Shown here: piece after piece, positions 1 to 55,885 of the stretch
How positions within the stretch are numbered: position 1 is the first letter of the stretch
How the letters are laid out: each line of letters opens with the position of its first letter
Assembly: GCF_900156785.1 (NCBI RefSeq)
Contig: NZ_FTOP01000019.1
Span: forward strand, 1 to 55,885
Length of the DNA: 55,885 nt
Direction: 5' to 3'
From: Belliella pelovolcani
GTDB lineage: Bacteria > Bacteroidota > Bacteroidia > Cytophagales > Cyclobacteriaceae
The notes under the pieces: generated by a model
Database searches by the model: none
What the model saw: the letters and a program-made list of their open reading frames with translations, nothing else
What the model was told of the DNA's origin: nothing
Program-made: the position numbers and the translations under genes

Positions 1-66
1 AAGCTGAGAAAAACCCTGTTTTTGAACGAGGGTCAGCAAAAACTGGCAAAAATGTTCGATTTTTGA
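1..66 (+). CDS. possible 3' end of a truncated CDS
   Basis: From the first base, frame 1 is open for 21 codons and ends at TGA 64-66 (C-terminus ...QQKLAKMFDF). The gene would begin outside the window. The codons look ordinary for this genome and the peptide is mixed and amphipathic. I do not recognise the family. An open frame this short can be chance. Bases 67-185 after it show nothing I can interpret. Confidence 0.3.
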   Translation, partial: KLRKTLFLNEGQQKLAKMFDF

Positions 67-185
67 TTTTGGGTGTCCCAGTGTCGAAGTCAGGAAAAAA
101 GAGCTTAGTGATTTAAAAAAGCTAACAAATGATTTCTAAACCTGTTTAAATGAAAAATATTTCAGAAGTGATTCTTCAAAAATAC

Positions 186-386
186 TTATAATTTTTGCTT
201 GGACTTGATCTCTTTTTGCTTTTTCCATTCCAGCCAAGCGATGTGTAGGAAGTTTGCTAATAACAAAAAAGTAAAAGAAGCCCAGATCGCCCCTCTGATA
301 CTTCCAAGATATTCAAAACCCAAATAATGCGGAGCTAAAATAGCTGCATGGATAGCGATGGCAATATTGAGTATTTTTTTGTTCAT
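186..386 (-). CDS. small two-helix membrane protein, hypothetical
   Basis: A 66-residue protein if translation starts at MNKKILN (ATG at 384-386). The reading frame extends 13 codons further upstream without a better signal. It has two predicted membrane segments, roughly residues 5-22 and 30-48, and then a strongly basic tail rich in Lys and Glu. I do not recognise a family. The gene stands alone, about 290 bp from ettA, with a hairpin just upstream of its start. A function cannot be proposed from the sequence. Confidence 0.5.
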   Translation of the reverse strand: MNKKILNIAIAIHAAILAPHYLGFEYLGSIRGAIWASFTFLLLANFLHIAWLEWKKQKEIKSKQKL

Positions 387-415
387 AAGTTCATTTTCAT
401 TGATTGATAAAAATA

Positions 416-456
416 AATAAACCATCCTAAACCCAAAAGTTTAAGGATGGTTTATT
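416..456. terminator. long hairpin, probable terminator
   Basis: The arms AATAAACCATCC-TAAAC and GTTTAAGGATGGTTTATT pair with a single bulge around the loop CCAAAA. Read leftwards, the stem is followed by a T-rich run. It may end leftward transcripts coming from ettA or act in the leader of the small gene. The remaining bases to 679 show nothing further. Confidence 0.5.
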
Positions 457-679
457 ATATGCAATTACCAAATTAAATTACATAATTATCCATGATCAAC
501 AGTTCACAGCAGCTCCAAATATAGCATTCACTTTGTTCTAGGTGGCTAATTCTAAGAAATCGTTTACACAAATATTTAATATGTATATCAGCTATTACAC
601 CTATAGCCATTGATAATATTGTATAAAGTTCATTTCAAATCGACTATAGTCTGTTGACAGTTGACTGAGGGCTTTTTTA

Positions 680-2359
680 TTACCTCAAAGGCTTATACTT
701 AATCCTTTTAGGAGTCACATCACCGAGACGTTTTTTCTTGTTCTCTTCATAATCGGAGAAGTTACCTTCGAACCAATATACTTGAGAATCTCCCTCAAAT
801 GCCAAGATATGGGTACAAATCCTATCCAAAAACCATCTATCGTGGGAAATGATCACCGCACAGCCCCCGAAATTCTCCAATGCTTCTTCCAAAGCTCTTA
901 GCGTATTCACATCCAAGTCATTGGTAGGTTCATCTAGCAACAAAAGATTTCCGCCTTCCTTAAGTGTCATCGCCAAGTGAACTCTATTGCGCTCTCCACC
1001 GGATAGTACACCAACTTTTTTCTCTTGATCAGAACCTGTAAAATTGAATTTTCCTACATAAGCACGAGCATTCATTTCCTTGTTTCCAAGCTTGATGATT
1101 TCGTTTCCTCCAGAGATCGACTCATAGACTGACTTATTTGGATCCAAGCTGTCGTGCTCTTGATCTACATAAGCGAGCTTTACCGTCTCTCCTACTTCGA
1201 AGTTGCCAGCATCTGCTTTTTCTCTCCCAGTTATCAATTTGAAGAGTGTAGATTTACCAGCACCATTGGGACCAATTATTCCTACAATTCCACCTTGAGG
1301 CAGATTGAAAGATAAATTTTCAAAAAGCAACTTATCTCCAAATGCTTTAGAAACGCCATTGACTTCGATTACCTTTGCGCCCAATCTAGGCCCTGGTGGG
1401 ATGTAAAGCTCTAGCTTTGCTTCTTTTTCCTTACCTTCTTCGCTGATCAGTTTGTCATAAGCGCTTAGACGCGCTTTTCCTTTGGCCTGACGAGCCTTGG
1501 GAGTCATTCTGATCCATTCCAATTCTCTTTCAAGCGTTTTTTGCCTTTTAGATTCAGTTTTCTCTTCCTGTTTCAGTCTATTTTGCTTTTGATCTAGCCA
1601 AGAAGAATAATTTCCTTTCCAAGGAATCCCTTCTCCCCTATCCAATTCCAAGATCCATCCCGCAACATTATCCAAGAAATACCTATCGTGAGTTACTGCG
1701 ATGACAGTTCCTTTGTATTGTTTGAGATGTTGCTCAAGCCAAAGAACTGACTCAGCATCGAGGTGGTTGGTAGGTTCATCAAGGAGCAATACATCCGGTT
1801 CTTGAAGCAAAAGTCGACAAAGCGCTACTCTCCTTTTTTCGCCACCAGAAAGATTCCCAACAATAGCATCACTTGGTGGCAATCTAAGCGCATCCATAGC
1901 TTTCTCCAACATGGTCTCTAACTCCCAAGCATTGGCAGCGTCAAGCTTCTGCTGTACATCCCCTTGCTTCTCGATCAGCTTATCCATGGCATCAGGGTCT
2001 TCCATCAAGGCAGGATCCATAAATTGCTCGTTGATCGCTTCGAACTCTTTCAAAAGCGCGACAGTCTCCGAAACTGCTTCTTCCACGATGTCCTTTACTG
2101 TTTTGGTGGGATCTAGTTGAGGCTCTTGCTCCAGCATGCCTACTGAATAGCCAGGCGACCATACTACCTCACCCTGAAATTCTTTATCTATTCCTGCAAT
2201 GATCTTTAATAAGGAACTTTTACCTGATCCATTGAGGCCTAGGACGCCGATTTTGGCTCCATAGAAAAATGATAGATAGATATCTTTGAGTACTCTCTTT
2301 TGAGGGGGGTAGATTTTGGATACCCCAGCCATTGAAAATATGATCTTCTCTCCGCTCAT
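680..2359 (-). CDS. ettA: energy-dependent translational throttle protein EttA (ABC-F)
   Basis: A soluble ABC-F ATPase of 559 residues, close to the usual EttA length of about 555. In the studied E. coli family member it binds the ribosomal E site and gates the first translation steps according to the ADP/ATP ratio. Two ABC modules are visible. The first has Walker [11 protein letters not shown], signature LSGGEKRR and Walker [12 protein letters not shown]. The second has [18 protein letters not shown] and [12 protein letters not shown] charged linker (about residues 245-310) joins them. No membrane segment is present, as expected for ABC-F. It is divergent from the DUF349 gene. The assignment to EttA rather than another ABC-F subfamily rests on length and overall resemblance. 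Confidence 0.95.
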
Positions 2360-2496
2360 TTGCTGTGTTTTTGATTAAAATTCGTCAACTTAAGGAACAA
2401 AGATGCAAAAAAAGGGCTTTCTTAGGATATATGATTTCGAATTAATTAATTTGCAATTAGTATAGAATATAAACCACTACAACCTATTAAATCAAA

Positions 2497-3744
2497 ATGG
2501 AGCATCCATACGGATACATTAAGGACGATAAGGTATTTTTGAAGGGATTTTTGGGCCAGCCCGATAGAATAATCGGCGAAGTCAAAGAAGACAAGGCATC
2601 CACCCTAAAGTACTTTGAAGACAGATTTGCTACAGTCACTGAGAAAGTAGAGAATCTTAAAAAAGACATAGAAGAGAATCAAAACAAAGGATCATTTCTA
2701 ATGAAACTGATCCATTTGAGAGATTCTTTGATGCAATACGATGCATTGGGAGATTTTGTCCCATTGATAGAAGACCTCAATCAGCTAGAAGCCTATCTAG
2801 AAGACATCATCAAGAAGAATAGAGAAAGAAATCTTGAGATCAAGCGTGGGTTAATTTTAGAAGCAGAAACACTCAAAAACAACACAGATTGGAAAGAAAC
2901 TTCAGAGCTATTCAAAGAGCTGAAGTTGAGGTGGATCAAGACTGGTCCAGTGGAAAAGGAATTTGAAGAAGAAATTGAAAACTCCTTCAATACAGCAGTG
3001 GATACCTTCTTTGAAAACAGAAAGCAATTCTTTGAAGGCCTAGCCTTGCAAGCGGAAGAAAATATTAAAGTCTACGAAGACCTTGTGAGGCAAGCACAAG
3101 AAGCCTTCAACAATCCCGATGCGAAAAAGGCATTTGAAATCAGCAAGAGAATCCAAAAAGAATGGAAAGCATCCGGGAAAGTTCCAGCTGAAAAAAGACA
3201 GCCACTCTGGGATGAATTTTCTAAACTGAACAACCGTATATTCAGTAGATTCAGAAGGGAAATGCAATCCGGGCCAAGACTTAACCCAAGAGAAGTGATC
3301 GCCAAAATGGAATCGATCACCGAAGAAATGAAAAAACTTGCGTATCAGGAAAGCACTCCTATGGTAACCTCACAAGCTAAAAAGCTTCAAGCAGAATGGA
3401 AACCCTTGAGTCAAACGCGTCCAAGAGATGCTAACTTGATCACTAGAAATTTCATCTTTTATTCAGAAATTGTTTTTGAAAAATCATTCTTGAATAGGCT
3501 TGCGATATCAAAATACGATGACTTCAGGGACAAATCAGATGAAGAACAAGCCAAAATCAAAATAGTCATACTCAAAGATTTACTTCATAGGGACGAGAGC
3601 GAATTGAGAACAGTGAAAGAAAATTCGGAAAACTTCAGAAGTCAGGAGCCAGATTTTGAAATTATGATGAGGAGAAAGATCAGTGCATTTAGGAGAAAAA
3701 TTGATGTGAAAAATTTTATCTTAAAGGAACTTTCAAACAAATAA
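2497..3744 (+). CDS. DUF349 domain-containing protein
   Basis: A 415-residue, highly charged and predominantly alpha-helical protein without signal peptide or membrane segments. It resembles the DUF349 family, with repeated helical units containing conserved tryptophans (for example ELKLRWIKTGPV near residue 145, IQKEWKASGKVP near 230 and KLQAEWKPLSQT near 305). The role of these proteins in Bacteroidota is not established. The first residues (MEHPYGYIKDDKVFLKGF) are typical of the family start. It is transcribed divergently from ettA across a 137-bp gap and followed by the DUF2795 gene, which has its own promoter. Confidence 0.85.
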   Translation: MEHPYGYIKDDKVFLKGFLGQPDRIIGEVKEDKASTLKYFEDRFATVTEKVENLKKDIEENQNKGSFLMKLIHLRDSLMQYDALGDFVPLIEDLNQLEAYLEDIIKKNRERNLEIKRGLILEAETLKNNTDWKETSELFKELKLRWIKTGPVEKEFEEEIENSFNTAVDTFFENRKQFFEGLALQAEENIKVYEDLVRQAQEAFNNPDAKKAFEISKRIQKEWKASGKVPAEKRQPLWDEFSKLNNRIFSRFRREMQSGPRLNPREVIAKMESITEEMKKLAYQESTPMVTSQAKKLQAEWKPLSQTRPRDANLITRNFIFYSEIVFEKSFLNRLAISKYDDFRDKSDEEQAKIKIVILKDLLHRDESELRTVKENSENFRSQEPDFEIMMRRKISAFRRKIDVKNFILKELSNK

Positions 3745-3755
3745 TCAGTTAAAGA

Positions 3756-3784
3756 TTGAAAATTTAAAACAATTTCTATTTTTG
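3756..3784 (+). promoter_or_regulatory. promoter of the DUF2795 gene
   Basis: TTG (3756-3758), an 18-bp spacer, then TATTTTTG (3777-3784). This matches the Bacteroidota -33 TTG / -7 TAnnTTTG consensus and lies 40 bp before the start codon. Confidence 0.6.
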
Positions 3785-3823
3785 CAACCCGTTAAGGCGG
3801 TAAACAATTAAAATATTGACACT

Positions 3824-4045
3824 ATGTACTGGACATTAGAACTTGCATCCTACTTAGAAGATGCTCCATGGCCTGCAACCAAGGACGAATTGATCGATTA
3901 CGCAATTCGTTCGGGTGCTCCTTTGGAAGTTGTAGAAAACCTCCAAGAACTGGAAGATGACGGTGAGCCTTACGAGAACATCGAGGAGATTTGGCCGGAC
4001 TATCCTACAAAAGATGACTTCTTCTTCAATGAAGACGAATATTAA
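3824..4045 (+). CDS. DUF2795 small acidic protein
   Basis: A 73-residue, strongly acidic, cytoplasmic protein matching the short DUF2795 type widespread in Bacteroidota (MYWTLELASYLEDAPWPATK start, acidic tail ending DDFFFNEDEY). Its function is unknown. It has its own consensus promoter and a rho-independent terminator directly after the stop, so it is probably a strongly expressed single-gene transcript. Confidence 0.85.
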   Translation: MYWTLELASYLEDAPWPATKDELIDYAIRSGAPLEVVENLQELEDDGEPYENIEEIWPDYPTKDDFFFNEDEY

Positions 4046-4073
4046 AAAAGAGCCACTTTAGGCTCTTTTTTTT
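4044..4073. terminator. bidirectional terminator
   Basis: AAAAAAGAGCC / GGCTCTTTTTT stem with a six-base loop (ACTTTA), lying between the convergent DUF2795 and LytTR regulator genes. It has A- and T-runs on both sides. Confidence 0.9.
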
Positions 4074-4105
4074 ATTAATTCAATACTGATCAAAGCCCCT
4101 TTCTA

Positions 4106-4840
4106 TTATAGTCCCAAGACCTGCTTGAGTTTTGGATAACCTGTCTTGCTTACAGGCACCTTTCCTCCCGACTTCAACAACAGCAAATATCCATCTTTTT
4201 CATATGGCTCAATCTTAGTAATCTCTCCAAGGTTGACAATATAAGACCGATGCACCCTAACAAATTGCTTAGGATTAAGTGTTGATTCAAAAAATTTCAT
4301 CGTCTTATTCTTTAAAAATTTTCCTTCAGCCGTGTAAATATTTACATAATCGTCATTTGCTTCTAAGTACCTCACTTCTGAATAAGGAATAATCTTAATC
4401 TCGTTTTTATCCTTGAGCACAATGCGCTCCGAAGGTCCGCCAAAATCGATTTTAGACAAAATCGTTTCAATTGGTTTTTCTTCATTTCCTTGGAGTTTGA
4501 CGAATTTTTCAAAAGCAATAGCAAAGCGATCTTTGGAAAACGGCTTCAAAAGATAGTCCACAGCATGAGCATCAAAAGCTTTCATGGCGTAAGCATCATA
4601 AGCTGTGGTGAAAATCACTGCTGGAGCTTTTTCAAGTAGTTCTAACATTTCAAACCCTGTAATTTTTGGCATTTGTACATCTAGGAATATAAGATCTGGG
4701 TTATGCTCTTTGATCGCCTTCAGTCCTTCAAATCCATCATGGCATATTGCTTTTATCACAGCTTCTGGGAAGTCGGCTAAATAATCTTCTACAAGCGATG
4801 CCGCTAAGGGCTCGTCATCAATGATGATGATATTGATCAT
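4106..4840 (-). CDS. LytTR-family response regulator
   Basis: A 244-residue response regulator starting MINIIIIDDEP (ATG at 4838-4840). The open frame reaches back to 4915, but that stretch lies inside the kinase gene and is not receiver-like. The receiver domain (residues 1-120) has the acidic pair D8/D9, phospho-acceptor D54 in LIFLDVQMP, and Lys in LLKPF. The LytTR DNA-binding domain follows (about 140-240) with the FVRVHRSYIVNL motif. It overlaps the upstream kinase gene by 23 bp, so the two are surely cotranscribed and probably a cognate pair. The likely targets, envelope-stress genes, are inferred from the LiaF-like gene at the head of the operon. Confidence 0.92.
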   Translation of the reverse strand: MINIIIIDDEPLAASLVEDYLADFPEAVIKAICHDGFEGLKAIKEHNPDLIFLDVQMPKITGFEMLELLEKAPAVIFTTAYDAYAMKAFDAHAVDYLLKPFSKDRFAIAFEKFVKLQGNEEKPIETILSKIDFGGPSERIVLKDKNEIKIIPYSEVRYLEANDDYVNIYTAEGKFLKNKTMKFFESTLNPKQFVRVHRSYIVNLGEITKIEPYEKDGYLLLLKSGGKVPVSKTGYPKLKQVLGL

Positions 4841-5876
4841 AGTTTTGGGGTATTTTGATTTGAACTTTAAACAACATGGAATCAGCCTGAGTAGCCAACA
4901 GGTCATGCCTACCAAACAAAAGAAACAACCTTCTTTTAATCACTTCAAGACCAAAGCCCTCTCCTGTAGCTTGCCCTGCTTGAGGATCATATGGATTAAT
5001 AATTCTAACCACCAAGTAAGCCTCTTCTAGGCTAAAAGATACACTTATATTCACCTCTCCCAGTAAGCCATATAAGCCATGCTTGATTGCATTTTCTAAC
5101 AAAGGTTGAACAAGCAAAGGAGGTAATTTACATACAGCAACTTCTCCTTTTTGATCAAAATCAATGCACAATCGATGGCCGAACCGAACCTTTTCTATGC
5201 CTACAAATAAATGTAAAAATGCTAATTCCTCCTCCACAGAAATCCATTTCTGATCATCTTTCCTGATGGTTCTTCTGAGAAATTCAGAGAGCTGAATCAC
5301 CATTTCTTGTGCTCGCTCAGGATTTCGGTGAAGTAATGAACTGATAGAGTTGAGGCTATTGAACAAGAAATGCGGCTGCAATTGTTGCCTCAATTGATAA
5401 AGCTCAGCTTCTTTGGCGAGTTTTTGGATCTGCTCTTCTCTTTCTTTGTGCTGTAACTGGGATTCTAGCTTAGTTTGCAAAAGCAAGACCAAGGCATAGC
5501 CAAGACAAAGCAAAAAAGTGATGAATAATTTTACTATAAATGAATCAGCCATGAAACCTAGATAAGCTTCTTCATTTCTTAAGAAAAACTCAACAGTGAA
5601 CATGCCTGAATAGAAAACAATCAAGGAAATCAAAAAAGGAAAAGCAATAAAAATATATAACCGCCTACCTTGTGGCGTGTAGAACTTAAAAATATTCTCT
5701 AAAAGAAAAAAACCCAACACCAAATAAAAAGTACAAATACCTACATCTACAAATGCAGCTATTAGACTTGCACCATAAGACTGAATCAAATAAGCCACTC
5801 CAATTATCCATAGCAAGATAATCGGAATGGCTTTGTACCATAGTGAGCTAGAAAATTTGAATACTTGACTGATCAC
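4818..5876 (-). CDS. LytS/YehU-type sensor histidine kinase
   Basis: A 352-residue membrane kinase. Four hydrophobic segments occupy about residues 10-135, then a short coiled coil, then the His_kinase domain with LQPHFLFNSLNSIS (phospho-accepting His), the N-box QPLLENAIKHG and the G-box GEGFGLEVIKRR. This is the architecture of Bacteroidota LytS-like kinases, which have no extracellular sensor domain. Gene order LiaF-like, kinase, LytTR regulator suggests that the LiaF-like protein modulates this kinase, as LiaF does for LiaS in Firmicutes. That link is inference. Confidence 0.92.
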   Translation of the reverse strand: MISQVFKFSSSLWYKAIPIILLWIIGVAYLIQSYGASLIAAFVDVGICTFYLVLGFFLLENIFKFYTPQGRRLYIFIAFPFLISLIVFYSGMFTVEFFLRNEEAYLGFMADSFIVKLFITFLLCLGYALVLLLQTKLESQLQHKEREEQIQKLAKEAELYQLRQQLQPHFLFNSLNSISSLLHRNPERAQEMVIQLSEFLRRTIRKDDQKWISVEEELAFLHLFVGIEKVRFGHRLCIDFDQKGEVAVCKLPPLLVQPLLENAIKHGLYGLLGEVNISVSFSLEEAYLVVRIINPYDPQAGQATGEGFGLEVIKRRLFLLFGRHDLLATQADSMLFKVQIKIPQNYDQYHHH

Positions 5877-5890
5877 AGGTACAAGTTGGT

Positions 5891-6682
5891 TTAGAATGAT
5901 TTAATCTCCAAGCCTCCAAGAATCACTGAGCCATATATTTTTAAAATCTTTTTAGGGTCTGGACTTACATTTTGATACAAACGCTTGTCTTCCACACCAG
6001 CTAATACATTGGAAACATTTACTTGGACTTGCCAATGCGGAGGCACGACCAATTTGACACCTCCAAGTGCCACTTCGATGTTGAGCATAGCTGGCTCAGT
6101 CATATCGGCTTGACTAAGGTCGATCTCGGCCCCACCCAAAATCGCAGAGATTTTACCCCCTTTGAAATTTTTGGAAAGTATGCGCTTTTGATCACCAGAC
6201 AAGAAAGCTTGAGACGAAATGATTTCTGGTTCGAATCCAAAATTATTAGAAGCTTGTTCTTTTGAATTTCCCTCCTCGTCTACTACTTCAGCATCCTGTG
6301 CGGTAGCATTAAAACCTGAAAAGCCTTGGCTTCCTGTCCCAAAAAGCTTATCTGGAGTCTTTTTCTGATTGATCAAGAAATACAAACCAGCACCTATTAA
6401 CCCAAAAGCGATCACATAGCCCTCAAAACCTGCGGGCAAATCGACGTACTTTTTCAACATAAAGAAGGATCCAAAAATGAGCATAAAATAGCCAAACCCA
6501 TTTTTGAATTGAGAATTGATTAAAATCACCAAGCCTACTGCTATAAATATCATTGGCCAGGTAAAAAGCCAAAAAGGAAGGATGAAGCCGAGTTTTTTGA
6601 TCAAAATGATCGCCCCGACCACAATCAAAATCACCCCTAGGGTGTAATTGTTACTTTGATTGCTGAATTTTTGATTCGTCAT
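5891..6682 (-). CDS. LiaF-like membrane protein
   Basis: A 263-residue protein. The N-terminal half has about four closely spaced membrane helices (residues 15-105). The C-terminal half is a soluble beta-rich domain resembling the LiaF C-terminal (cell wall-active antibiotic response) domain, with the repeated GGAEIDLS / ALGGVKLVVPPHW pattern. In Firmicutes, LiaF inhibits the LiaS kinase under unstressed conditions. Here it sits 14 bp upstream of a LytS-type kinase. It is expected in the inner membrane with the C-terminal domain in the cytoplasm. Confidence 0.85.
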   Translation of the reverse strand: MTNQKFSNQSNNYTLGVILIVVGAIILIKKLGFILPFWLFTWPMIFIAVGLVILINSQFKNGFGYFMLIFGSFFMLKKYVDLPAGFEGYVIAFGLIGAGLYFLINQKKTPDKLFGTGSQGFSGFNATAQDAEVVDEEGNSKEQASNNFGFEPEIISSQAFLSGDQKRILSKNFKGGKISAILGGAEIDLSQADMTEPAMLNIEVALGGVKLVVPPHWQVQVNVSNVLAGVEDKRLYQNVSPDPKKILKIYGSVILGGLEIKSF

Positions 6683-6797
6683 GTGGATAATGTTTAAAGT
6701 TGATGAAACAAAAATACATCAGACTTCAATCACATTGCGCCATCAATAGGTGGAGCACATCCAAAACTCGGTAAAAACCAAAATTTGATCGGTGAAA

Positions 6798-7469
6798 TTA
6801 TTTACGCAGTAAAAACTCTGCGTATTCCAAGTCTTCTGGAGTTGTGATTTTGATATTTTCCAAGTTGCCAGCGATCAATTCCACCTGCCAGCCTTGATGT
6901 TCATAAACTGTAGCATCATCAGTAAAGGTATGCAACTCTGGGACTTCGAAAGCTTTCTTGATTTTTGATACCTGAAAAGTCTGCGGGGTCTGCACCAATC
7001 TAAAGTATTGTCTCTCCTGAAAAACAGATTTCCCGTCATCTTGTAGCTTCCTGATAGAATCCTTGAGCGCAACCACAGCAATAGCACTACCTGACTTAGC
7101 GGCTACTTCATAGCTAGACTGAATCACCTCAGCTTCTACAAAAGGCCTTACCCCATCATGAATGGCTACTAGGCCCTCATGATCAGGGATCATATTTAAA
7201 CCATTTTTCACTGATTGAAATCTACTTTTCCCTCCCGCTACCACTTGATGTGGTATCTGAAATTGATGTTGCTCACACAGCTCTGTCCACAATTCAAAAT
7301 CATTCGCTGGGATCACTAGAATCAGCTTAATATTGAAAACTGCCCTTACAAATTTTCTCAAAGTATGCATCAAAACAGGCATCCCACCAATTGGGAGGTA
7401 CTGCTTGGGCATAGGAGCACCCATTCTAGTGCCGCTTCCTCCTGCTACAATTACCGCATACTTATTCAT
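6798..7469 (-). CDS. ispD: 2-C-methyl-D-erythritol 4-phosphate cytidylyltransferase
   Basis: A 223-residue enzyme of the MEP isoprenoid pathway that transfers CMP from CTP to methylerythritol phosphate. The nucleotide-binding motif AGGSGTRMGAPMPKQYLPI spans residues 9-27. The DGVRPFV motif and the TDDATVYE segment near the C-terminus are also typical. Length matches the family (about 220-235). It is the only MEP gene in the window. A terminator separates it from queA upstream, so it is probably transcribed separately. Confidence 0.93.
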   Translation of the reverse strand: MNKYAVIVAGGSGTRMGAPMPKQYLPIGGMPVLMHTLRKFVRAVFNIKLILVIPANDFELWTELCEQHQFQIPHQVVAGGKSRFQSVKNGLNMIPDHEGLVAIHDGVRPFVEAEVIQSSYEVAAKSGSAIAVVALKDSIRKLQDDGKSVFQERQYFRLVQTPQTFQVSKIKKAFEVPELHTFTDDATVYEHQGWQVELIAGNLENIKITTPEDLEYAEFLLRK

Positions 7470-7506
7470 ACATACATTTTAATTTGAATGGCCAAAGTTG
7501 AGGAAA

Positions 7507-7541
7507 TATTAAAAATAAAAAAAGGCTCTCGAGGAGCCTTT
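7507..7541 (-). terminator. queA terminator
   Basis: On the minus strand, AAAGGCTC / GAGCCTTT with a five-base loop is followed by TTTTATTTTT, just downstream of the queA stop. Confidence 0.85.
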
Positions 7542-7547
7542 CTGTTA

Positions 7548-8597
7548 TCAAATGATCAACATTGCATCTCCATAGGAGAAGAATCTATATTTTTCCTTGA
7601 TGGCTTCTTGATAAGCCTTCATCACCAAATCATATCCACCAAATGCCGAAGCTGTCATCAGTAAGGTTGATTCTGGTAAATGAAAATTAGTAATCAAGGC
7701 ATTCGCAATTTTGAAGTCATATGGTGGGATGATAAATTTATCAGTCCAACCATTACTTACTTTTAATCTATTGTTAGCTGTCACAGAAGATTCTATTGTC
7801 TTCAATGTTGTAGTACCTACTGCTACTACTCTTTTTTTATTGTCCAAAGCTTCATTGACAAGATCTACTGTGCGCTGTGGAATGTCATAATTTTCAGAAT
7901 CCATCTTGTGCTTGGTCAAGTCCTCTACATCTACTTGACGGAATGTTCCGAGACCTACGTGTAAGGTTATAGGTGACACTTCTACACCCTTTAGCTCAAG
8001 CCTCTTCAGCAAATGCGGTGTAAAGTGAAGTCCCGCTGTAGGGGCAGCAACAGCCCCCACATGCTCTGCAAAAATTGTCTGATACCTCTCCCTGTCTTCT
8101 GGCTCAATTTTTCTATCTATATATTCTTTGAGAAGAGGTGTCTCTCCTAAAGTATCGATCGTTTTATAAAACTCTTCATCGGTTCCATCAAATAAAAATC
8201 TAATCGTCCTTCCTCTAGAAGTAGTGTTGTCTATTACTTCTGCAACCAAATCACTATCTCCAAAATAAAGTTTATTACCAACACGGATTTTTCTCGCTGG
8301 ATCTACGAGCACATCCCAAAGTCTCAATTCCTGATTGAGCTCTCTTAAAAGAAAAACTTCAATCTTAGCCCCTGTTTTTTCTTTGTTTCCATATAATCTG
8401 GCAGGAAATACTTTCGTGTTATTCATCACAAAAACATCTCCATCTCCAAAGTAATCAGTGATTTCTTTGAACATTCGGTGTTCGATTTCACCTGTTTTTT
8501 TGTGAACAACCATCAAACGAGACTCATCTCTGTTCTCAGCTGGATAAAGGGAAATAAGTTTTTTTGGAACTTCGAATTTAAAATCGGATAACTTCAT
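7548..8597 (-). CDS. queA: tRNA preQ1(34) S-adenosylmethionine ribosyltransferase-isomerase
   Basis: A 349-residue enzyme that builds epoxyqueuosine from preQ1 in the tRNA wobble position using the ribosyl part of SAM. Diagnostic segments are the N-terminal [44 protein letters not shown] and [12 protein letters not shown]. The start is set at MKLSDF (ATG 8595-8597). The 22-residue upstream extension is not family-like and overlaps the promoter region. It is divergent from the orphan permease gene. Confidence 0.95.
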
Positions 8598-8651
8598 ATA
8601 GAATGAATGTAGTGTGCTTAAGATTAATTTTACGATACTTCGTAAAAAGTG

Positions 8652-8659
8652 CAAAGTTA
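8652..8659 (-). promoter_or_regulatory. queA -7 element
   Basis: TAACTTTG on the minus strand matches TAnnTTTG and lies 55 bp before the queA ATG. No clear -33 TTG is seen at the usual distance. Confidence 0.45.
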
Positions 8660-8723
8660 ACAAGAAAAATCCCTAAATGTATGCTATCTTGTGAATTAGT
8701 TTTTATATCAACATGTATTTGCC

Positions 8724-9971
8724 GTGATCGTAATCAAACTAGTATGGGAAAGCATCCTATTTGCTCTCCAAGCTTTAAAAGCCAACCTCACTAGAACAAT
8801 TCTATCTTTGTTGGGGGTGACAGTCGGAATTTTCGCCATTATTGCTGTTTTCACCTTGGTCGACTCTCTTGAGAATAATATTAAGAATAGTCTGAGTTTT
8901 CTTGGCAATAATGTTATGACTGTAGATAAGTTTGACTACTCTGCTGGAGGCCCAGATTTTCCTTGGTGGAAATACTTCAGAAGGCCTAACAATACTTTTG
9001 CAGAATATACTTTTCTAAGAGACAATGTTAGAAATGCAGATGGCATCACCATCTTTGCAGATGCGAATGTAACCGTCCAATCGGGCAACAATTCTTATAG
9101 TGGGACTTCTCTCAAAGGGGTTTCTTTCACTTACAAAGACGTCTATGATGTACCAATAGGGGCTGGAAGATTCTTTACAGAATTAGAAATCAACTCGGCT
9201 CGTAATGTCATTCTAATAGGAACCAAAATCGCCAATTCACTTTTCTCAAACAGCGACCCGTTGGGGAAAGAATTGAAAATACGTGGTCAAAAATTCTTTG
9301 TCATTGGTGTATTTGAAGAAGAAGGTGAAGCCTTATTTGACACCCCTTCTAAGGATGAAGCTGTGATGGTTCCTTATGGGACATTTACCAAACTTTATAA
9401 TGTTGGCAGGTATGGACTTGGTCCAAGCATCGCTATGAAAGGTCAAGAAGATGATGCTGGCTTGATTGCCTTAGAAAATGAAGTCAAAGGATTGCTCCGT
9501 GCTAAAAGAGGACTAAAACCCACCGAAGAAGATAACTTCTCCCTCAATAAGTCTGAATTTATCATGAATACAATCGGATCTATTTTTGATGTGATCAGTG
9601 GTGCGGGCTGGGTGATAGGAGGATTTTCTATCCTTGTCGGAGGGTTTGGAATAGCCAACATCATGTTTGTATCTGTGAAGGAAAGAACAAGCATCATAGG
9701 TCTACAAAAATCCCTTGGTGCTAAAAATTACTTTATCTTATTCCAATTTCTTTTTGAAGCTATGTTTCTCAGTCTTATAGGAGGAATTGCCGGAATCATC
9801 CTAGTCTACCTGATTACTTTTATACAATTGGGATCGTTGGAATTGACCCTTACCTTTGGTAATATTATCCTAGGTCTAGGAGTATCTTCTATGATTGGAG
9901 TTGTCTCTGGGATAGTCCCTGCGACCCTGGCTGCCAGATTGGACCCCGTAGAAGCAATCAGATCAAATTGA
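8724..9971 (+). CDS. MacB/FtsX-type ABC transporter permease, orphan
   Basis: A 415-residue permease with one N-terminal membrane helix (LSLLGVTVGIFAIIAVFTL, about residues 29-47), a large periplasmic MacB-type core (about 50-270) and three C-terminal helices. The KSLGAKNYFILFQF and ARLDPVEAIRSN motifs are typical of the FtsX family. Such permeases belong to LolCDE- or MacB-like mechanotransmission transporters. No ATPase is adjacent, so its partner must lie elsewhere. GTG is the only start that preserves the N-terminal helix. Substrate unknown. Confidence 0.88.
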   Translation: MIVIKLVWESILFALQALKANLTRTILSLLGVTVGIFAIIAVFTLVDSLENNIKNSLSFLGNNVMTVDKFDYSAGGPDFPWWKYFRRPNNTFAEYTFLRDNVRNADGITIFADANVTVQSGNNSYSGTSLKGVSFTYKDVYDVPIGAGRFFTELEINSARNVILIGTKIANSLFSNSDPLGKELKIRGQKFFVIGVFEEEGEALFDTPSKDEAVMVPYGTFTKLYNVGRYGLGPSIAMKGQEDDAGLIALENEVKGLLRAKRGLKPTEEDNFSLNKSEFIMNTIGSIFDVISGAGWVIGGFSILVGGFGIANIMFVSVKERTSIIGLQKSLGAKNYFILFQFLFEAMFLSLIGGIAGIILVYLITFIQLGSLELTLTFGNIILGLGVSSMIGVVSGIVPATLAARLDPVEAIRSN

Positions 9972-9992
9972 CCAAACAAATTATTCTTAAAT

Positions 9993-10026
9993 AAAAAAAG
10001 ACCCGCTTTCCAGCAGGTCTTTTTTT
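9993..10026 (+). terminator. terminator of the permease gene
   Basis: AAAAAAAGACC / GGTCTTTTTTT stem with a 12-base loop that can form two extra GC pairs, 21 bp after the stop codon. Confidence 0.85.
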
Positions 10027-10245
10027 ACTATTTATTTAACATGATTATCCGCTTTCTTGTCAGTAGAACCTAAAATTGGAATAAATATATGATTTCAAGC
10101 CAATATCAATGAATATCCAATATCTATTAGTATCGGATTGATCCAGCACCCAATTTAAATTGGTTAGTTTTCTTATTGCAGATATACATATTATTTAAAT
10201 ACAGGTTTTATTTAGTTGTTCACATTTCCAAACGCTACATTTACC

Positions 10246-11277
10246 TTAATCTTCTCCCAGTTCTTCAGGTAAAGACACTGCCCCTAGACCTGCTTTTTCC
10301 TTGATCTTCTTTTCTAATTCTTCCATCAATTCTGGGTTGTCCAGAAGTAGGGACTTAACGGCATCTCTACCTTGACCAAGCTTATTACCTTCATAAGAAA
10401 ACCATGAACCTGCCTTCTTAATGATATCAAACTCCACACCTAGATCAATGATTTCTCCTACTTTGGAGATGCCTTGCCCATACATGATATCAAATTCTAC
10501 CACTTTGAAAGGAGGGGCAACTTTATTTTTAACAACCTTAACCTTAGTTCTATTACCAAGTATATTATCAGCAGATTCTTTGATCTGACCGATTCTTCTT
10601 ATATCCAACCTTACAGAAGCATAAAACTTCAAGGCATTACCGCCAGTGGTAGTCTCAGGGCTTCCAAACATCACCCCGATCTTATCTCTCAATTGATTGA
10701 TAAAGATACAAGCACAACCTGTTTTATTGATTGCACCAGTGAGCTTTCTCAAGGCTTGAGACATCAACCTTGCCTGTAGCCCCATCTTACTATCTCCCAT
10801 ATCACCTTCAAGCTCACCCTTGGGAACCAAAGCTGCCACGGAATCAATCACTATAATATCAATCGCTCCAGACCGAATCAAATGCTCCGCAATTTCCAGT
10901 GCCTGCTCGCCATTATCAGGCTGAGAGATCAAGAGGTTCTCTGTGTCAATACCTAATTTTTCGGCATAAGTCTTATCAAATGCGTGTTCAGCATCTATAA
11001 ATGCAGCTAACCCCCCAGCCTTTTGAGCTTCCGCTATGCAATGCATGGTCAAGGTTGTCTTACCAGAAGATTCTGGACCATAAATCTCAATTACTCTACC
11101 TCTAGGGATCCCACCAATACCTAAAGCCATATCTAGGCCCAAGGAACCTGTGGAAATAGCTGGGATATCCTGGACTTTATTGTCACTGAGTTTCATGACA
11201 GTACCTTTTCCATAAGTCTTCTCCAACTTATCAATGGTCAACTGCAGGGCTTTGAGTTTTTCTGTATTTGCGCTCAT
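10246..11277 (-). CDS. recA: recombinase RecA
   Basis: A 343-residue strand-exchange and SOS coprotease protein. Walker [11 protein letters not shown] is near residue 67, Walker [13 protein letters not shown] follows, and loop L2 ([16 protein letters not shown]) is intact. The C-terminus is short, acidic and normal (LPEELGED). It is a single-gene unit with about 185 bp of upstream DNA. A TTAACCTTTG element on the minus strand near 11380 resembles a -7 box with one extra spacer base. No LexA-type operator was recognised. Confidence 0.98.
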
Positions 11278-11462
11278 ATTTGAATATTAACTTTTTCTTG
11301 ATTTGAATTTGTGAAATTAATGATTGATACTTGGAGAACCAACCATCATAAACAACATAGTCGGATAATCCGTACCTAGCAAAGGTTAAATAATGCTAAC
11401 AAGTTATCAACTGTAAATATTGGAATAAGATTTGAAAAGACTTGTTCAGAAAATAAAAGTTA

Positions 11463-12254
11463 ATGAAAAATCATTTATTTAAGTCACTAATTGTCGCATT
11501 TTTTTGCAGCTTGGGATGCCTCTCTGGATTTGCCCAACAAAAAAACAATGCTTTCAAGCAAGGGGAAGAACTCACTTTTAAAGTTTCTTACGGCTTTCTA
11601 GATGCTGCGGAAGCAAAAATGAAAGTTTATCCAATGGTAAGCACCATCAATAGTAAACCTGTCTACAGAATAGATGTGACTGGAGAGACCCTTGGGTTAT
11701 TCAAGTTATTCAAAGTAAATGATACCTGGGGAAGCTACTTAGATACTACCAAAATCATCCCATATCAATCTTATAGATTCATTGAAGAGGGCAAATACCG
11801 CAAAAATGAAAGAGTGATCTTCGACCATGAAAAAGGTAATGCCAAAGTGAGACTGTACGATAGAGACAATAAAAAAGTGGTCGATACTAAGGATTACAAA
11901 GTCCCTACCAATGTACAAGATATTGTGAGTGGATTTTATCTACTCCGCACCATGGATTTGAAAAAGTACAAGAAAGGAGACATCATCCATATCACTGGAT
12001 TTTTTGACAAGGAAATATATAACCTAAAATTAATATATGAAGGCAAAGAGAAGCTATCCACTCAAGTAGGAGACTTTGATACCTTTATGTTTACACCAAT
12101 TATGCCTGCCAATAAATTATTCAGAGGAGAACATCCAGTGACAGTATGGGTCTCTGATGATCAGAACAAAATCCCATTGAAGATCAAAGCACGGCTGATG
12201 GTCGGCGCACTCAATATGGATATCACAGAAGCCAAAGGATTGCGTAATAATTAA
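11463..12254 (+). CDS. DUF3108 exported protein
   Basis: A 263-residue protein with a cleavable signal peptide (hydrophobic residues 8-23, cleavage near GFAQ). The beta-rich body resembles DUF3108, with GEELTFKVSYGFLDAAEAKM near the mature N-terminus and KARLMVGALNMDITEA near the C-terminus. DUF3108 proteins are periplasmic or surface proteins of unknown role. It precedes the phoB/phoR-like pair on the same strand by about 150 bp, without evidence of cotranscription. Confidence 0.82.
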   Translation: MKNHLFKSLIVAFFCSLGCLSGFAQQKNNAFKQGEELTFKVSYGFLDAAEAKMKVYPMVSTINSKPVYRIDVTGETLGLFKLFKVNDTWGSYLDTTKIIPYQSYRFIEEGKYRKNERVIFDHEKGNAKVRLYDRDNKKVVDTKDYKVPTNVQDIVSGFYLLRTMDLKKYKKGDIIHITGFFDKEIYNLKLIYEGKEKLSTQVGDFDTFMFTPIMPANKLFRGEHPVTVWVSDDQNKIPLKIKARLMVGALNMDITEAKGLRNN

Positions 12255-12403
12255 TTGACACTCCGTTAACAATGGCTTAACATTAGGGAGTCAAATAAAA
12301 ATTTTCTGTTGTTTTTAGGTTTCTCAATCAATAAGAAGCAAATTTATGTGAGGTCTTTTTCTAAATTAGCATCAGAATTAAACCAGAAACCAGCGGCATA
12401 GCC

Positions 12404-13093
12404 ATGAGTGAAAAACAGAAAGTCAAAGTCCTTGTTGTCGATGATGAACCAGATATCATAGAGATACTGAGTTATAACCTCAAAAAAGAGGGCTATGAAG
12501 TAGAAACGGCCGAGGACGGGATTAAAGGCGTCAAACTTGCTTCCAAATTCCAACCAGATGTCATTCTGCTTGACATCATGATGCCCAACCAAGATGGTGT
12601 AGAGACCTGTAGGCAAATCAGAGAAATCCCAGAACTTAAAAACACTTTTATCATCTTCCTTACGGCTAGGTCTGAGGAATATTCAGAGGTAGCAGCCTTT
12701 GATGTAGGCGCTGATGACTACATCACCAAACCTATCAAACCGCGCGCATTGATGAGTAGAATCGCGGCACTTTTTAGAAGAGAGGCCAAAAAAGAGCAAG
12801 AACTCACCCAAATCAAGATCAAAGATCTGACGATAGATCGAACCAGCTACACCATTGACAAGAGTGGCAAGACGATCATTTTACCGAAAAAAGAATTCGA
12901 ACTATTGTATTTCCTTGCAAAAAACCCTAATATGGTTTTCAGTAGAGATGAACTCTTGCAAAATATTTGGGGTGCCGATGTCTTTGTCTTAGCTAGGACC
13001 GTCGATGTTCATATCAGAAAAGTAAGAGAAAAGATCGGAGACGATTACATCACTACTGTCAAAGGCGTAGGGTATAAATTCGAACTGAACTGA
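12404..13093 (+). CDS. PhoB/OmpR-family response regulator
   Basis: A 229-residue regulator. The receiver domain (5-122) has D13/D14, phospho-acceptor D57 in ILLDIMMP and Lys in ITKPIKP. The winged-helix DNA-binding domain (about 132-229) has the ARTVDVHIRKVREKIG recognition segment and VKGVGYKFE end. It is followed 11 bp later by a PhoR-like kinase. The pair resembles the PhoB/PhoR phosphate-sensing system, but no Pho box or pst gene is visible, so the stimulus is not certain. Confidence 0.92.
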   Translation: MSEKQKVKVLVVDDEPDIIEILSYNLKKEGYEVETAEDGIKGVKLASKFQPDVILLDIMMPNQDGVETCRQIREIPELKNTFIIFLTARSEEYSEVAAFDVGADDYITKPIKPRALMSRIAALFRREAKKEQELTQIKIKDLTIDRTSYTIDKSGKTIILPKKEFELLYFLAKNPNMVFSRDELLQNIWGADVFVLARTVDVHIRKVREKIGDDYITTVKGVGYKFELN

Positions 13094-13104
13094 TCTAATC
13101 ACAC

Positions 13105-14169
13105 ATGCTTACCACTTCAAGGGGGATCTCTTTTATTTTGGCAATTGCCATTTCTGCCTTGACGGTGGCATTTTTATATCTGATGGATGATGCCACAGCT
13201 ACCTTACTTTTGGTCGCTGGAGCAATTTCATTTTCGGTCTCTTACATTCTGATGAATGTCACATTGGAATTCTTGATCTTTAAGGAAATCAGTAATATCT
13301 ACACTGTATTAGAAAAAATTCAAAAGAAAGACATTTCTTCCATCAGTGAAAAGTCTACTCGTACATCCATCTCCCCACTACGCAAAATCAACAAAACCAT
13401 CAACTCATATGCCCTTGCTAAAAACAAGGAAATAGAAACATTACAAAAGAATGCGGCTTTCAGAAGGGAGTTTATAGCTGATATTTCGCATGAACTCAAG
13501 ACTCCTATTTTTGCAGCTCAAGGTTTTATCCATACTCTTTTGGATGGCGCAGTGGATGACGAGGAAGTGAGGTATAAGTTCTTAAAAAGAGCCGCCAAAA
13601 GCCTCAACTCTCTTGACAAACTGGTTCAAGATTTACTTACGCTCAATCAGATGGAAAGTGGTGTGATTAAATTTCATTTTGAGAAATTTGACCTGAAAGA
13701 TTTGATATTAGAAGTAATTGAGGAATTAGAGCAAAAGGCGGCAAAGCGAGACGTCTTGATTCGCTTCTTCTATGACAAGTCCAAGACTTTTGTTACCACA
13801 GCCGACAAAGACAAAATATTCAGAGTATGCCAAAATCTGATTTCTAACGCCATCAAATACAATCATGATGGTGGTGAAGTGGAGGTTATTCTGCAAACGA
13901 ACAAAAGCCAACATAGTGTTGAGGTCAAAGATAATGGCCAAGGCATTCCACCTGAAGACCTCAAAAGGATTTTTGAAAGATTCTACAGGGTAGAAAAAAG
14001 TCGCTCTCGAGAAAAAGGCGGTACTGGGTTGGGGTTGGCGATTGTCAAACATATTTTAGAAGCCCACCATAGTAAAATTGCCGTCAGCAGCACATTGGGC
14101 AAAGGCTCCATATTCAGTTTTTCTTTGCCAGTAGAAAAAGAAAAAAAGAAAGAGTCAAGCGACAAATAA
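13105..14169 (+). CDS. PhoR-like sensor histidine kinase
   Basis: A 354-residue kinase with two N-terminal membrane helices (about residues 8-27 and 32-55) and almost no periplasmic loop. Then come a linker helix, HisKA with FIADISHELKTP (H129), N-box NLISNAIKYN, and G-boxes DNGQGIP and GGTGLGLAIVKHI. The lack of a periplasmic sensor domain fits PhoR-type kinases, which sense through membrane partners. The stop codon lies one base from the end of a truncated HipA-like fragment on the opposite strand, marking a rearrangement junction. Confidence 0.92.
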   Translation: MLTTSRGISFILAIAISALTVAFLYLMDDATATLLLVAGAISFSVSYILMNVTLEFLIFKEISNIYTVLEKIQKKDISSISEKSTRTSISPLRKINKTINSYALAKNKEIETLQKNAAFRREFIADISHELKTPIFAAQGFIHTLLDGAVDDEEVRYKFLKRAAKSLNSLDKLVQDLLTLNQMESGVIKFHFEKFDLKDLILEVIEELEQKAAKRDVLIRFFYDKSKTFVTTADKDKIFRVCQNLISNAIKYNHDGGEVEVILQTNKSQHSVEVKDNGQGIPPEDLKRIFERFYRVEKSRSREKGGTGLGLAIVKHILEAHHSKIAVSSTLGKGSIFSFSLPVEKEKKKESSDK

Positions 14170-14170
14170 A

Positions 14171-14434
14171 TTATACAACTCTTCCAAAAGCTTCATCCAA
14201 ATTGGCAAAAACCAATTCAGGAACTTTGAAGCCGAGCAATCTGGCAATTTCTCCCCCAAGCAACTCAGCGATCAATGCCTTTTCACGCTGACCCGCTCCT
14301 CTAAACTTCAATACATAGCTAAATCCATCATCCGCATCTGCCAAAGCGGGCAAAGAACCCCCTTCCCGCAATGGCATGACATAGCGCATGACATTGACGG
14401 TGCGCAGTTTTGAATTTGGTATTTGATTATTCAT
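14171..14434 (-). pseudogene. truncated HipA-like kinase (HipA_2 type), N-terminal fragment
   Basis: About 87 residues matching the start of HipA_2-type kinases as I recall the family: PLREGGSLPALADADDGF, YVLKFRGAGQ, ALIAELLGGEIARLLG, then PELVFANLDEAFGR. Intact members run about 260 residues. Here the match ends right after FGR and a stop follows two codons later. The ATP-binding and catalytic parts are missing. The start is taken at MNNQIPNSK, and the upstream 31 residues of the open frame look non-coding. A DUF3037 partner, which I recall as frequent beside such genes, is absent. Confidence 0.75.
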
Positions 14435-14655
14435 TCGGTAGTTTTTCTTATCCCAAAGGTAAAATAAAAGAGGAAATGTAAAGGCTAAAGAAAAGAGAGA
14501 TTTCCGAATTAAAAACACCAGCGACACGGATATCGTATTAACCGTAGGCTTCAGTCTTCGGGAAAAAAAACAATCTCCGCCGAAAGTCCCGCAGGGATAA
14601 ACGACATTAGATTATCCTGAAGATCGATCGTACTTACAACAATGAACCCATCAGC

Positions 14656-14700
14656 TACCATCTTTTACTATGGGTTGAAACCCATGGCTAAGATGTCGGT
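14656..14700. repeat. REP-like imperfect palindrome
   Basis: The perfect core ATGGGTT-GA-AACCCAT (14670-14685) sits inside a weaker outer dyad (ACCATCTTTTA on the left against a complement of CTAAGATGTCGGT on the right). It resembles interspersed palindromes of Bacteroidota intergenic DNA. No second copy was seen here. Confidence 0.55.
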
Positions 14701-14774
14701 CCCTCATACGGAGTTCTATTATACAATCTCAAAATATTCTTTTGTCAAAATTTCTTCTACTTGATTTATTTCCA

Positions 14775-14782
14775 TACTTTTG
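14775..14782 (+). promoter_or_regulatory. -7 element of the RluA-family gene
   Basis: TACTTTTG matches TAnnTTTG, 25 bp before the ATG at 14808. Confidence 0.5.
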
Positions 14783-14807
14783 CGCCCTTATTGGGTTAAG
14801 AAGCTGC

Positions 14808-15518
14808 ATGAAGAAAATTGATTTTAAAGATCTTATTCTGTTTGAAAATGAGGATTACCTCGTGATCAATAAGCTTCCATATTTATCGACATTGGATGAC
14901 CGGCATGAGGCCCAGAATATTCTGGACTTGGCCAAAGGATACACCCCTGATGCCCAGGTGTGTCATCGTCTGGACAAGGAGACCTCGGGCTGCCTAGCAA
15001 TAGCCAAGCACCCTGAAGCCTACCGTAATATCGCCATCCAGTTTGAAGACAGAAAAGTTGATAAAATCTATCATGCAGTAGTAGAAGGCATACACGAATA
15101 TAAAGACTTACTCGTGGACCGCAATTTACTTGCAAACAATAAGGGAATCGCCAAAGTCAGCAAAGATGGCAAGCCAGCCCAGACTATTTTCAATACAGTC
15201 AGGACTTATTTCAAGCATTCCTTAATAGAATGCAAACCGATCACTGGAAGACTTCATCAAATCAGGGTACACCTAGCTTACTTGAAGTCACCGATCTGTG
15301 GAGACGAGACTTACGGCGGCAAACCACTCTTCCTATCTGCACTCAAAAGGCGATTCAATCTCAAACAAGGCACAGAAGAATTACCGATCATGCAGCGTGT
15401 TTCGCTCCATGCGTTTGCTTTGAAATTTACTGGAATTCAGGGCGAGGAGATTTATGTAGAAGCTCCCTACCCCAAAGACATGCAGGTATTGATCAAGCAG
15501 CTGGAAAAAACAGCCTAA
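14808..15518 (+). CDS. RluA-family RNA pseudouridine synthase
   Basis: A 236-residue enzyme isomerising uridine in RNA. The catalytic motif HRLDKETSGCL carries the Asp nucleophile. The later motifs TGRLHQIRVHLAYL and GDETYGGKP are standard for the family. There is no N-terminal S4 domain, which suggests an RluA/RluC-like short form; the exact target (rRNA or tRNA position) cannot be read from the sequence. The start is placed at MKKIDFKDL, because the 22 upstream codons overlap the promoter and include a hydrophobic, non-family stretch. Confidence 0.9.
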   Translation: MKKIDFKDLILFENEDYLVINKLPYLSTLDDRHEAQNILDLAKGYTPDAQVCHRLDKETSGCLAIAKHPEAYRNIAIQFEDRKVDKIYHAVVEGIHEYKDLLVDRNLLANNKGIAKVSKDGKPAQTIFNTVRTYFKHSLIECKPITGRLHQIRVHLAYLKSPICGDETYGGKPLFLSALKRRFNLKQGTEELPIMQRVSLHAFALKFTGIQGEEIYVEAPYPKDMQVLIKQLEKTA

Positions 15519-15705
15519 GTGATGAAGCCAATTTATTGGGATGCATCATGTTGGACAAAATTCGATAAGAATAAAATAGGTCTAAGGTGAGAAAATGAAT
15601 TCAATCTGATTGTACCGCTTTAGGATCAATCATAGTATTGGATTCTATATAAGCATCAAAAATTATTCATAATCACATGAAAATGTGGGTAATAATGATG
15701 TTTCT

Positions 15706-15737
15706 TTTGCATAGAAAAGAAATTACTTCTATCTTTG
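15706..15737 (+). promoter_or_regulatory. promoter of the rplM-rpsI genes
   Basis: TTTG (15706-15709), a 20-bp spacer and TATCTTTG (15730-15737) closely match the Bacteroidota housekeeping consensus, 56 bp before rplM. Confidence 0.75.
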
Positions 15738-15793
15738 TGTCCCTTTTTGAGGGTGAAATATATTTAACAAGCTCATAATTAAACATTTACACA

Positions 15794-16237
15794 GTGGATA
15801 CATTAAGCTATAAGACCGTATCAGCGAATGCCGCAACTGTAGAAAAAAACTGGATCGTAGTGGATGCCCAGGCTGCAGTATTAGGTAGATTCTCTAGTGA
15901 GGTAGCGAAAATCTTGAGAGGTAAGCATAAGCCTTCTTATACCCCTCATGTAGACTGCGGAGACAACGTGATTGTCATCAATGCAGACAAGGTTAGATTG
16001 ACTGGTAAAAAGTGGAACGAAAAAGTATATGTTCGTCACACAGGATATCCAGGAGGTCAGCGTATTTCTACACCAAGACTATTGAAAGACAAATCAGCTT
16101 CAATCTTGGTAGAAAAAGCAGTAAGAGGAATGCTTCCAAAGAATAGACTTGGAAGACAATTGTACAGAAACTTATTTGTGTACAATGGCCCTGAGCACCC
16201 ACATGCTGCACAGCAACCTAAAGAACATAAATTCTAA
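15794..16237 (+). CDS. rplM: 50S ribosomal protein L13 (uL13)
   Basis: A 147-residue early-assembly protein of the large subunit. Family landmarks are the W-VVDAQ segment near residue 21, LGRFSSEVAKILRGKHKP, RHTGYPGGQR and RGMLPKNRLGRQ. It starts with GTG and is followed after 12 bp by rpsI, the classical rplM-rpsI order. Confidence 0.97.
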   Translation: MDTLSYKTVSANAATVEKNWIVVDAQAAVLGRFSSEVAKILRGKHKPSYTPHVDCGDNVIVINADKVRLTGKKWNEKVYVRHTGYPGGQRISTPRLLKDKSASILVEKAVRGMLPKNRLGRQLYRNLFVYNGPEHPHAAQQPKEHKF

Positions 16238-16249
16238 TCAAAGCAGTCT

Positions 16250-16636
16250 ATGGAAATTATCAACACAATCGGTAGAAGAAAGACGTCTGTTGCGAGAATC
16301 TACATGCAACCAGGCAAAGGTGAGATTTCTGTGAACAACAGAACCATCGAAGTTTACTTCCCATTTGATCTGCACCAGATCGTAGTTAAGCAGCCCCTTG
16401 CCCTTGTTGGCGAAGATGGAGCTTATGACATCAAAATCAACGTGGACGGTGGCGGAATCAAAGGTCAAGCAGAAGCAGCAAGAATGGCAATTGCCAGAGC
16501 ACTTTGCGAAATCAACGCTGACCACAGAGAAGCATTGAAAAAAGAAGGTTTCTTAACTCGTGACTCCAGAATGGTAGAACGTAAGAAGCCAGGACGTAGA
16601 AAAGCAAGAAGAAGATTCCAGTTCTCTAAACGTTAA
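16250..16636 (+). CDS. rpsI: 30S ribosomal protein S9 (uS9)
   Basis: A 128-residue protein with GRRKTSVARIYMQPG at the start, the VDGGGIKGQAEA segment and the basic C-terminal tail KKPGRRKARRRFQFSKR, whose last residues reach the P-site tRNA in known ribosomes. It is cotranscribed with rplM. Confidence 0.97.
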   Translation: MEIINTIGRRKTSVARIYMQPGKGEISVNNRTIEVYFPFDLHQIVVKQPLALVGEDGAYDIKINVDGGGIKGQAEAARMAIARALCEINADHREALKKEGFLTRDSRMVERKKPGRRKARRRFQFSKR

Positions 16637-16681
16637 TCTGGAGATTCTTCACATTTTATATCGAAACAACATCATATTTTA

Positions 16682-17443
16682 ATGGCACAAATAGAATATA
16701 AAGACTTACTGGATGCTGGTGTTCACTTCGGACACTTAACTAGAAAGTGGGACCCGAGAATGGCTCCGTACATCTTCATGGAGAAGAACGGTATCCATAT
16801 CATCGACCTTAACAAAACGCTTGTTTGCCTAGACGAAGCATCCAACGCAATCAAGCAGATCGTACGCTCAGGTAAAAAAGTCATGTTCGTTGCGACTAAG
16901 AAGCAAGCGAAAGACTTGGTAGCCGATGAAGCTAGAAGACTTAACATGCCTTACGTAACTGAAAGATGGTTAGGTGGGATGTTGACTAACTTCGCTACAA
17001 TCAGAAAGTCCTTGAAGAAAATGTCTACCATCGATAAAATGATGAAAGAAGACGGCTACAAGAACTTGGCGAAGAAAGAACGTCTGATGATCACTAGACA
17101 AAGAGAGAAATTGGAATCAGTATTGGGTGGTATCGCTGACCTGACTAGACTTCCAGCTGCTTTGTTTATAGTAGACATCAAAAGAGAGCACATCGCTATC
17201 GCCGAAGCACAGAAGCTTGGTATCCCTGTATTCGCATTGGTAGATACAAACTCTAATCCTAACGAGGTAGACTTCCCTATCCCATCCAATGACGATGCTT
17301 TCAAATCAATCTCTTTGCTTGTAAAAGCGTTTGGCGCAGCTATCGAAGAAGGACTTTCTGAAAGAAAGAAAGACAAAGAAGATGCTAAACTCACTGAAGA
17401 AGAGGAAGCAAAAAGAGCTGTGGACGCCGATACACAAGAGTAA
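16682..17443 (+). CDS. rpsB: 30S ribosomal protein S2 (uS2)
   Basis: A 253-residue protein with the family signatures [33 protein letters not shown] and [14 protein letters not shown]. It has an acidic C-terminal extension ([17 protein letters not shown]), common in Bacteroidota S2. It follows rpsI by 45 bp. A hairpin terminator and an interspersed repeat lie between it and tsf. Confidence 0.97.
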
Positions 17444-17471
17444 TCCACTACTTTGAAATACATTACAAAAG

Positions 17472-17508
17472 ATTGAACATACGGTACACACCTGTGTTCA
17501 ATTTTTTG
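17472..17508 (+). terminator. hairpin with T-run after rpsB
   Basis: ATTGAACA / TGTTCAAT 8-bp stem, 15-base loop, then TTTTTGTTTTTG. It may uncouple rpsB from tsf partly or fully. Confidence 0.7.
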
Positions 17509-17517
17509 TTTTTGCCT

Positions 17518-17578
17518 GACCTTTGAGGTTTTTACAATCTAGGTTGAGCAATACACATACCCTTAAACCTCAAAGGTC
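17518..17578. repeat. AACCTTTGAGGTT-type inverted repeat between rpsB and tsf
   Basis: GACCTTTGAGGTTT (17518-17531) and its perfect complement AAACCTCAAAGGTC (17565-17578) with a 33-base loop. Related copies lie at 18562-18594, 18640-18670 and 18680-18710. Confidence 0.8.
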
Positions 17579-17646
17579 TTCATTGCCAAGATTTTTGAAG
17601 TTTTATTGAAATAGAAAAAAGTTTAATCTCATAAATTGACAATACA

Positions 17647-18477
17647 ATGGCTATTACTGCACAAGAAGTAAACAAACTGAGACAAATGACCGGTGCCGGT
17701 ATGATGGACTGTAAAAAAGCCCTTACCGAAGCTGAAGGAGATTTCGAAAAAGCTATTGACATCCTTAGAAAAAAAGGTCAAAAAGTATCTGCTTCTAGAG
17801 CTGATAGAGAGACCAAAGAAGGAACTATCGTAACCAAAGTTAGCGCTGACGGTACTACAGGATACTTGCTTTCTTTGACTTGTGAAACTGACTTTGTTGC
17901 TAAAAACGAAGAATTCGTGGCTTTTGCTAATACTGCTTTGGAATTGGCAACTGAAAATAATGCAAGTTCTGTTGCAGACATCCAAGCACTTCCTTTTGAA
18001 GGAATCACAATAGGAGAGAAAATCATCGAATTGACTGGTAAAATCGGTGAGAAAATCGAAATCTCTCACTTTGAAGTAGTGAAAGACGAGGCGGTAGTTC
18101 CTTACATCCACTCCAATGGTAAATTGGGTGTATTGGTAGCTTTGACCAACACTAGCGGTGCAGACGTAGAAGAGGCAGGTAAAGATGTAGCGATGCAAAT
18201 TGCTGCGATGAATCCAGTAGCTGTTGACAAAGACGGTGTAGATGCTTCTGTGATCGAGAGAGAAATCGAAGTAGGTAAAGACCAAGCTAGACAAGAAGGT
18301 AAGCCTGAAGAAATGCTTGAAAAAATCGCATTGGGTAAATTGAACAAGTTCTACAAAGAAAACACATTGCTTAGCCAAGCATTTGTGAAAGATGGTTCTT
18401 TATCTATCGCTCAGTACCTTGACAAAGTAAGCAAAGGCATGACCGTAGCTGCTTTCAAAAGAGTATCTATAGGGTAA
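17647..18477 (+). CDS. tsf: translation elongation factor Ts
   Basis: A 276-residue nucleotide-exchange factor for EF-Tu. The N-terminal UBA-like domain (VNKLRQMTGAGMMDCKKAL, about residues 8-26) and the TDFVAKNEEF motif in the dimerisation core identify it. The segment GKPEEMLEKIALGKLNKFYKE and the ending typical of EF-Ts follow. Length is normal for Bacteroidota. It is placed after rpsB as in most bacteria, but about 200 bp away, with a terminator-like hairpin and a repeat in between. Confidence 0.97.
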   Translation: MAITAQEVNKLRQMTGAGMMDCKKALTEAEGDFEKAIDILRKKGQKVSASRADRETKEGTIVTKVSADGTTGYLLSLTCETDFVAKNEEFVAFANTALELATENNASSVADIQALPFEGITIGEKIIELTGKIGEKIEISHFEVVKDEAVVPYIHSNGKLGVLVALTNTSGADVEEAGKDVAMQIAAMNPVAVDKDGVDASVIEREIEVGKDQARQEGKPEEMLEKIALGKLNKFYKENTLLSQAFVKDGSLSIAQYLDKVSKGMTVAAFKRVSIG

Positions 18478-18797
18478 TTTAGATTTAAGATCTTAGATTT
18501 CAGATTTTAGATTAATACATAGCAAAAAAGCTGACTTCGAGAGGAGTCGGCTTTTTTTTGTAACCTTTTTGAGGTTTTTAGAACCTCGAAGGTTTTGGAT
18601 TAAAAGTAATATCGAGTTTAAGTTAATTCCAAGGAGAAAGACCCTCGAGGTTTTGGAAACCACAAGGGTCTGAGTTGCTAACCTTTGAGGTTTTTAGAAC
18701 CTCGAAGGTTTTAGTATCCATTTTTTTTCATAGGGCTCACTCGAAACTTTTAAAAGTGATTTTAAACCTAATCATCTCCCGTTCCAACGAAAAGATA
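18478..18797. repeat. intergenic cluster of three AACCTT/AAGGTT hairpin repeats
   Basis: Besides the tsf terminator, this 320-bp gap holds three related hairpins. 18562-18594 has AACCTT..GAGGTT facing AACCTC.AAGGTT. 18640-18670 has GACCCT..GGTTT facing AAACC..AGGGTC. 18680-18710 is nearly identical to the first. A TTTAGAT-like heptamer run (18480-18515) precedes the terminator. No coding potential is seen. Confidence 0.75.
18524..18559 (+). terminator. tsf terminator
   Basis: AAAAAAGCTGACT / AGTCGGCTTTTTTTT stem with one G-T pair and an eight-base loop, 46 bp after the tsf stop. Confidence 0.9.
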
Positions 18798-19157
18798 CTA
18801 AACACCAAGTACTATAGAAGCTTCGATATCTAATTTTCTACTGATTTCTCGGGCAATTTTAAGCGTTGGCTCACTTTTTCCATTTAAGTACTCACTGATT
18901 CTTGAGGTACTTACGCCAAGATATTCTGAAAGAGACTTTTGTGTTAAGCCTCGTTCTTGCATACGCAACCTTATAGCTTCCGACAAAGTTGGGTTAGGAA
19001 TAGGGAAGTATTTCTCTTCATAGTCTGCAACTAAATCAGAAAGCAAGTTCAACTCAATGTAACTTTTGGAATCTGAATTTTCTATATTATCAGGGTTCGA
19101 AAGTAGCTCTTCTACCCTATTTAAGATTGCTTGATATTCTTTTTCGGATTTAATCAT
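18798..19157 (-). CDS. higA: HigA-family antitoxin (XRE helix-turn-helix)
   Basis: A 119-residue protein with an acidic helical N-terminus and an XRE helix-turn-helix in the C-terminal half (RMQERGLTQKSLSEYLGV, then SRISEYLNGKSEPTL). It lies 3 bp downstream of the higB toxin gene, the toxin-first order that distinguishes HigBA from most type II systems. Family knowledge predicts that it neutralises HigB and represses the common promoter. Confidence 0.9.
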   Translation of the reverse strand: MIKSEKEYQAILNRVEELLSNPDNIENSDSKSYIELNLLSDLVADYEEKYFPIPNPTLSEAIRLRMQERGLTQKSLSEYLGVSTSRISEYLNGKSEPTLKIAREISRKLDIEASIVLGV

Positions 19158-19160
19158 GTT

Positions 19161-19457
19161 TTAAATATTTTGAATATCCTGTATTTTATCATATTCTGCG
19201 TGTGTACCAATGAATCGGATATAAACCTTTTTGGCATTGAATGAAATTATAGCAATCAGCCGATAATTGTTTCCCTTGATATTGAAAACAAATCGATGAT
19301 TCCCTACATAATCAACCGAATTGAAATCTTTTTTGATATCATTTAAAGAGCCCCATTCTTTCTTACTTGTAGTAGAATACCAGAATCGCAATGGCAATTC
19401 AACATCAGCATGCTTTTTTGCAAATTCCTGTATTCGTTTACAAGTAACGATCCTCAT
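19161..19457 (-). CDS. higB: HigB-type mRNA interferase toxin
   Basis: A 98-residue RelE-fold toxin of the HigB_toxin type. Typical segments are FAKKHADVELPLRFWY, SLNDIKKDFNSVDYVG, NHRFVFNIKGNNYRLIA and a C-terminal YIRFIGTHAEYDKI, the usual HigB ending with a conserved HaeYD-like motif. It presumably cleaves mRNA in translating ribosomes. The gene and its antitoxin look intact, and both have codon use like their neighbours. Confidence 0.9.
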   Translation of the reverse strand: MRIVTCKRIQEFAKKHADVELPLRFWYSTTSKKEWGSLNDIKKDFNSVDYVGNHRFVFNIKGNNYRLIAIISFNAKKVYIRFIGTHAEYDKIQDIQNI

Positions 19458-19495
19458 TAAATTTTTATAAGAATAAATTATTCTATATTACAAAA

Positions 19496-19503
19496 CAAAG
19501 TTA
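19496..19503 (-). promoter_or_regulatory. higBA -7 element
   Basis: TAACTTTG on the minus strand matches TAnnTTTG, 39 bp before the higB ATG. A HigA operator would be expected nearby, but no clear dyad was recognised. Confidence 0.5.
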
Positions 19504-19782
19504 CGAAATATGTAATTAATTTACTATGCTTATTTACTGATTTTAAATCCTAAAAAAGACCTCGTAGAGGTCATATGTTTATAGAAAAGAACTAAGACGA
19601 GCTATTTGACCCCGCTGGGGTCGTACTCTTTTTGGCATGTTCGATGCTATAGACAAGTGATCCCTTTGGGATCAAAGGAAAAGTTGAAATCGAGATTGAT
19701 GTAATCGTTAAAAACTGAAAATCTTCGTAAAAGGTATACCTGTCAGGTTTTGAAAAAACTTACTTCCTGTTAATGAAGGGAT

Positions 19783-19814
<32 letters not shown>

Positions 19815-20554
19815 CTTTTTCATAAAAATATTTTATAGTTAAGAATTTAATATTTCCAATGATAGATGAAAATAAAATTAGTTCCAAATATTTTTTGAAA
19901 TAATTAATAACGGAAAAATCCTAATTAAAAAGTATTCATTGCATAAAATCAGGTTTTATAGTCTAAAATCATTCTTTTATATATGATTTTATTGAGCTTG
20001 TATTTTTGAAAAAATTTTTAGTCTAAAAATAAAATAAGCACAATGAACAAGCTTTACTTTCCCCTAAAAATGAAGAAGTTCAACCTCCCGTACCGATAGC
20101 GATACTCGGACAAGCGCTTCGGGGTTGTTATCCTCATCATCAACTTCAAACCCCGGGTAGCAACCCGGGGATTCAAAGTTAAACTACTTCGTAGCTGTTA
20201 AAAATTACTTCTAACATCTCGTCTCAAGCTTCTATTTTCTTATATCTTGATTCTTGTTTCGATTAAAGGAGTTCAACCCACTTCGGGGTTGTCGCTCCCA
20301 ACTGTCATCTTTATTCCCCGCATTTCATACGGGGCTATTAAAATGTTGAAGCCCTTCAGGCTTGTGCTTATGGAAACCTCTCTAGCTTCTTAATTATTGT
20401 ATCTAATTTCTAGTGTCTTATTTCTTGCTTCTTGCATCTTACTTCTCGCTTCATTGCATCCACCAGCTAAAGACCAAACTTAGCTGATCACTTTTGCTTC
20501 TATGCATCTTTGTGCAAGCAGTTCATCCTTCACCCTTCTGAATTCCTCCTTTCT

Positions 20555-21847
20555 TTATGCTTTATTCATCAGCTCCTCTATCTCCTCTGCTTCTATCGGG
20601 ATATTGCGCATCAGGTCGAAGTTACCGTTGTCTTGAATCACAATGTTATTTTCCAACCGAATCCCCAAACCTTCTTCTTGAATATAAATCCCCGGTTCTA
20701 CGGTGAAAACCATGCCGGGAGTTATCGCTTCATACATCGTCCCTACATCATGCACATCCAAACCTAAATGGTGTGAGGTTCCGTGCATAAAGTATTTTTT
20801 GTAGGCAGGCCATTTTGGGTCTTGGTTTTTGATATCTGTCTGATCGATCAAGCCCAAACTCACCAACTCGGACTGCATAATCAATCCAACTTCCTTGTGA
20901 TAGTCTTGAATATTTGTGCCTGGTGTCAGCATATCCATAGCTGCTCTTTGCACCCGAAGGACTGCATCATAAACTGACCTTTGTCTTTTGGTAAATCTAC
21001 CATTCACAGGAATAGTGCGAGACATATCAGCATTGTAGTTGCCAAACTCCGCTCCTACATCAAAAAGGATCAAGTCTCCATCCTTGCAGATTTCTTTATT
21101 TTCGATGTAATGCAGCACACAAGCATTTGCACCAGAAGCGATGATGGGTTCGTAAGCAAAACCTTTACTTCTATTTCGGATAAATTCATGGATAAATTCC
21201 GCCTCGATTTCATATTCTGTAACACCCGGCTTCACAAAAGAGAGGATTCTTCTAAAGCCTTTTTCAGTAATGTCACAGGCGATTTGCATCTGATTGATTT
21301 CCTCTTGCTCCTTTACTGCCCTCAATTGATGCATCAAAGGAGCTACCCTATGATAGGTATGCAGCGGGTACCTTTGTTTACATAACTTGATAAATCTCGC
21401 ATCCCTACTCTCCACTTGCACATCAGCTCTGAGGTGTTCGTTGGTATTGAGGAAGACATGTTCACTCAAGGCCATCAGTGTATTGAGCACTTGCTCGAAA
21501 TTCGTGACCCATTGGATATTTTGAATTCCTGAAGCTTCGAAGGCTTCTTCTTTGGTATATTTATGTCCTTCCCAGATGGCAATATGCTCGTTGGTCTCAC
21601 GCAAAAACAAAACCTCCCGCATATCAGGATTTGGGAAATCTGGACATATTACCAAAATGGACTCTTCCTGATCAATTCCAGAAAGGTAAAAAATATCATT
21701 ATTCTGTCTGAATCGCATGGTACCATCCGCATTGGTAGGCATGATGTCATTGGAATGAAAAACAGCTATGGATTTGGCTGGGAGCTTTTCGCTTAACTTC
21801 TGACGATTTTTGATGTAAAGTTCTTTTGGAAGGGGGGTATATTTCAT
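20555..21847 (-). CDS. Xaa-Pro aminopeptidase (aminopeptidase P, M24B)
   Basis: A 430-residue metallopeptidase that removes an N-terminal residue preceding proline. The N-terminal AMP_N domain (about 1-140) includes FRQNNDIFYLSG. The pita-bread catalytic domain follows with metal ligands visible in order: Asp in LILFDVGAEFG, Asp in NADMSRTIP, His in MHGTSHHLGLDVHDVG, Glu in TVEPGIY and Glu in IRLENNIVI. All five are present, so it should be active. It is cytoplasmic with no signal peptide and divergent from the M16 peptidase gene. Confidence 0.93.
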   Translation of the reverse strand: MKYTPLPKELYIKNRQKLSEKLPAKSIAVFHSNDIMPTNADGTMRFRQNNDIFYLSGIDQEESILVICPDFPNPDMREVLFLRETNEHIAIWEGHKYTKEEAFEASGIQNIQWVTNFEQVLNTLMALSEHVFLNTNEHLRADVQVESRDARFIKLCKQRYPLHTYHRVAPLMHQLRAVKEQEEINQMQIACDITEKGFRRILSFVKPGVTEYEIEAEFIHEFIRNRSKGFAYEPIIASGANACVLHYIENKEICKDGDLILFDVGAEFGNYNADMSRTIPVNGRFTKRQRSVYDAVLRVQRAAMDMLTPGTNIQDYHKEVGLIMQSELVSLGLIDQTDIKNQDPKWPAYKKYFMHGTSHHLGLDVHDVGTMYEAITPGMVFTVEPGIYIQEEGLGIRLENNIVIQDNGNFDLMRNIPIEAEEIEELMNKA

Positions 21848-21875
21848 TTTGCGTTTGATTTTTACTTTCTATATA

Positions 21876-21883
21876 CAAATATA
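21876..21883 (-). promoter_or_regulatory. aminopeptidase P -7 element
   Basis: TATATTTG on the minus strand, 29 bp before the ATG, matches TAnnTTTG. Confidence 0.5.
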
Positions 21884-21946
21884 ATTTTCTAAGGCGTAAA
21901 ACTTGGAATTACACTAAAATTGAACCGAAAACCATTAAAACTATTA

Positions 21947-21954
21947 TATTTTTG
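21947..21954 (+). promoter_or_regulatory. M16 operon -7 element
   Basis: TATTTTTG, 26 bp before the ATG at 21980, matches TAnnTTTG. It is back to back with the aminopeptidase promoter in a 132-bp divergent region. Confidence 0.5.
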
Positions 21955-21979
21955 TACATTAATTGCGAAATCATAAGTG

Positions 21980-23209
21980 ATGCAATACAACCTCAAAGAA
22001 CTATCAAACGGAATCAGAATCATTCACATGGAAGTCCCACATACGAGGATGGTTCATTCTGGATTTATATTAAACATTGGCAGTAGAGACGAAACCAAAG
22101 AACAGGAGGGCTTGGTACATTTTTGGGAACATATGGCCTTCAAAGGTACCAAAAAGCGGAAAGCTTTTCATATCATCAATAGATTGGAATCTCTAGGTGG
22201 TGAGCTAAATGCCTATACTACCAAGGAAAAGGTCTGCTTCTATGCCAGTGTGCTTAAAGAGCATTTCAACAAAGCGGCTGAGCTTCTCTGTGACATAACG
22301 TTCAACAGTACTTTTCCAGAAAAACAAATAGAAAAAGAGCGACAAGTCATACTAGAAGAAATGGCCATGTACCGAGACTCCCCAGAGGATTCTATTCAGG
22401 ACGATTTTGACGAATTGGTTTTCGAAGGACATGCCTTAGGGAGAAATATCTTGGGCACTGAAGAGACAGTAGGTCGGTTTAGCCAGCAAGATTTTTTTGA
22501 ATTCATATCTAGCAGGCTAGACACCACGCAGATTGTCTTTTCTGTAGTAGGCAATATCAGCTTCAAAAAAGTACTACAGCAAGTAGAAGGCTACTTAACT
22601 GGTATACCAGCTAAGAGAAGTCTTTATGTTAGAAATAGCTATGTTCAATACCTACCAAAAGTAAAGATCGTTGAAAAAGAGATTAGCCAAGCGCATTGTG
22701 CCATAGGCAAACCCGCTTACAGCCTCTATGACCCGAGGCGATTCAAACTCTACTTGCTCAATAATATCCTTGGGGGTCCTAGCATGAATTCTCGGCTCAA
22801 CCTCTCTCTACGAGAAAAACATGGCTATGTCTACGCTGTGGAGTCATCCTATCAGACCTATTCTGACACAGGATTTATTGGGATTTTCTTTGGTACGGAA
22901 GAGAACACAGTCAAAAGAGCCAAGAAACTAGTCATGCGGGAAATGGAAAAGCTCCGTACCCAAAAGCTAGGTACCATGCAGCTACACATGGCCAAGGAAC
23001 AAGCGATCGGACAGATGGCCATGGCAGAGGAAAATTACGCAGCCTTGATGCTGGTTTTTGGTAAAAACCTACTCGACAAAGGCAAAATTGATTCCTTAGA
23101 TAGTATCTTTGATACGATTAGAAGTACTTCTGCTGAGGAGTTGTTGGACATTGCCAATGAAGTATTTGACCCAAATCAACTCAGCTATTTAACCTACTTA
23201 CCAAAATAA
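21980..23209 (+). CDS. M16 family zinc peptidase
   Basis: A 409-residue pitrilysin-type peptidase (processing-peptidase-like single unit). The inverted zinc motif HFWEH is near residue 48 and the downstream Glu is in the ERQVILEEMAMYRDSPED helix. The second half keeps the LRFxY-like segment (LREKHGYVYAVESSYQTY) of the non-catalytic domain. It looks catalytically complete. There is no signal peptide. A GTG directly precedes the ATG, which I prefer. The O-methyltransferase follows after 1 bp, so these genes form an operon. Confidence 0.92.
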   Translation: MQYNLKELSNGIRIIHMEVPHTRMVHSGFILNIGSRDETKEQEGLVHFWEHMAFKGTKKRKAFHIINRLESLGGELNAYTTKEKVCFYASVLKEHFNKAAELLCDITFNSTFPEKQIEKERQVILEEMAMYRDSPEDSIQDDFDELVFEGHALGRNILGTEETVGRFSQQDFFEFISSRLDTTQIVFSVVGNISFKKVLQQVEGYLTGIPAKRSLYVRNSYVQYLPKVKIVEKEISQAHCAIGKPAYSLYDPRRFKLYLLNNILGGPSMNSRLNLSLREKHGYVYAVESSYQTYSDTGFIGIFFGTEENTVKRAKKLVMREMEKLRTQKLGTMQLHMAKEQAIGQMAMAEENYAALMLVFGKNLLDKGKIDSLDSIFDTIRSTSAEELLDIANEVFDPNQLSYLTYLPK

Positions 23210-23210
23210 A

Positions 23211-23855
23211 ATGGAATTTATTGCTCCCGAACTCTTAGCCTATTGCGAAAGTCATACTAGTCAAGAAGACGAGCTCTTAAAGCATATCACCAGAGAAACA
23301 CATGCTAAAGTCATGATGCCTCGGATGCTATCAGGACACCTTCAAGGGAAGGTACTCGAGCTTCTTGTGAAGATGCATAACCCGAAAGTAATTTTGGAAA
23401 TCGGTACATATACAGGCTACTCGGGCATTTGCATGGCACGAGGACTATCAAAAGAGGGAAGGCTAATCACCTTAGATATCAATGATGAAATTGCCCCAAT
23501 GGTAAAAAGATTTTTTGAAAAATCAGGTTTGGCTGCTCAAATAGACTACAGATTAGGAAATGCATTGGACATCATCCCAACCTTGAGTGGTAACTTTGAC
23601 ATGGTTTTTATCGATGCAGATAAAGCCAATTACATCAATTATTACAATCTAGTGATTGATAGAATGAACAAAGGAGGAATCATCATGGCAGACAATGTAC
23701 TTTGGTCTGGGAAAGTATTGGTCGAAGAAGGAAAAAAAATCGACAAAGACACCAAAGTACTTCTGGAGTACAATCAGATGGTACAGGAAGACCCTAGAGT
23801 AGAGAATGTTCTCCTACCCATCAGAGACGGAATCATGCTAGCAAGAAAATTATGA
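23211..23855 (+). CDS. class I SAM-dependent O-methyltransferase
   Basis: A 214-residue enzyme of the caffeoyl-CoA/catechol O-methyltransferase type. It has SAM motif I ILEIGTYTGYSG, acidic residue in LITLDIN, the metal-binding FIDADKANY and motif ADNVLWSGKV. The bacterial substrate is not predictable. It overlaps the next gene (lytic transglycosylase) by 4 bp and follows the M16 peptidase by 1 bp. Confidence 0.92.
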   Translation: MEFIAPELLAYCESHTSQEDELLKHITRETHAKVMMPRMLSGHLQGKVLELLVKMHNPKVILEIGTYTGYSGICMARGLSKEGRLITLDINDEIAPMVKRFFEKSGLAAQIDYRLGNALDIIPTLSGNFDMVFIDADKANYINYYNLVIDRMNKGGIIMADNVLWSGKVLVEEGKKIDKDTKVLLEYNQMVQEDPRVENVLLPIRDGIMLARKL

Positions 23856-25453
23856 TCAAAAATCTGACTAAAACAACGCTGCTTTTTTTTTCCATGCTGA
23901 CCTTTGTAAGCAGCTTGGCACAGGCGCAAATCCCTCAAGTTCCAAAAGAAATCCGTTTTGCTGACCTTACTCTGAAACTCAATGAACAAGCACGAAGGGA
24001 AATTCAGCTGGATGTAGATGCCCTACATAGAAATCAAAACTATTTCAAAACCAAGTTGGATAGGGTGAATCTATATATGCCATTTGTAGAACGAGAGCTG
24101 CAAGCTGCTGGCGTACCATTAGATCTTAAGTATCTCGTGATTCAAGAAAGTAGCCTGATTGCTGATGCGGTCTCTACCTCCAATGCAGTTGGATTTTGGC
24201 AGTTTAAAAAGGGTACAGCAGAAGAGGTTTTTTTAAGAGTTGATAATTTGATAGATGAAAGGAAAAATATCGTCTCCTCCACAAAGGGAGCTGCACTCTA
24301 CCTCAAAAAGAATAATAGCCAATTTGATAATTGGATGTGTGGCTTGGTTGCTTATCAAATGGGTTTAGGTGGTGCTAAAGCCTACTTTGGCACCCAATAT
24401 AATGGTAAAAAAGTAGTAGAATTAGATAGAAACACACATTGGTATTTCAAAAAGTTTCTAGCACACAAAATTGCCTTTGAAGGACAGATTGGAAGACTTG
24501 TATCCAATACAGGATATTTGGAAGAGGTCAGCGTCCAAGGACCTACTACTTTGAAAGCTGTAGCCGCTAGACTGCAAGTGACAGAAAATCACCTCAGAGA
24601 GTATAATAAATGGACCAGCAATGGTCAAATCCCTGGAGACAAAACCTATGCTGTAGTCTATTTAAAATCAGGTGCAGCGCCTAGCAGACCCGTTATCGCC
24701 TCCAATTCCACGGCAACAACCAGTTCTACTACTACTGCCCAAACCACACGGTACAGCCAAAGCCAACCAGGAAACTACCCTAAAGTCACAGGAAACACCC
24801 AAAGAGCTACTCAGCCCGATCAAATTAAGGTAAACAATATTGAAGCTGTACAGGCATCACAAGCTACTTCTCAAGAAAACTTTGCCGATCAAATCGGCAT
24901 TAGAAAAGGCAAACTAAGAAGAGTCAATGACCTGAATAGAAAAGACAATATACAAGCTGGAGCATACTATTACACCAAAGCAAAAAATAGCAGTGCTGAT
25001 GCAGAAATTCACATTGTAAGGCAAGGGGAAACACTTTGGTCTATCTCTCAGCTTTACGGCATCAAGCTTTCATCCTTGAAGGCCAAAAACAGAATTCGAA
25101 GTGATAGAAACTTAGTACCTGGAATGGTTCTTAACTTGCAAGAGCATAGGAAAAGAGGAGAAGATATCACCATTCTTCCCCTCAACCAGCAGAGACAATT
25201 GGGAATACAGCAACCAAGCACTACTCCAACATCGCCTGTTACTGTAACGCCTACATCAGCACCAGATCCTATTCCTGTAGCTTCCAATCCTGAGTCTAGT
25301 TCCCAAAGACTTACACATACGGTAGCTCAAGGTGAAAACCTATTCAGAATCAGTCAAAGATATGGCGTCAAAGTCGACGATATCAAAAAGTGGAACAACC
25401 TGAGCAATGACAATATCAGAGTCGGCCAAAAATTGATCATCATCAAGCCTTAA
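23852..25453 (+). CDS. lytic transglycosylase with LysM domains (MltD-like)
   Basis: A 533-residue exported murein hydrolase. Signal peptide about 1-25. The SLT domain is about 60-200: YLVIQESSLIADAVS contains the catalytic Glu, then NAVGFWQFKKGTAEEV and GLVAYQMGLGGAKAYF. A weaker LysM-like segment is near 228-271. Two clear LysM modules are at about 389-432 (VRQGETLWSISQLYGI) and 488-531 (VAQGENLFRISQRYGV). Ser/Thr/Pro-rich linkers lie before each. It cuts the glycan backbone to form anhydro ends and is anchored to murein by LysM. Confidence 0.92.
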   Translation: MIKNLTKTTLLFFSMLTFVSSLAQAQIPQVPKEIRFADLTLKLNEQARREIQLDVDALHRNQNYFKTKLDRVNLYMPFVERELQAAGVPLDLKYLVIQESSLIADAVSTSNAVGFWQFKKGTAEEVFLRVDNLIDERKNIVSSTKGAALYLKKNNSQFDNWMCGLVAYQMGLGGAKAYFGTQYNGKKVVELDRNTHWYFKKFLAHKIAFEGQIGRLVSNTGYLEEVSVQGPTTLKAVAARLQVTENHLREYNKWTSNGQIPGDKTYAVVYLKSGAAPSRPVIASNSTATTSSTTTAQTTRYSQSQPGNYPKVTGNTQRATQPDQIKVNNIEAVQASQATSQENFADQIGIRKGKLRRVNDLNRKDNIQAGAYYYTKAKNSSADAEIHIVRQGETLWSISQLYGIKLSSLKAKNRIRSDRNLVPGMVLNLQEHRKRGEDITILPLNQQRQLGIQQPSTTPTSPVTVTPTSAPDPIPVASNPESSSQRLTHTVAQGENLFRISQRYGVKVDDIKKWNNLSNDNIRVGQKLIIIKP

Positions 25454-25481
25454 TTCACAAACTCTCTTTTATCTTTGAGCC

Positions 25482-26471
25482 ATGATCAAAAGGTTGCTTT
25501 TTATTCTTTTCTTACTCGCAGGGACGCTACAGTTGAGTCATGCGCAGGAAGAAATACAATTGGCTGACACTCTTGTCATCAATGGTGAGACCATCATCAT
25601 GTTAGGTGACTCGGTGATCATCATTAGACCAGAAAAACCCGTCTATTGGAAAAAAGGGGGGAACTTTAACCTTAGCATTCAGCAAGTGAGTCTTAGCAAT
25701 TGGTCAGCAGGCGGGGCAAGCAACATGGCGCTCAATACAGGCTTGAATCTCTTTGCCAATTTCAAAAAAGATGAAAAAATCTGGGACAGTAAACTAACTG
25801 TCAACTTTGGTTTCAATAGGCAAAGTGACCGGAGATTTGCCACGAGAAAAACCAACGACAACTTCCTCTTCATCAGCAAGTACGGTAGAGAACTTTCACC
25901 CAAGTGGTATTTGTCTACCCAAATAGAAGCGAGAACACAGCTACTAGGTGGCTATCGTTATTTTAGACCTTCAGGCGCGGAACAAGATGCAAGACAGCGA
26001 ATATCTGATCTATTAGCACCAGCCTATATCCAATCTTCTACTGGTCTCAATTATAAAAAAGAGTATAAAAACAATGACAAAGTCTCTATCATTGCTTCTC
26101 CATTTACTGGTCGATTTACAGTAGTTCTAGACGATTCCTTGAGTAGAGCGGGAGCTTTTGGGGTTTTGCCAGGAGAATCGATCAGAGCCGAAGCTGGTAT
26201 GTCAGTGAGCTCTTCTACAGATGTCCAAATCCTCGAAAACATACGCTGGCGAGCTGATCTCAACCTTTTCTCCAATTATGAAAGACTTGGAAACATGGTG
26301 GTCAACCTCAACTCTGTGATCAGTATGAAGGTCAACAAATACATCACAACAAGGATTGAAACTGTATTGATCTATGATGAGCGAGTTTTGATAACAAGGT
26401 CTGATGACACGCAAGGCCCAGCTATTCAACTTCAAAACCTGATAAACTTTGGGATTGGGATAGATTTTTAG
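25482..26471 (+). CDS. DUF3078 outer-membrane-type protein
   Basis: A 329-residue protein with a signal peptide (1-21, cleavage near HAQ) and a beta-strand-rich body with alternating aromatic residues, ending in Phe as outer-membrane barrels do. The VSLSNWSAGGASNMALN segment is the recognisable DUF3078 landmark. Its role is unknown; it is probably a small barrel. It follows the lytic transglycosylase by 28 bp and converges with dnaX, whose end is only 3 bp away. Confidence 0.8.
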   Translation: MIKRLLFILFLLAGTLQLSHAQEEIQLADTLVINGETIIMLGDSVIIIRPEKPVYWKKGGNFNLSIQQVSLSNWSAGGASNMALNTGLNLFANFKKDEKIWDSKLTVNFGFNRQSDRRFATRKTNDNFLFISKYGRELSPKWYLSTQIEARTQLLGGYRYFRPSGAEQDARQRISDLLAPAYIQSSTGLNYKKEYKNNDKVSIIASPFTGRFTVVLDDSLSRAGAFGVLPGESIRAEAGMSVSSSTDVQILENIRWRADLNLFSNYERLGNMVVNLNSVISMKVNKYITTRIETVLIYDERVLITRSDDTQGPAIQLQNLINFGIGIDF

Positions 26472-26474
26472 GAA

Positions 26475-27056
26475 TTAAAAATCAGTTTCTAGTCCAAACT
26501 TACGTTGTAGCTCTCTTAGTGGGGCGTGTTTCTCGAGTAGGTAATTTAACTTATCAGTGGACGTGTAGAGCCTTTTCCCTTCAGGCACAGCCTCTTCATG
26601 AATTTCAGAAAGAATGCTTACCGAATAATTATTCAGCTTCCTTCTTAACAATTGCTGCACTTCTCCACGGATTTTCCCAAAAATCTCCTCTTGAATTTCT
26701 CCATTAAGCAAGAAAGTAATTTGCTCTCCATCCAATCTAAAGGGCTGCTTAAAAACAGTCACTTCCAGATTTTTATGATTTGATTTAAACTCCTCTACCA
26801 TCCCCTCCAAGATAGTCTTGAGCTTAGCTTCATCAAAAGTCTCTGTAAGCTGATTGACCTCCTCTTGAACTTGGGTTTCTGCTACAGTCTGTTTTACTTC
26901 TACCGGTCTTGCGGCGACAATTTTCTTTGTCTCTTCTATAGACTTGGGAATAGCAATGGTCTTTTGGACGGGAGTCTTTTTGGGACCAAATGGATTGGCA
27001 TCCTTAAAAAGGCTTGGTGTCGCTTTTGAGTCAGAAGTTGATTGATTACTTAGGCT
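26475..27056 (-). CDS. dnaX: tau-specific C-terminal region of dnaX (-1 frame)
   Basis: From the last A of the A10 run, the -1 frame is open for 193 codons to TAA. It begins with a low-complexity linker (SLSNQSTSDSK..., Pro/Lys/Thr rich). It ends in a compact domain including QPFRLDGEQITFLLNG and KLNYLLEKHAPLRELQRKFG, which resembles Bacteroidota DnaX C-termini. There is no independent start of good quality; the first candidates are internal TTG/ATG codons near 26810. A fused product would have 574 residues, the normal length for full DnaX/tau. It should bind DnaE and DnaB if produced. Confidence 0.8.
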   Translation of the reverse strand, partial: SLSNQSTSDSKATPSLFKDANPFGPKKTPVQKTIAIPKSIEETKKIVAARPVEVKQTVAETQVQEEVNQLTETFDEAKLKTILEGMVEEFKSNHKNLEVTVFKQPFRLDGEQITFLLNGEIQEEIFGKIRGEVQQLLRRKLNNYSVSILSEIHEEAVPEGKRLYTSTDKLNYLLEKHAPLRELQRKFGLETDF

Positions 27057-27076
27057 TTTTTTTTTGACTCTTCCTG
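27050..27076 (-). other. putative dnaX frameshift site: A10 run with stop two codons later
   Basis: On the minus strand, ten A residues (27065-27056) are followed by GCC TAA. An AGGAAG sequence ends a few bases before the run and could act as a stimulatory anti-SD contact. No convincing downstream hairpin was seen. A net -1 shift joins the two dnaX frames exactly (1725 nt including stop, divisible by 3). Confidence 0.75.
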
Positions 27077-28198
27077 AGCCAAAGCAGCCAAGGAGATGGC
27101 TTGATTGACTTTTGCTAATTTCATCAAAGCTAACTCTACATGAAGCCTTTGATTTTTAGAAGCCTTGTAGTGAATATCACACTGATTACAGATATTCATC
27201 GCAGTCAATAAAAATGACAGAGAAGCGTCTTGAGACTGCTGCAAATAGCGTTCTTTGGCAGATTCTGAAACTTCAAGTAGTTCTATAGTCTCTGAATCCT
27301 TGCAAACCATCAGATCTCTGAGGTGTTCATTGAGTCCTACGATGAAGTTGTGTCCATCAAAACCCTTCTTGAGAATCTCGTCAAAAATCATCAATACTTT
27401 GGAAATGCTTTCTTCAAGGAGTGCATCGACTACTTTGAAATAGTAGTCATAATCCAAAATATGCAAATTGGAAATCGTCTCTTGATAGGTAAGCTTATTG
27501 CCAGCAGAATAAGTAACAATCAGATCAAATATAGAAAGAGCATCTCTCAAAGCTCCATCTGCTTTGGTAGCAATCAACCTGAGCGCTTCTTCTTCTGATT
27601 CTATTTTTTCCTCCCCTGCGATGTACTTCAAATGATCTGCGATGTCTTTGATTTGAATTCTATTGAAATCAAAAATCTGACAACGGGAAAGAATCGTAGG
27701 GATGATTTTATGCTTTTCTGTGGTAGCCAAAATAAAAATAGCATACTTCGGTGGCTCTTCAAGCGTCTTCAAAAATGCATTGAAGGCTTGATTGGAGAGC
27801 ATGTGAACCTCATCTATGATATAGACCTTGTATTGACCTTGCTGTGGTGCATAACGAACTTGCTCAACAAGATTCCTGATATCATCTACTGAGTTGTTGG
27901 ACGCAGCATCGAGTTCGTGAACATTGAAAGAAGCGTTGTTATTAAAAGCCTTGCAGGAATCACAAGTGTTGCAAGCTTCAAAATCAGCAGTTAGGTTTTC
28001 ACAATTGATGGTTTTGGCCAAGATACGAGCACAGGTAGTTTTACCCACTCCTCGGGGGCCACAAAAAAGGAAAGCTTGAGCCAGGTGATTATTCTTGATC
28101 GCATTTTTCAAAGTCGTGGTAATATGGCTTTGGCCAACCACGCTCTTGAAATTGGACGGTCTATATTTCCTGGCTGATACTACAAAATTTTCCATCAC
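27050..28198 (-). CDS. dnaX: DNA polymerase III subunit gamma (dnaX, zero-frame product)
   Basis: A 382-residue clamp-loader ATPase. It has Walker A GPRGVGKTTCARI, a zinc module with four Cys (NCENLT..CNTCDSC), DExx motif IDEVHMLS, sensor 1 LATTEKHK and the SRC arginine-finger motif, followed by the domain III helices. The reading frame ends TCA AAA AAA AAA GCC TAA, inside and just after an A10 run. The -1 frame stays open after that run and encodes the missing C-terminal region, so this ORF equals the short gamma-like form of a frameshifting dnaX. Read rightwards on the minus strand, nothing else interrupts the gene. Confidence 0.93.
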   Translation of the reverse strand: MMENFVVSARKYRPSNFKSVVGQSHITTTLKNAIKNNHLAQAFLFCGPRGVGKTTCARILAKTINCENLTADFEACNTCDSCKAFNNNASFNVHELDAASNNSVDDIRNLVEQVRYAPQQGQYKVYIIDEVHMLSNQAFNAFLKTLEEPPKYAIFILATTEKHKIIPTILSRCQIFDFNRIQIKDIADHLKYIAGEEKIESEEEALRLIATKADGALRDALSIFDLIVTYSAGNKLTYQETISNLHILDYDYYFKVVDALLEESISKVLMIFDEILKKGFDGHNFIVGLNEHLRDLMVCKDSETIELLEVSESAKERYLQQSQDASLSFLLTAMNICNQCDIHYKASKNQRLHVELALMKLAKVNQAISLAALAQEESKKKA

Positions 28199-28299
28199 CG
28201 CAAGATATAAAATTATTGGAAACTAGTCCTCGCGGATTTTTAAAATCAGCGATTAATTTTTGACAATTGGCTGAATCTGTGAGGAAATAAATTTTGAAA

Positions 28300-29088
28300 T
28301 TAGAAGTTCAATGAAAGGCCTGTTCGAAAAGAATAGATCACATTGGTAATCGGTACTATTGGTCTATCCTCGTAGGAAATTTCAAAAGTATTTGTGATGG
28401 CAAACTTCTCCGTGAGTTTGGTATTCAAAATGGTCGAATTACTAATTCGGTGCCTAAAACCCGAAATACTTCGATCATAGCCTACTTGGTAATAATTGAC
28501 CATATTGAAATCTACATATTCATTGATTGTAGCACGGACACTGATGTAATTAGAACTTTTAAAAAAATTGACCTCTATGAATTGTTCCTCGTTGGGCACT
28601 TGCCACTTTTCAAATTCATACATACCTCCTATACCATAAAGGAAAGACAATTTCTTAGTTTTGATCAAGCTATGCCTGACAGAGCCTCCTACTATCCACC
28701 TTGGATCTAATCCACGAAAATTATCAAATGAATACTGGACGAAAGTCTCATAATTGACAGCTTCCTCTCTGAGAAAATTTGCTCGTGCATGAACCATCCC
28801 AAAATTCAAGAAATCAGAATCGTTGATTTTCAAATAATCAAACTTAGAAATAAACATATATCCATGCTTACCTGGATAGTATAGTGCATTGAGATCGACA
28901 TTGTAACCAAATAGATTTACTGGATCATCTGCTGCGGCACTTCTATTGTAGACATTTAATCCTGCATTTGCTTTGAAGAGAAAAACTTTGGAGGTGTCTT
29001 TTTGAAGTCTGGATCTTTCGATGTTCAAGATTTGACCTTCTGTATAGAATGGCAATAGCAATAAGAATAAAAAGAAATGTCTCTTCAA
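28300..29088 (-). CDS. DUF481-like exported beta-barrel protein
   Basis: A 262-residue protein if it starts at TTG 29086-29088 (MKRHFFLFLLLLPFYTEGQ). That start gives a clean signal peptide. The frame is open 45 codons further upstream, but that part is rich in Cys, His and Lys and looks non-coding. The mature part is beta-rich with aromatic periodicity and ends LSLNF, fitting an outer-membrane barrel of the DUF481 type. Function unknown. It lies upstream of dnaX by about 100 bp on the same strand. Confidence 0.75.
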   Translation of the reverse strand: MKRHFFLFLLLLPFYTEGQILNIERSRLQKDTSKVFLFKANAGLNVYNRSAAADDPVNLFGYNVDLNALYYPGKHGYMFISKFDYLKINDSDFLNFGMVHARANFLREEAVNYETFVQYSFDNFRGLDPRWIVGGSVRHSLIKTKKLSFLYGIGGMYEFEKWQVPNEEQFIEVNFFKSSNYISVRATINEYVDFNMVNYYQVGYDRSISGFRHRISNSTILNTKLTEKFAITNTFEISYEDRPIVPITNVIYSFRTGLSLNF

Positions 29089-29346
29089 AACGGTTTTGGT
29101 TTTTGATGAAATACAAAGTTTTTGAATTTTGCTTCGGAAAACAAATTTGAGGAGATTGAATGTGCGGTGGATAATGTACCAAGTACAATGACTGTTCGAA
29201 AACGTTTCAAATATATAGTCCAAAATCTTCCAATTTTTTAATTTTTCAATCCAAAGCCCAATTCACAAAAAAGTGATTTATCCTCATACCTTAAAACTTT
29301 TCAACTTTCCCAACCTTATAACTAGAAGCAGGAACTTTATTTCCCT

Positions 29347-29354
29347 TATATTTG
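29347..29354 (+). promoter_or_regulatory. ssrA -7 element
   Basis: TATATTTG matches TAnnTTTG and ends 20 bp before the mature tmRNA 5' end. Confidence 0.55.
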
Positions 29355-29374
29355 TCCTCCTGTTTGAAAGTAAT

Positions 29375-29776
29375 GGGGCTGACCGGTTTTGACAGTAGGT
29401 GTAAGGATCGGGCTCGCATGTCAGGTGGAGTATGTACGTCTGTGAATAATTCATACAAACTATAATTGGCGAATCTAATTACGCCATGGCTGCCTAATCT
29501 ATCCCTTAGGGGACCTAGATAATGCTTAAAGGGTTGAGTTTCGATAGATACTCCCCGGCCACATCTCACCAACCGTTGCACTGTCCGGTTGGAATTGAGG
29601 TGTCGACTGACAGCGCTGCTCCTTGTGAGGCTACTAAGCAAGGCTAAGATTAGTGGATAAGCTGTTGTCCGGTGTGTCACCCAGCAAACAACAGTCGAAA
29701 AGCCAACAGGTGACTAAACATGTAGACGGTACGGTGTTTCCCTATCTGGACGCGAGTTCGAATCTCGCCAGCTCCA
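29375..29776 (+). ncRNA. ssrA: transfer-messenger RNA
   Basis: The 5' end GGGGCTGACCGGTTTTGACA pairs with the 3' acceptor AGCTCC (ending at discriminator A, 29776). The T-arm GAGTTCGAATCTC is near 29751-29765. The tag reading frame starts at the resume codon GGC 29468 and encodes GESNYAMAA followed by TAA (29495-29497). This resembles other Cytophagales tags. CCA is not encoded and must be added. The RNA rescues stalled ribosomes together with SmpB. The open frame on the opposite strand of this gene is spurious. Confidence 0.96.
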
Positions 29777-29781
29777 CTTAA

Positions 29782-29838
29782 AAAAGTTGAACTCCCCCAA
29801 TTCTCAAAGGGAATCAGGGGAGTTCAACTTTTATTAAT
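29782..29838 (+). terminator. ssrA terminator
   Basis: A perfect 16-bp stem AAAAGTTGAACTCCCC / GGGGAGTTCAACTTTT, 19-base loop, then T-rich sequence, starting 6 bases after the tmRNA 3' end. Confidence 0.95.
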
Positions 29839-29872
29839 TTATTTTGATTTTAACCTCGCATCAAAAATTGAT

Positions 29873-30568
29873 TTAAGTTCCGAAATAAGTATTCAATTCC
29901 TCTACCATGGACGACTTATCATGAAGGTCTTTGATTACTTTCCCTTTTTCCAGCAGGACAATCCTATCACAGAGATCTGTTACATGATTGAGGTCATGGC
30001 TGGAAATCAAAAAGGTGATTTGCGAACGCTCCTTTTCTTGTAGAATCAGTTTTTTCAATCTCACTTGTGAACTTGGATCCAAATTTTCAAATGGTTCATC
30101 CAGCAATACCACTTCTGGATTACCCATCATGGCTGCAGCGATACCCACTTTCTTGGTATTCCCTTTGGAAAGATCTCGAAGGTATTTCTTTTTGCCTCTG
30201 ATCTCGTCATTGAAGAGCTCTTCAAACTTATTCAAATGCTCTTCCAAATCCTCCTCTGAAAGGTTATAGATTTTTCTCAAAGTCTCAAAATATTCATCTG
30301 CTGTCAAGTAAGATAGTAGCATATGCTCATCTAAATATGCTCCTACACGACGCTTCCAGTCTTCGGATTTGCTTACATCTGTCTCATCAAGTAAAACCCG
30401 GCCAGATGTGGCCCTTACTAAATCTAGGATAATTCTAAATAGGGTAGTTTTACCAGCCCCGTTATTACCCACTAATCCAAAACATTCTGCTTTAGGAATT
30501 TCAAGAGATGCTACGTCCAATACGACAGCATCTTTATATTGCTTTTTAAGGTCTTGAATCGTTATCAT
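29873..30568 (-). CDS. ABC transporter ATP-binding protein
   Basis: A 231-residue ATPase with Walker A GLVGNNGAGKTTLFRI, Q-loop region, signature LSKGNTKKVGIAAAM (divergent from LSGGQ, as in several ABC-2 exporters), Walker B EVVLLDEPFENLD and the switch His in ISSHDLNHV. The start overlaps the end of the DUF5687 permease gene by 4 bp, so the two are translationally coupled and very probably form one exporter. Substrate unknown. Confidence 0.93.
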   Translation of the reverse strand: MITIQDLKKQYKDAVVLDVASLEIPKAECFGLVGNNGAGKTTLFRIILDLVRATSGRVLLDETDVSKSEDWKRRVGAYLDEHMLLSYLTADEYFETLRKIYNLSEEDLEEHLNKFEELFNDEIRGKKKYLRDLSKGNTKKVGIAAAMMGNPEVVLLDEPFENLDPSSQVRLKKLILQEKERSQITFLISSHDLNHVTDLCDRIVLLEKGKVIKDLHDKSSMVEELNTYFGT

Positions 30569-32052
30569 AGTTCTTGTCTAAATGCTGAAGAAATTTCGTA
30601 CCTATTTTTTAAAATTTTATTCACTGGAAGAGAAGATAGATAGGGGGAAAATACAATCCCTACCAAGCCTGTAATCGCCAATGCTGCAAGTCCTGCATAT
30701 TGATTGACCAAAAGGGCAAAAGGGAAATATACGGCATAAGGGCCAAGAAATATGGGCAACATCATCAGAAACTGTGCAATACCCACTCCCTCATAATTGA
30801 ACATCGCTCCCTTGTTCAAATCCATTGGCTTAGGCTTCCATAAAGAGAGATACACAACCAAATGAATCACAACGCCCATATTAAACAGGAAAGTAGCGAT
30901 ATGAATCAAAAGGATATCTAATCCAAAATAGACATAAGGAACTGACGCTAGAAAACATAAGGCCGATGTCACCACAAAAAGTAAGTACTTCCCTCTTACC
31001 AAAGCCTCGACTCCACCTCTTCTTTGAAGAAAGAAATCAAAATTAGCTGAATTCCAACTCAAAAAGAGCTGCCCGTATTGAAGCATGAAGATACTGGTAA
31101 TAAAAGTGCCCACAAAAATAAACATATGGCTAAAACCTGCTTCAGCCTGATAGGCTGGGTTGGTATAGAAAATCAATCCATAAAGCAAGAAGAATCCCGC
31201 TAGCATCAAATAGGTTCTACTTTTCTTGTGCCTAATGATCAGCTTCCACTCTAAGTTGGCCAACTCACCTGCTAGTCCAAATCTATTGAAAATCCCAAAA
31301 CTTGAATTCGCAAACTTCACTTCCTCATCCTTGGCTAAATCTTCCAAGTAGGCATTTTGATAATAATAGCTGTAAGCTAGTCTATACAATGCTATGCAGA
31401 TGACAAACATGACTGCGACAGGGACAGGCGAAGTAAGTGAATAATCAAATACAGGCTTCATCAATTCTCCAATATTAAACCAACCATAATAATTGGATCC
31501 AACACCAAGTAAAAGCACTACGAAAATCACTGCTAATCCCGTGAAGCTATCTTCAAATTTCTGCTTGAACCAAAGCATCAACCAATGTAAGGACCAACTG
31601 GTAAAAAGAATACAGAACAACCAAGACCATCCAGCCCCATCTCCAAACCTCGGCATTACTTCTTTGAAAGCAAATGGCCCAAATATCAGGAATGCAATCA
31701 AAGTCAAAGGAGAAATGAAAGACCTTGCCAAAAGGAAATTAATGATCCTACTTTTTCGAATAGGAAGATGAAGAAACCTCTCTAATTCGATTACTGGTAG
31801 CTTTTGAGTAAAATACCGATACATGAATTCCGCCAAAAAGAAGTAAATCAAATGGGCACTCACTGCAACGTAAGCATCGGGCTGATTGAATCCCTTCTCT
31901 ACTACTTCCTTAAGGAAAAAACCTAACAAAAGCAGATAAGAAAGCAGGATGACCCCCAATAAACCTAAAAACAAAGCGACCAATACCGACTTGGCAAAAG
32001 AAGTGGAGCGCATTGTTTTCAGTAATTCCAATTTAATCAATTGTAACATCAT
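30565..32052 (-). CDS. DUF5687 ABC-2-like permease
   Basis: A 495-residue integral membrane protein with about 12 hydrophobic segments. It resembles the DUF5687 family of Bacteroidota permeases paired with a single ATPase. The Arg-rich segment ERFLHLPIRKSRI lies between helices 2 and 3. It lies upstream of, and overlaps, the ATP-binding gene. Two consecutive Met codons make the exact start uncertain by one residue. Probably both halves of the transporter core are within this one long polypeptide. Confidence 0.85.
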   Translation of the reverse strand: MMLQLIKLELLKTMRSTSFAKSVLVALFLGLLGVILLSYLLLLGFFLKEVVEKGFNQPDAYVAVSAHLIYFFLAEFMYRYFTQKLPVIELERFLHLPIRKSRIINFLLARSFISPLTLIAFLIFGPFAFKEVMPRFGDGAGWSWLFCILFTSWSLHWLMLWFKQKFEDSFTGLAVIFVVLLLGVGSNYYGWFNIGELMKPVFDYSLTSPVPVAVMFVICIALYRLAYSYYYQNAYLEDLAKDEEVKFANSSFGIFNRFGLAGELANLEWKLIIRHKKSRTYLMLAGFFLLYGLIFYTNPAYQAEAGFSHMFIFVGTFITSIFMLQYGQLFLSWNSANFDFFLQRRGGVEALVRGKYLLFVVTSALCFLASVPYVYFGLDILLIHIATFLFNMGVVIHLVVYLSLWKPKPMDLNKGAMFNYEGVGIAQFLMMLPIFLGPYAVYFPFALLVNQYAGLAALAITGLVGIVFSPYLSSLPVNKILKNRYEISSAFRQEL

Positions 32053-32246
32053 AGGCTAGGTGTTCAATTTTGCAACAATTTTATTTTAGACCGGAATGAA
32101 GATAAAATAGAATTATTACTATTCAAGGGAATTATTTTATAAGTTTAATTTTTTCACAAAAACGCTATCCAATAGTCATTGAAATTTTTCAATGATTCGG
32201 AGAAATATATTTTTTGGAAACCATGTTAAAATTTCAAAATCAAATC

Positions 32247-32254
32247 TAAATTTG
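32247..32254 (+). promoter_or_regulatory. -7 element before the 411-residue exported protein
   Basis: TAAATTTG matches TAnnTTTG, 49 bp upstream of the ATG. No clear -33 box. Confidence 0.4.
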
Positions 32255-32303
32255 CTCGGTTTTTGCGCTGATTGCTAAAACTTTATACCCCTTTCTATAC
32301 TGA

Positions 32304-33539
32304 ATGAAGAAAATCTTCTTGCTGTCTTCCATGATAGCGCTGACCACTTGGTCGACCTTTGCACAGACTAGTCCTGACTCTGTCAAAATTTTCCGATTAG
32401 AGAAAGAATTGGAAGTACTCAAAAACTACAACGAAAGCCTTCAGCAAAACCTTGAGCTGACCAACAAAGCCCTCAACGACCTGATTATTGATAAAAACAT
32501 TACTGATGAGACAAGGTGGATATCTCTTCGCTCCAGCATCGTCCATTCTACTCAGATCTACAAAAAACTCAGCGATGACATCATCAACTTGAAGTCCCGA
32601 ATGACTGATCAGGAGTACCAAGGATTTATCAATTCCCTAGGAAGCATAGAAGGTGGCCCTTTGGGTTTTTCTTTGGAAGAAGTCATCATGGAGTCCGCTA
32701 AGAAAATCGGCATATTCGAGACGAAAACCAAAATGGATAGGTTTCTTGAGATCACCAACAGTATCGTGGCAAGTCCGCTGACACAAGGGGTACCTTTTGT
32801 ATCCCAAGCTTTTTTCGCCTCCAACTCCCTAATCAATGTAGCTTACAGCTCTATGTTGACCGAGAAAAAACCTGATTTTCAAAAATTGGGTAAGTTTGAA
32901 AGTGAGCTGAACAAGTATCTTGTGTACTTCTCAGCACTGGACAAAGCCAATGCCATCAACCAGTCTTCCAATAATGACAGGATCGTACTCTTAGAAAATC
33001 TTCAGCTGGAGTTACTGGGGAAACTTAAGAAAGATGCTGCCAAACTGGGATACAACACCCCTGATAGGATGTCCTCTGAGTCTTTGGATGCTTATTTCAA
33101 CAGGGTTTTGAGTAGTTTTTCCAAAGAATATGTAGATCTCTACCTGAACCAAATAGAGCGCAAATACAGAAACAGTGCAGGAAAAATCAACTATGCTAAC
33201 CTGATCCAAAATGAAACAGAGCTGAAAAATTACAGCAATCAGGTCAATGGCACGGTGGAATTGGCTAAGAAGTTTATCCTCTACTATGACAACTTCTTTG
33301 AATTGGCTGACAACTATCACCTCAAGGTACTTGAGGCACTTGAGTTGGCAAACAAAAACAATATCATTCAGGCTAAAAAAGGAAACGGACCTACTGAAAC
33401 TCCTCAACAGGTCTATGAAAAAATCACCCAAAACCTGAAGGATAAAAAAATGATTCGTGACAATGGCATCAAAGCGAGTATCAACATCGCTGACCTCAAA
33501 CAGAAAATTGAGAAGGTGGATGAATTCAGGTTCCTTTAG
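32304..33539 (+). CDS. exported coiled-coil protein of unknown function
   Basis: A 411-residue protein with a signal peptide (1-20, cleavage near TFAQ). Residues 30-60 and 75-100 form heptad-like coiled coils (KIFRLEKELEVLKNYNES). A less polar stretch (about 150-185, SPLTQGVPFVSQAFFASN) interrupts the helices, and the rest is charged helical sequence. There is no membrane anchor or lipobox, so it is probably periplasmic. I do not recognise a family. It is a single-gene unit; downstream lies a repeat-rich gap and a convergent rarA. Confidence 0.7.
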   Translation: MKKIFLLSSMIALTTWSTFAQTSPDSVKIFRLEKELEVLKNYNESLQQNLELTNKALNDLIIDKNITDETRWISLRSSIVHSTQIYKKLSDDIINLKSRMTDQEYQGFINSLGSIEGGPLGFSLEEVIMESAKKIGIFETKTKMDRFLEITNSIVASPLTQGVPFVSQAFFASNSLINVAYSSMLTEKKPDFQKLGKFESELNKYLVYFSALDKANAINQSSNNDRIVLLENLQLELLGKLKKDAAKLGYNTPDRMSSESLDAYFNRVLSSFSKEYVDLYLNQIERKYRNSAGKINYANLIQNETELKNYSNQVNGTVELAKKFILYYDNFFELADNYHLKVLEALELANKNNIIQAKKGNGPTETPQQVYEKITQNLKDKKMIRDNGIKASINIADLKQKIEKVDEFRFL

Positions 33540-33911
33540 GATTGATGTTGTAGTATTTCGGTTGAATTCATCCGACTCTTAAAACAGGGGCTCAATGGAT
33601 ATTCATGGATATTGATGGATACTGAATTGATATTAGGGTATTTTAAAAGGGCTTATTGGGATTCATAAGTATTGCTTTTGGCCAAGATCTTTTAATATCC
33701 AAACCAATAAGTATCTAAAAATTAGGATATCATAAAGGATTTTGATAAAACCCTAATCTGATTATACGCTTCTATGCCAGTAAATCAATTCATTGGCTTA
33801 TTCGGTTGCTAATGGTCAATATCCACAAATATCCAATATCAATTAATATCCGAAGTTAGATAATTCGGATTTTTTTAATGTTACTGGTAAAGTTTCGTAT
33901 ATCCATAAATC
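33540..33911. repeat. intergenic region with 10-bp-period GGATATTGAT repeats
   Basis: No gene. 33597-33646 reads as five decamers (GGATATTCAT, GGATATTGAT, GGATACTGAA, TTGATATTAG, GGTATTTTAA). 33816-33850 carries the opposite-strand version (CAATATCC, AAATATCC, AATATCAATTAATATCC). Similar words recur at 10107-10140 and 35221-35282. The rest is AT-rich without recognisable signals except the terminator. Confidence 0.65.
33848..33877 (+). terminator. ATCCGAA hairpin terminator
   Basis: ATCCGAA / TTCGGAT stem, nine-base loop, then seven Ts. It lies between the convergent 411-residue gene and rarA, about 310 bp after the former. Confidence 0.65.
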
Positions 33912-35174
33912 CTAATACCCATACTTCCCCTTCCACCGAGAATTCAGGTATTTCCTCAGTTCATTTTCACGGGCATTGCTGCCAGGCTCGTAAAGTTTAA
34001 GGTTTTTGAGTTCATCGGGTAGGTACTCTTGATTGACAAAGTTCCCTTCGTAATCATGTGAATACTTATATTCTTTGCCATAATTCAGGTCTTTCATCAG
34101 CTTTGTGGGCGCATTGCGCAAGTGAAGCGGAACTGGAAGATCCCCTTTCTCCTTCACCAATGCCTGGGCCTTGTTGATTGCCATGTAGGAAGCGTTGCTC
34201 TTTGGACAGCTTGCCAGGTAAGTGACACATTGAGAGAGGATGATTCTGGCCTCTGGATAGCCGATGATCTTAACTGCTTCAAAGCAATTGGTCGCCAAAA
34301 GTAGCGCATTAGGATTGGCATTGCCGATGTCTTCAGAAGCCAAAATCACCAGTCTTCTTGCAATAAACTTCACATCCTCACCTCCTTCGATCATCCGAGC
34401 CAGCCAATAAACAGCCGCATTGGGATCAGAGCCTCGGATGGATTTGATAAAGGCAGAAATGATGTCATAATGTTGCTCGCCTGACTTGTCGTACAAGACC
34501 ACTTTTTGCTGGGCGATCTTGGTGACTTTTTCATTGGTGATCACACAGGGCTCTTCCTCCAGCCCATTGATCACAATTTCAAACAGGTTCAACAGTTTTC
34601 GCCCATCCCCTCCTGATAGCCGCAATAGAGCCTCTGTTTCTTTCAGCTCTATCTGCTTCTTTTTAATCAATACATCCTTTTCCATGGCTTGATGCAGCAT
34701 GGCTTCCAATTCAGCTCTTCCCAAGGGATTGAGCGTAAAGACCTGACAGCGGGAAAGCAAGGCTGCATTGACTTCAAAAGATGGGTTCTCCGTAGTAGCT
34801 CCAATCAGGCGGATGATTCCCTTCTCCACTGCTCCAAGAAGTGCATCTTGTTGGGACTTATTGAAGCGGTGGATTTCATCAATAAAAAGTACCACGCCCA
34901 TCTGGAATTTTGCCTTTTCGATCACTTCACGGATATCTTTCACTCCCGAACTGATGGCACTCAGGGTATAAAAAGGTGCCTTGATTTCATTGGCTATGAT
35001 ATTGGCAATGGTGGTCTTCCCTACCCCTGGAGGCCCCCAGAGTATCAGAGAAGGTACACTGCCGCTTTTGATGGCCCGGTGCAAAAATGAAGTGGGTGCC
35101 GAAAGGTGCTCCTGCCCAATCAGTTCTTCCAACTTTGACGGACGCATTCTTTCTGCTAGAGGGGTATTGTTCAT
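33912..35174 (-). CDS. rarA: replication-associated recombination protein A (RarA/MgsA)
   Basis: A 420-residue AAA+ ATPase acting at stalled replication forks. The N-terminus [20 protein letters not shown], Walker [14 protein letters not shown], Walker [16 protein letters not shown], sensor 1 [12 protein letters not shown] and SRCQ arginine finger are all intact. The C-terminal tetramerisation part follows ([29 protein letters not shown]). Length is close to the usual 420-440. Short-period repeat arrays lie on both sides. Confidence 0.95.
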
Positions 35175-35303
35175 TGATGATGTTGATATTGGATTGAAAT
35201 GGATTTTTTGCTTGAGTACAATATTAGAAAGATATTGATGGATATTAATTTGATATTGGATACTTGTAGATATTGATATATAGGAACTGATGAAACTGAT
35301 GAA

Positions 35304-35480
35304 ACTGATAAATTGATCAAATTATCAATGCGCAGCCCTTATGATGGTATAGGCAAACCCGAACCCCTCAAACACGAACTTTCCTGTTGGTGGTCAAGGA
35401 GAATCAACCTCAAACACTGACTGGTCTACAAAATAAGCAATGATTCTATTTATTTTCATAAGTGCAGTTACCATTACTGA
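35304..35480 (+). pseudogene. yoeB toxin remnant with internal stop
   Basis: Frame 35328+3n reads DKLIKLSMRSPYDGIGKPEP, then LKHELSCWWSRRINLKH, a TGA at 35418-35420, then LVYKISNDSIYFHKCSYHY and TGA. This matches the YoeB/Txe toxin core (PF.GIGKPEPLK..LSG.WSRRI..EHRLVY...CRYHY). The TGA stands where family members have CGA or another Arg codon, a likely C-to-T change. About 25 N-terminal residues and the YefM antitoxin are absent. The residues equivalent to catalytic Glu, Arg and C-terminal His are still readable. Confidence 0.8.
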
Positions 35481-35600
35481 GTAGATATGCAGAAGGTATT
35501 TATTTTATCAAAGTAAAATATCTTACGTTCAAAAAGTAAATCTTTTTACGCTGTAAAAATAAGTTTTAAAAACTTCATGGCATGGTCCGAAGAGAATGAA

Positions 35601-35747
35601 TTATAAGGTACCTAGGATTGCTTTCTCCAGTTCCTCCTGAAAAAGATCAAAAGCTGACGTGTGCGGAACCAATGTGGCTCCGATAAATTTGGAAAGTAAT
35701 TTACCATCCTTGAGGAAGAAATGACTTGGAGAAATTACAACGCAAAA
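35601..35747 (-). pseudogene. possible thioredoxin-like C-terminal remnant
   Basis: The minus frame from 35747 to TAA at 35601 reads FCVVISPSHFFLKDGKLLSK, then FIGATLVPHTSAFDLFQEEL and EKAILGTL. The pattern SPSHFFLKDGKL.SKF.GA resembles the cis-Pro strand and last helix of thioredoxin/TlpA-like proteins. A stop immediately precedes it, but shifting frame by one continues a plausible FEFELWSE sequence, suggesting a frameshift. No start codon exists. The family is tentative. Confidence 0.45.
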
Positions 35748-35958
35748 TTATTCTGACCATAGTTCGAATTCAAATGTCCATAAATATCCACCTAATATCA
35801 CCCCATTATTCCGCTGAAAGCATATCCCGAATCGCTAAAGCTCTCAGGACCTCCGCTAAAGCTTCGGTTTCAACAGTATTTCAAACTGAAAAAAACAGCT
35901 AACATTTAAGCCCTTCGGGGATTTTAAAGCCCCAAAGGTCACCCAATATCTCAACCAT

Positions 35959-36130
35959 ATTTCGCCGAAGGCATATTTCCACCTTATTTCACGAAGTATA
36001 CCCCGATAAACCGGGACAAGTTATCCATCAATATCATGAAATAAATATCAACCCAATATTTCAACCTTATTTCACGAAGTATATTTCGCGAAGCATATAT
36101 CCAATTAATATCCACCTAATATCACGAAGT
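35959..36130. repeat. GAA-loop mini-hairpin series
   Basis: Cores GCC-GAA-GGC (35964-35972), AC-GAA-GT (35991-35997), AC-GAA-GT (36074-36080), GC-GAA-GC (36088-36094) and AC-GAA-GT (36124-36130) are each flanked by TATTTC or TATATC on the left and often ATATTTC/ATATATC on the right. The stem bases change in pairs while the loop stays GAA. Confidence 0.7.
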
Positions 36131-36136
36131 AAGTAT

Positions 36137-37153
36137 CTATGAAATATCCTCTAACCTCTTCCCAAAAATCCCCATCATCTCATCATTAAAATCCAAATGC
36201 GTCACAAAACGAATCTGATCCTTTCCAAATTTTACTGCTTTGATACCTTGAGATTCTAGTTTCGACAGCATTTCAGCAGGAGTGATTCCAGCTAATTTGG
36301 CGATTACGATATTCGTCATAACTGGAAACACTTCAGAAACCAAAGGATGTTGCTCCAGCATTTCACCGAGTTTTCTTGCTCTTGCATGGTCTTCTTTGAG
36401 TCTATTCACATGATGATCCAAAGCATAGATGGCTGCAGCAGCCAAAAACCCAGCCTGACGCATGCCTCCACCAAAAGCCTTTCGGACTTTTCTTGCCCGC
36501 TTGATATCCGCTTTAGATCCCAAAAGCACTGAACCTACCGGACAACCCAAACCTTTGCTCAAACAAATAGAAATAGTATCAAAAATTGCTCCCCAGTCTT
36601 TTGGGCTTTCACCCGATTCTACCAAAGCATTGAAAAGTCTGGCTCCATCTAAGTGTAACTTCAAGTCATGCTGCTTACAGATCGCTTTGATGGGCTTGAT
36701 TTCGTCCAGTGTGTAGATACTTCCCCCACCTTTGTTCATGGTATTCTCCAAAGAAACCAGTGTAGTTTCTGGTGCATGTACATCATCTGGGTTAATGGAA
36801 TCTAGGATATCCTGAGGGCTGATTTTACCATAAGCCCCATCAAGCAACTTGACCGATGCGTGAGAATTGGACATGATGCCTCCACCTTCATAGAGATAGA
36901 TATGGGAATATTTATGACATATCACTTCAGTCTGTAAACCTGTGTGTAAGCGGATAGCAATTTGATTGGTCATCGTACCAGATGGGCAAAACAAACCCGC
37001 TTCCATGCCAAACATATCTGCCAACTTTTGCTCCAAAGCATTCACAGTTGGATCCTCTCCAAACACATCATCCCCAACAGGTGCTGACCACATGGCTTCG
37101 AGCATTCCCTGAGTTGGTTTTGTTAGGGTATCACTTCTTAAATCAATTATCAT
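36137..37153 (-). CDS. ltaE: L-threonine aldolase family, PLP-dependent
   Basis: A 338-residue fold-type I PLP enzyme that splits threonine or allo-threonine into glycine and acetaldehyde. The start MIIDLRSDTLTKPTQGM and GDDVFGEDPTVNALE are diagnostic. LHLDGARLFNA carries the cofactor Asp, and SICLSKGLGCPVGS carries the Schiff-base Lys. Complete and of normal length. The substrate stereochemistry is not readable. Repeat arrays lie on both sides. Confidence 0.92.
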   Translation of the reverse strand: MIIDLRSDTLTKPTQGMLEAMWSAPVGDDVFGEDPTVNALEQKLADMFGMEAGLFCPSGTMTNQIAIRLHTGLQTEVICHKYSHIYLYEGGGIMSNSHASVKLLDGAYGKISPQDILDSINPDDVHAPETTLVSLENTMNKGGGSIYTLDEIKPIKAICKQHDLKLHLDGARLFNALVESGESPKDWGAIFDTISICLSKGLGCPVGSVLLGSKADIKRARKVRKAFGGGMRQAGFLAAAAIYALDHHVNRLKEDHARARKLGEMLEQHPLVSEVFPVMTNIVIAKLAGITPAEMLSKLESQGIKAVKFGKDQIRFVTHLDFNDEMMGIFGKRLEDIS

Positions 37154-37184
37154 ATATAATTATTAAAGGAAATACAGTAGAAAT

Positions 37185-37252
37185 ATACTTTATGAAATGT
37201 GGTAAAATTTGAAATATACTTTGTGAAATAAATTGAAATTTGCCTGTGGCGA
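37185..37252. repeat. GAA-loop mini-hairpins upstream of the threonine aldolase gene (reverse orientation)
   Basis: On the plus strand: AC-TTT-AT (37187-37193), AC-TTT-GT (37218-37224) and GCC-TGT-GGC (37242-37250), each with GAAATAT flanks. These are reverse-complement relatives of the series at 35959-36130. They lie 35-100 bp upstream of the aldolase start codon. Confidence 0.6.
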
Positions 37253-37343
37253 AATATGATTGAAAAAGGTTCTATTAAATATCGTAGAGATATCACCCAG
37301 CCTGCAACAGACAGGTTCACCAAGGTAGAAAGTAAGATTTCAG

Positions 37344-37443
37344 CTTTATTTCTATTCTATTCCTACTTTATTTCTAACGTATTTCTATCGTATATCTACC
37401 GTATTTCCATCTTATTTCTACAGTATTTCAATCCTATTTCAAA
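37344..37443. repeat. nine-unit tandem repeat of about 11 bp (GTATTTCTATC-like)
   Basis: The units read CTTTATTTCTA, TTCTATTCCTA, CTTTATTTCTAA, CGTATTTCTAT, CGTATATCTAC, CGTATTTCCAT, CTTATTTCTAC, AGTATTTCAAT and CCTATTTCAAA. The 11-bp step is nearly constant. The array runs into the last codons of the GDPD gene. Confidence 0.8.
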
Positions 37444-38381
37444 TATTTCTTCTTCGAACTATTCTCCGGAATCAAACCTTTAATCGCCTCTGCAGCTTCA
37501 ATCGGTCTGTCTGTAGCTAGAATATCCGCTCCTTTTTGGACGAATTCTGCATAAATCTGATCACCTCGGGCGATGGCGCTACGGTCTAAGTTTCCCAATA
37601 CGCCAAGAATCGTGAAAACACCTTTTTCATGGAGTATTTGATTGAAATCAGCTGGTCTTTCAGAAGTTCCTGTGAATGCTATCCACTGATCAATCGGGAT
37701 TCCTGAATCTTCAAATCTCTGCAATTCTTCTTCATTCCTTATAGTTACCGAAAGCATCAATTCTGGGTGCAAAGCATGTACTTTTTTAGCTGCTTCGACG
37801 CTGTAAGTAATAACCGCAGCGTAAGGTTCTGCTTGCGTTTTTTTGATAGCCTCTATGACCATTTCAAAAGGAACTTCTCTTTTGATATCCACCGTGTAGA
37901 GCACTTTACCTTTTCCCCAATCCAAGACTTCTTCTAAAGTAGGAACAATAAAATCAGTAAGATTTCCATCTTTATCCTTCAAGCGAAGGGATCTAATTTC
38001 TTCGAAAGTCATATCAATAACTTTCCCAGAACCATTAGTTGTACGGTCAAGTGTATTGTCATGCATCAGTACCAAAACCGAATCTTTGGTCAGTGCTACA
38101 TCAAACTCAATAATTGCAGGAGTATGGTTTAGCACATTTTCAAAAGCTTCAATAGAATTTTCTGGAAAGCCAGGATAAGGACCTCCTCTATGGGCAGAAA
38201 TCATCGGGATTCTATCTGCAGTCCAAGTGTAGAATTCTTTAGCTTCTTCAATACTTTCTATTTGAGTTAAATTAGAAGCAGTAGCTACTTCTGCAGAACT
38301 TTCAGCATTCTTGGTGTTACATGACCAAAGTGCTACAAATAGAAATAATACTGAAATTTTATTACTGAGTTTATTCATCAT
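37434..38381 (-). CDS. glycerophosphodiester phosphodiesterase lipoprotein
   Basis: About 315 residues. It hydrolyses glycerophosphodiesters to glycerol-3-phosphate and an alcohol. A signal with lipobox FVALWSC near residue 21 predicts a lipoprotein facing the periplasm. Catalytic motifs are ISAHRGGPYPGFPENSIEAF and IIEFDVALTKDSVLVLMHDN with the Glu/Asp metal ligands and second His, then the Lys/Glu in YTVDIKRE. Two adjacent ATG codons (38381 and 38378) are possible starts, both overlapping the end of the DUF2721 gene, hence coupled. Confidence 0.92.
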   Translation of the reverse strand: MMNKLSNKISVLFLFVALWSCNTKNAESSAEVATASNLTQIESIEEAKEFYTWTADRIPMISAHRGGPYPGFPENSIEAFENVLNHTPAIIEFDVALTKDSVLVLMHDNTLDRTTNGSGKVIDMTFEEIRSLRLKDKDGNLTDFIVPTLEEVLDWGKGKVLYTVDIKREVPFEMVIEAIKKTQAEPYAAVITYSVEAAKKVHALHPELMLSVTIRNEEELQRFEDSGIPIDQWIAFTGTSERPADFNQILHEKGVFTILGVLGNLDRSAIARGDQIYAEFVQKGADILATDRPIEAAEAIKGLIPENSSKKKYLK

Positions 38382-38817
38382 TTTTATCTTTTTTAAACCA
38401 AAAACTGCTTGTTCGCTCTTGAAATTGATTTTCCATATCCTTAAGTTCAAGGTTAAGTGCTTGGGTGGAAATCAGGATTTCTACAAGAGAGATCCCCAAA
38501 GAAATCAAAAGTGCCAACATACTACCAATAAATACATAATTGGCTGCGGACTGTGCCCCGATAAAGATCAGATACATACAAATCACGCAAAGCAAGAAAC
38601 TTAATACCCCGCAAAGTTGCATGTATTTAATCATGCTTAGCCGCTTTTTGAGATTGTGAATTTGCTCAATGATGATGTTTTCTTTAGGGTTTTCGAGGTA
38701 TTTTTTATGAAGCCCTCGGATCAGATTGGCAATGGCCAAAAATCGATTTGTAAAAGCCAGCATCATCAGGGTGATGGCTGAGAAAAGCAAGGCAGGAGTA
38801 GAAAGTTGGAGTTCCAT
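38371..38817 (-). CDS. DUF2721 membrane protein
   Basis: A 148-residue protein with about three membrane helices (residues 8-30, 66-87, 92-115) and a charged cytoplasmic segment between the first two. It fits the DUF2721 family, whose function is unknown. Its stop overlaps the start of the GDPD gene, so the two form an operon. Confidence 0.82.
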   Translation of the reverse strand: MELQLSTPALLFSAITLMMLAFTNRFLAIANLIRGLHKKYLENPKENIIIEQIHNLKKRLSMIKYMQLCGVLSFLLCVICMYLIFIGAQSAANYVFIGSMLALLISLGISLVEILISTQALNLELKDMENQFQERTSSFWFKKDKNDE

Positions 38818-38859
38818 AGGGTAAAGAGATTTGAAACGCCAAGTTGGGGAATTTGAGAT

Positions 38860-38905
38860 AAAAAAGAAAACCCAACTTCTCAGTCTGGTTTTCTTTTTTA
38901 TCTTT
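38860..38905 (-). terminator. terminator after the ECF sigma/anti-sigma genes
   Basis: AAAAAAGAAAACC / GGTTTTCTTTTTT stem with a 14-base loop and T-tract on both strands. It lies 19 bp past the anti-sigma stop on the minus strand. Confidence 0.85.
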
Positions 38906-38923
38906 TTTATTGATTTAATTACT

Positions 38924-39745
38924 TTAAGCCACAGGTCCTAAGACTACGAGTTTCTCCAAAGTTGGGCTTTCGCTTCCTCCTTTAGGCTCTATAGTGATGG
39001 CAAAAGCTCCTGCTGCGGCTACTGCTTGCATTTGTTGCAAGCTGAATTTTTGTCTTGCATTGACTAGACCTATTCCTACAGGACCATCGTCACCGATTGC
39101 CCAAAGTTGGTAATCAGAGTTTTCATCCAGTTCGTTCAGCGTGTTGACAGAGATAAATACGCTTTCTGCACCTTTATCCCACCATACATCAACTTGCGCA
39201 TCCTTCTGCATCTCAAAACCATCTCCTTTCATAGGTACCCTTTCGAAATTACCTGTCAGAAGTGTCTCCAATTGAGCATCCGTCTGTTCGTAGTTGACTT
39301 TATAATTATCGAGTTCCTCTGCGAGGACTGCTCTTTCCTGTACCATTGCCATTAGCCTTTGGTCTACATCATAATATCGGGTAGCATAATAAATTGCAAA
39401 AACCGATGCGACAACTGCTACAATAGATGCTGCTGCTGCATATGCTTTCCATGGTTGAAGTGGCACCACTTTCCCTTCTGCTTTGGAAGGAATGGCTTGA
39501 TTTGAAGCAGCAGGCTTAACCTCTTTTTCCCAAGTATTCATTACTTGAGCCTTCAATGATGTCGAAGGAGCCTTCCCTGATAAATTATCAAAGGCAAACA
39601 TCGCTTCTTCTATCTGATCCAGTTCTTTCCTGATTTCAGGGTACTGCTCAGCTAGCTTCATCACTTCTTCCTGCTCCCGCACACTCAACTCCCCTAGTAC
39701 GAAGAGTTCGAGTTTTCCTGACGATATATAAGCTTGAATATCCAC
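38924..39745 (-). CDS. anti-sigma factor, RskA type
   Basis: A 273-residue single-pass membrane protein. The cytoplasmic N-terminus (1-100) contains the anti-sigma region (LELFVLGELSVREQEEVMKL). One membrane helix follows (about 101-121, AYAAAASIVAVVASVFAIYY), then a coiled-coil and a periplasmic RskA C-terminal domain (VWWDKGAESVFI, LWAIGDDGPVGIGLV). It has no zinc-binding HxxxCxxC motif. The stop of the sigma gene and this start share one base, so it very likely controls that sigma factor by regulated release. Confidence 0.9.
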   Translation of the reverse strand: MDIQAYISSGKLELFVLGELSVREQEEVMKLAEQYPEIRKELDQIEEAMFAFDNLSGKAPSTSLKAQVMNTWEKEVKPAASNQAIPSKAEGKVVPLQPWKAYAAAASIVAVVASVFAIYYATRYYDVDQRLMAMVQERAVLAEELDNYKVNYEQTDAQLETLLTGNFERVPMKGDGFEMQKDAQVDVWWDKGAESVFISVNTLNELDENSDYQLWAIGDDGPVGIGLVNARQKFSLQQMQAVAAAGAFAITIEPKGGSESPTLEKLVVLGPVA

Positions 39746-40278
39746 TAAATTTTCTCTAAGTTCTTTTTTAATACATTTACAGCTGCTCGAATACGTGACT
39801 TGACCGTACCTAAGGGAATATCATATTCCTCCGATACTTCGGAGTGGGTGTACCCTTTGAAATAAATACATTCAATCACAAACCTTTGTTCCTCATTGAG
39901 GGCGGTCAAGAGCTCTTTGACTCCAATCCCATCGACAAGCTCCAAGGTACCCGATTCGCTTTCGATTCCATATACGTAGTCATCTATCGTATTGGTCTTA
40001 CTGCTTTTAGAAAATTCCTTAGACCTGGTTTTATCTATTGCCGCATTGCGACAGATATTTGCCATCCAGGTATAAAGCCTCCCCTTTGATTCATCATAGC
40101 CGTCTATTTTTCTAGTGATCTTGATGAAGGCATCGTGAAAAACCTCCTCTGCAATGTCATGATCAGTAATGATCCTAGAAATAACGGCAAAGAGCGCTCT
40201 AGAATACTTATCGTAAAGGTATTCCACCGTTTTTCGGTCCTGAGCCCTAAGTCCTGCTATTAACTGTTCTTCTTCCAA
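39745..40278 (-). CDS. ECF RNA polymerase sigma factor
   Basis: About 177 residues with sigma region 2 (YLYDKYSRALFAVISRIITD, then AEEVFHDAFIKI and GRLYTWMANICRNAAID) and region 4 (LNEEQRFVIECIYFKGYTHS, GTVKSRIRAAVN). The longest frame starts at a GTG (40321-40323) inside a terminator stem, so I prefer TTG 40276-40278 giving MEEEQLIAGL, which fits normal ECF starts. It is coupled to the anti-sigma gene. Target promoters are not recognisable here. Confidence 0.88.
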   Translation of the reverse strand: MEEEQLIAGLRAQDRKTVEYLYDKYSRALFAVISRIITDHDIAEEVFHDAFIKITRKIDGYDESKGRLYTWMANICRNAAIDKTRSKEFSKSSKTNTIDDYVYGIESESGTLELVDGIGVKELLTALNEEQRFVIECIYFKGYTHSEVSEEYDIPLGTVKSRIRAAVNVLKKNLEKI

Positions 40279-40304
40279 AAGGTACTTTTTAAAATATGTG
40301 ACAT

Positions 40305-40348
40305 TCCTATAAAAAGAAAGCACAAGGCAATTGTTTCGCCTTGTGCTT
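40305..40348 (-). terminator. lpdA terminator
   Basis: An 11-bp stem AAGCACAAGGC / GCCTTGTGCTT with a nine-base loop, followed on the minus strand by TCTTTTTAT. It overlaps the longest possible start of the downstream sigma gene. Confidence 0.85.
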
Positions 40349-40374
40349 ATAATATTAGGATTATTTCATTGCAA

Positions 40375-41775
40375 TTACAAATGGATGACCTCTCCATAAG
40401 CAGCAGCTGCTGCTTCCATCACCGCCTCTGACATGGTTGGGTGAGGATGAACGGTCTTGATCAACTCCATACCAGTAGTTTCTAGTTTTCTGACAGCAAC
40501 GATCTCTGCGATCATTTCTGTGACATTGGCTCCGATCATATGTGCTCCTAGAAGCTCACCATACTTAGCATCAAAAACCAGCTTAACAAAACCATCTTTC
40601 GCGCCTGCAGCAGATGCTTTACCAGAAGCAGAGAATGGGAATTTACCCACTTTGACTTCATAGCCAGCTTCTTTGGCTTGGGCCTCGGTATAACCAACAG
40701 ACGAGATCTCAGGAATACAATAAGTACAACCTGGGATATTATTGTAATCCAATGCTTCAGGATGATGACCTGCGATTTTTTCAACACAGATGATACCTTC
40801 AGCTGATGCAACGTGTGCCAATGCTGGACCTGCTACTACATCACCGATTGCATAGTAGCCTGGCATATTTGTTTTGTAGAATTCGTCAGTTTTGATCTTG
40901 CCTTTTTCTACTAAGATACCTACATCCTCTAAACCGATATTCTCGATATTCGACACAACACCCACAGCAGAAAGTACAACATCGCACTCTATGGTAGATT
41001 CAGCACCTTTCTTGTCTTTTACAGTGACTTTACAGCCTTTGCCTTTGGTATCTACACCTGTCACTTCCGTACTGGTCATGATTTTGACACCAGCTTTTTT
41101 ATAGATTTTTTCGAGCGCTTTGGAAACTTCCTCGTCTTCATTTGGCACGATTCTATCCATGAACTCCACGATAGTCACTTCTACACCGATCGCATTGTAC
41201 ACATAAGCGAACTCTACTCCAATAGCTCCAGAACCCACGACAACCATCTTGGATGGCTTCTTATCCAAAGTCATTGCCTTTCTGTAGCCGATTATCTTCT
41301 CATTGTCAATCTTGAGAGCAGGCAGCTCTCTAGCTCTACCACCGGTAGCGATGATGATATGATCAGCCGCATAGACAGTCTTCTTACCATCCTTGTCTTC
41401 AACTTCCACTTTCTTGCCTGGCTGTACTTTCCCCCAGCCAAGTAATTGGTCAATTTTATTTTTCTTAAGCAAAAACTGTATCCCTTTGGACATACCACCT
41501 GCTACATCACGGCTTCTTTTGATCATGGCGTTGAAATCCATTTCAGCACCTGATACTTTGATCCCATAATCCTCAGAATGGTTGATATATTCAAATACTT
41601 GGGCACTTTTAATCAATGCTTTGGTAGGAATACAACCCCAGTTAAGACAGATCCCACCAAGTTCGGCAGCTTCTACAACTGCGGTTTTCAGCCCCAATTG
41701 AGCAGCACGGATCGCCGCCACATACCCACCTGGACCAGTTCCCACTACAATCACATCATATTTCGTTGAAGACAT
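40375..41775 (-). CDS. lpdA: dihydrolipoyl dehydrogenase
   Basis: A 466-residue flavoprotein (E3 of 2-oxo acid dehydrogenase complexes and glycine cleavage). FAD motif VVGTGPGGYVAAIRAAQLG, redox disulfide CLNWGC (about residues 43-48), NAD motif VVGSGAIGVEFA, FAD motif YYAIGDVVAG and the interface HPHPTMSEAV with the catalytic His-Glu pair are all present. It stands alone here; no E1 or E2 gene is adjacent. It has its own promoter and terminator. Confidence 0.96.
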   Translation of the reverse strand: MSSTKYDVIVVGTGPGGYVAAIRAAQLGLKTAVVEAAELGGICLNWGCIPTKALIKSAQVFEYINHSEDYGIKVSGAEMDFNAMIKRSRDVAGGMSKGIQFLLKKNKIDQLLGWGKVQPGKKVEVEDKDGKKTVYAADHIIIATGGRARELPALKIDNEKIIGYRKAMTLDKKPSKMVVVGSGAIGVEFAYVYNAIGVEVTIVEFMDRIVPNEDEEVSKALEKIYKKAGVKIMTSTEVTGVDTKGKGCKVTVKDKKGAESTIECDVVLSAVGVVSNIENIGLEDVGILVEKGKIKTDEFYKTNMPGYYAIGDVVAGPALAHVASAEGIICVEKIAGHHPEALDYNNIPGCTYCIPEISSVGYTEAQAKEAGYEVKVGKFPFSASGKASAAGAKDGFVKLVFDAKYGELLGAHMIGANVTEMIAEIVAVRKLETTGMELIKTVHPHPTMSEAVMEAAAAAYGEVIHL

Positions 41776-41807
41776 ATTTTTAAGGTTTAATTTTCAAATA
41801 AGCTATG

Positions 41808-41815
41808 CAAAAATA
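41808..41815 (-). promoter_or_regulatory. lpdA -7 element
   Basis: TATTTTTG on the minus strand, 33 bp before the ATG, matches TAnnTTTG. Confidence 0.5.
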
Positions 41816-41861
41816 AGCTTTTTAAGGTGAGAAAAAAATATAAGACTAGGCTATAATCATG

Positions 41862-42395
41862 GCACGCAGAGACGCAAAGAAATTTGAGTTCTAGAATTTT
41901 ATTCAAATGATAATTTTTCTTAAATTATTGCTAGTAAATTATAGTTCATTCCAAATTCTATTTTTATGACTGAAAATGAAATTTCTAAAGAGGTAATCGA
42001 TTCATGCTACACGATTCACTCTGAATTAGGTCCAGGCTTATATGAAAACATTTATGAAAATATTTTAGCATATGAATTGAGTAATAAAGGATTTGATGTA
42101 AAAAGGCAAAAACCAATACCTGTCATTTGGCAAGGGATGATTTTCGAGAATAGCTTCAAAGCAGACCTAATCATTGAAAACAAGGTTTTGATAGAGTTAA
42201 AATCTATAGAAGCTTTATTTAAAGTTCATTACAAACAAGTAATCACATATTTAAAGCTCACTAATATTAAGCTTGGTTTACTAATTAATTTCAATGAAAG
42301 CCTTCTAAGAGACGGTGTAAAAAGAATAGTTTTTGGTCTTTAAAGAGGTTAAAATTAAATAACCAAAAAGACTGCGTCTTTGCGTCTCTGCGTGC
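41862..42395. mobile_element. inverted-repeat cassette carrying a GxxExxY gene
   Basis: GCACGCAGAGACGCAAAGA (41862-41880) and its perfect reverse complement (42377-42395) enclose exactly one gene in 534 bp. The 19-bp arms are identical. No transposase and no clear target-site duplication are seen. From memory, similar ACGCAGAGACGC sequences often flank GxxExxY genes, which suggests a recurrent small mobile or non-autonomous unit. That interpretation is inference. Confidence 0.7.
41966..42343 (+). CDS. GxxExxY family protein (PDDEXK-like)
   Basis: A 125-residue protein with the naming motif GLYENIY (residues 24-30) after YTIHSELGPG. Asp and ELKS elements (KADLIIENKVLIELKSIEAL) resemble a PD-(D/E)xK nuclease core. 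The biochemical activity of the family is not established to my knowledge. The gene is AT-richer than its neighbours and lies inside perfect 19-bp inverted repeats, so acquisition by transfer is plausible. Confidence 0.9.
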   Translation: MTENEISKEVIDSCYTIHSELGPGLYENIYENILAYELSNKGFDVKRQKPIPVIWQGMIFENSFKADLIIENKVLIELKSIEALFKVHYKQVITYLKLTNIKLGLLINFNESLLRDGVKRIVFGL

Positions 42396-42411
42396 ATTAA
42401 AAAATTATCTT

Positions 42412-42419
42412 TATTTTTG
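42412..42419 (+). promoter_or_regulatory. fabG -7 element
   Basis: TATTTTTG, 32 bp before the fabG ATG and only 16 bp beyond the right inverted repeat of the GxxExxY cassette. Confidence 0.5.
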
Positions 42420-42451
42420 ACCTTATTTTAAAAAACCAAAGAAACTAAACT

Positions 42452-43198
42452 ATGGGATTATTAAGCGGAAAAACGGCCCTAATCACAGGAGCGTCCAAAG
42501 GAATTGGTAGAGCAATAGCCATCAGATACGCACAAGAAGGTGCTAATGTGGCTTTTACATATTTGTCAAGCGTAGAAAAAGGTCAGGCATTGGAAGATGA
42601 ATTGGCAGCCTTCGGAATCAAAGCCAAAGGATATCGCTCTGACGCTTCCAACTTTGCTGCTGCTGACGAACTAGTCAATGCAGTAGTGACAGAATTTGGC
42701 GGACTTGATATCTTAATCAACAATGCTGGAATTACACGTGACAACCTTTTGATGAGAATGACTGAAGAAGCTTGGGACGAGGTGATTAATGTCAACTTGA
42801 AATCTTGCTTCAACACTGTCAAAGCTGCTACTCGTACCATGATGAAAGCCAAAGCTGGATCCATCATCAACATCACCTCAGTAGTAGGTATCAAAGGGAA
42901 TGCTGGTCAAGCAAACTATGCCGCTTCCAAATCTGGAATAGTTGGCTTTACAAAATCAGTTGCCTTGGAATTGGGCTCTAGAAACATCAGGTGTAATGCT
43001 GTAGCGCCAGGGTTTATAGAAACTGAAATGACTGCTGTTTTGGACGAAAAAACTGTTCAGGGTTGGAGAGATGCTATTCCTATGAAGCGCGGCGGTCAGC
43101 CCGAAGAAGTGGCCAATGCCTGTGTATTCTTAGGTTCTGATATGAGTTCCTACATCTCAGGACAGGTGCTTCAGGTGGATGGAGCGATGCTGACTTAA
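42452..43198 (+). CDS. fabG: 3-oxoacyl-[acyl-carrier-protein] reductase
   Basis: A 248-residue short-chain dehydrogenase that reduces beta-ketoacyl-ACP with NADPH in fatty acid elongation. TGASKGIGRAIA is the cofactor loop and NNAG the structural motif. The Ser of NITSVVG, Tyr and Lys of YAASK form the catalytic set. The NPxGF-like segment AVAPGFIETEMT and the C-terminus SYISGQVLQVDGAM match FabG closely. It is a single gene; the promoter lies beside the GxxExxY cassette. Confidence 0.93.
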   Translation: MGLLSGKTALITGASKGIGRAIAIRYAQEGANVAFTYLSSVEKGQALEDELAAFGIKAKGYRSDASNFAAADELVNAVVTEFGGLDILINNAGITRDNLLMRMTEEAWDEVINVNLKSCFNTVKAATRTMMKAKAGSIINITSVVGIKGNAGQANYAASKSGIVGFTKSVALELGSRNIRCNAVAPGFIETEMTAVLDEKTVQGWRDAIPMKRGGQPEEVANACVFLGSDMSSYISGQVLQVDGAMLT

Positions 43199-43307
43199 TT
43201 TAAGATTTTAGATTTTAGATTGTAGATTCAGTAGTGGGAAGTCTTCGGTATTCGAAATTAAAAATGTCGAATATTGAATTCCGAATAACGAATGATAAAG
43301 TAATTAT

Positions 43308-43359
43308 AAAAAAGAAACCCTGCATGAAAAATCTCTATTTTTATGCAGGGTTTCTTTTT
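43308..43359. terminator. bidirectional terminator after fabG
   Basis: A 17-bp perfect stem AAAAAGAAACCCTGCAT / ATGCAGGGTTTCTTTTT between convergent genes. Confidence 0.92.
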
Positions 43360-43368
43360 AAATAGCAA

Positions 43369-44241
43369 TTAATCCAATGAAAACTGAGTTCTAAGCAGTT
43401 CATCTATCAATTCTCTTTTTTTCTTAGACCAGTGTTTGGGATAATTATTTATGGCATTTTGGGCAAACGTAAAGGCCTTATCATAGTCTCCAGTCTTATT
43501 ATAAATCACAGCAGCTAAAAACTGATTGAAAAAATGGTCTCCTTTTAACAAGGAGTTTTCTAAATGCTGAATTGCAAAAACTTGATTTTTTTCAGGGAGT
43601 TTGATATCCTCCCAAGTAATGGATTGTGGATCTGAATAATCCAAAATTTCTGGCATCTCTAATTGATTGTAGGCCAACATTCCTTCTGAAAGCATTTTAA
43701 GAGAACGCTTGCTTTTTGGATACATTTTATTGTTGAAATATGTCCTAAAGAACAATGGAGTTTGAGTTTTTGGGTTCAATCCTTTCTGAGCTGCTTTCAT
43801 AACTCTTTTATCAATTTTCCTACTACCATTAAAGAAATATGTGATATTCCCATTTGGATTTAAAAAGAAAAAATTGGGGAAAACAAAATAATTAGTAAAG
43901 ATAACCTCTTCATTATTTTCAAGCCTTGGAAATGGTTCTGCCATAGAAAGATCCACCAATTCATTCATAGTTTTGGCATTCAACCCCTCAGGATTTGCGA
44001 ATGCTACATTTATAAAATTAGAATTCATAAATTCTCCAACTTCTTTATTATTACCCAAATTGAAAAAAGCTTGCATAGAGTAACCACAATGTGTAGTACC
44101 AAACATCACAAAAACATGCTTTTCTTCCTCCTTTGCTTGCTTGAGTGCTTCTTTCAAAGTGATGGACTGAAAATCGACTCCTTGTCCAAATGATTGGTTC
44201 AACACCCAAACAAGAGACATCAGTATTAATACAATTCTCAT
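43369..44241 (-). CDS. exported thioredoxin-fold protein
   Basis: A 290-residue protein with a signal peptide (1-19, cleavage near SFGQ) and a Thioredoxin_7-like domain at about 25-130. The active site is THCGYSMQ, a CxxS rather than CxxC centre, so disulfide reduction by a classic mechanism is doubtful. The C-terminal part (about 175-290) has helical TPR-like repeats (AAVIYNKTGDYDKAFTFAQN). Probably periplasmic. It is preceded by a small membrane protein gene on the same strand. Confidence 0.8.
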   Translation of the reverse strand: MRIVLILMSLVWVLNQSFGQGVDFQSITLKEALKQAKEEEKHVFVMFGTTHCGYSMQAFFNLGNNKEVGEFMNSNFINVAFANPEGLNAKTMNELVDLSMAEPFPRLENNEEVIFTNYFVFPNFFFLNPNGNITYFFNGSRKIDKRVMKAAQKGLNPKTQTPLFFRTYFNNKMYPKSKRSLKMLSEGMLAYNQLEMPEILDYSDPQSITWEDIKLPEKNQVFAIQHLENSLLKGDHFFNQFLAAVIYNKTGDYDKAFTFAQNAINNYPKHWSKKKRELIDELLRTQFSLD

Positions 44242-44255
44242 AAGGCAAATAAACT

Positions 44256-44480
44256 TTATACTTTTTGAATTTTCTTGATTTTAAATATCCTATGGATAGT
44301 GTAGGCAACTCCTAACACTGGAATGAAAAGCAAAACCAAATATTCTATTGTTATAAAATGATCCCGATTCTTTGTCAATAGGATATAAAATAATAAAAAC
44401 AGACTGATCAGTATATTCCCATATATCGTAAGAATCCAAACAACCATCAAACTAGGACTATTAATAAAAGCTAATTCCAT
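44256..44480 (-). CDS. small membrane protein, PLDc_N-like
   Basis: A 74-residue protein with two hydrophobic helices (about 12-35 and 45-63) and a Lys-rich end. The pattern resembles the short phospholipase D-nuclease N-terminal (PLDc_N) membrane module, but the match is by pattern only. It ends 14 bp before the thioredoxin-fold gene and is probably cotranscribed with it. Confidence 0.6.
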   Translation of the reverse strand: MELAFINSPSLMVVWILTIYGNILISLFLLFYILLTKNRDHFITIEYLVLLFIPVLGVAYTIHRIFKIKKIQKV

Positions 44481-44584
44481 TGTTACTTAATTTTAAATAG
44501 TTTCATTTTCTAAAGAAAGAAAGATAGTAGATTTTAGTTATAAATAAAAACTTGTAACCTTTTATCAAAAATTATGTATATTGT

Positions 44585-44606
44585 AATGATATCATTTTAA
44601 TATCAT
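44585..44606. promoter_or_regulatory. putative operator of the SPFH-Arc operon
   Basis: The perfect palindrome ATGATATCAT (44586-44595) is followed by a second ATATCAT half-site (44600-44606) whose start is 11 bp from that of the first ATATCAT. It ends 5 bp before the ATG of the first gene of an operon encoding an Arc-type repressor. Arc family regulators bind half-sites one helical turn apart, so autoregulation is a reasonable inference. Confidence 0.45.
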
Positions 44607-44611
44607 AAACT

Positions 44612-45460
44612 ATGGAGAAAATAACAAAACCCCTTTCAGGCTATTTGATGGTTTTGGTGGCGATAGCCCTGATCCCGGCCATTATCATTTCTTTAATGAA
44701 TCACGTCATTTGGTTAGGTATAGCCCTAGTCATATTGTTCATTTTAATCTTACCAGGTTTTTTTACTTTACAACCCAACAAGGCAATGGTTCTGATTCTA
44801 TTTGGAGCTTACAAAGGAACTGTTAAAGCGAATGGTTTCTTTTGGGTCAATCCGTTTATGACCAAGAATAAAATATCTCTTCGTGTAAGAAATTTTGAAA
44901 ACAAGCCGCTAAAAGTAAATGACAAAATCGGAAACCCGGTTATGGTAGGAACCATTGTAGTTTGGCAGGTTGAAGATACTTTCAAAGCCACTTTTGAAGT
45001 TGAAGATTATGAAAATTTCATACACTTACAGTCAGATGCCGCAGTAAGGAAAATGGCGGGCAAATATCCATATGATGATTTTGAAGCTGAAGATGCTGAG
45101 GTGACTTTACGTTCAGGGGTTGAGGATGTCAATCATTCCTTAGAAGCTGAAATTTCAGAACGCTTGCATCATGCGGGCATCAAAGTCATCGAGGCAAGAA
45201 TTTCCCATCTTGCCTATGCACAAGAAATTGCCTCAGCTATGCTTCAGAGGCAGCAAGCAACAGCCATTGTGGCAGCGAGAAGGAAAATTGTAGATGGTGC
45301 CGTAGGCATGGTTGAGATGGCATTGGAAGATTTGAAAATCAAAGGAATCGTGGATTTTGAAGAGGAGAAAAAAGCTGCCATGGTAAGTAATTTGATGGTG
45401 GTCTTGTGTTCGGATAGAGCGGCAAGCCCTGTGTTGAATGTGGGAACGCTGAACCAATAA
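44612..45460 (+). CDS. SPFH/Band 7 domain protein
   Basis: A 282-residue membrane protein. Two N-terminal hydrophobic segments (about 11-30 and 32-50) anchor it. The Band 7/SPFH domain spans about 60-230, with FTLQPNKAMVLILFGAYKGT near its start and VIEARISHLAYAQEIASAML near its end. Flotillin-like proteins of this type scaffold membrane microdomains in other organisms; the partner here is unknown. It heads an operon with a small membrane protein and an Arc-type regulator. Confidence 0.9.
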   Translation: MEKITKPLSGYLMVLVAIALIPAIIISLMNHVIWLGIALVILFILILPGFFTLQPNKAMVLILFGAYKGTVKANGFFWVNPFMTKNKISLRVRNFENKPLKVNDKIGNPVMVGTIVVWQVEDTFKATFEVEDYENFIHLQSDAAVRKMAGKYPYDDFEAEDAEVTLRSGVEDVNHSLEAEISERLHHAGIKVIEARISHLAYAQEIASAMLQRQQATAIVAARRKIVDGAVGMVEMALEDLKIKGIVDFEEEKKAAMVSNLMVVLCSDRAASPVLNVGTLNQ

Positions 45461-45466
45461 TTTAGC

Positions 45467-45943
45467 ATGATAGTCAAAGAGCAACAAGACTTAAGAGGTA
45501 GCTTCATCATGTGGGCAATCATATTGATTGAGCTGCCAACGCTAGCTTTGCTATTGACCTTCTACTTTACTGGGCAGTTAGGAGAAGATGGATGGGTTCC
45601 TATATTGATTGTTGGAGGATTGATGATAGGCGTATTTCTTTTCATTTTCAATATGAGGCTTGAGCTGCGGATAGATCAATATGGCATTTCCTTTCGTAAT
45701 CCACCGATTTACAATCGCTGGACAAAGTTCAAAAAAGAAGAAATTGACACATATGAACTCAAAAAATCCGATGGATTGCTAGAATATGGAGGAGTAGGTA
45801 TCAGGTTTTCTCTGAAGACCAAGGCATTTATTTACTTTTCAGATCATATTCTAATCCTAGAGAAGGAAAATAAAAAATATGTGTTTAGCACGCATAAGCA
45901 AAAAGAAATCCAAGAGATTTTAAATTCTTGGAAGGAGGATTAA
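45467..45943 (+). CDS. two-helix membrane protein with PH-like C-terminus (DUF6141-like)
   Basis: A 158-residue protein with hydrophobic segments at about 14-34 and 43-61, then a beta-rich soluble region (MRLELRIDQYGISFRNPP, YELKKSDGLLEYGG) resembling bacterial PH-like domains found after two membrane helices. The DUF6141 name is from memory and uncertain. The stop codon shares one base with the ATG of the Arc-type gene, and the SPFH gene ends 6 bp upstream. Confidence 0.7.
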   Translation: MIVKEQQDLRGSFIMWAIILIELPTLALLLTFYFTGQLGEDGWVPILIVGGLMIGVFLFIFNMRLELRIDQYGISFRNPPIYNRWTKFKKEEIDTYELKKSDGLLEYGGVGIRFSLKTKAFIYFSDHILILEKENKKYVFSTHKQKEIQEILNSWKED

Positions 45944-46116
45944 TGATTATGGCTAAAAAACCCTTTGCCCTAAGAATAGATGAAAAGATGATGCAGGCTG
46001 TGGAAAAATGGGCAGAAGATGAATTTCGCAGCACAAACGGACAGATCGAGTGGATCATTCACGAGGCATTGAAAAAGCATAAAAGAATGATGAACAAAAA
46101 AGGTCAAGACAATTAA
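45943..46116 (+). CDS. Arc family ribbon-helix-helix DNA-binding protein
   Basis: 57 residues starting MIMAKKPFALRIDEKMMQAV, or MAKK from 45949. The pattern KPFALRIDEKMMQAVEKWA, then TNGQIEWIIHEALKKH, is the Arc-like ribbon-helix-helix fold, with the N-terminal strand FALRI contacting DNA. An unusually good Shine-Dalgarno GGAGG precedes the ATG in the TAATG overlap, implying translational coupling and a high product ratio. It probably represses its own operon. Confidence 0.85.
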   Translation: MIMAKKPFALRIDEKMMQAVEKWAEDEFRSTNGQIEWIIHEALKKHKRMMNKKGQDN

Positions 46117-46137
46117 GTCTTGACCTTTTTTGTTTTT
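46096..46137. terminator. bidirectional terminator between the Arc and TolC-like genes
   Basis: A perfect 15-bp stem AAAAAAGGTCAAGAC / GTCTTGACCTTTTTT. The Arc-gene stop codon lies in the loop. It serves both convergent genes. Confidence 0.93.
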
Positions 46138-47621
46138 TAATTTGAATTATCAGCGCTATACAACAAAGTCCTTGACTCAAAATCATATAGGGTCAGCTCT
46201 CTCAATTCATAATATGCAGTCCAGAAGTCTCTCAAAGACTGAATATAGGCCCTTCTATTGCTATCCTTCTCTTGCTGTGCGATGTTCAAATCAGTAATAG
46301 TCACATTGCCATTTTGATATCTTTTTAATGATATTTCATAACGCTTCTCTGCCACCTCATCAGACACTTTGGTGATTTCCATTCTGTCTTTCAGCATTTG
46401 GAAGTTTTTCACCTTGGTAAAAATTTCCTGTTCAAAGTTGATCACATCTTGCTCCACAGTATATTCAATCAATTGCTTACTCGCTTGCGCTTGTCCCATT
46501 CTTGCTTTATTTCTACCCCAATCTAGAATCGGAACTGATACGTTGAGGTTGACCAAAGCCTGTGTATTTGGATTAGAATAAATGTCTCCCCAAGCCAAAG
46601 CAGCATTATTGAAACCATAGCTTGCTCCCAAGTTCATCAAAAAACGCTGACCTCTAGCCTGCGCTACACTAGCTTCACCCTCAAGTCTTCTTCTCTCAAA
46701 ACCAAGTGCCTCAGATCTATTTTGAAATGCTCGCTCTATGGCTTCATCCACTGGAACATCAAAAAATGGGATCTCCTTTGGTGGCACCAAGACTAAGTTA
46801 GTAGCCTCGTTGAGTCCCACATAAGACTTCAACCTAAGAGATCTTTCTTCCATATCCAATCTAGCTTGAGCCAACTGCTGCTTGGCCTGTAGTACTTGAA
46901 GCTCTACTTGCAAGAGCTTATCCTCGTAAGTAGTCCCTATATTGTATCTCCCCTGCTCGATTTTGAATATATCTTCAGTATTTTTAAGATTAAGCGAAGC
47001 AATCTCCAAATTAACTTGCGCATCTAAGAAGTCAAAGAACAGTATTGCAACGAATCTGCTAATACCTTCCATTTCCTCTACAAATTCTCTTTTACTCTCT
47101 TCGAATCGGAGTGGCTCGATTTTTTTATCCCATTTCAAAGGATTGAAAGCAAAAATCGGCTGATCTAAGCGGACATTTATCGGCACCCCGCTCCATCTTG
47201 TCTGTGGGTCAAAGCCAGTTGCTAGGAAATTATCAAATCTATTGGTAGAAGAATTGACCGACACTGTACCACCCGTGGCAGAAACTTGTTGTACCAATCC
47301 TAAATTGACATCCATCAGGTTCTGTCTTACTTCTCTAAATTGGATAGTTCCATCAGGCTGGGTGACATTATTGAAGGATTGAGAATAACTAGGGATAGTA
47401 CCACCCAATCTCAATTGAGGATTGTAATTAGACCTGAAGAGTCGGTATTGCCAATACCTATTTTCTCGTTGCGTCTCTGCCCTTTTGGCAGCTGGAGATT
47501 GAGATTTGGCCCTTGCTACTACTTGCTCTAATGTGTATTCTACACTTTGCTGAGCACTTGAATTGTTGATTGTAAGAAAAAATCCTACCAAGAATAGATA
47601 AAGAATCGGTTTTTTATTCAT
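46137..47621 (-). CDS. TolC-family outer membrane efflux protein
   Basis: A 494-residue exporter duct protein with a signal peptide (about 1-23, cleavage near SSAQ) and two OEP repeats made of long helices and barrel strands (for example YNIGTTYEDKLLQVELQVLQ in the first, YQNGNVTITDLNIAQQEKD in the second). It overlaps the end of the upstream permease gene by 8 bp. With the adaptor and permease it should make a tripartite MacAB-TolC-like pump, but no ATPase is encoded alongside. Confidence 0.92.
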   Translation of the reverse strand: MNKKPILYLFLVGFFLTINNSSAQQSVEYTLEQVVARAKSQSPAAKRAETQRENRYWQYRLFRSNYNPQLRLGGTIPSYSQSFNNVTQPDGTIQFREVRQNLMDVNLGLVQQVSATGGTVSVNSSTNRFDNFLATGFDPQTRWSGVPINVRLDQPIFAFNPLKWDKKIEPLRFEESKREFVEEMEGISRFVAILFFDFLDAQVNLEIASLNLKNTEDIFKIEQGRYNIGTTYEDKLLQVELQVLQAKQQLAQARLDMEERSLRLKSYVGLNEATNLVLVPPKEIPFFDVPVDEAIERAFQNRSEALGFERRRLEGEASVAQARGQRFLMNLGASYGFNNAALAWGDIYSNPNTQALVNLNVSVPILDWGRNKARMGQAQASKQLIEYTVEQDVINFEQEIFTKVKNFQMLKDRMEITKVSDEVAEKRYEISLKRYQNGNVTITDLNIAQQEKDSNRRAYIQSLRDFWTAYYELRELTLYDFESRTLLYSADNSN

Positions 47622-48942
47622 ATCGTAAAGAAGTTATTGGATCTTGACTAGCTGCCTTTTGGGCAGGTGCAATTCCGAAAATCAAACCCACAGTCGCAGC
47701 AACTCCAAAGGATAGCACGATAGAAGTAAAAGATACTACTGTAGGGAAATCTCCAAAAACAGAGACTAAATAGGCCAATACTACCCCAAGTATCACTCCT
47801 ATCAAACCACCCGAAACACTGATCATGATGGATTCGAAAAGAAACTGGTTGACAATATCGGATTTTTTTGCTCCCAACGAAAGCCTTAGGCCGATTTCTT
47901 TTATTCTTTCCATCACAGAAGCTAGCATGATATTCATAATCCCTATTCCTCCTACCAATAAGGAGATTCCGGCGATAGCACCCAGCACTATATTAAAGAT
48001 GTTTTGGGTTCTTTGCTGCTGTTTGAGCAATAGTTCTGGTATGGTAATCTCAAAATCAACAACACCGTTGTGACTCCTAGCGAGCAGCTTAGATATCACT
48101 TCAGCAGTAGGCTTCAATGCCTCACTTTCTCCTACTTGGACTACAAGTTTGTCCAATTGATGATAATTAACATTTCTCTGAGTTGTCTCTTCATCTTCAA
48201 GATCAAAACCTGTAACCAAGTCTCTGTTTTTAAACCTAACCAACATACTTTGGATAGGGATATAGACATCCATATTGAAGTCCCGGATACCCAGCTTAGA
48301 AATACTCTGCTCTGATACCAGTCGTTCTTCCATGATACCAATCACTTCTAGCCACTGATTACCACTTTTGATTTTTTTACCGATAGGGTTTTCTTTTGGA
48401 AAAAATTTACGCTGAACTGCCTTACCAATGATACAAACTGGATCTCCTTTTATTTTATTTGCCTCACTAAAAAGCTTTCCCTCTTCCAGTCGAAAATCTA
48501 AAACATCAAAGTATGCAGGAGTGATCCCTACCAATTTTGCAGACCGCCTAATCCCACCATAAACTACGTGAGTTTCTAGAACTACCTCAGGGCTTAGTTT
48601 TTCTATGTTGGGGATTGTTTTCTGGATGGATTCTACATCGATCAGCCGGAGTCCAGGTGAAAAACGCTTACGCTCACTTTCAAGATCACTTTCCTGACCT
48701 ACATTCTCTTCCACTTGCTCCACAATTGGCTGAATCACAATATTATTCACCCCAACCAATTTGATTTGCTCCATGATTTCTTGCTGCGCACCGTTTCCTA
48801 TGGCCAGCATAGCAATCACAGCAGCCACTCCAAAAATAATCCCTAGTGCAGTCAAAAATGACCTCAACCTATTAGCAAATACAGCCTCCAAAGCGATGGA
48901 GAAATTCGCCATCAATCTTTCATCAATCAAAGGTTTTTTCAC
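47614..48942 (-). CDS. MacB-type ABC transporter permease (no ATPase domain)
   Basis: A 442-residue permease: N-terminal helix (LTALGIIFGVAAVIAMLAI, about 32-50), the MacB periplasmic core domain (about 55-300) and three C-terminal helices (starting IVLGAIAGISLLVGGIGI). KEIGLRLSLGAKKSDIVNQF and the ending AASQDPITSLRYE are canonical. Classic MacB fuses an N-terminal ATPase to this module; here it is absent and must come from another locus. Overlaps the adaptor gene by 4 bp. Confidence 0.92.
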   Translation of the reverse strand: MKKPLIDERLMANFSIALEAVFANRLRSFLTALGIIFGVAAVIAMLAIGNGAQQEIMEQIKLVGVNNIVIQPIVEQVEENVGQESDLESERKRFSPGLRLIDVESIQKTIPNIEKLSPEVVLETHVVYGGIRRSAKLVGITPAYFDVLDFRLEEGKLFSEANKIKGDPVCIIGKAVQRKFFPKENPIGKKIKSGNQWLEVIGIMEERLVSEQSISKLGIRDFNMDVYIPIQSMLVRFKNRDLVTGFDLEDEETTQRNVNYHQLDKLVVQVGESEALKPTAEVISKLLARSHNGVVDFEITIPELLLKQQQRTQNIFNIVLGAIAGISLLVGGIGIMNIMLASVMERIKEIGLRLSLGAKKSDIVNQFLFESIMISVSGGLIGVILGVVLAYLVSVFGDFPTVVSFTSIVLSFGVAATVGLIFGIAPAQKAASQDPITSLRYE

Positions 48943-50285
48943 TGTCTCCCCCTTCTTCTTTCTGTCCGATCTTCACTTTGATTAGTTTCTACCTGCTCTA
49001 CGGCTTCGTTTGTTTCTTCCATGATTTTTCTTCTCTTGCCATCTAGGTCCGCGAGTAACTTGACGGGTGCATCCTTAGCCCAATCTGGTGTAGAAAGAAA
49101 CACTCGATCACCTTCATTGAGACCCATTTCGATGACAATATCATTGAGATTGGCTAGACCTAACAACACCTCCTGCTTTGCTCCATTTTTCAAAAACACG
49201 TAATTGATGCTATCATTATGGACATTGATAGCCTCTAAAGGCACGAACTTCACATCTTCGATACGGTCGACAATAATAGTATTGCTAGTAGTCATAGCGG
49301 GTCTCAAAGCTGCATCGCTTTCGTTGACCTCTATCACTACTTCAAAGACTTTAGCGTCAGAGTTTGGTCTTTGCTGTCCAATATTTGCAACCCGAGTAAC
49401 CTTCCCTGTCAATCTCTTATCCGGAAATGCATCCAAACCGATCTCCACCACTTGACCAGTTTTAATTTTGCGAATATCTACTTCATTGATATATGTCACA
49501 CTTCTCATTCTTGACAGGTCTGGAAGGGTCGCTACTACTGGATTCCATGAACTTATTTGAGAGCCAGCTTTGATTTTCCCTCCTCTACCAGACTGATAGA
49601 TTACCATACCATTTTGCGGTGCTTTGACCGTAAACTTCTCGAGAACCTCTTGCATCTGGGCTAATTCATTTTCATTTTCTCTCACCCGAGCCGAAATCTC
49701 CACCATTCTAGCACGCTCTTGGAGTCTTTTGACCCTGTATCTTTCTCGAGCTTGCTCAAGGTCTCGTTCAGCTTTTTCAAGATTATATTCATTTTGCTTG
49801 ATAATCGCTGGTGGCTCAAATTGAGATTGCTCCAAAACCAATCTCCGTTCTTGAACATTATACTCAAGATTGGAAATATTATCCCTTTCTTGCCTCAAAA
49901 CCAAAGAGGTGTCTAATTGAATCTGTTCGAATTGCGCCCTACTTTGCTCTAGATCAATGCGCTTATCATCCAGTCGACCAAAAAGCTCCGACTTGTCTAA
50001 CTCAGCGATCACATCACCCTGCTTGACAATCGTACCCTCGTCCACCATACTTTCGATAGTAATATTATTAACACGAAATCTCCTCGCTTCTAATGGACCC
50101 AGAATTTCGACAGAATTAAGCGCCTCAAGTTCTCCTGAGCTGGTTATTTCTACTCTAAAGCTTCCTTGCTTGACATCTGCGAAAATATCAAAACTCTCAC
50201 CTACGCTACTTGAGAAAAATCTCCAAACCAAGAAAACCAATACAACAGCAATGGCTATACCTATATATGTTTTTTTATTTTTCAT
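48939..50285 (-). CDS. periplasmic adaptor (HlyD/MacA-like) subunit
   Basis: 448 residues from MKNKKTYIG (an alternative start is 7 codons upstream). One N-terminal membrane helix (about 6-24) is followed by a beta-barrel/lipoyl half (VKQGDVIAELDKSELFGRLD), a long helical hairpin with coiled coil (about 95-215), the second lipoyl half (FTVKAPQNGMVIYQSGRGGK) and beta-barrel. The C-terminus is Arg/Glu-rich (RTERRRGRQ). It connects the inner-membrane permease with the TolC-like duct. Confidence 0.92.
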   Translation of the reverse strand: MKNKKTYIGIAIAVVLVFLVWRFFSSSVGESFDIFADVKQGSFRVEITSSGELEALNSVEILGPLEARRFRVNNITIESMVDEGTIVKQGDVIAELDKSELFGRLDDKRIDLEQSRAQFEQIQLDTSLVLRQERDNISNLEYNVQERRLVLEQSQFEPPAIIKQNEYNLEKAERDLEQARERYRVKRLQERARMVEISARVRENENELAQMQEVLEKFTVKAPQNGMVIYQSGRGGKIKAGSQISSWNPVVATLPDLSRMRSVTYINEVDIRKIKTGQVVEIGLDAFPDKRLTGKVTRVANIGQQRPNSDAKVFEVVIEVNESDAALRPAMTTSNTIIVDRIEDVKFVPLEAINVHNDSINYVFLKNGAKQEVLLGLANLNDIVIEMGLNEGDRVFLSTPDWAKDAPVKLLADLDGKRRKIMEETNEAVEQVETNQSEDRTERRRGRQ

Positions 50286-50312
50286 CTGATTTTTGTTACA
50301 ATCCAATATCTA

Positions 50313-50320
50313 CAAATCTA
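50313..50320 (-). promoter_or_regulatory. -7 element of the adaptor-permease-TolC operon
   Basis: TAGATTTG on the minus strand, 28 bp before the adaptor ATG, matches TAnnTTTG. Confidence 0.5.
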
Positions 50321-50478
50321 ATATTTTGAAAACCAGGAAATCACCCAACGAGCATATTATACAGCCACTAGCATAAAAACAGAACGCTTAGCAGATTACT
50401 CAGTCTTTCTGACAATTTATTGTCTCAACAATCCTTAAATTGCAGGCTGATTCAAATAAAAATAAGCCTCAATACCAC

Positions 50479-51240
50479 ATGAAATCCATCATAAGCTTTG
50501 TCATCAGGTATATTCCTAGAAAATATCTTCAACTTGTATCACATTTTTTCCTGAGGGTTTTGGCTGTGTTTTACAGAGGCAAGCAAGTACATTGCAACGT
50601 ATGCGATCATACTTTTAGGAAATTTCTCCCCTATGGTCGAAAAGCAAGAGAAAATGCACTTTGTCCCAACTGCTTAGCCTTAGAAAGACATCGCTTGATG
50701 TGGCTATTTTTACAAAAGGAAACTTCATTTTTCACCAAAAAATTAAAAGTACTTCATATCGCACCTGAGCTTTGCTTTATTGACAGGATGAAAGCATTAC
50801 CAAATTTGGAATACATCACTGGAGACATTGAATCCCCTTTAGCCACAGTCAAAATGGATGTACATCAAATTCCATTTGAAGACGAGAGCTTTGATGTAGT
50901 CTTTTGTAATCACGTCATGGAGCATGTGGATGACGATATTCAGGCATGTAGAGAAATAAACAGAGTACTGAAAAAAGATGGCTGGGGAATCATACAATCA
51001 CCAGTATATAACCTACAGGAAACAATCGAAGATAAAACGATTACCGATCCAGCTGAAAGAGAACGACTATTTGGACAAAGAGACCATGTTAGGAAATATG
51101 GAAATGATTATGCTTCAAGGCTTAGTCAGTCTGGGCTTAAGGTACAAGAAAATTTATTTGTAAAATCACTAGACCTTGAAACCATTAATAAATATGCTTT
51201 ACCTGATCAGGAAATTATTTTTTATTGCGAAAAAGGTTAA
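50479..51240 (+). CDS. class I SAM-dependent methyltransferase with zinc-ribbon-like N-terminus
   Basis: 253 residues from ATG 50479 (the frame is open from a TTG 13 codons earlier). Two CxxC pairs (CNVC and CPNC, about 22 residues apart) suggest a zinc knuckle at about 40-70, after a hydrophobic N-terminal segment. A Methyltransf_11-type domain follows: VLHIAPELCF, the acidic TGDIES and FDVVFCNHVMEHVDDD. The substrate is unknown. Its placement beside two glycosyltransferases, convergent with only one base between stops, suggests a glycan-related role but proves nothing. Confidence 0.85.
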   Translation: MKSIISFVIRYIPRKYLQLVSHFFLRVLAVFYRGKQVHCNVCDHTFRKFLPYGRKARENALCPNCLALERHRLMWLFLQKETSFFTKKLKVLHIAPELCFIDRMKALPNLEYITGDIESPLATVKMDVHQIPFEDESFDVVFCNHVMEHVDDDIQACREINRVLKKDGWGIIQSPVYNLQETIEDKTITDPAERERLFGQRDHVRKYGNDYASRLSQSGLKVQENLFVKSLDLETINKYALPDQEIIFYCEKG

Positions 51241-51241
51241 G

Positions 51242-52213
51242 TCAACCTTTTAATAATTTCTTTACAGATTCACTTAATAATCCTAAACCATAAGCGCTGA
51301 GTTGTCCGAAAGATGTAATTACTGACAGCACACCGACGATTAAAGAATTATTGATTAGCGTAGAGTGAACTAAAATTGAAATTTTCCAAATTCCCAATAA
51401 TACAATCCCAGAAATTATTAGGGCAGAGTCAGGAAAAACAAATAACCCTAACAATAAACAAAACCAAAACAGCAAGAAAAAGAGTGGTAACAGATGGACA
51501 ATTTTGATAGCATCTGCATGAAACCGACTGATATTGATTCTATTCTGACCGAAGGAATAACTTTGCTTAAAAAAAGAAGCGAGTGTATTTTTACGTTTAT
51601 GGTAAACATAGGCTTCTTCAATCAACTCAAGTCGAAAGCCTAACTTTTTCAACCTCATGCTTAATTCAATATCTTCCCCACGATTAGGATCCACAAAGCC
51701 TTTGGACTGATGAAATGCTTCTTTTGACAAGCCCATATTATAGCCACGAGCCTGATATTTTGATACATCCTTAAGTTTTCCTCTTATTCCTCCTGTGGTC
51801 AGCACAGATGTCATGCTATAATTCATAGCTTTTTGAATGGGAGAAAAATCCTTGCCAGCTGTATCTGGCCCTCCAAATGCATCCAACTTTCTTTTCAAGA
51901 TTGCCTTTTCAAGGACAGAGAAATAATGTTTTGGAATAATGCAATCTGAATCGAATAATACGAAAAAGTCACCTTTGGCTTTGCTCATCCCGAAGTTTCT
52001 TGCAAAACCTTGTCCTATGTTTTCGATGAAAAAATATCGGATCTCAAGTTGTCCAAGAAAAGCCTCAATGATATACTCGCATTTTTGAGTAGATCCATCC
52101 TCAACGATAATCACCTCCAAGGGCTTTACTTCCTGCAAACTAAGACTTTGAAGAAGCTCTGCTATCTCTTCTGGTCTATTGTATACAGGAACAATGACAG
52201 AAAACTTCATCAT
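51242..52213 (-). CDS. glycosyltransferase family 2
   Basis: A 323-residue GT-A enzyme with two or three C-terminal membrane segments (about 235-320). Nucleotide-binding start FSVIVPVYNRPEEI, EDGST and the metal-binding DSD (residues near 90, VLFDSDCIIP) are visible, followed by NRGEDIELSMRLKKLG, the ED motif of processive GT2 enzymes. Two adjacent ATG codons are possible starts. It overlaps the upstream glycosyltransferase gene by 4 bp, so it ends the operon. Confidence 0.9.
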   Translation of the reverse strand: MMKFSVIVPVYNRPEEIAELLQSLSLQEVKPLEVIIVEDGSTQKCEYIIEAFLGQLEIRYFFIENIGQGFARNFGMSKAKGDFFVLFDSDCIIPKHYFSVLEKAILKRKLDAFGGPDTAGKDFSPIQKAMNYSMTSVLTTGGIRGKLKDVSKYQARGYNMGLSKEAFHQSKGFVDPNRGEDIELSMRLKKLGFRLELIEEAYVYHKRKNTLASFFKQSYSFGQNRINISRFHADAIKIVHLLPLFFLLFWFCLLLGLFVFPDSALIISGIVLLGIWKISILVHSTLINNSLIVGVLSVITSFGQLSAYGLGLLSESVKKLLKG

Positions 52214-53172
52214 TTATCAATATTGATCATTTCACTGATATTATAATCAGCCTTTCGGGCATTGTTTGAAGTCATCATCTCCGCCAAGAATCCTGTCAAG
52301 AACAGTTGCACCCCTACAATCAAAGCTACCAGAGCCAAAAAGAATAAAGGTTGATCAGTGATTTCTCTTACCTTATTACCATTGTATAATCCATATATTT
52401 TCTGAAAAATCAACCAAATCGTAATCAAAAATCCAGATGTAAAAGATATTGTCCCTAAAGTACCAAAAAAGTGCATGGGCTTCTTTTTGTACCTATTCAC
52501 AAAAGATACAGAAATCAAATCTAGAAACCCGTTTAAAAAACGCTCAAGACCAAATTTGGTAACTCCGTACTTTCTTGCTCTATGTTCTACTACTTTTTCG
52601 CCAATTTTAGAAAAACCGTTCCACTTGGCAATCAATGGAATATAGCGATGCATTTCTCCATATATATGGATATTCTTGACCACTTTATTTTTATAGGCTT
52701 TCAATCCACAGTTGAAATCATGAAGTTTGATTCCAGAAATCCATCTCGTTACTCCATTGAAAAATTTGGATGGTATTGTCTTGGAAATGGGATCAAATCG
52801 CTTCTTTTTCCAGCCAGAGACTACATCATAATGTTCTTCTATGATCATTTGATAAAGACCTGGGATTTCATCAGGACTATCTTGAAGGTCTGCATCCATG
52901 GTGATGACCACTTCCCCATCCGCCTTACTGAAGCCCATATCTAAAGCCGCAGATTTACCATAGTTCCTTGTGAAATTAATCGCCTTGATATAAGGGTTAG
53001 TCTTAGAAAGTTCTTCTATAACTACCCAAGAGTCATCTGTACTTCCGTCATTGACAAAGATCACCTCATAAGAAAAGCCGTGGTCCTGCATGACCCGGCT
53101 AATCCAATTATTCAATTCTGGTAAAGACTCCTGTTCATTGTAAACAGGTACAATCACGGAAATATCAAGCAT
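52210..53172 (-). CDS. glycosyltransferase family 2, DPM/GtrB-like
   Basis: A 320-residue enzyme resembling polyprenyl-phosphate glycosyltransferases: ISVIVPVYNEQESLPEL at the start, NDGSTDDSW, MDADLQDSPDEIPGL (DxD-like metal site), FNCGLKAYKNKV and the amphipathic RKYGVTKFGLERF segment. Two C-terminal membrane helices (about 237-259 and 273-295) are present. It probably transfers a sugar to undecaprenyl phosphate. It follows the DUF4199 gene by 9 bp. Confidence 0.9.
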   Translation of the reverse strand: MLDISVIVPVYNEQESLPELNNWISRVMQDHGFSYEVIFVNDGSTDDSWVVIEELSKTNPYIKAINFTRNYGKSAALDMGFSKADGEVVITMDADLQDSPDEIPGLYQMIIEEHYDVVSGWKKKRFDPISKTIPSKFFNGVTRWISGIKLHDFNCGLKAYKNKVVKNIHIYGEMHRYIPLIAKWNGFSKIGEKVVEHRARKYGVTKFGLERFLNGFLDLISVSFVNRYKKKPMHFFGTLGTISFTSGFLITIWLIFQKIYGLYNGNKVREITDQPLFFLALVALIVGVQLFLTGFLAEMMTSNNARKADYNISEMINIDK

Positions 53173-53181
53173 CTCTATAGA

Positions 53182-53727
53182 TTAATAATCAAGCGACTTA
53201 TCTCTTCTCTTGATAATGGCGCCAATGATCAAAGATAAGATAGCATAACCTATCAAAGCAAGTCCTTGAGACTTAATCAAACCAAAAGGAGATACTGAAT
53301 CATAAGTAGCTTTCCTCATTTCGTCGATTTCCTCACTAGTCAAGTTATCTGCTATCCCAAACTTCTCCATCATGTTCATGCTACTTTCTAAAGCGGAGTC
53401 AGCAATCACATTGGGTAAGGAAGGATCTACTACAAAATAAAGGATCATAGTTCCTGCCAAGCCTATCAATCCACCTACCAACATGGTGATAAATGAAAAG
53501 TTGAACGCTGGCCCAAACTCCATATATCCACCTACAGATTTGCGATATTGGAGACCAAAATAAATAACCAAGCCTATCAAAGCGCCGAAATAAATGACAG
53601 TATAGGCTGTACCTACTAATTGCTCTGGGCTAATAAAGTAAAAGATAAACGTAATGATCACTGATACAATCCCAAGAATTGCTCCTGAATTGATCCCTGC
53701 TTTAAACGGCGTTTGTTGTGCTTCCAT
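53182..53727 (-). CDS. DUF4199 membrane protein
   Basis: 181 residues starting MEAQQTPFKAGINSGAILG (ATG 53725-53727); the frame continues 26 codons upstream, but inside the preceding gene. Four membrane helices (about 12-32, 40-58, 73-95, 150-170) and a soluble loop after the third match DUF4199, a Bacteroidota family of unknown function. It is 8 bp downstream of a second DUF4199 gene. Confidence 0.85.
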   Translation of the reverse strand: MEAQQTPFKAGINSGAILGIVSVIITFIFYFISPEQLVGTAYTVIYFGALIGLVIYFGLQYRKSVGGYMEFGPAFNFSFITMLVGGLIGLAGTMILYFVVDPSLPNVIADSALESSMNMMEKFGIADNLTSEEIDEMRKATYDSVSPFGLIKSQGLALIGYAILSLIIGAIIKRRDKSLDY

Positions 53728-53735
53728 AATACTGG

Positions 53736-54248
53736 CTAGTTTAAATTTTTTCTTAAAATAATAGAAATAATAATTGTAAAAAACAGTCCAAAGATAATTT
53801 TCCAAATTAAATCATTAATAGAGACTTGAAACACTGTAAGATTAGAAATACTTTCATATGTCAAATCAAAAACCTCTTGCCCATATTGCTCTATGGTGAA
53901 GTCTTTTTTGTCTAATGTGATTTGAAGTTTATTTTCTTTTATCCTCTCAAATAATTCTGGAGTAAATATCAACCCGAGAAATAGCCCAAGAAAGCTGATA
54001 ATCGCATTGGTAACATATACGACAAACCCAATAGTCATGCCCTCGGCAAAGCTTAAATGATTCTGATTGACTTTCCACCTCACAAAATATAAGGCTGCGG
54101 CGACAAAGACTGGTACAGAAACAAAACTAAAAAGCTGGCTTGGTAGTGTTGGGTCTTGACCAAGCATCCCTAAACCAAAAAAAGCAACTATGGAAAACAA
54201 TGCCCCAAGTACTCCTATTTTGAATGCGTAAGAAAAGTATTTAGACAT
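53736..54248 (-). CDS. DUF4199-like membrane protein
   Basis: A 170-residue protein with four hydrophobic helices (about 8-28, 37-55, 70-97, 145-165) in the same arrangement as the next gene, but with low residue identity, so an old tandem duplication or heterodimer is likely. Its stop precedes the other DUF4199 start by 8 bp, and its start shares one base with the dihydroorotase-like stop. Confidence 0.75.
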   Translation of the reverse strand: MSKYFSYAFKIGVLGALFSIVAFFGLGMLGQDPTLPSQLFSFVSVPVFVAAALYFVRWKVNQNHLSFAEGMTIGFVVYVTNAIISFLGLFLGLIFTPELFERIKENKLQITLDKKDFTIEQYGQEVFDLTYESISNLTVFQVSINDLIWKIIFGLFFTIIISIILRKNLN

Positions 54249-55489
54249 TACAGTTTGTTTAATTTGTCCCTATTTATCACAAATTTCACCTTACCCTGTA
54301 GAGTGGAATTCATCCATGGGTGATTTGATGAAAGGGAAAGGTTAGATTTATGATTATAATGCCATGCTTCAGATGGGTCGAAGATAGTTAAGCTTGAGAT
54401 TGATGACAAGTCTTCACCTAATACCCTTCTAGGACCATCAGTAATTTTAGAAATCAAAAGCTGCCATCCAAGTTGATCACTTAGCTTTGCCATTGCAGGT
54501 AGAAAGGTCTGCAATCCTATCGTCCCAGATTGAGCTAAATCAAACTCCATATGTTTTGCATCGATATCTTGTGGCTGATGATTTGACACCAAAGCGTCAA
54601 TCGTACCATCTTGTAAGCCTTCTATTAGAGCCAATATGTTTTCATGATCTCTAAAAGGTGGATTTACTTTAAAATTAGAATCAAATGTCTGCAAGTCTTC
54701 ATCACTAAACAATAAGTGATAAATAGAGGTATCACAGGTAACACTAAGTCCCTCTTGCTTTGCTAGCCTAATAGCTTCGACAGCTCCCTTTGTACTAATG
54801 GTTTGAAAATGCAATCTACCACCTGTATATCTCAAAATATCAAGATTCTTTTTAACGGCGATTTCTTCTGCTAGACCGGGTATTCCTTTCATTCCAATCT
54901 TTGTGGAAACTAACCCTTCATGCATTTGTCCAAACAAAGCCAATAAAGGTTCATAGGAATGATCAAATAAGATACCATCGAATTTTTGAAGATATTGAAG
55001 TACTTTTGCAAGCCTGTCTGGATTTGAGAGGGGGTTGAGTCCGTCTCCAAAAACAAAAGCTCCGTGTGAATTCAAATCTAAAATATCTGTAAAATCTTCC
55101 CCTTTATTATCTTTTGTAATTGAAGCCTGTATCACTGCTTCAGTAAACCACCCTGAAGTTTTGCTTTTTAAAAACTGAATGTCATTTTTATTTTGAATCG
55201 CAGGATGAGTATTAGGCATCAATACTGCCTTTGAGAATCCACTAGCTTGTAGCAAAGCTCCTAGGCTATCAAGACTCTCCTTGTATTCTTCTCCTGGTTC
55301 ACAAGCCATACACCTTAAGTCAACCCAACCGGCGGAACCAAAGAGACCAGTACAGTCTAGGGTTTGATCTATCTGTTTTGGTATTGTAGGAGCCGCTTTG
55401 ACAAAGCTACCCCCATCAAAGATGTAATCATCTGGCTTATGAATGCCTTTGGAATCAATAAAACTTAGGGATTTCAGCAGGATAGTCAT
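54248..55489 (-). CDS. dihydroorotase-like protein lacking metal ligands
   Basis: A 413-residue amidohydrolase-fold protein, colinear with type I dihydroorotases. Where active enzymes have DxHxHxREPG, this has VDLRCMACEPGEEYKE, so both His ligands are replaced (Arg and Met). The His in the segment before HVS(T) reads HFQTIST, and TCPHH becomes TCDTSIYH. The catalytic TDHAPH becomes SNHQPQD. It is probably inactive as a dihydroorotase; relatives such as PyrC' act as structural partners of aspartate carbamoyltransferase. It heads the DUF4199/glycosyltransferase operon. Confidence 0.88.
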   Translation of the reverse strand: MTILLKSLSFIDSKGIHKPDDYIFDGGSFVKAAPTIPKQIDQTLDCTGLFGSAGWVDLRCMACEPGEEYKESLDSLGALLQASGFSKAVLMPNTHPAIQNKNDIQFLKSKTSGWFTEAVIQASITKDNKGEDFTDILDLNSHGAFVFGDGLNPLSNPDRLAKVLQYLQKFDGILFDHSYEPLLALFGQMHEGLVSTKIGMKGIPGLAEEIAVKKNLDILRYTGGRLHFQTISTKGAVEAIRLAKQEGLSVTCDTSIYHLLFSDEDLQTFDSNFKVNPPFRDHENILALIEGLQDGTIDALVSNHQPQDIDAKHMEFDLAQSGTIGLQTFLPAMAKLSDQLGWQLLISKITDGPRRVLGEDLSSISSLTIFDPSEAWHYNHKSNLSLSSNHPWMNSTLQGKVKFVINRDKLNKL

Positions 55490-55885
55490 AAAGGATTGAA
55501 TTTGTGCAAAACTGCAACTTTATTCCCTAAAAAGGAAATTAGATGGTTGAGGGTTTTTAAAAAATTGGAAATTGGGTTGAAAGGTTAGAAAGTTTAAAAG
55601 TTAGAGGGGGTTATTTGATTTAGTTATTGGTTGATTGGGATATTGAGGTTTGATGTGAATTGACTATTTGATTGAGTTGAAATGTTGGTTAAAGAATGTT
55701 GGTTAAAGTTTAAATAGGCATGACTATATCGCCGAAAGGCATATATCAACATTATATCGCGAAGCATATATCTTCCTTCTACTTCCACAGCGCTCTTTAC
55801 TCCTTTGCTAGCTTAGCGAGAGCAAGGGGCTATAAAACACAAAAGCCTCTCAGTTTCCTGAAAGGCTTTTTAATAATGTGGCGGC
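55490..55885. other. non-coding window end with GT-rich repeats, mini-hairpins and a terminator
   Basis: No gene. 55530-55710 is a strand-biased G/T/A-rich stretch with repeated TTGATT, GGTTAAAG and GATTG words (including ATGTTGGTTAAAG twice). Two mini-hairpins follow: GCC-GAAA-GGC (55731-55740) and GC-GAA-GC (55759-55765), with TATATC/ATATATC flanks, related to those at 35959-36130. A CCTTTGCT..AGCAAGG hairpin lies near 55802-55827. Confidence 0.65.
55841..55872. terminator. terminator hairpin at window end
   Basis: AAAAGCCT / AGGCTTTT stem extended by TCAG/CTGA, followed by Ts. The gene it serves is probably outside the window. Confidence 0.7.

Follow-up and report, generated by a model that had tools for sequence, protein, structure and literature searches.

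The dnaX gene in the window, by which we mean the whole 55,885-nucleotide stretch of Belliella pelovolcani DNA analysed here, is divided between two overlapping reading frames that meet at a run of ten adenines, and this raises the question of whether one gene yields both a short (gamma) and a long (tau) replication protein and, if it does, which machine changes the frame. The gene as a whole occupies positions 26475-28198 on the minus strand. Its first frame (ORF1, 27050..28195, minus strand), which encodes the zero-frame product gamma, begins at an ATG at 28195 (381 aa) or at a GTG at 28198 (382 aa), matches the clamp-loader AAA+, lid and domain III families of Pfam, and is closed by a TAA at 27050-27052. 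The A10 run lies at 27056..27065 on the sense strand (minus; T10 on the plus strand), and the minus strand around it reads GAG TCA AAA AAA AAA GCC TAA, the same ending of the frame that a preliminary description of this DNA had given. Beyond the run the -1 frame continues through 193 sense codons (26475..27056, minus strand, with its TAA at 26475-26477), and the DnaX-like C-terminus proposed for it earlier was borne out: ORF1 covers positions 1-365 and ORF2 positions 447-613 of a single 614-position NCBIfam gamma/tau model (NF011531; E 4e-14 for ORF2). ORF2 matched no Pfam family at E 0.01. Joined by a -1 shift, the two parts give a tau of 574 residues, the length previously stated, if translation starts at the GTG and of 573 if it starts at the ATG; across the junction this tau is predicted to read K-K-K-S-L-S-N. 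The remaining +1 frame is closed by a TAA at 27046..27048, the expected end for A9 or A12 transcripts. The gene is flanked by genes for a DUF3078 protein (25482-26471, plus strand) and a DUF481 protein (28300-29223, minus strand), and a tmRNA gene with the tag GESNYAMAA adjoins it (29375-29777, plus strand).

Judged from its substitutions, ORF2 is under purifying selection, since dN was 0.029 and dS 0.658 (dN/dS ~0.04) against the nearest relative, G007. All seven congeners searched, among them a single-contig genome (G003), have an ORF1 of the same length, exactly A10 and tau in the -1 frame, and the run is therefore no sequencing error. One of these congeners (G001) shares an identical ORF1 with a named Belliella aquatica contig, which makes Belliella the probable genus. 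Exactly ten adenines were likewise present in 73 of the 74 split genes in a first set of 124 distinct dnaX genes, the sole exception coming from an Arcicella metagenome-assembled genome, and 38 of the 50 uninterrupted genes in that set carried A9 or longer at the same place. Stretches of at least ten A's number nine in the genome of the window (10 matches when overlaps are counted), and by a rough reading-frame check only the dnaX A10 and one A11 run lie far inside a long sense frame. This A11 run (L346, contig 24 near 54333) is located about four codons before the end of a candidate sense frame of ~500 codons, and an antisense frame of similar length is also present at that locus.

Across 339 distinct dnaX genes, a set that is not random, 79 having been picked up for their resemblance to the window and Pontibacter and further groups having been included deliberately, runs of A9-A11 were found in 265 (A10 in 233, A11 in 14 and A9 in 18), with shorter runs in the other 74. 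Tau lies in the -1 frame in 127 of the 233 A10 genes, in frame in 104 and in the +1 frame in two; because so many A10 genes have tau in frame, the run is evidently retained no matter which product is the default. In the remainder of the class, a more even sample, A9-A11 was present in 56 of 67 distinct genes (counted without L198, which belongs to the window's own family), and outside the class the run was present in 15 of 27 genes, from a sampling that leaned to short ORFs. An uninterrupted dnaX without the homopolymer, which the preliminary description regarded as the case against programming, does occur among the relatives (for example in Pontibacter); uninterrupted relatives are indeed common, and within the order and class the majority of them retain A9-A11. 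Elsewhere in the same ORFs (171,551 codons), A9, A10 and A12 were encountered only 7, 5 and 1 times, respectively. In genes with the pattern NNx AAA AAA AAA followed by another base, x was A in 129 of 133 as against 27.9 expected from dnaX codon usage, counts to which no probability is attached because the sequences are related; the position x is the third of its codon and falls outside the last heptamer, and the codons concerned encode eleven different residues. Of 105 columns around the run in the window's clade (n = 54), none was invariant except those of the ten A's, the G after them and the T that opens the gamma stop.

The default product has changed often. A FastTree phylogeny of 334 ORF1 proteins, truncated ahead of the run, requires at least 36 switches of default among A9-A11 genes and at least 24 changes in the presence of the run, although these counts cannot tell gain from loss because the tree is quick and unrooted. 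Conservation of this kind strongly supports the earlier proposal of a programmed slip with gamma as default and tau as the slipped product, and the run in dnaX is, on the comparative evidence, very probably a programmed slippage site through which one gene encodes a short and a long replication protein.

The frames that do not lead to tau are closed near the run. In the window, stops lie close to it in both the zero and the +1 frame, and the +1 frame closes within eight codons in 93.8% of 128 split genes. Among 97 uninterrupted A9-A11 genes, a -1 stop fell within two codons in 86.6% and a +1 stop within eight codons in 87.6%, compared with 20.9% and 41.6%, respectively, at control positions of the same genes; the corresponding values for 43 uninterrupted genes without a run of eight or more A's were 20.1% and 40.1%. 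Closure of the +1 frame would be expected if mRNAs with A9 or A12 exist and would not be needed for a -1 ribosomal shift. In Thermus, stops near the run in both other frames have been tied to mRNAs of off length (PMC1088944). The direction of the shift, on the other hand, is one-sided and speaks against polymerase slippage: of 142 shifted genes, 138 have tau in the -1 frame and four in the +1 frame, and a single direction is a sign of ribosomal frameshifting by the rule given in PMC3711429. Slippage in which insertions equal deletions does not fit these numbers, but polymerase slippage biased to insertions would also give a one-sided direction. In the four exceptions (L176, L204, L270 and L374), which have A10 or A11, a -1 ribosomal shift could not lead to tau. 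The run of L270 is one A off that of a congener, and L204 and L374 likewise each disagree with a congener in length, so that these three are either real toggles or sequencing errors.

Immediately 5' of the run, predicted stem-loops are more stable than elsewhere. For a stem ending at the run, the mean energy in 46 uninterrupted genes of the order was -4.6 kcal/mol, with -1.24 at control positions; 45 genes of the class gave -4.6 and -0.81, the effect falling off within a few bases of the run. Split genes of the order (n = 81) had their optimum, -3.65, 4 nt upstream of the run (control -0.94). Synonymous shuffling of 139 genes (<75% identity) gave -4.78 for the native stems and -3.02 for the shuffled ones (Wilcoxon p 1.6e-8), with no excess at control positions -75, -120 and -180 and a p of 0.014 at -45; when the window's clade was removed, p was 3.9e-9 (128 genes). 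In Hymenobacteraceae (19 of 23 listed genes, L021, L164, L165 and L286 being left out as members of other families), 75% of cells were paired compared with 65.9% after shuffling, a level reached by none of 500 shuffles, and the covariation score exceeded all 500. Outside the window's clade, an RNA stem-loop thus often sits directly against the 5' end of the run, to an extent that the encoded residues do not account for. The window itself has a possible stem-loop at 27072..27094 (minus strand; fold -8.6 kcal/mol) that ends 6 nt before the run and shows weak or no conservation: 59.2% of cells were paired versus 56.6% shuffled (18 of 500 shuffles reached this) and covariation was 0.147 versus 0.119 (27 of 500), the scored structure including one stray pair and the alignment 35 of the 54 clade members. 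For 42 thinned genes of this clade, p was 0.11 for stems within 2 nt of the run and 0.0045 for stems 3-7 nt away, and RNAalifold returned no 5' consensus beyond two pairs, so that signs of a stem in the clade of the window are weak.

Taken together, these features lead us to regard the dnaX A10 as probably a programmed transcriptional slippage site. RNA polymerase would slip in copying the ten template T's and so produce a mixture of A10, A11 and other mRNAs; the A10 message would give gamma, ending at the stop one codon after the run, the A11 message with its one extra A would open the 193-codon frame and give tau, and A9 and A12 messages would terminate a few codons further along, yielding a gamma-like protein. 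Magnesium chelatase cassettes in E. coli reporters shifted at 63% with 11 A's, 40% with nine and 10% with seven (PMC3711429), from which ten A's would be expected to fall near one-half, with gamma about equal to tau; in that event the choice of default product would be nearly neutral. We prefer polymerase to ribosome as the likely agent because of the exact length of the run, the frozen synonymous A, the stops that close the wrong frames and the stem on the 5' side. Apart from the shift direction, the weak stem in the window's clade, the presence of stems on short heptamers, an excess of Shine-Dalgarno-like sequences and slight downstream structure count against it.

The strongest competitor, which we consider unlikely, is programmed -1 ribosomal frameshifting on A_AAA_AAA within the run, resembling that of E. 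coli dnaX except that gamma would be made without the shift. That heptamer is present in the window (A_AAA_AAG is absent from the zero frame), and the -1 direction needed in 138 of the 142 shifted genes is the one it would provide; a heptamer, however, needs neither ten A's, nor a frozen third-position A, nor an early +1 stop. The AGGAAG noted earlier just upstream of the run is there, but it is not conserved in 35 aligned genes. Sequences resembling a Shine-Dalgarno with four matched bases occurred in 68 of 101 split A10/A11 genes of the order, against 48.3 expected from synonymous shuffling, and with five bases in 27 of them against 17.2, a modest excess in favour of the ribosome; uninterrupted genes of the order had none (31 of 70, 30.8 expected). 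Because AGGAAG is unconserved, the excess is modest or absent and the ribosomes of Bacteroidia are reported not to recognise Shine-Dalgarno sequences (PMC9976891), it is probably not a stimulator. Downstream of the run, the mean folding z over 60 nt was -0.47 in 195 thinned genes as compared with -0.04 to -0.20 at four control positions, 9.2% of the genes lying below -2 (2.6-8.2% at controls), and in 75 uninterrupted A10/A11 genes the mean z against synonymous shuffles was -0.12. With downstream z only slightly below controls, and so close to that of the shuffles, a general ribosomal stimulator is not evident from the sequences, though a few genes may have one; the 54 genes of the window's clade contain no invariant downstream element and no conserved RNA structure of the E. 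coli type.

Lineages without A10 lend the ribosome further support, as Pontibacter and some Spirosomataceae carry short heptamers with a stop directly after. All 25 Pontibacter-type genes (L068, L072, L076, L077, L080, L082, L083, L088, L090, L092, L103, L289, L290, L302-L308, L310 and L312-L315; 11 from named Pontibacter contigs) have A7, and theirs is a candidate ribosomal frameshift site. Downstream of it, codons +3, +5 and +11 are identical in 25 of 25 genes, +8 and +9 in 24 and +13 in 23, and 5 nt after the run a candidate H-type pseudoknot can be drawn (stems GGTAGC/GCTACC and GGCACC/GGTGCC; 94.3% of cells paired). No covariation was found in it because the stems hardly vary, and folding energy, computed for nested folds only, gave it no support (synonymous z +0.47); the pseudoknot is supported by the frozen synonymous sites, and we therefore offer it as a proposal. 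Among the Spirosomataceae and others, several genes show A_AAA_AAG or G_GGA_AAG immediately followed by a stop. No run of A9 or longer occurs in L326, L339, L340, L352, L370-L373, L375, L376, L273, L285, L294 and L110, which have short heptamers near the same place, mostly with a stop close after in the zero or -1 frame. The Pontibacter and short-heptamer sites look, in sequence, like replacements by ribosomal frameshifting. GGAGG upstream of the short heptamers was considered as a Shine-Dalgarno stimulator and rejected, codon shuffling explaining it by the encoded residues (30 of 34 versus 29.3 expected with four bases; 20 versus 15.3 with five). A clean division into A10 with a 5' stem and short heptamer without one also failed: stems of -4.7 kcal/mol or lower were present in 13 of the 14 short-heptamer genes other than Pontibacter (L161 and L167 left out by hand), and within the order the stems of A10/A11 genes were not lower in energy than those of short-heptamer genes (p 0.29). 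A stem alone is therefore no proof of polymerase slippage on A10. Separately, three genes from genomes of 0.5-0.7 Mb (L299, L300 and L301) encode a DnaX of only 354-367 aa, lack the run and any recognised tau part, and apparently make gamma only.

It is improbable, though less far-fetched than an error, that both levels operate, with the polymerase slipping and the ribosome sliding on one and the same run and each contributing to a degree that varies by lineage. Poly(A) runs are slippery for both machines (PMC3711429), and A10, A7 and A6 cassettes coexist within one order; the sequences, however, would look alike whether the run were read in this mixed way or by one machine. An assembly error with a miscounted run, or a broken gene that has lost tau, can be dismissed as scarcely credible despite the proneness of homopolymers to error and a few A10/A11 differences between congeners (L269/L270, L368/L374) that could be errors, because independent genomes carry the same A10 in the same frames, nearly all split genes of the first set have exactly that length, and ORF2 is constrained.

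Returning to polymerase slippage, we advance tentatively, at somewhat under even confidence, a broader scheme in which much of the Bacteroidota would have a terminator-like dnaX cassette, with a stem-loop in the nascent RNA abutting an A run whose ten bases would correspond to the 9-10 bp RNA-DNA hybrid of RNA polymerase (PMC5009743). Gamma and tau would be made in near-equal amounts, the default would be almost neutral and would have switched dozens of times, and some lineages would have exchanged the cassette for ribosomal frameshifting, Pontibacter with a pseudoknot.

A two-ORF dnaX with A10 is of a kind already known since 2013, when Antonov et al. (PMC3711429) reported 17 dnaX genes in two ORFs, drawn from 12 genera; nine of them had A10, and transcriptional slippage was suggested as the mechanism. 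Those genes share with the window a stop right after the poly-A run, tau in the -1 frame and ten A's; that set, as described, consists of split genes, whereas here the run was traced across the phylum in uninterrupted genes as well, and the 5' stem and the lineages that lost the run are added. Thermus thermophilus dnaX is alike in its A run, its two products and the stops near the run in both other frames, and differs in having A9 with tau in frame, where the window has A10 with gamma in frame; its mechanism is given as transcriptional slippage (PMC1088944, PMC5009743). E. coli dnaX also makes gamma and tau from one gene at an A-rich site with a stop directly after, but does so by -1 ribosomal frameshifting on A_AAA_AAG, with Shine-Dalgarno-like and hairpin stimulators and tau unshifted (PMC3711429, PMC5009743). 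In a Roseiflexus insertion sequence, a stem-loop of the nascent RNA directly 5' of the motif drives polymerase slippage (PMC5009743), a placement shared by many relatives of the window gene; there the motif is T5C5, one base is deleted and the host is a mobile element, as opposed to A10, a presumed insertion and a housekeeping gene here, with a weak stem in the clade. Atkins et al. (2016; PMC5009743) speak of the reversed arrangement in "many fewer bacteria". Among titles and abstract openings, a scope that mostly stopped short of subscription papers and supplements, we found no published treatment of a phylum-wide run, of default switching or of a 5' stem in dnaX; what thus appears unreported in the literature searched is that the run persists with either default, that relatives have a 5' stem and that Pontibacter has A7 with a frozen downstream sequence.

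Should the run work as we infer, deliberate misreading would be the only route by which many Bacteroidota obtain one of their replicase subunits, and tau may go unannotated in genes that have gamma as their default. In that case the phylum would constitute a natural experiment with dozens of replicates, in which the same run is combined with either default product and which also includes lineages where the slippage signal has been exchanged for another. The purpose of gamma would become a testable question, as would the ease with which polymerase slippage and ribosomal frameshifting replace each other.
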